Shown here piece by piece: positions 1 to 34,203 of a stretch of 34,203 nt of DNA. The notes under the pieces are model-generated. The model was not told where the DNA came from and searched no databases. It saw nothing but the letters and a program-made list of their open reading frames with translations. Numbering within the stretch: the stretch's first letter is position 1; each line of letters begins with the position of its first letter. A program made the position numbers and the translations under genes. This DNA is from a virus: positions 1 through 34,203 of the IMG/VR virus record IMGVR_UViG_3300034062_002170; one strand, written 5' to 3'.

Positions 1-1
1 A

Positions 2-514
2 GAAATATCATCAGCAGGTGGTGGTGGAGGTTCTGGAAATAATATACCAGGTGCTTCTGGAGGTTCTGGTGGAGGAGGTAATGGTGGTTATAGTTCTGCA
101 GGTGGTTCTGGAAATAATCCATCAACAAGTCCAGTTCAAGGATATGCTGGAGGTACAGCAATTTCGTATAGTAGTGGTCAACAATATTCAGCAGGTGGTG
201 GTGGAGGTGCTGGTGGAGTTGGAGAAAATGGTAGTACTAGCAGAGGTGGTAATGGTGGAATTGGTGCAATTTCTTCAATCACTGGATCTCAACAATATTA
301 TGCAGCAGGAGGCGGTGGAGGAATATACACTAACCTAACACCTGCTGGAACTGGTGGATTAGGTGGAGGAGGAAATGGTGCAACAGACTCTGTAAAAAAT
401 GGAACTAATGGATCAACAAATAGTGGAAGCGGTGGCGGAGGTGCTGGAGGAAATGGAGTTCATACAACTGGTGCTGGCGGTAGCGGTATAGTAATAATTA
501 GGTACTTAACATAA
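2..514 (+). CDS. Glycine-rich tail adhesin, C-terminal part (5' truncated by window edge)
   Basis: The reading frame entering the window at base 2 is open to the TAA at 512-514. It encodes about 170 residues made almost wholly of Gly with Ser, Asn, Ala and Thr, and ends in GGSGIVIIRYLT. The same closing signature, GGSGIVIxRY, ends three other proteins in this window. From family knowledge, such Gly-rich domains on phage fibres are distal adhesins that contact the host receptor. The start lies outside the window, so the N-terminal attachment part is not visible. Trp is absent and aromatics are limited to scattered Tyr in stretches such as SSGQQYSAGGGGGAGG, as expected for a polyglycine-type sandwich rather than an enzyme. 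Function is inferred from composition, closing motif and neighbours. Confidence 0.85.
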   Translation, partial: EISSAGGGGGSGNNIPGASGGSGGGGNGGYSSAGGSGNNPSTSPVQGYAGGTAISYSSGQQYSAGGGGGAGGVGENGSTSRGGNGGIGAISSITGSQQYYAAGGGGGIYTNLTPAGTGGLGGGGNGATDSVKNGTNGSTNSGSGGGGAGGNGVHTTGAGGSGIVIIRYLT

Positions 515-523
515 CTTTCATAA

Positions 524-532
524 TGATATAAT
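524..532 (+). promoter_or_regulatory. Extended -10 promoter box TGATATAAT
   Basis: A perfect TGnTATAAT lies in the 37-base gap after the first adhesin gene, 19 bases before the ATG at 552. No convincing TTGACA is seen upstream. It is one of a dozen copies of this motif upstream of genes in the window. The AGGAGGT ribosome site follows at 539-545. Confidence 0.65.
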
Positions 533-551
533 AAATAAGGAGGTAAATAAC

Positions 552-917
552 ATGGCACATTTTGCAGAAATAAATTCAGACAACATTGTACAAAGAGTAA
601 TTGTTGTCGACAATAATGATTGTAAAGACGCAGAAGGAAATGAATCAGAAGCAGTTGGTGCTGCATTCTGTAACACCCTTTTAGGCGGTATATGGAAACA
701 AACTTCATATAATGGCAATACTAGAAAAAACTATGCTGGTATTGGATATACATTTGATGAAGGAAGAGATGCTTTTATACCCCCAAAACCTTATAGCAAA
801 TGGATCTTGAATGAAGATACTTGCAATTGGGAAGCCCCAGTAGCATATCCAGAAGGTGAAACACCTTATATTTGGAATGACAACAAGGGGGAATGGGAAG
901 AAGTAGTTCCCGCTTAA
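552..917 (+). CDS. Conserved small tail/fibre-associated protein, 121 aa
   Basis: This 121-residue protein begins MAHFAEINSDNIVQRVIVVD and contains SYNGNTRKNYAGIGYTFDEG and FIPPKPYSKWILNEDTCNW. I recognise this pattern from small proteins found beside tail-fibre genes of marine and freshwater phages; no biochemical role is known to me. It has no signal peptide or membrane segment. The C-terminal third has several Trp and acidic residues and the repeat-like WNxxxGxW arrangement. A strong AGGAGGT ribosome site stands 6 bases before the ATG, and the gene has its own extended -10 box. It sits between two glycine-rich adhesin genes, so a role in the adsorption apparatus (structural or fibre assembly) is inferred. 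Confidence 0.8.
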   Translation: MAHFAEINSDNIVQRVIVVDNNDCKDAEGNESEAVGAAFCNTLLGGIWKQTSYNGNTRKNYAGIGYTFDEGRDAFIPPKPYSKWILNEDTCNWEAPVAYPEGETPYIWNDNKGEWEEVVPA

Positions 918-918
918 A

Positions 919-2013
919 TTGGGTAGAGCAAGAGACGTTTCAAAAATATTTAGTGCTAATACTAGTTTAGTAACTGTTGATGAATTAACATCTGCAATTT
1001 CTAATGTTTCAGTTGATTTAAGTGGCTATGCTACTGCATCTGCAGTAAGTGCAAGTATTTCTAATATTGATGTTAGTAGTTCATTAGATAGTAGGATATA
1101 TATTAATAGTGCTTCTCCTACCTCGGGAAATACAGATGGACGTATTTGGATTGACATATCTACCGCATCTGCTCCAATATTACAAACTTATGGCAGTAAT
1201 TTTTTTAGAATTCCAAAATTTACTAGAGAAAAAGCAACTGGTGGAGTCGTTACAACATTTGGAAGTTACACAATACATACATTTTTATCAAATGGTACTT
1301 TTACAGCAAATGTTCCATTAGAAGTTGAGTATTTGGTTGTTGCTGGTGGTGGTGGTGGAGGATATAGTGTTGCTGGTTCTGGTGGAACTGGTGGTGGAGG
1401 TGCTGGAGGAATGAGAACTGGTAGTATTGGAATTTCTTCAGAAAGTTATTCGATACAGGTTGGGGCTGGTGGTTCAGGATCATCTACAACAACAAATGGA
1501 AGTAATTCAGAGTTTGCCACCATAACTGCAATTGGTGGTGGTGCTGGAGGAAAAGGTGGTTCGTTAAATGGCAAATCTGGTGGTTCTGGTGGTGGAACTG
1601 CTGACGGTAATACTAGTGTAGGAACTGGAACTGTTGGTCAAGGTAATAATGGTGGAGGATCTAACGGAAACAGTCCTTCTTATGGCGGCGGCGGCGGCGG
1701 AGGTGCTGGTGCTTCTGGATCTAGCGGAACAAGTTCATCAAGTGGAAGTGGGGGAATAGGATCGATTTCATCAATAACTGGATCAAGTCAATATTATGCA
1801 GGAGGGGGTGCTGGTGGAACTGGTTACTCTCAAGGAACTTTAGGAAGTGGCGGTTCTGGAGGTGGAGGAAGTGGTGCCTTTCATGCAAATGGTAATAATG
1901 GTACAGTAAACACTGGTGGTGGAGGTAGTGGAACTGGTTCTGGAAGCACTGGGATTAATAATAACGCTGGCAACGGCGGTAGTGGAATAGTAATTTTAAG
2001 ATATTTAACATAA
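919..2013 (+). CDS. Glycine-rich tail fibre/adhesin with shaft N-terminus
   Basis: The 364-residue product has an N-terminal shaft (about residues 1-110) starting MGRARDVSKIF, a transition segment (TIHTFLSNGTFTANVPLEVE, about 117-136), then a long Gly-rich domain opening with YLVVAGGGGGG and closing with GGSGIVILRY. The start is TTG at 919, one base after the previous stop. This start is supported because the same N-terminal motif (GRxRDxSxIF) begins the proteins at 2032 and, slightly changed, at 4231 and 4159. Only a weak ribosome site is seen, so translation is probably coupled to the upstream gene. The N-terminal motif is probably the virion-attachment part and the Gly-rich end the receptor-binding part, by analogy with phage adhesins. 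It could also act as an adhesin added to a separate fibre. Confidence 0.85.
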   Translation: MGRARDVSKIFSANTSLVTVDELTSAISNVSVDLSGYATASAVSASISNIDVSSSLDSRIYINSASPTSGNTDGRIWIDISTASAPILQTYGSNFFRIPKFTREKATGGVVTTFGSYTIHTFLSNGTFTANVPLEVEYLVVAGGGGGGYSVAGSGGTGGGGAGGMRTGSIGISSESYSIQVGAGGSGSSTTTNGSNSEFATITAIGGGAGGKGGSLNGKSGGSGGGTADGNTSVGTGTVGQGNNGGGSNGNSPSYGGGGGGGAGASGSSGTSSSSGSGGIGSISSITGSSQYYAGGGAGGTGYSQGTLGSGGSGGGGSGAFHANGNNGTVNTGGGGSGTGSGSTGINNNAGNGGSGIVILRYLT

Positions 2014-2031
2014 GGAGCATATAATAATATT

Positions 2032-2742
2032 ATGGGTAGAACAAGAGATATATCAAACATATTTGATGACAATAGTCCTATTGTTAATAGTGATGAATTA
2101 AATATTGCTATAAATACCGCCTCGGCTGCGGCTGCTTCTTATGCAGATTCAGAGTTAGCAGTTATTGATTTATCTTCAACTATTCAAACAGCAAGTGCAG
2201 CAGCAGTATCATATGCGGATTCCTTAACAACTACAGACATATCAGAAGGAAACCAGTTATATTTTACAAATCAAAGATCAATAGATGCTGGATCATCAAC
2301 ATATATATTACAAATAAATGAGCAGTCTATTATAAATACTGCTTCTGGTGCGGCAGTAACATATTTGGTAGATTCTGCTCCAGGAACTTTAGATACCCTT
2401 AATGAGTTAGCAGCAGCATTAAATGATGATGCAAGTTTTGCAAGTACGGTAACAAATTCTTTATCAACAAAGTTAGATTCTTCTACAGCATCTACAACAT
2501 ATTTAACTATTACAAATGCTTCTACAACTTATTTAAGCCAATCAGATGCATCAAATATTTATGAGCCAAATATTGATTATGTATCATCATCTCCCTCTAC
2601 TCCTATTGCTGGAACACTGTGGATAGACTCAACAGCATCAGCAGCACCCTCATTAAAAGTGTATAATGGTAGTGAGTGGATTGCAGTATCTGGTGCTGGT
2701 GGCGGCGGACTAAAGACACACTTTTTATTAATGGGGGCTTAA
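2032..2742 (+). CDS. Tail fibre shaft protein with MGRTRD N-terminus
   Basis: The 236-residue protein starts MGRTRDISNIFDDN, like the product at 919. It then carries Ala/Ser-rich repeats (TASAAAxSYADS occurs twice), the SEGNQLYFTNQRSIDAG segment and DSAPGTLDTLNELAAALNDD. The last segment recurs in the proteins at 4231 and 6367 and is typical of trimeric phage fibre shafts. The C-terminus ends SLKVYNGSEWIAVSGAGGGG followed by a short hydrophobic tail, so it lacks the large Gly-rich domain of its neighbours. It may be a shortened adhesin or a separate shaft subunit. GGAG at 2014-2017 and a TATAAT at 2020-2025 precede the ATG. Confidence is high for a fibre protein and low for its exact position in the virion. 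Confidence 0.85.
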   Translation: MGRTRDISNIFDDNSPIVNSDELNIAINTASAAAASYADSELAVIDLSSTIQTASAAAVSYADSLTTTDISEGNQLYFTNQRSIDAGSSTYILQINEQSIINTASGAAVTYLVDSAPGTLDTLNELAAALNDDASFASTVTNSLSTKLDSSTASTTYLTITNASTTYLSQSDASNIYEPNIDYVSSSPSTPIAGTLWIDSTASAAPSLKVYNGSEWIAVSGAGGGGLKTHFLLMGA

Positions 2743-3075
2743 ATGGCTACAGAAACGATTAAATCTGCTTCTTATTTATTACCAGCAGCAAATACGCTGA
2801 GCACTCTTTACACCGTTCCTAGTTCAACACAAGCAGTTATTTCAACAATAAATGTTTGCAATACAGCATCTGCTGACGCAACATATAGAATTGCTGTAGT
2901 GCCAAATGGTGTGTCAATTACAAATGCAAACTATATTGTTTATAATGCAACAATTTCAGGAAACGAAACAGTGGCTTTCACTCAGGGTATAACGATGGGA
3001 GCACAGGACGTATTGTCCGTTTTTGCAAGCACTGCATCAGTTGCATTTAATGCTTTTAAAATGGAGATTGCATAA
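2743..3075 (+). CDS. Small beta-rich virion-associated protein, 110 aa
   Basis: This 110-residue protein abuts the preceding stop and overlaps the next gene by one base (TAATG), so it is translationally coupled on both sides. The sequence alternates hydrophobic and polar residues with many Thr, Ser, Ala and Val (for example VAFTQGITMGAQDVLSVFAS), suggesting a small beta-sandwich. A similar small protein lies at 5964, also next to a Gly-rich adhesin gene, so the two may be equivalent parts of repeated adhesin cassettes. I know of no enzymatic motif in it. A structural or accessory role in the tail tip or on the capsid surface is inferred from composition and context only. Confidence 0.75.
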   Translation: MATETIKSASYLLPAANTLSTLYTVPSSTQAVISTINVCNTASADATYRIAVVPNGVSITNANYIVYNATISGNETVAFTQGITMGAQDVLSVFASTASVAFNAFKMEIA

Positions 3076-4052
3076 TGGCTATTAATAGTAGCAAAATAAC
3101 TTCACTAGCAAATAATGGTTTGTTTAGTAAAAGTGAATTGGTTACTTTATTACCAGCAAACTCTAGCACTGGATTAATAAATTATATTCAAAATGCTATT
3201 AGTCAAAATTTAACAAAATCTCAAATATTATCTTCTTCAAGATACTTAACATATATAGAAGGGCTGGGATTTGCAACAGAAAGTTTTAATGGTCAAACCT
3301 ATGCAAAAAAATCTTTTACAACAGTTGGAACTTCTAGTTGGATAATTCCAACACCCTTTATAAATCAACCAGCAATATTATTAGTTGTAGCAGGTGGTGG
3401 TTTTGGTGCAAACGGAGTAGCAAATGTTATGGGTGGAGGTGGTGCTGGTGGTTTAATATATAATGCTTCTTTTACTCCAACTGCAAATACAGTTACAGTA
3501 ACTGTTGGAAATGGTGGACAAACAACTGGAAGTAATGGCTCAAATTCTGTTTTTGATAATCAAACTGCTATTGGTGGTGGTTTCGGTGCAGCAGAAACAG
3601 GTGCTGGAAATGGTGGAGGTTCTGGAGGTGGTGGATCATACAGTAGTGGTCAAGGAGGCTCAGGAACTTCAAATCAAGGTAATCGGGGTGGAAATGGTGG
3701 TTCAACAGCAAGTCCATATAATGGTGGTGGTGGTGGAGGTGCTGGTGCTGTTGGAGAGGCTGGTCAAAATGGTAGTCGTGGTGGAAATGGTGGAATAGGT
3801 TTATCAATTTTTGGAACATATTATGCTGGTGGTGGTGGTGGATCTGCTTGGGCAAGTAGTGGATCTGGAGGAACTGGTGGACTTGGTGGTGGAGGAAATG
3901 GTGGAGCAAATCCAGCAAACTATGCTTCTGATGGAGTAGCAAATACTGGTGGAGGTGGAGGTGGAGGATACTCTGCTTGGAATGGTGGAAAAGGCGGAAG
4001 TGGAATAGTAATAGTTAGATATCCATTAACTATTCCATCATCATTTGCATGA
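3075..4052 (+). CDS. Glycine-rich tail adhesin
   Basis: The 325-residue product has an N-terminal region of about 90 residues rich in Ser, Asn and Leu, then a segment (KKSFTTVGTSSWIIPTPFIN) that leads into LLVVAGGG and a Gly-rich domain of roughly 200 residues. It closes with GGSGIVIVRYPLTIPSSFA. The layout matches the proteins at 919 and 5007, but the N-terminus (MAINSSKITSLANNGLFSKS) is of another type. That N-terminus begins with MAINS, as does the protein at 8133. The start codon overlaps the previous stop, and its own stop overlaps the ATG of a tiny downstream gene (ATGA). A receptor-binding role is inferred from the Gly-rich domain, as for phage adhesins in general. Confidence 0.85.
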   Translation: MAINSSKITSLANNGLFSKSELVTLLPANSSTGLINYIQNAISQNLTKSQILSSSRYLTYIEGLGFATESFNGQTYAKKSFTTVGTSSWIIPTPFINQPAILLVVAGGGFGANGVANVMGGGGAGGLIYNASFTPTANTVTVTVGNGGQTTGSNGSNSVFDNQTAIGGGFGAAETGAGNGGGSGGGGSYSSGQGGSGTSNQGNRGGNGGSTASPYNGGGGGGAGAVGEAGQNGSRGGNGGIGLSIFGTYYAGGGGGSAWASSGSGGTGGLGGGGNGGANPANYASDGVANTGGGGGGGYSAWNGGKGGSGIVIVRYPLTIPSSFA

Positions 4053-4159
4053 TTGAATTTATAAAATGTGGTACATGTCATCCAGAATTAAAATATAGAA
4101 ATATTCACGAGGTAGAAGAATGTGATATTTGCAAAAATAAGGAGTATATAAAAGAATAA
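4049..4159 (+). CDS. 36-residue zinc-knuckle-like microprotein
   Basis: This small frame starts with ATG at 4049, overlapping the previous stop (ATGA), and ends with TAA at 4157-4159, which overlaps the next ATG (TAATG). The 36-residue product begins MIEFIKCGTCHPELKYRN and holds two Cys pairs, CGTC at residues 7-10 and CDIC at 25-28, spaced as in a zinc ribbon or knuckle. Perfect overlap with both neighbours and the conserved-looking Cys pairs support a real gene despite its size. No function is known. It could bind nucleic acid, or be a small accessory factor for the fibre operon. No separate ribosome site is evident, so coupling would drive translation. Confidence 0.6.
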   Translation: MIEFIKCGTCHPELKYRNIHEVEECDICKNKEYIKE

Positions 4160-4227
4160 TGTCAAAAGCCAGAGATTTAGCCAATCAAGTATCTAATTTA
4201 ATAACTATAATAAAGGGAGGGGAATAA
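4159..4227 (+). pseudogene. Truncated fibre N-terminus or leader peptide, 22 aa
   Basis: A 22-codon frame begins MSKARDLANQVSNLI, which matches the N-terminal attachment motif of the fibre proteins at 919, 2032 and 4231 (basic residue, RD or RE, then Leu/Ile/Val-rich). It ends at the TAA at 4225-4227, only three bases before and in the same frame as the TTG start of the next fibre gene. It looks like the left-over start of a deleted fibre gene. Its 3' end supplies a TATAAT (4206-4211) and the GGAGGGG ribosome site for the gene at 4231, so it may now serve as a leader. Confidence 0.5.
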
Positions 4228-4230
4228 AAA

Positions 4231-5007
4231 TTGTCAAACTCAAGAGAACTATCAAAAATTTTTACAGCAGATACAACTGTAACAACTCATAGTGAACTAA
4301 TAACAGCAGTTAATGCTGCCTCTGTAAATATAATACAACAAGCAATACAATATACTGATAATGCTACCCCCGACTTAACTCCTGCCATTCAAGCAGCCTC
4401 TGCAGCAGCCGTAGCCTACACAGACCAAGAACTATCTAACATAGATTTAACAAGCACTATCATTACAGCAAGTGCAGCCGCTGCATCTTATACTGACAGT
4501 GAAATATCTGCCATTGATTATTCAACAATTATTCAAACAGCATCTGCAGGAGCAGTAACATTTTTAACAGACTCAGCACCTGGAACATTAGACACTCTTA
4601 ACGAATTGTCGGCGGCATTGAATGATGATCCTAATTTTTATTCAACTATTCAATCTGTATATTTAACACAATCAAATGCTAGTGCAACATATCTTACTCA
4701 ATCAAATGCTAGTTCAACTTATCTTACACAAGCAGCAGGATTAACAACAGCAACTGCATCTACAACTTATTTGACCCAATCAAGTGCTAGCACTACCTAC
4801 TTAACCCAATCAAGTGCTTCTACTCAATATGAAAAGTTAATACCTTATTCTACTTCTACCCCCGAAAGTCCAGTAACTGGTGATATGTGGCTCGATTCAA
4901 ATAGCACACCTCCTGCATTAAAGGTTTATGATGGAAGTAGTTGGGTTCAACTTGGTGCTGCTGTTGATGACAGTCAAGCAATAATTTCAGGTAGGATGTT
5001 CTCATAA
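4231..5007 (+). CDS. Tail fibre shaft protein, paralogue of the 2032 gene
   Basis: The 258-residue protein starts at TTG with MSNSRELSKIFTADTTV, a variant of the attachment motif. A GGAGGGG ribosome site lies about 8 bases upstream. It contains TASAAAASYTDSE repeats, DSAPGTLDTLNELSAALNDD, and a run of five or more YLTQSxAS repeats (roughly residues 149-205). It ends with a segment like ALKVYDGSSWVQLGAAVDD, shared with the product at 2032. These are typical of trimeric beta or coiled-coil shafts of phage fibres. The stop overlaps the ATG of the Gly-rich gene at 5007 (TAATG), so shaft and tip seem to be encoded as a coupled pair. Confidence 0.87.
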   Translation: MSNSRELSKIFTADTTVTTHSELITAVNAASVNIIQQAIQYTDNATPDLTPAIQAASAAAVAYTDQELSNIDLTSTIITASAAAASYTDSEISAIDYSTIIQTASAGAVTFLTDSAPGTLDTLNELSAALNDDPNFYSTIQSVYLTQSNASATYLTQSNASSTYLTQAAGLTTATASTTYLTQSSASTTYLTQSSASTQYEKLIPYSTSTPESPVTGDMWLDSNSTPPALKVYDGSSWVQLGAAVDDSQAIISGRMFS

Positions 5008-5927
5008 TGTTAGGAATTAGAAGATTTTATACAAGTGCTGGAATGAGTAGATTAGTTTCTAATCCATTAAGAGATTTAACAAAATATAATGCAACTGGTG
5101 GAGTAATTAGTATTCCAGGAGATGGATATAAATATCATACCTATACTACCCCTGGAACATCTCAAACATTTTTTTCTGATATGCCAGGTCAAATAGAAGT
5201 TTTTATGTGGGGAGGCGGTGGTGCTGCTGGCGGAACAGGAGGTGGAGCATATTGTTTTGGTGGAGGTGGTGCATATTCAACTTCAACTTTTATTACAAAT
5301 CCAGGAACATATACAATAAGTGTTGGTGGTGGTGGACAATTAGGTACACAAGGATGTGTTATAGGAACTGGAGGTGCTGGAGGACTTGGTGCTAGTGGTG
5401 CAGCAGGAGGAAATGGAAGTCAGGCTGGAACCTCTCCATGTTCTGGAACTGGTGGTGGAGGTGGTGCTGGAAGTTTATTATTATTTTCTGGAACTATTAT
5501 TGTTGCTGCAGGTGGTGGTGGCGGTGGTGGAGGAACAGAAACTGGATACAACGGAACTGGTAACGGTGGTGGAGGTGGTCAAAACGGAACTGCTGGTCAA
5601 GGTGCTGGAGCAACTGCTGGAGTAACTGGTGCTAGTGGAAGTACAAATGGACAAAATGCTACCGCAACAGGTGGTGATCATAGTGGATCTGGTGGAGGTG
5701 GTGGTGGATTTTTAGGTGGAACTGCTGGATTAAATCCCAGTGTTGACGGTCTTTCTGGTGGTGGTGGTGGAGGAGGTTCAAGTTTAGGACAAACTATTAA
5801 TAATGGTAGTGGTTCAACTCCTGGAAACTCTGGAAGTTCTTTAAGAAGTGGTGCTGGAAATGGTGGAGGATCTGGTGCTGCTGGATCAAATGGAATAGTA
5901 ATAATAAGATATCCGTTTGTTGTATAA
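5007..5927 (+). CDS. Glycine-rich tail adhesin
   Basis: The 306-residue product has about 60 residues of N-terminal sequence including KYHTYTTPGTSQTFFSDMPG and VFMWGGGGAAGG, then a Gly-rich domain of about 230 residues, and the closing GSNGIVIIRYPFVV. Unlike the adhesins at 919 and 3075 it contains Cys in the Gly-rich part (near GAYCFGGGG, TQGCVIG and SPCSG). Such an adhesin could be stabilised by disulphides or metal. It lacks the RD-type attachment motif at its start (MLGIRRFYTSAGMSRL), so it probably attaches through the coupled shaft protein at 4231. Receptor binding is inferred from the domain type and location. Confidence 0.85.
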   Translation: MLGIRRFYTSAGMSRLVSNPLRDLTKYNATGGVISIPGDGYKYHTYTTPGTSQTFFSDMPGQIEVFMWGGGGAAGGTGGGAYCFGGGGAYSTSTFITNPGTYTISVGGGGQLGTQGCVIGTGGAGGLGASGAAGGNGSQAGTSPCSGTGGGGGAGSLLLFSGTIIVAAGGGGGGGGTETGYNGTGNGGGGGQNGTAGQGAGATAGVTGASGSTNGQNATATGGDHSGSGGGGGGFLGGTAGLNPSVDGLSGGGGGGGSSLGQTINNGSGSTPGNSGSSLRSGAGNGGGSGAAGSNGIVIIRYPFVV

Positions 5928-5939
5928 AATATTATTAAA

Positions 5940-5948
5940 TGATATAAT
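5940..5948 (+). promoter_or_regulatory. Extended -10 promoter box TGATATAAT
   Basis: A perfect TGnTATAAT in the short gap after the adhesin gene, 15 bases before the ATG at 5964. Transcription would start about 8 bases before the ATG, leaving room only for the GAGAGG ribosome site at 5953-5958. Confidence 0.65.
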
Positions 5949-5963
5949 AAAAGAGAGGTAAAA

Positions 5964-6311
5964 ATGCCAACATTTTCAAAAGTTTTATTATCTGGGTCTA
6001 CAAATGGTGCATCAACTTTGGTGGCTGCAACCTCGACTCCAGGAACAACTATTCATACAGCAGTATCAGGAACATCTGGTTTAGATGAAATATGGTTATA
6101 TGCAGACAACTCAAGTTCCTCAACAGTTAAACTTACAGTAGAATTTGGTGGTACTGCTGAAAAAGATCAAATAGAAATAAATATACCTGGTGAATCTGGA
6201 TTAGTACTAGTAGTTCCAGGATTAGTATTGCAAAATTCTTTAGTTGTTCGGGCTTTTGCAGCAACAACAAACGTAGTGTCAATTTCAGGGTATGTAAATA
6301 GAATTTCATAA
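5964..6311 (+). CDS. Small beta-rich virion-associated protein, 115 aa
   Basis: This 115-residue protein is rich in Thr, Ser, Val and Gly and has an alternating strand pattern (for example KLTVEFGGTAEKDQIEINIP followed by LVLVVPGLVLQNSLVVRAFA). It resembles in size and style the protein at 2743 and likewise follows fibre genes. No catalytic motif, signal peptide or membrane span is evident; the hydrophobic stretch is better explained as buried strands. It has its own extended -10 box and a GAGG ribosome site. A structural role in the tail tip, fibre or capsid decoration is inferred. Reverse-strand frames across this gene show no comparable support. Confidence 0.75.
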   Translation: MPTFSKVLLSGSTNGASTLVAATSTPGTTIHTAVSGTSGLDEIWLYADNSSSSTVKLTVEFGGTAEKDQIEINIPGESGLVLVVPGLVLQNSLVVRAFAATTNVVSISGYVNRIS

Positions 6312-6342
6312 TTTTGGGGGTATGTAAAATTATACATATCTA

Positions 6343-6351
6343 TGTTATAAT
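6343..6351 (+). promoter_or_regulatory. Extended -10 promoter box TGTTATAAT
   Basis: TGnTATAAT in the 55-base gap before the fibre gene at 6367, 15 bases from its ATG, followed by GAGG at 6358-6361. No clear -35 element is seen. Confidence 0.6.
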
Positions 6352-6366
6352 TTAAAAGAGGTATAA

Positions 6367-7770
6367 ATGACATTATCTACAAATAAAAGAAGACCAATAA
6401 TCATTGGTCCAGATACCCCTTTGGATCCAAAAGAAACAGACTTATGGGTTAATACTACAAATAATAAAATTTATCGATATGATGGTTCAACTTTTGCAGT
6501 TGTATCAGAAGCAATTACTCAAGCCTATGTTCAAAGTGCTTCAGCATATGCTTTATCCCAAGCAACATCACAAGTTAATGCTGTAATAGATGCAGCACCA
6601 GGTGCTTTAAACACCCTTAACGAATTGGCAGCAGCCCTCAATGACGATGCAAACTTTGCAACAACTATAGTTAATCAAATAAATAACGCAAGTGCTGCAA
6701 ATATATATTATACAGATTTTAGAGTTGATAGTGCCAGTGGAGCATTGACAGGGTATATAGATGCAGAATTAGGATATTTAGAAACAACAATAAATAATAA
6801 TATATCTTTATCAGAAGTAGAATTAGTTGGAATTATTAATACCGCTTCAGTTGCAAATACAAATTATACAGATTCAGAAATTATTGCTTTAAATTTAACA
6901 GCAGGACTAGTTAGTGCTTCTGCTGCCGCAGTATCATATGCAGATGCTTTAACTACAACAGATGTATCAGAAGGAACTAGTTTATATTTTACAAATCAAC
7001 GTGCTATTGACGCAGGGTCGGCAACATACTTAACACAATCAAATGCAGCAACAACTTATCTTCCACAAGTAGGTGGAGTAATTACTGGTAATTTAGAAAT
7101 AGATGGAACTTTAATAGTTTCTGGGTCAACAGCATATATTAACGTAACAGAATTTAAAGTAGATGACCCAATGATTTATCTTGCTGGCAACTCAAGTGCT
7201 AACTTAGTAGATATTGGATTAGTAGGAAATTATAATGACGGTTCTTACGCACACACAGGATTAGTAAAAGACGCAACAGATGGTAGATGGAAATTTTTCT
7301 CCAGTGTAGAAACAGAACCAACTGGAACTATTGCATTTAATGAAGCAGTTTTAGATGCAGTTGCTATGGGCTCAGCCAGCGTTATAGGAAACGTAAATGC
7401 GTCTGCATTTATTGGTGACGGATCTCAATTAACAGGAATTAATCTAGCAACAAAAGCAGATAAACTAAATACATTTGATAGCGAAACTTCAAACTATACA
7501 TTAATTTTGTCAAATGCAGATCAGATAGTTGAAATGAATGTTGGTTCAGCAAATACATTAACAGTACCTCCAAATTCTTCTGTAGCATTTCCAGTTGGAA
7601 CCGAGTTAACAGTATTGCAAACAAACACTGGACAAACAACCATAACACCAGGAGCAGGCGTAACAATTAACGGAACTCCTGGATTAAAACTTCGTGCACA
7701 ATGGGCGTCTGCTGTATTAATTAAAAGAGCAGAAAATACTTGGGTTGCCATAGGCGACTTGTCAGCATAG
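6367..7770 (+). CDS. Large tail fibre protein, 467 aa
   Basis: The 467-residue protein begins MTLSTNKRRPIIIGPDTPLD and GDTWxD-like spacing (DLWVNTTNNKIYRYDGS). It then has the shaft module DAAPGALNTLNELAAALNDD shared with 2032 and 4231, the SEGTSLYFTNQRAIDAGS module, YLTQSNAATTYL repeats, and a second half shared with the product at 8732. That half contains the GSTAYINVTEFKVDDPMIYL segment typical of long tail fibres. Its C-terminal domain runs from about residue 365 and includes TVPPNSSVAFPVGTELTVLQ and GLKLRAQWASAVLIKRAENT. I infer a trimeric fibre or collar spike; the C-terminal domain is widespread in phage structural proteins. The start is supported by a GAGG site and an extended -10 box. 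Confidence 0.88.
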   Translation: MTLSTNKRRPIIIGPDTPLDPKETDLWVNTTNNKIYRYDGSTFAVVSEAITQAYVQSASAYALSQATSQVNAVIDAAPGALNTLNELAAALNDDANFATTIVNQINNASAANIYYTDFRVDSASGALTGYIDAELGYLETTINNNISLSEVELVGIINTASVANTNYTDSEIIALNLTAGLVSASAAAVSYADALTTTDVSEGTSLYFTNQRAIDAGSATYLTQSNAATTYLPQVGGVITGNLEIDGTLIVSGSTAYINVTEFKVDDPMIYLAGNSSANLVDIGLVGNYNDGSYAHTGLVKDATDGRWKFFSSVETEPTGTIAFNEAVLDAVAMGSASVIGNVNASAFIGDGSQLTGINLATKADKLNTFDSETSNYTLILSNADQIVEMNVGSANTLTVPPNSSVAFPVGTELTVLQTNTGQTTITPGAGVTINGTPGLKLRAQWASAVLIKRAENTWVAIGDLSA

Positions 7771-7782
7771 TGAGGGGTATAT

Positions 7783-8133
7783 ATGGCATTTCCAGCAACA
7801 TACAACTTTAACTACTATCGTGGAGATAGTTTTGAATTTATTATTTATCCTAAAAATGCAAATGGAACAACTTTTAACTTAACAGAGTACGATTCAAATT
7901 TATTTACAATTGCTACCGCTAGAGGATCTTCTGGAGAAGAAATAGGATTTGGAACCGTAGTTTCTGGATCATCTAGTTTAACTTGTAAAATTACACCAGC
8001 AGTAGGAGATTTATTATCTGCTAACTCATATGTTTATGATGTTCAAATTAGTGATACTAGTGCTTCAACTAAATATACTTTATTGACTGGAACAATAACT
8101 GTAACTCAAGATGTTACCGATAGGGTTTCGTAA
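7783..8133 (+). CDS. Tail/baseplate-like small protein with YRGDSFEF motif
   Basis: The 116-residue protein opens MAFPATYNFNYYRGDSFEF. The YRGDxFxF pattern followed by an Ig-like strand order (IIYPKNANGTTFNLTEY ... ITPAVGDLLSANSYVYDVQI) is what I associate with small baseplate or upper-fibre proteins (BppU-like N-terminal folds) that carry fibres. It ends with a TAATG overlap with the next gene. A GAGGGG ribosome site lies 7-12 bases upstream. The role as an adaptor between tail tip and fibres is inferred from this resemblance and from its place between two large fibre genes. Confidence 0.7.
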   Translation: MAFPATYNFNYYRGDSFEFIIYPKNANGTTFNLTEYDSNLFTIATARGSSGEEIGFGTVVSGSSSLTCKITPAVGDLLSANSYVYDVQISDTSASTKYTLLTGTITVTQDVTDRVS

Positions 8134-8714
8134 TGGCTATTAATTCAGTAGTTTCAACAGAATCAATTACAGTATTTGGCCCACCCGAAGTTATAGAATT
8201 AGGATTAGATGTTGGTGCCCCTGGACAAAGAGGAAGTCTTATCTACACTGGATCAGGAGATCCAAATATTAATACTGGAGTATTTGTTAACGAGCCTGCA
8301 ATAGTAGGAGATTTATATTTAAGAACAGATTTTGGCTCAGATTACGGAGTTATATATTCATACAACGTTACCCCTAGTGGTAACGAGTGGAGTTCTGTAT
8401 TAAAATTTCAACCAGTTACATATAGTGTAATTGAGCCTTTAACATTTGTAAGTGGATCAGTAAGTGTGAGCATACCAGTAAATGACATATATAACGATGC
8501 TCCTGGAACTCTAACTTCAAGTAATTTTTCTATACAATTAACCCCAGAACATGATAAAGCAATTTCATTTGCTGTAGTAGATAAAGGTTTGGTAACTTCC
8601 TCAAGTAGGTCTTTAGTATTTGAGATTATTGCTACAGAACAAGATGAAAGTGGCGGGGTAGTAGATTTAGTAGGAATTGTTGATTTCAATATTACTATCA
8701 ACGTTCTGATATAA
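8133..8714 (+). CDS. Tail fibre-associated structural protein, 193 aa
   Basis: This 193-residue protein starts at an ATG overlapping the previous stop. The N-terminal part includes VFGPPEVIELGLDVGAPGQR, then GSLIYTGSGDPNINTG and a VGDLYLRTDFGSDYGVIYSY segment. Phage fibre proteins often have this GDxYxxT...YxY pattern. The C-terminal 90 residues are strand-rich with an FNITINVLI end. It lacks the Ala-rich shaft and Gly-rich tip modules. Translational coupling to the BppU-like protein at 7783 suggests that the two assemble together. The exact role is unknown. Confidence 0.75.
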   Translation: MAINSVVSTESITVFGPPEVIELGLDVGAPGQRGSLIYTGSGDPNINTGVFVNEPAIVGDLYLRTDFGSDYGVIYSYNVTPSGNEWSSVLKFQPVTYSVIEPLTFVSGSVSVSIPVNDIYNDAPGTLTSSNFSIQLTPEHDKAISFAVVDKGLVTSSSRSLVFEIIATEQDESGGVVDLVGIVDFNITINVLI

Positions 8715-8715
8715 T
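8707..8715 (+). promoter_or_regulatory. Extended -10 promoter box TGATATAAT
   Basis: Perfect TGnTATAAT that overlaps the stop codon of the preceding gene (TAA at 8712-8714) and lies 16 bases before the ATG at 8732. It is followed by the GGAAGG ribosome site at 8719-8724. Confidence 0.6.
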
Positions 8716-8731
8716 TTAGGAAGGTGATAAA

Positions 8732-9736
8732 ATGGCTGGACAATTTTTAAGTGATGCTTCTGGATACGAGGCTACCGAATTTGATACAAAAATACCTTCA
8801 TTAACCGATCAGGCAAATATAGTTGAGGCTTTTAAGTTATATCATTATGGAATAGATAATTATAGTGGTGCTGGAGCACCCTCTTCAGATAGTGTTCACG
8901 CTCACCTTAAAGATATTAATGATAGATTGACAGAAGTAGAAGAAAGTTCCGTTAATTCTTTAACTGGAACAGCAAACGAAGTATCGGTGTCCGCATCTGT
9001 AGGAAACGTTGTTGTTGGTTTACCAGACGATGTAACAATCACAGATGACTTAACCGTAGGTGGAGATTTATCGGTAACTGGAGATTTACAAGTTAGTGGC
9101 TCAACAACATTTATTAATACAACAAATTTATCAGTAAAAGATCCTTTAATATTATTAGCAAGTGACAACGCTGCAAACTCTGTAGATTTAGGAACTGTTG
9201 CTAAATATAATTCTTCTGGAGAAAAATATTCAGGATTGGTTAAAGATGTTTCAGACTCTGGAAAATGGAAATTATTTTCTGACGTAACATCTCTTCCATC
9301 TACAACGGTAGATTTTACTTCTGCTACATATGATACATTGAAAATTGGTTCATTAGAATCAACAAGTGTAATTGCAACCAGTGCAACTTTAGATACAATA
9401 ACATCAACTGGACCATCAGACATAAGAATTCCACAAAATGCTCAAACTGGTTCTGCTACATATACATTAGTTTTATCAGATGTAGGAAAAATGGTTGAAA
9501 GAGATAATGCTTCCGCTAATAGCGTAACCGTTCCACCAAATTCTGATGTAGCCTTTCCAATAGGATGTCAAATTATAATTTTACAAACAGGATCTGGACA
9601 AACAACTATTGCTGCTGGTATTGGAGTTACCGTAAACGGTAGCCCAGGATTAAAACTTCGTGCACAATGGACATCTGCTACTCTTATAAAAAGAGCAACA
9701 AATACTTGGGTTGCGATAGGAGACTTAGCATCATAA
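8732..9736 (+). CDS. Tail fibre protein, paralogue of the 6367 C-terminal half
   Basis: The 334-residue product has an N-terminal region (AFKLYHYGIDNYSGAGAPSS, HAHLKDINDRLTEVE) that resembles the attachment part of phage fibres, with a short coiled-coil-like stretch at about 67-74. It then has GDLQVSGSTTFINTTNLSVK, KDPLILLASDNAANSVDLG and a C-terminal domain (TVPPNSDVAFPIGCQIIILQ, GLKLRAQWTSATLIKRATNT). The second half matches the 6367 product closely at protein level, so the two genes share a duplicated tip or collar domain with divergent N-termini. It is inferred to be another trimeric fibre. The start is supported by a GGAAGG site and an extended -10 box. Confidence 0.87.
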   Translation: MAGQFLSDASGYEATEFDTKIPSLTDQANIVEAFKLYHYGIDNYSGAGAPSSDSVHAHLKDINDRLTEVEESSVNSLTGTANEVSVSASVGNVVVGLPDDVTITDDLTVGGDLSVTGDLQVSGSTTFINTTNLSVKDPLILLASDNAANSVDLGTVAKYNSSGEKYSGLVKDVSDSGKWKLFSDVTSLPSTTVDFTSATYDTLKIGSLESTSVIATSATLDTITSTGPSDIRIPQNAQTGSATYTLVLSDVGKMVERDNASANSVTVPPNSDVAFPIGCQIIILQTGSGQTTIAAGIGVTVNGSPGLKLRAQWTSATLIKRATNTWVAIGDLAS

Positions 9737-9737
9737 A

Positions 9738-10598
9738 ATGTCTAAAAAAATTAGAGGAAATGCTGGAAGATTACCAGGTGCTCCAACAATTGGGACAGCA
9801 ACTGCAGGAATTCAAAATGCTACAGTTTCTTTTACAGCCCCATCATATTTAGGAAAACCTTCAGGAACAAGTTATACAGTAACTTCAACCCCTGGATCAT
9901 TTACAGGAACAGGTTCATCATCTCCAATAACAGTAACTGGTTTAACTGGAGGAACCGCTTACACTTTTAAGGTTGCATTGTCTAATGGAATAGGTTTTGG
10001 TCCAGAATCTGCAGCAAGTAATTCAATAACAGCAATTGTTCCACCGTTCTTCCCACCGTTCTTCCCACCATTCTTCCCACCATTCTTCCCACCATTCTTC
10101 CCACCATTCTTCCCACCAAGATTTTATGTAAATAGTATTCACGTTGCAGGATGTATCTATGCAGAAACATTAGTTAAAACAGTAGGAGATAATGATTCTA
10201 TTAAACATGCAAGAGCAGAAGAATTAGAGGTAGGTCAAGATATTTGGGCTATGACTCATTCAAATATTGAAGATATGTCATTAGTAAAAACTAAAATTAA
10301 AAGTGTTTATCCAATTATTAAACAAACTTTAATATTTAATAATGATGAGTCTACAAGGGTATCCTTAGAGCAACCAGTACTAGTAGAAGACGGGGGTAAT
10401 TGGAAATTTATTACCTCAAATGAATTAACTATTGGTAATAAGATAATGTCTTATAGTGAAGAAGATAATAAATTTGTACCCCTTGAAATTACCGAAATAA
10501 CAAAAGATGAATCTCCAAAAGTAACATATGCTATATCTGTAGAAGATCATAGTGCATTTATTGCTGGAAATATAGTTTGTAGAAATAAGCAGGTATAA
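9738..10598 (+). CDS. FN3 - (PPFF)n - Hint (hedgehog/intein-like) tail protein
   Basis: The 286-residue protein has three parts. Residues about 13-100 form a fibronectin type III domain (PGAPTIGTATAGIQNATVSF ... YTFKVALSNGIGFGPESAAS). Residues 102-127 are six PPFF repeats plus PP. From C139 to N283 lies a Hint-type domain: block A as GCIYAETLVKT, AEELEVGQDIWAM, a block B-like SLEQPVLV, ELTIGNKIM, and a block F/G-like DHSAFIAGNIVCRN. Hint domains self-cleave peptide bonds using the first Cys and the final Asn. Here Cys139, H271 and Asn283 are present, but the usual block B His is Gln212 and the residue after Asn is Lys, so full protein splicing is unlikely. Limited autoproteolysis or a purely structural role is possible. 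It shares its FN3 and linker with the next gene. Confidence 0.82.
   Translation: MSKKIRGNAGRLPGAPTIGTATAGIQNATVSFTAPSYLGKPSGTSYTVTSTPGSFTGTGSSSPITVTGLTGGTAYTFKVALSNGIGFGPESAASNSITAIVPPFFPPFFPPFFPPFFPPFFPPFFPPRFYVNSIHVAGCIYAETLVKTVGDNDSIKHARAEELEVGQDIWAMTHSNIEDMSLVKTKIKSVYPIIKQTLIFNNDESTRVSLEQPVLVEDGGNWKFITSNELTIGNKIMSYSEEDNKFVPLEITEITKDESPKVTYAISVEDHSAFIAGNIVCRNKQV
10041..10118 (+). repeat. 12-base tandem repeat encoding PPFF units
   Basis: About six and a half copies of a 12-base unit (CCACCATTCTTC and CCACCGTTCTTC variants) encode (PPFF)6PP between the FN3 and Hint domains. The first copies carry CCG and the later ones CCA, suggesting local expansion by slippage or unequal exchange. Confidence 0.9.
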
Positions 10599-10599
10599 A

Positions 10600-11283
10600 A
10601 TGCCATTAATTATTGGATCAAATAGTGGTGGAAAACAACCAGGAACACCTATAATTGGTACTGCAACTGCAGGAATTATAAGTGCTACAGTTGGCTTTAC
10701 AGCCCCATCATATTTAGGAAAACCAACAGGAACAACTTATACAGCAACATCAAGTCCTGGAGGAATAACTGGAACTAGTTCAACTTCTCCAATTACTGTC
10801 AATGGATTAACAGCAGGTGTGTCTTATACATTTACTGTTACATTGTCTAACGGAATTGCAACTTCTACCGCTTCTGGAATAAGTAATTCTGTTACACCTT
10901 CACCAGTACCATTCTTCCCACCATTCTTTCCACCATTCTTTCCACCATTCTTCCCACCTAACTTTTATTCAGACGAAAGAGACAAGCAAGATATTAAATC
11001 ATTAGAATTGGGATTAGACTTTGTTAAAGATTTATTACCAGTATCTTATGTATGGAATATGAGAGATGGGTCAGTTGCTGGAGTAAATGATGCTGGTTTT
11101 ATTGCTCAAGACCTACAAAGAATTCAAGAAAAATACGGTGTAGAGTGGCTGGGTATGGTTGATGATTCTAATGAAAGTCAATTAAAGATAAACTATATTA
11201 AGATGATACCTATCCTTGTAAAATCAGTACAAGAACTAACTAAAGAAATAGAAGAATTAAAAAATAAACAGTGCTCTTGCTAA
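10600..11283 (+). CDS. FN3 - (PPFF)n - S74 intramolecular chaperone fibre protein
   Basis: The 227-residue protein has an FN3 domain (about residues 15-100) nearly the same as that of the preceding gene, including SATVGFTAPSYLGKPTGTTY. A shorter proline-rich linker follows (PFFPPFFPPFFPPFFPP, 104-120). From Ser124 there is a peptidase S74 / endosialidase-type chaperone domain: SDERDKQDIKSLELGLDFV, VSYVWNMRDG, AGFIAQDLQ, and a C-terminal coiled coil (about 205-223). S74 domains trimerise the fibre and then cut themselves off at the Ser of the SDxRxK motif, which is intact here (Ser124, Lys129). The short protein leaves a mature trimer of FN3 plus PPFF stalk. The ATG at 10600 follows the previous stop by one base. 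Confidence 0.88.
   Translation: MPLIIGSNSGGKQPGTPIIGTATAGIISATVGFTAPSYLGKPTGTTYTATSSPGGITGTSSTSPITVNGLTAGVSYTFTVTLSNGIATSTASGISNSVTPSPVPFFPPFFPPFFPPFFPPNFYSDERDKQDIKSLELGLDFVKDLLPVSYVWNMRDGSVAGVNDAGFIAQDLQRIQEKYGVEWLGMVDDSNESQLKINYIKMIPILVKSVQELTKEIEELKNKQCSC
10913..10960 (+). repeat. Second PPFF-coding tandem repeat
   Basis: About four copies of the CCATTCTTCCCA / CCATTCTTTCCA 12-base unit encode FFPPFFPPFFPPFFPP in the S74 protein. Unit sequence and reading frame match the repeat at 10041-10118, showing that the linker is a shared module that differs in copy number between the two genes. Confidence 0.88.
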
Positions 11284-11296
11284 ACTAGTATCTTTA

Positions 11297-11305
11297 TGAT
11301 ATTAT
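11297..11305 (+). promoter_or_regulatory. Extended -10-like box TGATATTAT upstream of oxygenase cluster
   Basis: A one-mismatch version of the TGnTATAAT box in the 43-base gap between the fibre locus and the first oxygenase gene, 21 bases before the ATG at 11327. AAAGG (11317-11321) follows as ribosome site. It is the likely promoter for the overlapping oxygenase genes. Confidence 0.5.
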
Positions 11306-11326
11306 AGATCTAACAGAAAGGTCATC

Positions 11327-12001
11327 ATGATGCAAAGAGAAGAAAATATAGTTCAATCATGGTCAGAAGTAGAAGACTTAGGTAATGGCATATATGTTTA
11401 TAGAGATGTATTACCAGAATCATTAGACTTAGTCAATAGATTAGAAAAAGTATTATCTAACCCAGAAAGTCAATATAACTGGATAGTTGCACAAGTAGGA
11501 TATGGTCAAGTTATGCCAGACTATCGTGACTGTGTTGATTTTAAATATAAAAAATCAGATTTGGTTGATGATGGATCAAAAGAATATAATGAATTAGCAA
11601 AAATATGGCAGCAATGTTACGATAGAAAGGCTGCAGCAGTAGATCACTATAGATCTAGATTTAATATTATGGACTTAAAATATTGGGAAGCATTTAACTT
11701 TATTAGATATGGTGAAGGTCAACATTTTATGGAACACCATGATCATGGATATTCATATAATTGTACAGTTTCGTTAGTTTGTTATTTAAATGATAATTAT
11801 GAAGGTGGAGAACTGTCATTTAGATTGCAGGGTTTAAAAATTAAACCAAAGGCTGGAGACATGTACGTATTTCCTTCTAATTTTATGTATCCACATGTTG
11901 CTGAAAAGGTAACGTCTGGTGTTAAATATTCTTTAGTAACTATGTTGGATTATAGTGCTAAGTATCATACACCAGAAATTTATAATAATACGGAAGACTA
12001 A
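11327..12001 (+). CDS. 2-oxoglutarate/Fe(II) oxygenase, prolyl-4-hydroxylase-like (1 of 6)
   Basis: The 224-residue product has the P4H-type double-stranded beta-helix. The iron triad reads H137-x-D139 (in MEHHDHGYS) and H190 (YPHVAEKV), and the 2OG-binding basic residue is Lys200 (SGVKYSLV). The spacer CYLNDNYEGGELSF is the hallmark LNDxYxGGEL of phage and bacterial P4H-like enzymes. These enzymes hydroxylate Pro, Lys, Asp or sugar/nucleotide substrates using O2 and 2OG. The substrate is unknown. Start is ATG at 11327 or the adjacent ATG at 11330. The stop overlaps the next ATG (TAATG). It is the first gene of an operon of six such enzymes. Confidence 0.9.
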   Translation: MMQREENIVQSWSEVEDLGNGIYVYRDVLPESLDLVNRLEKVLSNPESQYNWIVAQVGYGQVMPDYRDCVDFKYKKSDLVDDGSKEYNELAKIWQQCYDRKAAAVDHYRSRFNIMDLKYWEAFNFIRYGEGQHFMEHHDHGYSYNCTVSLVCYLNDNYEGGELSFRLQGLKIKPKAGDMYVFPSNFMYPHVAEKVTSGVKYSLVTMLDYSAKYHTPEIYNNTED

Positions 12002-12711
12002 TGTCAACAGTAAATGTTTACTGTCAAAACCAATCTGTTAATATAAAACAAACACGAATAAAAAGAGATTGGATGGAAGAAACTGCTGAAAAACATGCCT
12101 ATAAATGTTTTCCTATAAGTTTGGCAAATACTATAGGGTATGAATTATCTTTACCAATAGATGTTACTTTTGTTTGGGATGGAATTAGTGATTCATCACC
12201 AGAACACATAAAAATACTTTCTGGAGAAGAATTTATACAAAACTCTAGGGCAAATGCAACTGTTAGTTTTAAAACTGGTATAGTTATAAAGTCAGATAGC
12301 AATATTAGTTTTTTACATATGCCAGTACCAAACATGTTTAATGATTCATATCAAACTTTTACTAGTTTAATTAGTACCTCATTTTTTGATCAAGAATTTC
12401 CTTCTGCTATAAAAATATTAAAGCCAGATAAGGCTATAACAATTAAAGCAAATGAGCCATTTGCAACACTTGTACCTATATCTTTAACTAGCATGTCAGA
12501 TATAGAATTAAATTTAAATGATTTTGATATGGATGAGAAGTGGTATAAAGATAATGAAGAAAGAGGCAAGGTGGCATATGAACTTAATAAAAAGGGTGAA
12601 TGGACTAACTGGTATAGAAATGCTACTGATCATAACGATGTTCAAATTGGTGAACATGAGGTAAAGTCTTTAAAACTAATAATAAACGATAATAGGAGAA
12701 ATAGTGGATAG
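12001..12711 (+). CDS. DUF6065-like protein
   Basis: The 236-residue protein has IKRDWMEETAEKHAYKCFPI, SLANTIGYELSLPIDVTFVW and a C-terminal GEWTNWYRNATDHNDVQIGE. To my recollection this arrangement (xRxWMxxTxxxxAYxCxPxxxAN near the start, W..Y then H near the end) is that of DUF6065, a family of unknown function. This is a memory-based match, not a search. No catalytic motif is recognised. It overlaps the neighbouring genes at both ends, so it is made together with the oxygenases. It may act on, carry or present their substrate, but this is only a guess from gene order. It is followed by a distantly similar protein at 12704. Confidence 0.65.
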   Translation: MSTVNVYCQNQSVNIKQTRIKRDWMEETAEKHAYKCFPISLANTIGYELSLPIDVTFVWDGISDSSPEHIKILSGEEFIQNSRANATVSFKTGIVIKSDSNISFLHMPVPNMFNDSYQTFTSLISTSFFDQEFPSAIKILKPDKAITIKANEPFATLVPISLTSMSDIELNLNDFDMDEKWYKDNEERGKVAYELNKKGEWTNWYRNATDHNDVQIGEHEVKSLKLIINDNRRNSG

Positions 12712-13438
12712 CAAAGAAATAAAGTTTATTACAAACAGATTTTGGCAAACAGAAAGAACCAGCACTAAACCATCTTCTGCATCTAAGTCTTTACCAGAGT
12801 GGTATACAAAAGCAGAAAGATTTATAACTAACCCTGAAACTAAAGAATATTATGAAGATAAAGACGGTGGCAAAATTGCTAGTTGGAAGGCATGTATGCC
12901 ATTTATGGATGTAATGATGAGTGGATATTTTATGTATACCCCTTGCGATATAGAGTTTTATTTAGATGAGCAAGGAGATATTCGTCATAAAATAACTGAT
13001 GAAAAAAATCAAAGTTTTTGTAGTGAAAGACCACCAATGCTTGGATTTTATCAACCAGACGGATACTACTTAGATCATTTCTCTTGGTTTGTAGACTGGG
13101 GAACTATATTACCAGAAGGATATAGTGCTCTGTATACAACTCCATTTAATAGATTTGATTTACCATTTATAAATACATCTGGAATTATTGATAACGATGT
13201 TGTTAACCTTAATGGAAACCTACCATTTTTTTTAAGAGAAGGCTGGACTGGTGTAATACCTAAAGGAACCCCATTTGTTCAGGTATTTCCGTTTAAAAGA
13301 GAAAACTGGACTTCTTCTATAATTGTTGAAGACCCAATGTCTATTCCTCAAAAAAATATTGATAATGCTGCTAAATATAGAGTGCCTGATGGAGGGGTAT
13401 ATAAAAATGTAGACTGGCATAGAAGATCATATGAATAG
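12704..13438 (+). CDS. Conserved phage protein, distant DUF6065-like relative
   Basis: The 244-residue product begins at GTG 12704, with an AGGAGA site at 12694-12699, and overlaps the preceding gene by 8 bases. It has LPEWYTKAERF, SWKACMPFMDVMMSGYFM, HFSWFVDWGTILPEGYSALY, TTPFNRFDLPF and a GVIPKGTPFVQVFPF segment. The order (N-terminal Pro/Trp part, CMPFxDxMxSGY, WxxxLPxGYSxLYTxPxNR, PKGTPxxQxxPF) is one I associate with conserved phage proteins of unknown role, and its C-terminal half resembles the layout of the DUF6065-like neighbour. There is no signal peptide or membrane segment. Its constant company with the oxygenases here suggests a joint pathway; the function is not known. Confidence 0.7.
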   Translation: MDSKEIKFITNRFWQTERTSTKPSSASKSLPEWYTKAERFITNPETKEYYEDKDGGKIASWKACMPFMDVMMSGYFMYTPCDIEFYLDEQGDIRHKITDEKNQSFCSERPPMLGFYQPDGYYLDHFSWFVDWGTILPEGYSALYTTPFNRFDLPFINTSGIIDNDVVNLNGNLPFFLREGWTGVIPKGTPFVQVFPFKRENWTSSIIVEDPMSIPQKNIDNAAKYRVPDGGVYKNVDWHRRSYE

Positions 13439-13443
13439 TCCTA

Positions 13444-13452
13444 TGGTAAAAT
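13444..13452 (+). promoter_or_regulatory. Possible leaderless promoter, TGGTAAAAT
   Basis: A variant extended -10 box ends 6 bases before the ATG at 13459. Transcription would begin at or next to the ATG. No ribosome site is visible in this 20-base gap, which fits a leaderless start. One base differs from TATAAT, so confidence is modest. Confidence 0.4.
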
Positions 13453-13458
13453 AAAATT

Positions 13459-14142
13459 ATGAATCCAAAAGAATTAGAAAAATTAATGGAAGAAACAGAT
13501 AAAAATAGGGTATCTATAACCCCGTCTGGATCTTTTGGATCATCTAAAGACAATATTGTAAGTTTAGAAGATTTTATGACTAAAGAAGATAAAGAGTTAT
13601 TGTATAACTTTGCAGTTAACTTAGAAAATTGGCACAAAGATGAAAGTGTTTATGATAAAGATGGTGTTATGATTTATGATGCTAGTTTTTGGGCTAACCG
13701 TGTAGCAAATCAAAAAGAAATTGCACAACAAGATTCAGCAAATATAGTTAGAGATAAAATTGTAGAACTACTAGCAAGATTTAAAGAAAAGGTAGATGCT
13801 CATTTAAACGTTAATGCCGTACCAACATTTCCTGCTTTTGTAAGATGGTTTCCAGGAAATTATCAACTACCACATGCAGATAAAGAATTGCATGAAGGAG
13901 AAAACTCAGGAAAACCAAATAATTTTCCATATTATGACATTGCTGGATTAATGTACCTTAATGATGATTATGAAGGTGGAGAACTATACTTTCCACAACA
14001 TGATATTGAGTTTAAACCTAAAGCAGGTGCAGCATATTTTTTTCCAGGAGATAAAAACTTTATACATGGGGTAAAAGAAGTTACTGCTGGTGTTAGATAC
14101 ACACTTCCATTTTTTTGGACTATAGTAGGGCACGGTAAATAA
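13459..14142 (+). CDS. 2-oxoglutarate/Fe(II) oxygenase, prolyl-4-hydroxylase-like (2 of 6)
   Basis: The 227-residue enzyme has the iron triad H139-x-D141 (LPHADKEL) and H203 (FIHGVKEV), with the 2OG-binding Arg213 (AGVRYTLPFFW). The GLMYLNDDYEGGELYFPQHD segment (163-182) is the usual P4H core strand pair. An N-terminal extension of about 60 residues (IVSLEDFMTKEDKELLYNF) carries the fold's helical support. Oxidation with O2, Fe(II) and 2OG is known for the family; the substrate is not. No ribosome site precedes the start, and a -10-like box lies just upstream. It abuts the next gene (TAA then ATG at 14143). Confidence 0.92.
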   Translation: MNPKELEKLMEETDKNRVSITPSGSFGSSKDNIVSLEDFMTKEDKELLYNFAVNLENWHKDESVYDKDGVMIYDASFWANRVANQKEIAQQDSANIVRDKIVELLARFKEKVDAHLNVNAVPTFPAFVRWFPGNYQLPHADKELHEGENSGKPNNFPYYDIAGLMYLNDDYEGGELYFPQHDIEFKPKAGAAYFFPGDKNFIHGVKEVTAGVRYTLPFFWTIVGHGK

Positions 14143-14919
14143 ATGGAATATATTAAACTATTTCCTAAGATACATGTATATAAAGGTTTATTAAATAACT
14201 GTGATGATCTAGTAGATATATTAAAAAAAGCAGAAGAAGATTCAGATACAACATATTTATTTAAAGACTGGAAACCGTGGAGTTTTTTTGGAACTTACGT
14301 TTATCAAATAGACAATAACGCCATACATTCTGGTATACAAAATGAAAAATTACAAAAAGAAATAAATTATCTTGAAATGGTTAAGAAAGCATTTTTTGAT
14401 AGCACTGATAACTTTTTAAAAGAATATAAATTAGACCTACCTGGAGATTGGCAAATGATGGGTCCTTCATTTTCCAAATATATACCAGACGAAGGCGAAG
14501 AGGGTAGAGTAGGAAAAGGAATGAGTATGTCTAGGCATACAGATTACGTACCATGGATGAAAGATGTTCCAGGATATAAATTTGCTTTAACTTGCACTAT
14601 GTATTTAAATGACGATTATGACGGTGGAGAAATATCATTTAAAGTTGGAGATCAGTATATAGATTATAAACCAGTTGCTGGAGATGTAATTGTATTTCCA
14701 TCTGGACACCCTGAATTTTTAGCAGACGAGCACCCTTATCTACATGGTGTTAAAAAGATATCTGGAAATCCAAGATATTTAATTAGATCTTTTTACCAGT
14801 TCTATCATACAGGCTCTGAAGAATGGCTTAAAAATCAAGAAAAGTATGGAAAAGAAATATGGTGTAAAATGGAAGAAGAAAGAATAGAAAAGGACATGAG
14901 GGTGTATGACTTTTACTAA
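14143..14919 (+). CDS. 2-oxoglutarate/Fe(II) oxygenase, prolyl-4-hydroxylase-like (3 of 6)
   Basis: At 258 residues this is the longest of the six. The triad is H132-x-D134 (SRHTDYVPW) and H201 (YLHGVKKI) with Arg211 (NPRYLIRSF) for 2OG. CTMYLNDDYDGGEISF (151-166) is the core motif. It has a longer insertion before the HxD (KYIPDEGEEGRVGKGMSM) and a charged C-terminal tail (EKYGKEIWCKMEEERIEKDM), both absent from its neighbours, which may define a different substrate. It starts immediately after the previous stop and overlaps the next gene by 14 bases. The substrate is unknown. Confidence 0.92.
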   Translation: MEYIKLFPKIHVYKGLLNNCDDLVDILKKAEEDSDTTYLFKDWKPWSFFGTYVYQIDNNAIHSGIQNEKLQKEINYLEMVKKAFFDSTDNFLKEYKLDLPGDWQMMGPSFSKYIPDEGEEGRVGKGMSMSRHTDYVPWMKDVPGYKFALTCTMYLNDDYDGGEISFKVGDQYIDYKPVAGDVIVFPSGHPEFLADEHPYLHGVKKISGNPRYLIRSFYQFYHTGSEEWLKNQEKYGKEIWCKMEEERIEKDMRVYDFY

Positions 14920-15586
14920 AGAAGATCTTAAATTCTATAAAAACGATATTGCAAGAATTGATAACTTTGTTACAGCAGATGAAGCAAAGGCAATGATTAA
15001 ATATTTTGAGTCTCAAGCACAAATTTGGGGAGATATTGCTTTTTATAATTCTCTTGGTATGGGCTTGGCACCACATGATCAAAGGCTTATTGAATTAGGT
15101 TTAGATCCTAAACATTTTGATAATTTAAGAGATAAGTTTAAACAATCATGTGAGATGTTTTTTGAAAGAGAATTAAGAGCAAACACATCTCATGCACAAA
15201 AATGGAAAGTTGGAGGATTTGCTGCACCACATTCAGACAACTCAGACCATGATGGAAATCCAAACGCCTTTCATATAAATAAATATGTTGGTATATTATA
15301 CTTAAACGATGATTACGAAGGTGGAGAACTATATTTCCCTGATCATAAGTTAGAGTTTAAACCTCCTGTGTATTCCTTCATTATGTTCCCAGGTGGTCAC
15401 GAAAATATTCATGGAGTAAAAGAAATAACAAAAGGAACAAGGTATACAATGGTTTCATTTTGGGATTATGCTGATGCAGTATATGATGAAGAAACTTTGG
15501 ATAAGTGGGAAAAGGAAATTGAAAAGGTTAGAGAAGAGCAAGCAGTTCAAAAAATAGAGTGGGACAAGGGAAATAAACTTGTATAA
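14906..15586 (+). CDS. 2-oxoglutarate/Fe(II) oxygenase, prolyl-4-hydroxylase-like (4 of 6)
   Basis: The 226-residue enzyme has H109-x-D111 (APHSDNSDHDG), H169 (NIHGVKEI) and Arg179 (GTRYTMVSFWD). VGILYLNDDYEGGELYFPDH (128-147) is very close to the corresponding stretch of the 13459 product, so these two are probably the closest pair. The C-terminus is a charged helix (about 197-220). A GAGGGTG ribosome site lies just before the ATG, inside the previous gene. The start overlaps the end of the previous gene by 14 bases and the stop overlaps the next start by 8. The family reaction is O2/2OG-dependent hydroxylation; the substrate is not known. Confidence 0.92.
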   Translation: MTFTKEDLKFYKNDIARIDNFVTADEAKAMIKYFESQAQIWGDIAFYNSLGMGLAPHDQRLIELGLDPKHFDNLRDKFKQSCEMFFERELRANTSHAQKWKVGGFAAPHSDNSDHDGNPNAFHINKYVGILYLNDDYEGGELYFPDHKLEFKPPVYSFIMFPGGHENIHGVKEITKGTRYTMVSFWDYADAVYDEETLDKWEKEIEKVREEQAVQKIEWDKGNKLV

Positions 15587-16127
15587 CCTATATATTAATG
15601 AAAAAATATATTATTATAAAGATGTAATAAAAAATTATCAAGATATTGTAGATAGGATAAATAATGAAAAAGATCCATGGGTTTTTTATCCAACAAAAGA
15701 AATTAATGGTATTAAAATACATGAACTAAACCCTTATGAGTTTACTGAATATAAAAAGGTTAAGATAACAGATATAGAAGATAAGTTAGAAAATTGTATT
15801 AGTGATTATGAAATAAAAAATAACATAAAAATAAAAAAATTTACAGATATGATTGTACATAAATCGTATCCAGGAAAACACTTAGGGCCTCATACAGATT
15901 CTAATGGAGAACATAACTCCCCATGTGTAACAGTTATTATTACCTTAAATGATAACTACTATGGAGGAGAAATGGTATTTGATAAACAAAATGTAACATT
16001 AAAACTTAGTGCTGGAAGTATTTTAATATACCCATCTGTTGAACCATATAGTCATATGCCTAGTCTAATTACCGCAGGAAGTAAGATATCAGCAATTATG
16101 TTTGGATTTAAAGATGAAGATAACTAA
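15579..16127 (+). CDS. 2-oxoglutarate/Fe(II) oxygenase, prolyl-4-hydroxylase-like (5 of 6)
   Basis: The 182-residue protein starts at TTG 15579, overlapping the previous stop, with an AAGGGA site upstream. The triad is H105-x-D107 (GPHTDSNGEH) and H159 (YSHMPSLI). The 2OG anchor is Lys169 rather than Arg (AGSKISAIMFGF). The core motif is ITLNDNYYGGEMVF. It is compact, lacking the N-terminal helices of numbers 2-4. The base composition is very AT-rich (many Lys, Ile, Asn codons). With the next gene it forms a compact pair with the Lys-type anchor. Substrate unknown. Confidence 0.88.
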   Translation: MYNLYINEKIYYYKDVIKNYQDIVDRINNEKDPWVFYPTKEINGIKIHELNPYEFTEYKKVKITDIEDKLENCISDYEIKNNIKIKKFTDMIVHKSYPGKHLGPHTDSNGEHNSPCVTVIITLNDNYYGGEMVFDKQNVTLKLSAGSILIYPSVEPYSHMPSLITAGSKISAIMFGFKDEDN

Positions 16128-16692
16128 GTTTGATAAGATACATTATTATGAGGATGTTATTGAAAATCCTTATGTTTTAATAAAAGATATTGAAGAAACA
16201 GATGAGTTATTAAATAATACTACATCTATAACAAGGTGGAAACAGTGGAAGGCAAGTGATGACTCATACGATTTCGGGTATCAAAAAATTATTAATCCTT
16301 CTATCATTGATGAAACTAATGAAAGACTTACATCGATAAATAAAAAAGTTCGTAATGCAATAGTTAACTCTTCTAAAGATTATGCAAATGAACATAATAT
16401 AGATTTAGGATATTTAACACCAATATCAATAGCCAAATATTCAACTGGAAAAGAAATGGGATCTCATATTGATTCATATGATGATGAAAGATCTCCTGTG
16501 CTATCTGTAGTCTTATATATTAATGATAATTATGATGGTGGAGAATTATATTTTAAAGAACAAGAAGTTTTAATTAAGCCTACCGCAGGAAGTTTAATAG
16601 CCTTTCCATCAGTAGATCCTTACTACCACCAGTCTATGGTTGTTACTAAGGGATTAAAGTATATGTCGCCAGGATTCTGGTACAAGGATTGA
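16114..16692 (+). CDS. 2-oxoglutarate/Fe(II) oxygenase, prolyl-4-hydroxylase-like (6 of 6)
   Basis: From the ATG at 16114 the product has 192 residues (a TTG at 16102 would add four). The triad is H118-x-D120 (GSHIDSYDDERS) and H172 (YYHQSMVV), with Lys182 (GLKYMSPGFW) as the 2OG anchor. VVLYINDNYDGGELYFKEQE is the core motif. Its opening (KITKFDKIHYYEDVIENPYV) resembles the start of the 15579 product, supporting a duplication between numbers 5 and 6. It overlaps the previous gene by 14 bases. Its stop codon overlaps the -35 box of the holin promoter. Substrate unknown. Confidence 0.9.
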   Translation: MKITKFDKIHYYEDVIENPYVLIKDIEETDELLNNTTSITRWKQWKASDDSYDFGYQKIINPSIIDETNERLTSINKKVRNAIVNSSKDYANEHNIDLGYLTPISIAKYSTGKEMGSHIDSYDDERSPVLSVVLYINDNYDGGELYFKEQEVLIKPTAGSLIAFPSVDPYYHQSMVVTKGLKYMSPGFWYKD

Positions 16693-16717
16693 CATCACTC
16701 TACGGAGGGTGTACAAT
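16689..16717 (+). promoter_or_regulatory. Sigma-70 type promoter TTGACA-17-TACAAT (holin)
   Basis: A perfect -35 TTGACA (16689-16694) and a TACAAT -10 (16712-16717) are separated by exactly 17 bases. A second TATAAT sits at 16720-16725. It is the clearest consensus promoter in the window and lies upstream of the holin-like gene at 16752. Confidence 0.8.
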
Positions 16718-16751
16718 AATATAATCGATGTTCTTAAAAGGAGGACAATCA

Positions 16752-16985
16752 ATGGAATCATTACTAAATAAAAAAGTATTAGAGTCAGCACTCAATGCTT
16801 TTGTAATCGCTTTGATTACACAATTTACCGCTTCAGGTGCAGATGTATCAGCATTAACTGGAGACGCATTGGGAACAATTCTCAATTCAGCACTATCAGC
16901 AGCAGCATGGGTAGTTATTCGTGCAGTTAATCCAAAAGATACAAAATTTGGAATTAACCAAGTAGCAGATAAAAAGAAAAAATAA
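16752..16985 (+). CDS. Holin-like small membrane protein, 77 aa
   Basis: The product from the ATG at 16752 has 77 residues. An AAAAGGAGG ribosome site at 16736-16744 favours this start over the ATG at 16728. It has two hydrophobic segments (about 12-27, ALNAFVIALITQF; about 41-59, ILNSALSAAAWVVIRAV) and a basic tail ending KKKK. This is the pattern of small actinophage r1t-type holins, which form membrane lesions for endolysin release. The strong promoter in front fits high, possibly timed, expression. The nearest lysozyme-like gene (18136) is on the opposite strand about 1.1 kb away. An alternative is a small virion membrane protein. Confidence 0.7.
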   Translation: MESLLNKKVLESALNAFVIALITQFTASGADVSALTGDALGTILNSALSAAAWVVIRAVNPKDTKFGINQVADKKKK

Positions 16986-17000
16986 TTAACTAGCAGTATC

Positions 17001-17036
17001 GGGTGGATAGGACACAATCTTATCCACCCCTTAATA
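17001..17036 (+). terminator. Possible terminator hairpin after the holin gene
   Basis: GGGTGGATA (17001-17009) pairs with TATCCACCC (17021-17029), a 9-base-pair stem extendable by G-T and G-C pairs. The following bases (CTTAATAG) are a weak T-run, so it may be an inefficient terminator or a processing/stability hairpin between the holin and the glycosyltransferase. Confidence 0.45.
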
Positions 17037-17047
17037 GAAAGTTTAGT

Positions 17048-18139
17048 ATGTCAAAACCTACAGTATGTTTCTTAACCTATGATTGGTCATGGGGAACTAA
17101 GCCTTTACAACCAAATGGATGTGCTTGGTATAGATGTTTTCTTCCAATGCAACAATTAAAAGAAAAAGATTGGGAAGTTGGAATGGGCTTTCCAGCATTT
17201 TCTCCAGAACATGGTTTTGGATTATTAATTCCAGATAAAAAAGCAATTCATGGTTGGGACATAGTTGTATTAAAACTTATGATGTTAGAAAATTTAGTTA
17301 ACAATATTCCTGAAGCACAAAGTCGTGGTCAAAAAATTGTAATAGATGTAGACGATCACCATGCTGGCTTGGAGCCAACAAATATGGCATACACTTCAAC
17401 TGATCCTAAAACTAATCCTAAAAATAATAGAGATCATTATTTTAGGGGTATGGAATTAGCAGATGCCTTAATTACCTCTACTCCCTTTCTAAGAGATTTT
17501 TATAAAAAACAATATCCAAATAAACCTATATACATGGTTAGAAATTCTTTAGATTTTAAAAACTTTCAAATGAGAAAAGATACTTCTGGTAATTGGCCAA
17601 CAGTTGGTTGGGTGGGAGCAACTCCTTGGCGTTCTGGAGATCTAGAAACTTTGAGTCCTTTTGTTGGAGAGTTTGTTGAAAAAAATGATTTACGTTTTCA
17701 TCACTCTGGTCATATTATTAATGCCCCAACGGTTCAAGAGCAAATGCAAATTCCTGCTAAAAGATTTTCTAGCGAAGGCATGAAGCCTATATTAACTTAT
17801 GGAGAAATGTTTAGAAAAATGGATATCGGATTAGTTCCATTGAGACATGTTGAGTTCAATCTTGCAAAATCATTTATAAAAGGTTTAGAGTATTCTGCTG
17901 CTGGTATTCCTTTTATTGCAGAAAATATAGAAGAGTATAAGTTTTTATATGAAGAGTATGGAATTGGCAGGGTTGCAAATACCAAAGATGAGTGGTTGGG
18001 TCATCTAGAAGAGTTAAAAAGTCAAAAGGTTAGAAATATTGAAAGACAGAATAACTATAAGTTAGCAAAAGAGTTTCATAGTATTGAAGCAAGAGGTCCT
18101 GAATGGGATAAGGTTTATAGAGAGATCAGAGAACTCTAG
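17048..18139 (+). CDS. GT-B glycosyltransferase (GT4-like)
   Basis: From the ATG at 17048 the protein has 363 residues; a GTG at 17003 would lie inside the hairpin and is less likely. The N-terminal half opens TVCFLTYDWSWGTKPLQPNG and has DVDDHH at 100-105. The C-terminal half has GWVGATPWRSGD and the donor-binding type helix FNLAKSFIKGLEYSAAGIPF (270-289), followed by an EY pair. This is the GT-B fold of GT1/GT4-type enzymes, which transfer a sugar from a nucleotide-sugar. No membrane segment is seen. Placed directly after the oxygenases and fibre genes, it may glycosylate virion proteins or a host-surface glycan. Its stop shares bases CTAG with the stop of the minus-strand lysozyme-like gene. 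Confidence 0.82.
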   Translation: MSKPTVCFLTYDWSWGTKPLQPNGCAWYRCFLPMQQLKEKDWEVGMGFPAFSPEHGFGLLIPDKKAIHGWDIVVLKLMMLENLVNNIPEAQSRGQKIVIDVDDHHAGLEPTNMAYTSTDPKTNPKNNRDHYFRGMELADALITSTPFLRDFYKKQYPNKPIYMVRNSLDFKNFQMRKDTSGNWPTVGWVGATPWRSGDLETLSPFVGEFVEKNDLRFHHSGHIINAPTVQEQMQIPAKRFSSEGMKPILTYGEMFRKMDIGLVPLRHVEFNLAKSFIKGLEYSAAGIPFIAENIEEYKFLYEEYGIGRVANTKDEWLGHLEELKSQKVRNIERQNNYKLAKEFHSIEARGPEWDKVYREIREL

Positions 18140-18645
18140 TACCAGCCTTTATATTTTTTAAAGTCCCAAGCCTTACATCCATCACCATAAATTAAATTAA
18201 CATATTTGATCATTGCATCAATTTGAGCGTATGGGTTTTCAGTTTTTTTACTATCAACTAGTCCCCAGGTGCTATTTAAAAATTGACCAATGCCAAATGC
18301 AGTTGATTTAGGGTTTTGTGCAAGAGGATTCCATTTTGATTCTTTGTCAATGATATTAAAATAACAGGATAGTTCTTTGTTGGGAACATTTTCTTTTACA
18401 TAGTGCTGATAGGCCAATATAGCCCTCTGAGACTTAGGATCAGTGAAGTTGGCCCTAGACCTAGCAGCAACGTCAGTATTGCTCTCACGAGCCTCTAGAA
18501 GCCCCTTTAAAGGGCTAAAGGTGGCTTGTCCTTGTTGGACAGCCACCAAAGGTTCGGCGGTATAAATTGGTCTATGTCTATCTACATAATTAGAATAAGT
18601 TCCTACAAAAATAAACGCTACTATCGATAATATTACACTCTTCAT
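18136..18645 (-). CDS. Exported SLT/lysozyme-like muralytic protein
   Basis: The 169-residue minus-strand product starts MKSVILSIVAFIFVGTYSNY, a hydrophobic N-terminal export signal or anchor. The C-terminal half is a lytic transglycosylase/lysozyme-like domain: FNIIDKESKWNPLAQNP with the likely catalytic Glu102, STAFGIGQFLNSTWG, and the closing GDGCKAWDFKKYKGWY, a tail I associate with actinobacterial Rpf/SLT proteins. It would cut peptidoglycan glycan strands, either for lysis or for local wall opening. A strong AGGAGGTAA site is 4 bases before the ATG. Residues 30-80 look like a disordered linker. No separate catalytic amidase is visible in the window. Confidence 0.8.
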   Translation of the reverse strand: MKSVILSIVAFIFVGTYSNYVDRHRPIYTAEPLVAVQQGQATFSPLKGLLEARESNTDVAARSRANFTDPKSQRAILAYQHYVKENVPNKELSCYFNIIDKESKWNPLAQNPKSTAFGIGQFLNSTWGLVDSKKTENPYAQIDAMIKYVNLIYGDGCKAWDFKKYKGWY

Positions 18646-18682
18646 AAGTTACCTCCTTGAAGAAGTATTTTATTGTTCTACT

Positions 18683-18711
18683 ATTATAACCCTAATATTG
18701 GAAAAAGGCAA
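18683..18711 (-). promoter_or_regulatory. Minus-strand promoter TTGCCT-17-TATAAT (SLT gene)
   Basis: Read on the minus strand, TTGCCT (18711-18706) and TATAAT (18688-18683) are separated by exactly 17 bases, 38 bases before the ATG at 18645. It would drive the SLT gene separately from the small gene upstream. Confidence 0.65.
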
Positions 18712-18713
18712 GG

Positions 18714-18935
18714 TTATTTAAGAAATTTTTTAATTATAGTATTAATAGTGTGTTCTATGTCACTTGTTAGTTTAAATGTTGTTCTACAACTAATGCAATA
18801 AAAATATGGTTTGTCATCTTCATCAACTCTAGAAACAACAATATCATCTTTCACAAATGGACAAACTATTAAACTATCAAGTTTATTAACATCTACTAAA
18901 TTATTATAAAAATGAACCTCTTGTATTGATATCAT
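18714..18935 (-). CDS. Small Cys-containing hypothetical protein, 73 aa
   Basis: The 73-residue product has SLIVCPFVKDDIVVSRVDED followed by KPYFYCISCRTTFKL. One CxxC pair and an isolated Cys about 23 residues before give three Cys, an incomplete zinc-ribbon pattern; a fourth ligand is not obvious. The last 20 residues form a possible amphipathic helix (IEHTINTIIKKFLK). AAAGGA lies about 7 bases before its ATG on the minus strand. It shares its intergenic region with the divergent ribonucleotide reductase gene and could be an associated regulator, but I do not recognise the family. A real gene is supported by strand context and ribosome site. Confidence 0.6.
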   Translation of the reverse strand: MISIQEVHFYNNLVDVNKLDSLIVCPFVKDDIVVSRVDEDDKPYFYCISCRTTFKLTSDIEHTINTIIKKFLK

Positions 18936-18938
18936 ATA

Positions 18939-18967
18939 TTGATCCTTTCATAAATGTAGTGTACAAT
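18939..18967 (+). promoter_or_regulatory. Promoter TTGATC-17-TACAAT (ribonucleotide reductase)
   Basis: TTGATC (18939-18944) and TACAAT (18962-18967) are 17 bases apart, 42 bases before the ATG at 19010. The GTGTACAAT string at 18959-18967 is identical to that of the holin promoter (16709-16717). Confidence 0.6.
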
Positions 18968-19009
18968 ACTATTATCTCATAAATCAAAAAACTAGGAGTT
19001 GTATTTTTA

Positions 19010-20950
19010 ATGTCATTTATTAATCAAAACGGGTCAATAACAGATCCATATAAGAATTTTATTCATATCTCTAGGTACGCTAGATGGATACCTGAATTAA
19101 ATAGAAGAGAAACTTGGAGTGAAACGGTAGATAGATATATCAATTTCATGAAAGATCATTTAGTATTAAATTATGGCTATAGCCCAAATGCTAAAATTTT
19201 TGATGAAGTTAAAGATTCAATTTTAAATCATAAAATTATGCCTTCTATGAGGGCCTTGATGACTGCAGGTCCAGCGTTAGATCGTGATCACATTGCAGCA
19301 TATAACTGTTCTTTTATTGCAGTAGATAGTCTTCGTGCATTTGATGAAGCAATGTATGTTTTAATGAATGGAACTGGTGTAGGATTTTCAGTAGAATCAA
19401 AATATGTTGATGAACTTCCTATAATTGCAGAATCTTTTAATCAAACAGCAACAACTATTGTTGTGGAAGATTCTAAACTTGGATGGGCAAAAGCATTTAA
19501 AGAATTAATTGCATTATTATCACAAGGTCAAATTCCACAATGGGATATGTCAAAGGTTCGTCCTTCAGGAGCAAGACTAAAAACTTTTGGTGGTCGTGCT
19601 TCTGGTCCTGGACCTCTTAATGCATTATTTACATTTACAACAGATACTTTTAGAAACGCAGCAGGTCGTAGATTAAAACCAATTGAAGCACACGATTTAA
19701 TGTGTAAAGTTGGAGAAGTTGTTGTAGTTGGTGGAGTACGCCGTAGTGCACTTATTAGTCTTTCTAATCTTGATGATTTTGAAATGGCTAAAGCAAAAAG
19801 TGGATCATGGTGGGAAACACAATCACAAAGATCACTAGCAAATAACTCAGCAGTTTATAATACTAAACCAAACACTGCACAATTTTTACGTGAGTGGAGA
19901 AATCTATATGAATCAAAATCTGGAGAAAGAGGAATCTACAACATAGACTCAGTTCGTAGACATGTAGAGTCTTTTGGAAGAAGAGATGCTTCTTTGATTG
20001 CTGGAACAAATCCATGTGGAGAAATTATTCTTCGTCCTAATGAATTTTGTAATTTAACAGAAGTAGTTATTTCGGCAGAAGATACAAGAGAAGATTTAAT
20101 GGAAAAAGTTAAACTTGCTACAATTCTTGGAACATGGCAATCAACACTAACTAATTTTAAATATCTTCGTAAGACATGGAAAGATAATTGTGAAGAAGAA
20201 AGATTATTAGGAGTTTCTTTAACTGGAATTTATGGTAATAAGATTACTTCAACAGCAGGAAAAGCATTAGAGCAGTTGTTGACTGATATGAGATTAGAGT
20301 CGGTTAAGGTTAATAATGATGAAGCAAAAAAATTAAACATTAATCCTTCCGTATCAATTACTTGTGTTAAGCCTTCAGGCACTGTAAGTCAACTGGTCGG
20401 GGTGTCTAGCGGAATTCATCCGTGGTATTCAGAGTATTACATTAGAAGTGTTCGTGGGTCAAACAATGATCCATTAACACAATTTTTAAAAGATTCAGGA
20501 ATTCCAAATGAACCAGACGTAATGAAGCCTGATGAAACAACAGTATTTTATTTTCCTCAAAAGGCTCCAAAGAATGCAACAATAACAAAAGATTTAACAG
20601 CCATAGATCATCTAGAGATGTGGAAGATTTATAGAACTTATTGGACTGAGCATAACCCTAGCGTTACGATCAATGTCCACGAAGATGAATGGCTAAGAGT
20701 AGGTGCTTGGGTTTTTGATAACTTTGATTCAATTGGTGGTGTATCTTTCTTACCAGCAAGTGAGCATACTTATAAGCAAGCCCCATATCAAGAAATTTCT
20801 AAAGATGAGTATGAAGACTGGGTAAAGAAGTCTCCATCAGATATTCAATGGGAAATACTTTCAATGTATGAAAAAGAAGATGGAACTACTGGATCTCAAG
20901 AATTATCTTGTGTAGCAGGGGTATGCGAAATAGTTGATATTACCAAATAG
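19010..20950 (+). CDS. nrdJ: Class II (B12-dependent) ribonucleotide reductase
   Basis: The 646-residue enzyme converts ribonucleotides to deoxyribonucleotides using adenosylcobalamin, independent of oxygen. Seen: Cys100 (AAYNCSFIAV), NPCGEI with Cys336 and Glu338, Cys347 (NEFCNL), and a C-terminal pair Cys634/Cys639 (SCVAGVC). In monomeric Lactobacillus-type RTPR the reducing pair, radical Cys, Glu and C-terminal shuttle pair have the same local spacing (11 residues between the active-site Cys, 5 between the C-terminal Cys). MNGTGVGFSVES and PSGTVSQLVGVSSGIHPWYS are further class motifs. It is about 90 residues shorter than that enzyme and has no N-terminal ATP cone. It supplies DNA precursors during replication. 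It starts at an ATG with AGGAG about 12 bases upstream and has its own promoter. Confidence 0.92.
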   Translation: MSFINQNGSITDPYKNFIHISRYARWIPELNRRETWSETVDRYINFMKDHLVLNYGYSPNAKIFDEVKDSILNHKIMPSMRALMTAGPALDRDHIAAYNCSFIAVDSLRAFDEAMYVLMNGTGVGFSVESKYVDELPIIAESFNQTATTIVVEDSKLGWAKAFKELIALLSQGQIPQWDMSKVRPSGARLKTFGGRASGPGPLNALFTFTTDTFRNAAGRRLKPIEAHDLMCKVGEVVVVGGVRRSALISLSNLDDFEMAKAKSGSWWETQSQRSLANNSAVYNTKPNTAQFLREWRNLYESKSGERGIYNIDSVRRHVESFGRRDASLIAGTNPCGEIILRPNEFCNLTEVVISAEDTREDLMEKVKLATILGTWQSTLTNFKYLRKTWKDNCEEERLLGVSLTGIYGNKITSTAGKALEQLLTDMRLESVKVNNDEAKKLNINPSVSITCVKPSGTVSQLVGVSSGIHPWYSEYYIRSVRGSNNDPLTQFLKDSGIPNEPDVMKPDETTVFYFPQKAPKNATITKDLTAIDHLEMWKIYRTYWTEHNPSVTINVHEDEWLRVGAWVFDNFDSIGGVSFLPASEHTYKQAPYQEISKDEYEDWVKKSPSDIQWEILSMYEKEDGTTGSQELSCVAGVCEIVDITK

Positions 20951-20955
20951 TAACA

Positions 20956-20964
20956 TGCTAAAAT
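20956..20964 (+). promoter_or_regulatory. Extended -10-like box TGCTAAAAT
   Basis: One-mismatch version of the TGnTATAAT box in the 29-base gap before the large structural gene, 15 bases before the ATG at 20980. TAGAGG follows at 20969-20974. Confidence 0.5.
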
Positions 20965-20979
20965 AGATTAGAGGTTAAT

Positions 20980-23900
20980 ATGACCAAAATTTCTAATCTT
21001 TATGCTGCAAGAGTTTTTGCAGAACATCCACTAGCACTGTGGAGTCTTGACGATGAAAATTATTTTAATACATCACTTAATGGACTTAACTACAGTTTAG
21101 ATAATTGGCAAATATTAAACAATAATGGTGAGTGGGAAACTTCATACGTAAATCCACCTAATAATCCTTTTCCAGACGGAGACTTGGCAGTACTATCAAA
21201 AACCTCTAGTGCAAGTGTAACCAGTACTCAAATAAATGCATCTCCAATTTACATATCAGATCTAGATTTATCAAAAGATAGCATATGCATATCTACATGG
21301 CTATATCAATATGGTGCTTTGGTAGAAGAATTTGAAGTAGGTTTTTCTTATACCAGTGGATCTGTAGAGACCGTAGTAGGCTCATCAATATCTTCTTTAG
21401 GAAGTGGAATATGGCAAACACTGCATCATACATTATTACTACCAGAAAGTTTTGATTATATAACTCCATTTGTAAAGGTTAACTATTTTGAAGAGGCTGG
21501 ATCTTCTAGCGAATTTCAAGTAATGTTTAATAATACAGCGGTAGCACAATGGTCTGAAGAATACTTATATCAAGGAAAGGGAATTCAAAAAGAAGAATTT
21601 AGTATTCAAATCATAAAAGACATATTGCCACAAACTAACTTTAAGGTTTACCCACTAGATACATATGGTTTTCAAGATCAAGATAATGGATATGCGATTA
21701 TTGATGAAAATAAGTTATTGGCAAAAAACACAAATTTTTCTATGGTATATGGATCAGACAATTTAACTTCAATAGAAAGTCCAATAACAGACGGTATGCC
21801 TTCTATAATGTTTCCAGGAAAAGGGTTTTTAAATAGAAGTGGAAAATACAAAAATTTAACAGCAGAGTTTTGGCTAAGAGTAAGTCCAAATAATAATATA
21901 AGTGCAAGAATATTTGGACCTATTTCTTCTTTAGATGGCCTGTATGTAGAAAATGAATATTTAACATTGCATGTTGGAAAACACTCTCAATCATATTTTG
22001 TTGGTAAATGGTATAGACCAATGTTAGTTGATATTAGATACGGACTATCATTAATAACAGTTTTAATTAATGGAGACGTTGTCATTGAGTTAGATGTAGA
22101 TATAAATAACTTAGAGTTTCCATATCAAGTTTATGATTGGCTAGCATTTTATGGTAATGAAAACATAAAGCCTTTTGACATTGATTGTGTTGCAATATAC
22201 CCTTATTTAGTATCAGATCAAATTGCAAAAAGAAGATTTATATATGGACAAGCAGTTTTGCCAGCAGAGTCTATTACTGAAAACTTTGATGGAGAGTCTT
22301 ACTATACAGATTTTCCATTTGCTAACTATTCAAGCATTATGAATTATCCTGACATGAACCCTTGGAATTCTGGATATTTAAATAACTTAGAGTCTAATTC
22401 AAAATATCTTGGTTTTGATGATTATGAATTGCCCGAACTTAGATTTGTTGGAGAGGCTCAAACATTAACTACATCTTTAGTTTCACAAAATTGGAATGAA
22501 TACGAATCTCTTACCTGGTATGAAATACTTTCTCAGTCTTGGCAAGATGTAAGTATAACAAATGAAAATGTTGTAAACGATATATATATTGATAATTTCC
22601 TTATACAGTCTAGTGCGTCTGCTCCATTTTTTACACTTAAGCCAAATCTAGGGTATGACAATGTTAACTCTTCAATTGAGTTTGACACTATTAAACCAAT
22701 TCAAAACAATGTGGCTTCAATATATGGAGTATTTAGAACAGAAGATGAATTGCCAGCAGTAGAGACTCCAGAAACTTTGATGTATTTTTATAACTCTAAT
22801 AACAATAATGTTTTTAAAGTAACCGTAGATGTTAGTGGATTAAAGTATATTTATAATAATACATTGATCAAAAATATATCAATTCTTGAATCATCAGATT
22901 TTATTGCTGGGGTAGATATTGATAAGTTAAGAATAAACTATCCAGATACCGTAGGTAATTTTTTTGCTAATCCACAAAATGTATCTTTGAGTCTTTTAGG
23001 TTACGGAGATTCAACTTACTCTGGTAAACTATATCAGTTTACTTTTAATAATTTGTTCTTTCACGAAAAGGATACATATGCTTTGTTTGACAACGAAGGT
23101 ATTGCATTATCAGATTCCTCTAGTTCAGATATACAGTATGTAGGAAACTATACTGTTAAGCCAATTTTAACCCCTACATATCTAAACTTAGATGTAAGTT
23201 GTGCTGGATATTGGGAAGACTCTATACCCCTTTCATATTTTGGAAAGCAAGTAACTAGTGCTGGTGGTTTACAGTATTTTGATCTAGACATGATTCAGTT
23301 TAATATTGATATTCCTACTCAGGTTTTAACCTCTCCTTCTGCAAGTTCTTATGCCCTATCGGATCTAGTAAAAACATATGTTACTTTACAAGATAGCGAT
23401 AATGTTGGAAATATTGCATACTCAACATATACAAATACTCAAGAAATTGGTGCAGGAAGAGTTCTAGACTTTGATAACACAACCGATGTAATAGAAACAA
23501 AATTTGAAGTAGTAGATGGAACAATTATAATTCCACCTAAAGAACTAGTTGATTTTAAAGACTACTATATTACTATTCATATTGAGGCTAAAGTCGAGGG
23601 TATAAGTAATAAACCATTACAAATTAGAAAGATGTTATTATCATCTCTAGTAACCAATGAAAAGACCTTTACTGAAATAGGAACTAGGTCTGGTAATAAA
23701 ATATATCCAGTAGCAAAATATAATAGGACATATTCTTTTAAAGATAAAAATCCATTTACTATATACCCAGAAACTTCCCCATACCTATATTTGACTGGAA
23801 ATTCTGGAATAACAATGTTGCCTTATACCTCTCAAGCAGAAAGAGGTTTTTCAATCCCTATTAATAAAAATAGAAAGGCTTCATACTTTTTAGGTGGTAT

Positions 23901-24570
23901 TCAATTTTGGGCTATGTACAATAAAGACAATTTAATAGACTCTACTAAAAAAATTGCCAGGGTATCCACTATTGATAAAACTTATGACTTTTTTATTGAA
24001 CCTATAGACAATGGAAAAAGGGGTATATTAAAAGGATATGACGTTGAAACTGGATTCATATCAGATATTATCAATGAAGTCGTAGGAGATATACTATTTT
24101 ACCAAGATGGATATCTAATTAAAAATCCAATAATTAATCCACTTAAATGGACTTCTATCGTAATAGCCTTTGGATCAAGCATACAGTCTCCCCTAGCATC
24201 TGGAAGTTTAGAACTATATGAAGGAGCCTTATATAATAATATTTCAATTTATGAAAAGCCACAGATTACATCAAACTTTACGGTTGGAAGTAGAAATTGG
24301 CAAGAAGCAAGGTTTACAGATATAGAAACAGAGACTGAGTCTATTACTACAGAAAATCAATGGGATGATTGGTTGGTATACACATGGACAGAGTTGTACG
24401 CACCAGTAGAGTTGTTTAAGTTTGCAATAGATGGAAAGAATATTTTAGAGTCATATTCTGGAACTGCTGGTGTAGTAATTGACGATAATGCAACAATATT
24501 GTTTAATTCAAATGGGGCAGACCTATTTTCTAACGTTACATGGGAGACAAGACTTGTCAAACCAGTATAA
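20980..24570 (+). CDS. Very large LamG/ConA-like virion structural protein, 1196 aa
   Basis: The 1196-residue protein starts MTKISNLYAARVFAEHPLAL and has repeated lectin-like features: GDLAVLSKTSSASV, SKDSICISTWLYQYG, NLTAEFWLRVSPNNNISARI, RPMLVDIRYGLSLITVLING, IGGIQFWAMY-like segments and a second set near residues 960-1100 (KASYFLGGIQFWAMYNKDNL). AEFWxR followed by VxIxNGD strands is the hallmark of laminin-G/concanavalin A-like jelly rolls. The EYESLTWYEILSQSWQDVSI and ENQWDDWLVYTWTELYAPVE motifs repeat a Trp-rich pattern (about 503-524 and 1126-1147). It is probably a tail, baseplate or capsid-decorating protein binding host glycans. Its place between the reductase and the portal is unusual for a tail protein. 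No signal peptide is seen. Confidence 0.78.
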   Translation: MTKISNLYAARVFAEHPLALWSLDDENYFNTSLNGLNYSLDNWQILNNNGEWETSYVNPPNNPFPDGDLAVLSKTSSASVTSTQINASPIYISDLDLSKDSICISTWLYQYGALVEEFEVGFSYTSGSVETVVGSSISSLGSGIWQTLHHTLLLPESFDYITPFVKVNYFEEAGSSSEFQVMFNNTAVAQWSEEYLYQGKGIQKEEFSIQIIKDILPQTNFKVYPLDTYGFQDQDNGYAIIDENKLLAKNTNFSMVYGSDNLTSIESPITDGMPSIMFPGKGFLNRSGKYKNLTAEFWLRVSPNNNISARIFGPISSLDGLYVENEYLTLHVGKHSQSYFVGKWYRPMLVDIRYGLSLITVLINGDVVIELDVDINNLEFPYQVYDWLAFYGNENIKPFDIDCVAIYPYLVSDQIAKRRFIYGQAVLPAESITENFDGESYYTDFPFANYSSIMNYPDMNPWNSGYLNNLESNSKYLGFDDYELPELRFVGEAQTLTTSLVSQNWNEYESLTWYEILSQSWQDVSITNENVVNDIYIDNFLIQSSASAPFFTLKPNLGYDNVNSSIEFDTIKPIQNNVASIYGVFRTEDELPAVETPETLMYFYNSNNNNVFKVTVDVSGLKYIYNNTLIKNISILESSDFIAGVDIDKLRINYPDTVGNFFANPQNVSLSLLGYGDSTYSGKLYQFTFNNLFFHEKDTYALFDNEGIALSDSSSSDIQYVGNYTVKPILTPTYLNLDVSCAGYWEDSIPLSYFGKQVTSAGGLQYFDLDMIQFNIDIPTQVLTSPSASSYALSDLVKTYVTLQDSDNVGNIAYSTYTNTQEIGAGRVLDFDNTTDVIETKFEVVDGTIIIPPKELVDFKDYYITIHIEAKVEGISNKPLQIRKMLLSSLVTNEKTFTEIGTRSGNKIYPVAKYNRTYSFKDKNPFTIYPETSPYLYLTGNSGITMLPYTSQAERGFSIPINKNRKASYFLGGIQFWAMYNKDNLIDSTKKIARVSTIDKTYDFFIEPIDNGKRGILKGYDVETGFISDIINEVVGDILFYQDGYLIKNPIINPLKWTSIVIAFGSSIQSPLASGSLELYEGALYNNISIYEKPQITSNFTVGSRNWQEARFTDIETETESITTENQWDDWLVYTWTELYAPVELFKFAIDGKNILESYSGTAGVVIDDNATILFNSNGADLFSNVTWETRLVKPV

Positions 24571-24581
24571 TATGGTATACT
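24554..24581 (+). promoter_or_regulatory. Promoter TTGTCA-16-TGG-TATACT, start site at ATG
   Basis: TTGTCA (24554-24559) and TATACT (24576-24581), 16 bases apart, with an extended TG at 24573-24574. The -10 ends 7 bases before the ATG at 24589, so transcripts would be leaderless. It heads the head-and-tail module. Confidence 0.6.
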
Positions 24582-24588
24582 TGTGTAC

Positions 24589-24954
24589 ATGAATAAGCCA
24601 AAACTCAAAAATAATGGTAAGCCTAAGTTAACAGTAATAGAAAAAAAATCAGACTGGGGAGTTTACGTTTGGTTATGTGACTTTGACAGTAAACCATTTG
24701 GTGATGGTAACGGTAATATAATGAATGTTCCAGGAAGACCATATGATTTAGAAAAGATGGCAAAAATAAGACAAGCGGCAGAACACTATGGTGCTCCTGC
24801 AGGAAAGGTCCATTTCATGGCTGGTGTAAATAGAGTTAGTGACGAAGAGCATCAAAATCAAATTCATAGAATGAAAGAAGGATTAATTCCTAGCGAAACA
24901 GACATAGGTGCATGGATGCTTGCCCAAGAAGGAATGAGAAAAAATGGAAGATAA
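24589..24954 (+). CDS. Conserved hypothetical protein upstream of portal, 121 aa
   Basis: From the ATG at 24589 the protein has 121 residues (a GTG at 24583 would add two). It has a basic start (MNKPKLKNNGKPKLTVIEKK), then SDWGVYVWLCDFDSKPFGDG, a GRPYDLEKMAKIRQAAEHYG helix and a second helix (DEEHQNQIHRMKEGL). I recognise no domain. A small protein just before the portal could be a packaging or head-assembly partner such as a small terminase-like or a portal-associated factor, but nothing in the sequence proves it. It overlaps the portal start by 11 bases. The proposed promoter is placed so that this ATG would be at the transcript 5' end. Confidence 0.7.
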   Translation: MNKPKLKNNGKPKLTVIEKKSDWGVYVWLCDFDSKPFGDGNGNIMNVPGRPYDLEKMAKIRQAAEHYGAPAGKVHFMAGVNRVSDEEHQNQIHRMKEGLIPSETDIGAWMLAQEGMRKNGR

Positions 24955-26500
24955 TAATGATGCAATAGCAAAAATAGATAATTTAGATAAAGCACAACCT
25001 AAAGAAAAAATAGATTCTTTTAATGTTGATGCAGAAATAGTAAAATCTTATAATGGAATAGATCATAATTTTAAAAGAAAGATTAATAGAGTTGTAAGTA
25101 AGGCATTTACAGGTGTTGGTAATACTAAGTCAAAACAACTATTTCCAGAAATGGATATGGTTACAGCCTACGGTTTATTTGATGTTGTTCTACCACCATA
25201 CAATTTAGATGAACTTTCTTATTTTTATGAAAACTCATTTGCAAATCACGCAGCAATTTCAGCAAAAGTATCAAACATAGTTGGACTTGGATATGGTTTT
25301 GAAATTACAGATTCAGTATTGGCAAGACTAGAAGAAGCACCAAATGAAGAATCATTAATGAGAGCACAAAGAAAAATACAAAGAGCAAAGGCTTCTTTAA
25401 CCGAGTGGTTAGAAAGTTTAAATGATGAAGATACCTTTAGCCATATTTTAGAAAAAGCATATATTGATGCAGAATCAACAGGTAACGGATATATTGAAAT
25501 TGGTCGTAAAGTAAATGGAGAGATTGGCTACATTGGCCATATCCCAGCAACTACAATTCGTGTACGCCGTATGCGTGATGGGTATATTCAAATAGTAAAT
25601 CAAAAGGTAGTATATTTTAGAAACTTTCAAGGTAAAAATGCAAACACAGTAACAACTGATCCTAGGCCAAACGAATTAATTCACATTAAGAAGTACTCTC
25701 CAAAGAACTCATACTATGGAGTTCCAGATACAGTTGCTGCTGCAACATCTATGGTGGGTAACGAATTAGCAGCAAAATACAATGTTGACTATTTTGAAAA
25801 TAAAGCAGTTCCTAGATATATTGCAACTTTAAAGGGTGCAAGACTTAGCCCAGATGCAGAAGATAAGTTTTTTAGATTTATGCAAGCAGGACTAAAAGGT
25901 CAAAATCACAGAACCCTTTATATTCCTCTTCCATCAGATGGTCCAGATAACAAGGTAGAGTTTAAACTAGATCCAATCGAAAATGGTATTCAAGATGGGT
26001 CATTTGAAAAATATCGTAAGGCAAATCGTGACGATATCTTAATGGCACACCAAGTTCCATTTTCAAAGGTAGGTGGAGGTGAAGGTGTATCAATAGCCTC
26101 AGCCCTAGTTGCCGATAGAACCTTTAAAGAGCAAGTTGCTAGACCAGCACAAAGAAATCTTGAAAAGACAATAAATAAACTTATTAAAGAAAAGACCGAT
26201 ATGCTTTTGCTTAAATTCAATGAGTTAACTTTAACTGATGAAGATACTCAAAGTAAGATAGACGAAAGATATTTGCGTATGCAGGTTGTTGTTCCAAATG
26301 AAGTTCGTGAAAGAATTGGGTACCCAGCAAGACCAGGTGGCACAGATCCAGTCCTTTTAGGAGCACAAGCCAGAGCAGAACAAACAGCACAGGCAAGTGG
26401 AAATAGACGCAGAGACCAAGAAAGAACTAACAACGCATCCGACTCAACATCTACCACAAGAGGTAGAAGTGCACAGGGCGAAGGCAGATCTCAAGAATAA
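24944..26500 (+). CDS. Portal protein
   Basis: The 518-residue protein has the order seen in HK97-type portals: an N-terminal low-complexity region, YSFFYENSFANHAAI-like clip start (DELSYFYENSFANHAAISAK), KVSNIVGLGYGFEI, LEKAYIDAESTGNGYIEI, IPATTIRVRRM, a stem region PRYIATLKGARLSPDAEDKF and RTLYIPLPSDG, then DDILMAHQVPFSKVGGGEGV. The portal is the dodecameric DNA entry ring in the capsid vertex. The C-terminal tail from about residue 465 (RAEQTAQASGNRRRDQERTN) is disordered and basic. Length and motif order match the Phage_portal family. It begins inside the end of the preceding gene, with GGAAT-type weak ribosome signals, so translation is probably coupled. Confidence 0.92.
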   Translation: MEDNNDAIAKIDNLDKAQPKEKIDSFNVDAEIVKSYNGIDHNFKRKINRVVSKAFTGVGNTKSKQLFPEMDMVTAYGLFDVVLPPYNLDELSYFYENSFANHAAISAKVSNIVGLGYGFEITDSVLARLEEAPNEESLMRAQRKIQRAKASLTEWLESLNDEDTFSHILEKAYIDAESTGNGYIEIGRKVNGEIGYIGHIPATTIRVRRMRDGYIQIVNQKVVYFRNFQGKNANTVTTDPRPNELIHIKKYSPKNSYYGVPDTVAAATSMVGNELAAKYNVDYFENKAVPRYIATLKGARLSPDAEDKFFRFMQAGLKGQNHRTLYIPLPSDGPDNKVEFKLDPIENGIQDGSFEKYRKANRDDILMAHQVPFSKVGGGEGVSIASALVADRTFKEQVARPAQRNLEKTINKLIKEKTDMLLLKFNELTLTDEDTQSKIDERYLRMQVVVPNEVRERIGYPARPGGTDPVLLGAQARAEQTAQASGNRRRDQERTNNASDSTSTTRGRSAQGEGRSQE

Positions 26501-26501
26501 A

Positions 26502-26510
26502 TGCTATAAT
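26502..26510 (+). promoter_or_regulatory. Extended -10 promoter box TGCTATAAT
   Basis: A perfect TGnTATAAT just after the portal stop. It lies 8 bases before a GTG (26519) that could be a leaderless start, and 41 bases before the ATG at 26552. A second TATAAT at 26537-26542 is 9 bases before that ATG. Confidence 0.6.
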
Positions 26511-26551
26511 ATTATAAAGTGTCTATAAACACTTATTATAATAGAGGTAGA

Positions 26552-27925
26552 ATGACTAATTTAACTAAAGCCTTTTGGCACTCTGAAGAAAATAATATTA
26601 GACTATCTATGCCTATTGGCAAAGTAGATAAAGAAAAACGTATGGTATCAGGATTTGCTACCCTTGACAATGTTGACAAACAACATGACATAGTTCCAAC
26701 AGATGTTAGTGTTAAAGCCTTTGAAAGATTTCGTGGTAACCTAAGAGAGATGCATATGCCTATCGCAGTCGGTAGAGTAATGTCATTCAAATCAGATAAA
26801 TTTTATAATAGAGAAGAAGATAAGTTTTATAATGGGGTGTACGTAGATGCATATATTTCTAAAGGTGCTCAAGATACTTGGGAAAAGGTTCTTGATGGTA
26901 CTCTTTCTGGGTTTTCTATTGGTGGCAGTATCAAGGAATCGGACAGCGTATACGACCCCGACTTGGATAAGGCTATCAGGGTTATTAAGGACTATGACCT
27001 CCAAGAATTATCATTAGTAGATAATCCTGCTAATCAATTTGCAAATATTGTATCAATTGAAAAAATAGCAGACGGTAGTAATAAAATTGATGGTATCATT
27101 AGTAAAGTAGATCTTGAAAATGTTTACTGGTGTGAATCAGATTCACTAATTAGACTTTCAAAAGACGAAGACTCTTCATGCCCTTCATGTGACAAGGGTA
27201 TGACAAATATTGGTTTCGTAGAATCAAACGATTCAGAAAAGAATTCTGTGGTAAAAGATTTATTAAAATCACAGAAAAATAGACTTGGTGATAAAGTAGC
27301 CAAGGCTGATAATCCTATCAAGGAGGGGAATAATATGGCAGATCAAGAAATTACAAAACATGATGATGTTGCAGAAGTGGCAGAAGCACAAGCAGACGCA
27401 CCAGCAGAAGCAGTTGCAGAAGCAGTAGCAGACGCACCAGCAGAAGCAGTAGCGGACGCAGTAGCAGATGCACCAGCAGAAGCAGTTGCAGAAGCAGTAG
27501 CAGACGCACCAGCAGAAGCAGTAGCAGATGCACCAGCATCAGACGTTGATGCCACCACTCCTGCTGAAGAAGTAAGTGCTGAAGAAGCACCTGCTGATTT
27601 AGCAAAGGCTGTAGATACAGTACAAGAATCAGTTGATGAGATTCAAAACACAGTTGCTTCAGCACTTGGAGACTTGGTGACAACCGTAAAGTCATTAAAT
27701 GACAAAATGGCAGAATTACAAAAAAGCATTGATTCAGCAAAAGAGGAAGTTGCTGGAATTAAAAACAATGTAGAAGAGTTTGGAAAGCGTGTAGATTCAC
27801 TAGAAGATGATACCGCTGTCCGTAAGTCTGGCGACCTTGGCGGGTTCGTACAGGAAGAAACACAAATAAAGAAAGGATCGATGTGGGGCGGGCGTTTCCT
27901 CAATTCCGCTGACCTATATCGTTAA
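26552..27925 (+). CDS. Prohead serine protease fused to scaffold
   Basis: From the ATG at 26552 the product has 457 residues (a GTG at 26519 would add 11). Residues 15-170 form an XkdF/S78-type prohead protease domain: MPIGKVDKEKRMVSGFATLD, His68 (REMHMP) and Ser119/Ser122 (TLSGFSIGGSI), then LQELSLVDNPANQ. A Cys pair (CPSC, 210-213) follows. Residues about 275-335 are Ala-rich (DAPAEAVAEAVA repeats) and 352-424 form a coiled coil (scaffold). The protease cuts scaffold and capsid protein during head maturation. GAGG at 26544-26547 supports this start. An internal start at 27335 probably produces the scaffold alone. It lies directly upstream of the major capsid gene, as in other HK97-type phages. 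Confidence 0.9.
   Translation: MTNLTKAFWHSEENNIRLSMPIGKVDKEKRMVSGFATLDNVDKQHDIVPTDVSVKAFERFRGNLREMHMPIAVGRVMSFKSDKFYNREEDKFYNGVYVDAYISKGAQDTWEKVLDGTLSGFSIGGSIKESDSVYDPDLDKAIRVIKDYDLQELSLVDNPANQFANIVSIEKIADGSNKIDGIISKVDLENVYWCESDSLIRLSKDEDSSCPSCDKGMTNIGFVESNDSEKNSVVKDLLKSQKNRLGDKVAKADNPIKEGNNMADQEITKHDDVAEVAEAQADAPAEAVAEAVADAPAEAVADAVADAPAEAVAEAVADAPAEAVADAPASDVDATTPAEEVSAEEAPADLAKAVDTVQESVDEIQNTVASALGDLVTTVKSLNDKMAELQKSIDSAKEEVAGIKNNVEEFGKRVDSLEDDTAVRKSGDLGGFVQEETQIKKGSMWGGRFLNSADLYR
27335..27925 (+). CDS. Nested scaffold protein from internal start, 196 aa
   Basis: In frame inside the protease gene, an ATG at 27335 (residue Met262) is preceded by AAGGAGGGG at 27320-27328, a near-perfect ribosome site 6 bases away. 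Translation from it would give 196 residues: Ala-rich repeats, then a coiled coil (DTVQESVDEIQNTVASALGD) and a short C-terminal segment, MWGGRFLNSADLYR. This is the organisation of lambda C/Nu3, where a free scaffold is made in excess from within the protease gene. The scaffold should form the inner core of the prohead and be cleaved or expelled. The internal start is inferred from the sequence only. Confidence 0.65.
   Translation: MADQEITKHDDVAEVAEAQADAPAEAVAEAVADAPAEAVADAVADAPAEAVAEAVADAPAEAVADAPASDVDATTPAEEVSAEEAPADLAKAVDTVQESVDEIQNTVASALGDLVTTVKSLNDKMAELQKSIDSAKEEVAGIKNNVEEFGKRVDSLEDDTAVRKSGDLGGFVQEETQIKKGSMWGGRFLNSADLYR
27385..27541 (+). repeat. Imperfect tandem repeat encoding DAPAEAVAEAVA
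   Basis: Repeats of GCAGACGCACCAGCAGAAGC-type units encode Ala/Glu/Asp/Val runs between the protease and coiled coil. Units vary in their final codons (GCAGAA or GCAGAT/GCGGAC), suggesting expansion by slippage. It marks a flexible, acidic spacer. Confidence 0.8.
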
Positions 27926-27949
27926 CATTCACTAGGAGGTGAAATAATT

Positions 27950-28933
27950 ATGGCAGAAGAAATTTTAGAAAAGGCTGCTGCTACAGGATCTATCGTTTCT
28001 GGTGGTATTGGAGGTGTAAGCACCCCAGCCGCAGGAGACCTTGGTGTTGCAGGAAGTTCCGCTAATGACGGAGGTATTCTTGCTCCTGAGCAATCACGCC
28101 AATTTATCGAATACATATTCGAACAACAAGTACTAGCAAGAGATGGACGCAGAGTAACAATGCGTACAAACGCTGCTGAACTTGAAAAACTTAACGTTGG
28201 AGAACGTGTAATCCGTGCCGCTGCACAAGCAGATGCAACTTACACAAACGCTGGTGTTACTTTCACAAAGGTAGAAATCTCTACAAAGAAGATTCGTCTT
28301 GACTGGGAAGTATCAACTGAAGCACTCGAAGACAACTTGGAAGGTGCAGGATTGGAAGACCACTTGGTCCGTACAATGACTCGTGCTTTCGCAAATGATC
28401 TCGAAGATCTCGCAATCAACGGAGTAGGTTCTGGTTCAAATGCATTCTTGAACATCATGGAAGGTTTTGTTGCAAAAGAAAACACTTCTACAAACACTGC
28501 AACATTCGGTACAGATATCGAAGACTTACAAGCACTTGTGCTTGCAATGCCTCGTAAATATCGTGCTTCACGTTCAGCAATGAAGTTCTATGCAGACACA
28601 GAAACAGTATCAAACATTATCAACGGTCTTGGCTCTTCAGGTAACCTGAACAGCGAAAGAATCGTTGAAAGAGTTGTTGCTGGTCAAGAACCACAAATCC
28701 TCGGTGCTCCATTGCAGTACCGTGTACTAGGTCTTCCTTTATTGGAAGTTCCTTTGATGCCTGCAAACCGTGTATCTCTAACATTCCCTGAAAATCGTAT
28801 TTGGGGTTTCCAAAGAGATGTCACAGTTCATCGTGAATTCCAACCTAAGAAAGATACAGTAGAATATACTGTCTTCTTACGTTTCGGCGTTCAAGTTGAA
28901 GAAACCAGTGCTATCGCAGTTGCACAAGGATAA
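27950..28933 (+). CDS. Major capsid protein (HK97 fold)
   Basis: The 327-residue protein has the HK97-fold signature order: N-terminal arm (MAEEILEKAAATGS, Gly-rich), GILAPEQSRQFIEYIFEQQV, RVTMRTNAAELEKLNVGERV, VEISTKKIRLDWEVSTEALE, NDLEDLAINGVGS, PRKYRASRSAMKFYADTETV and a C-terminal ENRIWGFQRDVTVHREFQPK. The long acidic/Gly N-terminal part (1-40) could be the delta-like scaffold segment. Codon use is more GC-rich with more C-ending codons than in neighbours, as expected for high expression. A perfect AGGAGGTGA ribosome site lies before the ATG. A terminator follows the gene. Confidence 0.93.
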   Translation: MAEEILEKAAATGSIVSGGIGGVSTPAAGDLGVAGSSANDGGILAPEQSRQFIEYIFEQQVLARDGRRVTMRTNAAELEKLNVGERVIRAAAQADATYTNAGVTFTKVEISTKKIRLDWEVSTEALEDNLEGAGLEDHLVRTMTRAFANDLEDLAINGVGSGSNAFLNIMEGFVAKENTSTNTATFGTDIEDLQALVLAMPRKYRASRSAMKFYADTETVSNIINGLGSSGNLNSERIVERVVAGQEPQILGAPLQYRVLGLPLLEVPLMPANRVSLTFPENRIWGFQRDVTVHREFQPKKDTVEYTVFLRFGVQVEETSAIAVAQG

Positions 28934-28953
28934 TATCCTTAACAACTAATTAG

Positions 28954-28985
28954 AGAGGGGAGCAGAAATGTTCCCCTCTTATTTA
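28954..28985 (+). terminator. Rho-independent terminator after capsid gene
   Basis: AGAGGGGA (28954-28961) pairs with TCCCCTCT (28972-28979) in an 8-base-pair GC-rich stem with a 10-base loop. It is followed by TATTTATTTATTTATAA, a T-rich tail. It lies between the capsid stop and the next extended -10 box. Confidence 0.8.
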
Positions 28986-28997
28986 TTTATTTATAAA

Positions 28998-29006
28998 TGA
29001 TATAAT
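28998..29006 (+). promoter_or_regulatory. Extended -10 promoter box TGATATAAT
   Basis: A perfect TGnTATAAT directly after the terminator, 17 bases before the ATG at 29024. TAGAGGTG follows as the ribosome site. It would restart transcription for the connector and tail genes. Confidence 0.7.
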
Positions 29007-29023
29007 AATTTAGAGGTGTATTA

Positions 29024-29896
29024 ATGGAAATTTTAAGATTAAATAATTCTACTTCATTATCTGCATCATTTTCTGGACTAACAGCAAGCGGATCATATAC
29101 TTTAGATCTAGATGATTTAATAACATCTACCTCATACTCAGCAAGTGCTATAGCAAACCAATCAGGGCTTGCAGTATTTACACTTCCAAATCATTACCTA
29201 ACATATACTGGCCAACTCTCCGTTTCAGTAAAAGATAACTTAGATAACATAGTAAACATGACAAATCTAGATGTAATAAGACCATATTGCAATATAGCAT
29301 CAACTGCTTCATTATTAAATATTAAAACTTCAGAGGCTACAGAATATGAAAGAATTGCTAGATATATTATAGATTCACATACAGGTGGATTTAATTATGT
29401 AAGAAAAGAAAAAGAGTTTATTGGGGATGGAACTGATCAACTTTTAATTGATGAAAATATTCATAATTTATATAAGTTGTATGAGAATGGAGAACTTATT
29501 TATGATTCTACCTCGGAAAGCAATGAATCAACATATAGAGTTAATAAACAATTGAATGCTATTGTTCTTGATATTCCAGAAACTAATAGAATAAATTATC
29601 CTAAAATATGGAGAGATAGATTTTTAGATGTAGACTTTTTTGACGGGTATGAATATGTGGTTGATGGAGACTTTGGATGGAGGGTTATTCCTCAAGATAT
29701 CCAAGAGGCATCTCAACTATTGATGCAAGATATAGTTCAAGATAATCTAAGATATATTAATAAGTACATAGAGTCTTTTGATAATGATGACTTTAAGATT
29801 AAGTTTTCTAAAAATTGGACATCTACTACTGGAAATCGTATTGTAGATAGAATATTGGAGAAGTATCAAAAGTCTATTCGTGTCGGAGTGTTGTAA
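29024..29896 (+). CDS. Head-tail connector (gp6-like adaptor) with N-terminal extra domain
   Basis: The 290-residue product has an N-terminal Ser/Thr-rich beta region (about 1-90, LTASGSYTLDLDDLITSTSY) and a C-terminal helical region (TEYERIARYIIDSHTGGFNY, RVIPQDIQEASQLLMQDIVQ, RIVDRILEKYQKSI). The second part has the helical layout and position of phage head-tail adaptors that dock beneath the portal. The beta N-terminus is not typical of simple adaptors and may be a decorating domain. It is the first gene after the capsid terminator. The next gene starts immediately after its stop (TAAATG). Confidence in the connector role rests on position. Confidence 0.72.
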   Translation: MEILRLNNSTSLSASFSGLTASGSYTLDLDDLITSTSYSASAIANQSGLAVFTLPNHYLTYTGQLSVSVKDNLDNIVNMTNLDVIRPYCNIASTASLLNIKTSEATEYERIARYIIDSHTGGFNYVRKEKEFIGDGTDQLLIDENIHNLYKLYENGELIYDSTSESNESTYRVNKQLNAIVLDIPETNRINYPKIWRDRFLDVDFFDGYEYVVDGDFGWRVIPQDIQEASQLLMQDIVQDNLRYINKYIESFDNDDFKIKFSKNWTSTTGNRIVDRILEKYQKSIRVGVL

Positions 29897-30352
29897 ATGT
29901 TACCTAAGTCAAGTTTAGATGATGTCTTATACCCTATGACTGCAGAGATATATTACGCAGATACTAAGCAAGATGAGTTAGGATCAATGAAGAAAACCTG
30001 GGTATATGATAGAACTATTAAATGTTCAACTATATCTCAAGCATCAGATAAAACAACTTTAAGTCCTGAAAGTGTTAATGTTAAATCATTATTTGAATTA
30101 AATGCTGATGCTATATTAAGAACTAATGATAATATACAAAAAAAGAAAAATGGTACTTTTTACCCAATATCTGAAATACTTATAACAGATATAAAAGATC
30201 CTAGGGGAGATTATGTTTGGGAAGATACATTGAATAAAAGGGTTCAATTTGAATTAAAATCATTTGTAATACAGTATGGTCCAGACCATAATAAACAATT
30301 TTATAAAGGATACTTGTCTAGGTCTAAAAAACAAGAAGAGGTATTATACTAA
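29897..30352 (+). CDS. Head closure-like protein, 151 aa
   Basis: The 151-residue protein is strand-rich with MTAEIYYADTKQDELGSMKK, TWVYDRTIKCSTISQ, a LFELNADAILRTNDN segment and DYVWEDTLNKRVQFELKSFV. Size, position directly after the connector and this pattern of short strands suit the head-closure (stopper) protein that joins connector to tail. There is no recognisable enzyme motif. It overlaps the next gene by one base (TAATG). The role is inferred by order; it could alternatively be a second adaptor. Confidence 0.65.
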   Translation: MLPKSSLDDVLYPMTAEIYYADTKQDELGSMKKTWVYDRTIKCSTISQASDKTTLSPESVNVKSLFELNADAILRTNDNIQKKKNGTFYPISEILITDIKDPRGDYVWEDTLNKRVQFELKSFVIQYGPDHNKQFYKGYLSRSKKQEEVLY

Positions 30353-31044
30353 TGATACGTACCTCTTTTGATACTAAGAAAATGACTAAAACTATAAATA
30401 ATATTATTCAGTATTCAAATGGATATCTTGATGAAACAAAGAAAAGTGAAAGCAAAATAGCATCTAAAATTGCTAGAATAAGCGTCAAAACATTTTATGA
30501 TTATTTAGATGGTTTAGCAAGGATGCATCCAGAAATGCTACATCATGTTTATGAATGGGGCGAAATAGGCAATCCTGGAGAAAGACTTTTTAATTTAAAA
30601 ACAATATCTGTTGGAAAGTCCGTTAGTGTTGATGGTGAACTAACTCAATCTTCAAGCATTAAAGATGGTTCTACTGAACCATTTTATGATAAAGCAAGCA
30701 TTATGGAATATGGAGAAACGGTAACAGTTTCAGAGAAAGAAGCACAGTCCCTATTCTTTGAAATAGATGGAGAAGAGTTTTTTAGAAAGGGACCTATAAC
30801 AATAGCAAATCCTGGAGGAGAAGCAGTTAGAGGATCTTTTGTTAGATCTTTTAATGAATTTTATAAAAACTATTTCTCTCAAATATATTTAAGATCTATA
30901 AAATTTTATCAACATCTAGAAAATGCAAATGCCTATAAAAAAAATATTAAAGGATCTACTATAAGTAGTAATCCTAGAAATTTAGGTAAGAATTCTGCAA
31001 TGCAATGGATAGCAACTATGCCAGGAGATGATTTCATTGGCTAG
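30352..31044 (+). CDS. Neck or tail-completion protein, HK97 gp10-like position
   Basis: The 230-residue protein begins MIRTSFDTKKMTKTINNIIQ and has a basic, helical N-terminal part, YEWGEIGNPGERLFNLK and a strand-rich middle (VSVDGELTQSSSIKDGST), then SIMEYGETVTVSEKEAQSLF. Its place between head closure and tail terminator is that of the HK97 gp10/tail-completion class. No catalytic residues are recognised. Several Phe/Tyr-rich helices near the C-terminus (NEFYKNYFSQIYLRSIKFY) suggest an assembly interface. The assignment is by order and therefore tentative. Confidence 0.6.
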   Translation: MIRTSFDTKKMTKTINNIIQYSNGYLDETKKSESKIASKIARISVKTFYDYLDGLARMHPEMLHHVYEWGEIGNPGERLFNLKTISVGKSVSVDGELTQSSSIKDGSTEPFYDKASIMEYGETVTVSEKEAQSLFFEIDGEEFFRKGPITIANPGGEAVRGSFVRSFNEFYKNYFSQIYLRSIKFYQHLENANAYKKNIKGSTISSNPRNLGKNSAMQWIATMPGDDFIG

Positions 31045-31639
31045 TCCTATATTGCTTCCAGACATTAAAGATCCTCAATTTTGGACCATGTCTGCTAGTG
31101 TGGCAGCAGAAGATGTTACTTTGAATATTTTAAAGTATGCTTTTAATGAACTTATTCAACTTCCAGGGTTTGCTAAGTATGGACAAATTAAAGATACTAA
31201 TGGTCTTATGGTTGTACCTATATACCCTGTAACAAATGCTGGGGTAAGACTACCAGAGACATCTATTCCAGATGAACTAACAATAATTTATGATGATTTT
31301 ATAAAGTCTAGATCTGGAGAGTATAAATACTTTTATCCTATAAAGGGTGTTCAGTCAAGATTTAAGGTAACAACATATGACTATGCTGTAACAAGGATTA
31401 TTACTAATAGGTTGGTAGAAATTATAGATAGGGAAGATGAGGCTGCCTCAGACATTAATGGCTTTATGAGGCAATATTACGGGGGGAATCATAGAATTAT
31501 GCTTCATTGTGTAAATGCTTATCAAACAACATACTTAAAAGACGCTACTACCTTAGATGATCAAAGAAGTGTTTTTTCTCAAGATATTATAATAAAGGCA
31601 GACTATCATATGCTGCCAATAAATAGTAAGTTTGCATAA
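31028..31639 (+). CDS. Tail terminator-like protein, 203 aa
   Basis: The product has 203 residues from ATG 31028 (or 200 from TTG 31037, which has a better-spaced AGGAG at 31023-31027; I cannot decide between them). It has SPILLPDIKDPQFWTMSASV, VVPIYPVTNAGVRLPETSIP and YDYAVTRIITNRLVEIIDRE. It precedes the tail tube gene, the usual place for the tail terminator that ends tube growth and binds the neck. The strand/helix order (DELTIIYDDFIKS, FYPIKGVQSRFKVTTYDY) is consistent with that fold. It overlaps the previous gene by 17 bases. Confidence 0.62.
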   Translation: MISLASPILLPDIKDPQFWTMSASVAAEDVTLNILKYAFNELIQLPGFAKYGQIKDTNGLMVVPIYPVTNAGVRLPETSIPDELTIIYDDFIKSRSGEYKYFYPIKGVQSRFKVTTYDYAVTRIITNRLVEIIDREDEAASDINGFMRQYYGGNHRIMLHCVNAYQTTYLKDATTLDDQRSVFSQDIIIKADYHMLPINSKFA

Positions 31640-31647
31640 ACAAGATA

Positions 31648-31653
31648 TATAAT
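31648..31653 (+). promoter_or_regulatory. Possible -10 box TATAAT before tail tube gene
   Basis: TATAAT without an upstream TG in the 62-base gap before the tail tube gene, 48 bases from the ATG at 31702. A GAGGAGG ribosome site lies at 31687-31693. No good -35. Weak candidate only. Confidence 0.35.
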
Positions 31654-31701
31654 TGTACTGAGGAACGCCCCCACTATTAAAAACTAGAGGAGGAAAAAAA
31701 C

Positions 31702-32376
31702 ATGGCTTATACTCGTGGAGATTCAAAACAGATTATCGTAGGTGCCGCAGCACTTTTTATCGGAGACTATTCATTAGAATATTATGAAGCACTTTCCGCA
31801 TACAAATTTTCTGCAGCCGCAGCAAGTGCAAACGGACTTCCAGCATTCGTACAAGGTACAAGTTTTAAAGAAACTTTATCAGGCGGAGCAGGAGACGCAG
31901 CATATTGGTCAAACGTAGGCTACACAATGAATGGTTTGGAAATGCAATTCCAACCAGACTTTGGTGAAGTTCAAGTTGATCAATTACTAGACGTTGCTCG
32001 TTTGTACAAGCAAGGAATGACCGTAAGTTTAGTCACCGCATTTGGTGAAGCAACTTTGGAAAACCTTGTAACTGCAATTGCAGGAGATGATGCTGACCTA
32101 ACAGGCAACTCATCTACATCTAATGGTCAAACACTTGAGTTATTGTCTGGAGATATCGGAGACGTACCATTGGAGCGAGCAATCGCTGCAGTTGGTCCAG
32201 GAACTGGTGACCCAAACACAACTAAAGAACGTGTCTATGTTGCAAACCGTGCACTTTCAATTGAAAATGTAACAGTTTCAGCAAAACGTGACGAACCATC
32301 AATGTTTGAAGTAACATTCCGCTTGCTCTCAGCAGCAAACGGATCTTACGGAAAAATTGTTGATCGTACCGTTTAA
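31702..32376 (+). CDS. Major tail tube protein
   Basis: The 224-residue protein has a Ser/Ala-rich start (MAYTRGDSKQIIVGAAALF), GYTMNGLEMQFQPDFGEVQV, LLDVARLYKQGMTVSLVTAF and SIENVTVSAKRDEPSMFEVT, the strand-and-loop order of tail tube proteins, whose hexameric rings stack to form the tail. Codons are GC-richer than in neighbouring genes (many GCA, GAC, CGT), as in the capsid gene, so high expression is likely. A GAGGAGG ribosome site precedes the ATG. A strong terminator follows. It sits just before the chaperone and tape measure genes apart from a cupin gene. Confidence 0.85.
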   Translation: MAYTRGDSKQIIVGAAALFIGDYSLEYYEALSAYKFSAAAASANGLPAFVQGTSFKETLSGGAGDAAYWSNVGYTMNGLEMQFQPDFGEVQVDQLLDVARLYKQGMTVSLVTAFGEATLENLVTAIAGDDADLTGNSSTSNGQTLELLSGDIGDVPLERAIAAVGPGTGDPNTTKERVYVANRALSIENVTVSAKRDEPSMFEVTFRLLSAANGSYGKIVDRTV

Positions 32377-32397
32377 GATAAATTCATAAACACTTAG

Positions 32398-32424
32398 CCC
32401 ACTCTCTTTAAGGGGGTGGGTTTT
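32398..32424 (+). terminator. Rho-independent terminator after tail tube gene
   Basis: CCCACTCTCT (32398-32407) pairs with AGGGGGTGGG (32411-32420), ten pairs including two G-T wobbles, loop TTA, followed by TTTT. A new extended -10 box starts two bases after the T-run. Confidence 0.8.
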
Positions 32425-32425
32425 G

Positions 32426-32434
32426 TGCTATAAT
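32426..32434 (+). promoter_or_regulatory. Extended -10 promoter box TGCTATAAT (cupin)
   Basis: Perfect TGnTATAAT immediately after the terminator, 22 bases before the ATG of the cupin gene, with GGAAAGG as ribosome site. Confidence 0.7.
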
Positions 32435-32456
32435 TTTTATCTAGGAAAGGTAAGAA

Positions 32457-32852
32457 ATGTCTTTTTATTTAGGTCAAATAGAAATTTTAAATCCAGCAAT
32501 AAACCTATCTACAGTTAAAGATGGTAGAGGTGCAATTCTAAGTTGGGTATCAGAAGAAGATATAAAAGAGTTTACTATGTTATATTTTTACCCACATCAA
32601 ACTAGGGGAAATCACTATCATCCAGAATTTGTTGAATATTTTTTAGTAACAGAAGGATCTATAATTTTAACAACAATAGACAGTAATACAGGTGAGCAAC
32701 TTAGCATAACGGGGGGTAGGGGATTTTGTTTTAGAACCCCTATTGGAGTTCCTCATGCTACAAATGCACTTGAATTTTCAACATGCATATCCTTATTGAC
32801 AAAAACTTGGGATTCTTGCGATAGTCCGATTGTCCAACAGCCTTTGTTTTAA
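32457..32852 (+). CDS. Cupin protein, sugar isomerase/epimerase-like
   Basis: The 131-residue product is a single-domain cupin. Metal ligands are in GNHYHPEFVEYF (His53, His55, Glu60) and GVPHATN (His100), the usual two-motif cupin pattern. AILSWVSEEDIKEFTMLYFY and FCFRTPIGVP resemble WxcM/FdtA-like sugar-nucleotide isomerases and related metal-binding cupins. Such enzymes act on dTDP-sugars in surface-glycan synthesis. It is not part of the tail assembly set: it lies between the tube and chaperone genes, has its own promoter, and is flanked by a terminator, so it looks like a moron (added accessory gene). Substrate not determined. A metal-binding non-enzymatic role is possible. Confidence 0.75.
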   Translation: MSFYLGQIEILNPAINLSTVKDGRGAILSWVSEEDIKEFTMLYFYPHQTRGNHYHPEFVEYFLVTEGSIILTTIDSNTGEQLSITGGRGFCFRTPIGVPHATNALEFSTCISLLTKTWDSCDSPIVQQPLF

Positions 32853-32862
32853 GTCTGTTTTA

Positions 32863-32871
32863 TGCTATAAT
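32863..32871 (+). promoter_or_regulatory. Extended -10 promoter box TGCTATAAT (tail chaperones)
   Basis: Perfect TGnTATAAT in the gap after the cupin gene, 25 bases before the ATG at 32897. Followed by AGGAGG at 32886-32891. It should drive the chaperone and tape measure genes. Confidence 0.7.
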
Positions 32872-32896
32872 TTTAATATATCCATAGGAGGATTTA

Positions 32897-33241
32897 ATGG
32901 CAACAAGTGTTTACCAAGTTGTAGAGATAGAGTTAATAGACGGTACAAAGTTAACTTTAAGACCTTTAAAAATTTCTTTATTAAGAGATTTTATGAAAAA
33001 GTTTCAGGGGTTAGATAACGTAGATGTAGCATCAGATAACGATAAATCAATGGATTTATTAATAGATTGTGTTCAAATTGCTATGCAACAATACAGTCCA
33101 GAATTATCAACAGACAGAAAAAAACTAGAAGATGTAATTGATTTACCAACAGTATACAAAATAATTGAAATTGCTTCAGGGGTTAAACTTAACGACCCAA
33201 ACCTTCTAGCCGCAACAGCGGCTCTAAGTGGTCAGATTTAG
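32897..33241 (+). CDS. Tail assembly chaperone, short form (gpG-like)
   Basis: The 114-residue product begins MATSVYQVVEIELIDGTKLT, with LRPLKISLLRDFMKKFQGLD and DLPTVYKIIEIASG. Size, position before the tape measure gene and the frameshift signal near its end identify it as the short tail assembly chaperone, which binds and folds the tape measure protein during tail assembly. It ends at TAG 33239-33241 if ribosomes do not slip. It starts at an AGGAGG site with its own extended -10 box. Confidence 0.85.
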   Translation: MATSVYQVVEIELIDGTKLTLRPLKISLLRDFMKKFQGLDNVDVASDNDKSMDLLIDCVQIAMQQYSPELSTDRKKLEDVIDLPTVYKIIEIASGVKLNDPNLLAATAALSGQI

Positions 33242-33579
33242 ATCTTGTACCTATAGAATCTGAAGTATTTCTTCTTGGTAATTGGAAAGATTATCAAGAA
33301 TTGGAGGATAGTTTATCGATGCCTGAGTTAGTGGCCATTCTCGAAGCAAAAAGAGAAAAAGACCATACTGACAGAAAATTTTTAGGTGCCTTGCAAGGTG
33401 TTGACATAGACAAGGGTACTAGTGCTGACGCACAAGATGAATGGGAAAGAATAAAAGCAAAGGCTTTTAGTAAAGGTAAAAGTAATAACCCTAATGATAT
33501 TGTTTCTTTAAATGGGGCTGCAGCAAAAAGGGCTGGCTTTGGAATTGGGGAGGGCCTTGATTACGAGGTAATTGATTAA
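32897..33579 (+). CDS. Tail assembly chaperone, frameshifted long form (gpGT-like)
   Basis: This is the -1 frameshift product: bases 32897-33202 in frame one, then from 33202 to the TAA at 33577-33579 in the -1 frame, about 227 residues. The slippery heptamer C-CCA-AAC (33196-33202) is exactly in the zero frame, and a hairpin follows 5 bases later. The added part (SGSKWSDLDLVPIESEVFLL, MPELVAILEAKREKDHTDRK, GALQGVDIDKGTS) matches the extension expected in GT chaperones of tailed phages. The second frame has no good independent start: its first candidate is a TTG at 33301 without a ribosome site. The long form couples chaperone and tail tube. Confidence 0.85.
33196..33223 (+). promoter_or_regulatory. 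Programmed -1 frameshift site with hairpin
   Basis: CCCAAAC (33196-33202) is followed after 5 bases by AGCCGC (33208-33213), loop AACA, and GCGGCT (33218-33223). The 6-base-pair GC-rich stem at this spacing is a classic frameshift stimulator. The zero-frame codons are CCA AAC, slipping to CCC AAA. Confidence 0.85.
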
Positions 33580-34203
33580 TGGCTGAAAATATAAATACTA
33601 ATATTAATATTGATGTTAATATTGCAGAGGCTCTTGGCAAATTAAAGTCTTTAGAAAAACAAATACAATCATTTAATAAGAATATTATTCAAGGTAGTGC
33701 TCAAGCACGAAGTGTACAAAATGATTTTAATGCAAGTTTAATTCACAATATAAACGCCACTGGAAAATTTACTGCCTCTATGGGCAAAGTTCATACAGAA
33801 ACTGAAAGATTTACTAACGCTTTAGAAAAAAATAAATTTTCTGCTAGAGAATATTTTAGATATTCAATGGCCTCTACAAAAACCTTTGGAAAACTATTTG
33901 GAAAAGAATTTAGCACTATTACAAAAGTTGCTGAAGAAAGAGTAAAAGAATTACAGGCTAGACATATAGAACTTGGTCGTGCTGCAGATGGTGCTATGAG
34001 AGCAGTAAAGATTGTTCCTAAATCTCTTGATTACTCAAAAGCAACTACTTCTATGCAATTAGCAATACAAAAACAACAAATATTTAATAAGTTATTAGAT
34101 ACTGGAACAACCAAACTTTTAAATTTTGGTAAAAATACTCAATGGGCTGGTCGTCAGTTGATGGTGGGTTTTACAATTCCACTTACTATTTTAGGGTCTA
34201 CAG
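33579..34203 (+). CDS. Tape measure protein, N-terminal part (3' truncated by window edge)
   Basis: The ATG at 33579 overlaps the preceding stop (TAATG) and the frame is open to the window end, giving about 208 residues of a longer protein. It shows a helical start (EALGKLKSLEKQIQSFNKNI), Gln/Asn-rich and Lys-rich helices (KVAEERVKELQARHIELGRA), and a hydrophobic segment NTQWAGRQLMVGFTIPLTIL near the cut end. This is the usual beginning of a tape measure protein, which sets tail length and passes into the host membrane at injection. Its place after the chaperones fits. Confidence 0.88.
   Translation, partial: MAENINTNINIDVNIAEALGKLKSLEKQIQSFNKNIIQGSAQARSVQNDFNASLIHNINATGKFTASMGKVHTETERFTNALEKNKFSAREYFRYSMASTKTFGKLFGKEFSTITKVAEERVKELQARHIELGRAADGAMRAVKIVPKSLDYSKATTSMQLAIQKQQIFNKLLDTGTTKLLNFGKNTQWAGRQLMVGFTIPLTILGST

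Follow-up and report, generated by a model that had tools for sequence, protein, structure and literature searches.

A 36-codon ORF with two cysteine pairs at a phage fibre-gene junction, possibly an accessory microgene of a single lineage

The fibre locus and its small open reading frame

The DNA analysed here, to which we refer as the window, is a virus record of 34,203 bases that contains portal, HK97-type capsid and B12-dependent ribonucleotide reductase-like genes and bears at its left end a series of glycine-rich and other fibre-type genes. For the capsid protein the closest relatives lie in Streptomyces phages, with an identity of about 39%. One of the glycine-rich genes (Table 1) encodes a protein that matches Pfam Gly_rich_2 (E 3.3e-23) and phrog_2295 (E 6.7e-47) and is 53% identical to a relative encoded at positions 7406-8386 of the related contig L003. 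At its end an ATGA (4049-4052) merges its stop codon with the start of an open reading frame (ORF) of 36 codons, hereafter the micro ORF, the product of which is MIEFIKCGTCHPELKYRNIHEVEECDICKNKEYIKE, with the cysteine pairs CGTC (residues 7-10) and CDIC (residues 25-28) set 14 residues apart. The bases before this start are ACTATTCCATCATCATTTGC, in which inspection found no Shine-Dalgarno sequence, and the micro ORF therefore combines a start that overlaps the preceding stop with the lack of a ribosome-binding site of its own, the two marks of stop-start coupling. At the other end its TAA runs into a TAATG that provides an ATG at 4159. In all these respects, namely the length, the CGTC-x14-CDIC spacing, the ATGA before and the TAATG after, the letters are exactly those described in the initial annotation.

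Table 1. Features around the junction between the glycine-rich gene and the next fibre-type gene
Feature	Position	Strand	Remarks
Upstream glycine-rich tail-fibre-like protein, 325 aa	3075..4052	+	C-terminus ...TIPSSFA; TGA (4050-4052) overlaps the ATG of the micro ORF
Micro ORF, 36 codons, two CxxC pairs	4049..4159	+	ATG 4049-4051, TAA 4157-4159
107 bases missing from the corresponding junction of L107	4050..4156	+	From comparison with L107, which has TTTGCA followed directly by TAATGTC
Truncated fibre-gene head, 22 codons	4159..4227	+	MSKARDLANQVSNLITIIKGGE, then stop; starts at TAATG; cut where a different leader joins
Actual downstream fibre-type gene, 258 aa	4231..5007	+	TTG start; PHROG tail-fibre matches; homologous start at L004:4323

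The micro ORF had also been described as coupled to both neighbours. This holds upstream, where the ATGA joins it to the glycine-rich gene, but not downstream, where its partner is the truncated 22-codon remnant and the fibre gene itself starts further on, at a TTG preceded at a distance of eight bases by a ribosome-binding site, AGGGAGGGG (4214-4222). The same head is found uncut in the related contig L002 (start at 4454; MSKARDLANQVSNLITISTGG..., 84 aa), and a sister head start, which extends for 388 residues, lies before the window in the same virus (L084:2274). In L004, on the other hand, the homologue of the gene that starts at 4231 has the leader TTATAATAAAGGGAGGGGAATAAAAATTG in front of it. 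Judged from these sequences, the 22-codon ORF is the start of an L002-type gene fused to a leader of the L004 type, which makes it a clean scar of recombination. A pattern scan for the start of this head matched only the four contigs of the same virus and the contig of L002. The window contains four short starts of the form M(G/S)xxR(D/E), and relatives contain more, which fits fibre modules being shuffled on a common head. The truncated head illustrates this shuffling, and the short ORF that results from it mimics a coupled gene.

Several other features of the window are recorded here. Four base differences fall within seven bases (1995-2001) at the end of the gene at 919-2013, in the three near-identical contigs that cover the site. 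The gene at 9738-10598 encodes a fibronectin III domain, the only one found by Pfam (fn3), together with a PPFFPPFFPP repeat and a C-terminal part, led by a cysteine, that by eye we take to resemble a Hint-type self-processing domain, while the product of 10600-11283 is similar to it in the N-terminal half and the PPFF repeat and ends in a chaperone-of-endosialidase domain (Peptidase_S74). Six 2OG-Fe(II) oxygenase genes (Pfam 2OG-FeII_Oxy_3; starts at 11327, 13459, 14143, 14906, 15579 and 16102) form one cluster at 11327-12001 and 13459-16692, in which a DUF6065 gene (12001) and an unassigned gene (12704) intervene. A transglycosylase SLT gene at 18136-18645 (-), on the strand opposite to its neighbours, lies beside the gap before 19010.

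The junction in related viruses

The glycine-rich gene of L107 also ends in TIPSSFA (DNA CATTTGCATAATGTCTAGAGC), and its stop TAA overlaps the ATG of a fibre head. At the same junction the window reads CATTTGCA, then 107 bases, and then TAATGTCAAAAGCC. By this comparison the micro ORF corresponds almost exactly to the DNA that is extra relative to L107, the borders of the insert being approximate because the glycine-rich protein of L107 is only 42% identical (query residues 2-86). An old leader may make up part of the insert, since the last codons of the micro ORF (4139..4158, + strand; AAGGAGTATATAAAAGAATA) resemble the leader AAAGGGGTATATAAAAATAA of the upstream fibre gene of the same virus (L084, gene start at 2274). 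In L002 a one-base overlap joins the glycine-rich gene directly to the next head, without insert, and in L003 a one-base gap separates the glycine-rich gene from the next; no small ORF like the micro ORF was found at the junctions of L002, L003, L004 and the part of L084 upstream of the window.

A count of junctions of this kind was carried out on a list of 92 sequences; beforehand, 16 loci had been set aside as duplicates, either of the virus in the window or of some other locus, and L084 had been trimmed to the sequence preceding the window, with 520 bases more. It rendered 34 glycine-rich gene ends, which are not fully independent, including as they do the similar contigs L062/L068, L011/L012 and L017/L034. 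At each of the 33 ends other than that of the window, the next ORF with a length of 48 codons or more starts from -23 to +52 bases relative to the stop, and none of the 33 bears an ATG ORF of 15-47 codons at the junction. At the window junction the small ORF is present and the next long ORF begins at +178. The insert is present in one lineage and absent from the same kind of junction in relatives, as expected of an accessory insert, and the existence of both empty and filled sites makes the insertion unusually readable.

The micro ORF was found to be identical in four near-identical contigs (L087-L090) and nowhere else in the searches made. Over the sequence compared, each of these contigs shows between 1 and 7 base differences from the window, none of them inside the ORF, and all four contigs belong to the same virus. 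A tblastn search of phages with the 36-residue protein gave E values of 2 or worse over about half of the query, and a plasmid search yielded no homologue. Scanning IMG/VR with the patterns CGTCHPELKY, CxxCxPE-x10-ECxxC, VEECxxCKN and CGxCHPELK recovered L087-L090; additional matches in L091 (CxxCxPE-x10-ECxxC) and L095-L099 (VEECxxCKN) were dismissed as chance, their in-frame reading being unlike the micro ORF. A GTDB pattern scan gave two matches, with open frames of 24 and 12 codons. Among eight related records the micro ORF is missing from six, and the two that carry it represent the same virus. Conservation of the frame in related genomes, which the initial annotation had proposed as a check on the gene, was thus not borne out, the frame being found in one virus population only and the same-kind junctions of relatives being without the insert. 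Among the papers listed by a literature search, none deals with the micro ORF or its locus.

Coding evidence and the predicted product

The exactness of the coupling had been considered improbable by chance, a view that simulation contradicts. In 200,000 Markov sequences of window composition with a forced ATGA start, an ORF of 25-60 codons arose in 30,386 cases, 3,697 of which end in TAATG or ATGA. Moreover, many of the 38 gene junctions listed in the window abut or overlap, so that coupling is the ordinary style of this genome. Double coupling is therefore weak evidence for a gene.

The cysteine pattern behaves differently. Two pairs in the arrangement CxxC-x6-22-CxxC were present in 6 of the 30,386 random ORFs, in 2 of 30,603 obtained under a local model and in 2 of 14,011 generated with the ORF's own composition, and the pattern exceeds what chance would produce, although the motif was chosen only once it had been seen. 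In the window and related loci (1,056,441 bases, near-duplicate loci counted) it was detected in 33 of 10,364 ORFs of 22-70 codons, 22 of the 33 running against the orientation of the locus. A different type of short phage ORF rich in cysteine, with 59 codons and the motifs CKKC...CKKCGC...CPIGKW, is located at L007:6680-6859 and L008:4060-4239, and a similar ORF of 68 codons is found in L070.

Synonymous codon choice in the micro ORF scored a log-likelihood ratio of 5.67 bits, against a gene median of 6.25, a value reached by 0.2% of 5,000 background resamplings. This score is independent of the amino acids; since one antisense frame of real genes also scores fairly high (median 3.74), the result is to be taken as support, not as proof. 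The full codon score, 1.5, is the highest among the six frames, and only 0.8% of this phage's gene windows are as low, a score in which the unusual amino-acid make-up is included. The main support for a gene is the cysteine pattern together with the gene-like synonymous codon choice.

No Pfam or NCBIfam family above cut-off and no PHROG match were found for the product, and a sequence search of the PDB gave a best E of 2.3, with no convincing match. An AlphaFold2 single-sequence model (pLDDT 55.5) is unreliable. Weak Pfam matches to zinc fingers include the second zinc finger of IFT121 (E 0.047; 13.8 bits versus a cut-off of 25) and ZZ (11.8 versus 21.4 bits), and a weak match to DUF1451 (E 0.074; 13.6 versus 26.1 bits) was also obtained. 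In size (<70 residues) and in its two CxxC pairs the product falls within the descriptive class of zinc-finger micro-proteins. It is probably a Cys4 zinc knuckle with one zinc ion, a putative assignment that takes the simplest role which two CxxC pairs could have in a protein of 4 kDa in the cytoplasm. An RNA element was rejected as an explanation of the stretch, with no Rfam match, no tRNA and a fold weaker than that of shuffled sequences (z +3.3).

Origin of the insert and comparison with known systems

The micro ORF is most likely a real small gene, in view of the Cys4 pattern, the synonymous codon choice and the best score of the six frames. More specifically, it may be an accessory microgene, specific to one lineage, that was inserted at the junction between fibre genes, which we hold with slightly better than even confidence. 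The insert would have entered as one stop-start unit between the last codon of the glycine-rich gene and the TAATG of the fibre head. A ribosome ending the glycine-rich gene would slip back at the ATGA and reinitiate, as the overlap and the absence of a Shine-Dalgarno sequence before 4049 suggest, and the microprotein would be made along with the fibres. Its four cysteines would hold one zinc ion, forming a small cytoplasmic knuckle, for which host interaction or fibre assembly are candidate roles. The TAATG would pass the ribosome to the next head, which recombination appears to have cut to 22 codons, and the present fibre gene would rely on its own ribosome-binding site.

The main rival is that the 107 bases are recombination debris, a leftover of fibre-locus shuffling that is open by chance and whose product is unselected. 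The neighbouring ORF of 22 codons is clearly a scar of that kind, coupling at both sides is cheap by chance, and none of the phage, plasmid, IMG/VR, GTDB and related-record searches found a homologue; the rarity of the Cys4 pattern among random ORFs, the gene-like synonymous codon choice and the exact coincidence of the insert ends with a stop and a start nevertheless speak against debris, which we regard as unlikely, albeit less so than the other alternatives. Zinc ribbons within larger proteins typically contain two CxxC pairs, and together with the weak matches to IFT121 and DUF1451 these pairs could point to a non-functional fragment of such a protein, for instance a mobile endonuclease, brought in by recombination. 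However, every match is under its curated cut-off, there is no endonuclease family among the Pfam matches, and the start and stop of the ORF, both its own, fall exactly on the stop and start of its neighbours, so that a fragment seems distinctly improbable.

It could also be the case that the peptide is irrelevant and that the ORF serves as a translational bridge or leader that hands ribosomes on from the glycine-rich gene to the following start, in keeping with the stop-start overlap at either end and with the presence in the last codons of AAGGAGTATATAAAA, similar to the fibre-gene leader of the same virus. Relatives join the same kinds of genes by one-base overlaps or short leaders, so that a bridge of 107 bases is unneeded; moreover, the start reached is that of a truncated ORF and the four cysteines are left unexplained, and we give this reading little credence. 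As for a haem-binding, c-type cytochrome-like peptide, with CGTCH as a CxxCH haem motif, the best Pfam matches are indeed to MtrC/MtrF domain II/IV (E 0.0075) and to cytochrome c7 (E 0.017), with an NCBIfam decahaem match at E 0.04. The Pfam scores are, however, far under cut-off (16.2 versus 30 and 15.4 versus 24.8 bits), and of the two pairs, each of which should be followed by His in a c-type cytochrome, CGTCH complies and CDICK does not. By inspection, no signal peptide is evident for export to the site of haem c attachment. Haem binding was rejected on these grounds as extremely improbable.

If the accessory microgene is real, it would be an example of a phage adding to a structural operon, without signals of its own, a gene too short for standard gene finders, and its product would be a cysteine-pair microprotein co-produced with tail fibres. 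With no homologue found, the wider importance is small. A bolder proposal, to which we attach only a slim chance, is that the 107 bases might be a transferable stop-start cassette, that is, a microgene without promoter, which begins on the preceding stop codon, finishes in TAATG and could fit any of the many one-base junctions of the fibre locus with the coupling kept, delivering a putative zinc microprotein with the fibres.

Phage accessory inserts known as morons, located between conserved genes, resemble the micro ORF in being an extra gene of one lineage that is absent from the same kind of junction in relatives. Morons typically have their own promoter and terminator, whereas no convincing promoter or terminator was found at the insert and the micro ORF uses the stop and start of its neighbours. 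The multihaem domains of MtrC/MtrF and c7 share with it a CxxCH followed by a second CxxC; it differs from them in its scores under cut-off, its single CxxCH and the lack of an evident export signal. HF1-group haloviruses encode numerous small proteins (<100 aa) with CxxC motifs, of unknown function and presumed to be zinc fingers (PMC7230728), and the micro ORF is likewise virus-encoded, of less than 100 residues and provided with CxxC motifs; those proteins, however, correspond to annotated genes of archaeal viruses, while the micro ORF belongs to a phage fragment, is placed inside its fibre locus and yielded no homologue in the searches. HVO_0758 of Haloferax volcanii, a two-pair micro-protein, has been shown to be a true zinc finger whose folding needs all four cysteines (PMC10716476). 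Micro-proteins of this type are cellular, with C(P)XCG motifs, whereas the micro ORF has CGTC and CDIC and its zinc is putative; they share with the micro ORF a length of less than 70 residues and two cysteine pairs.
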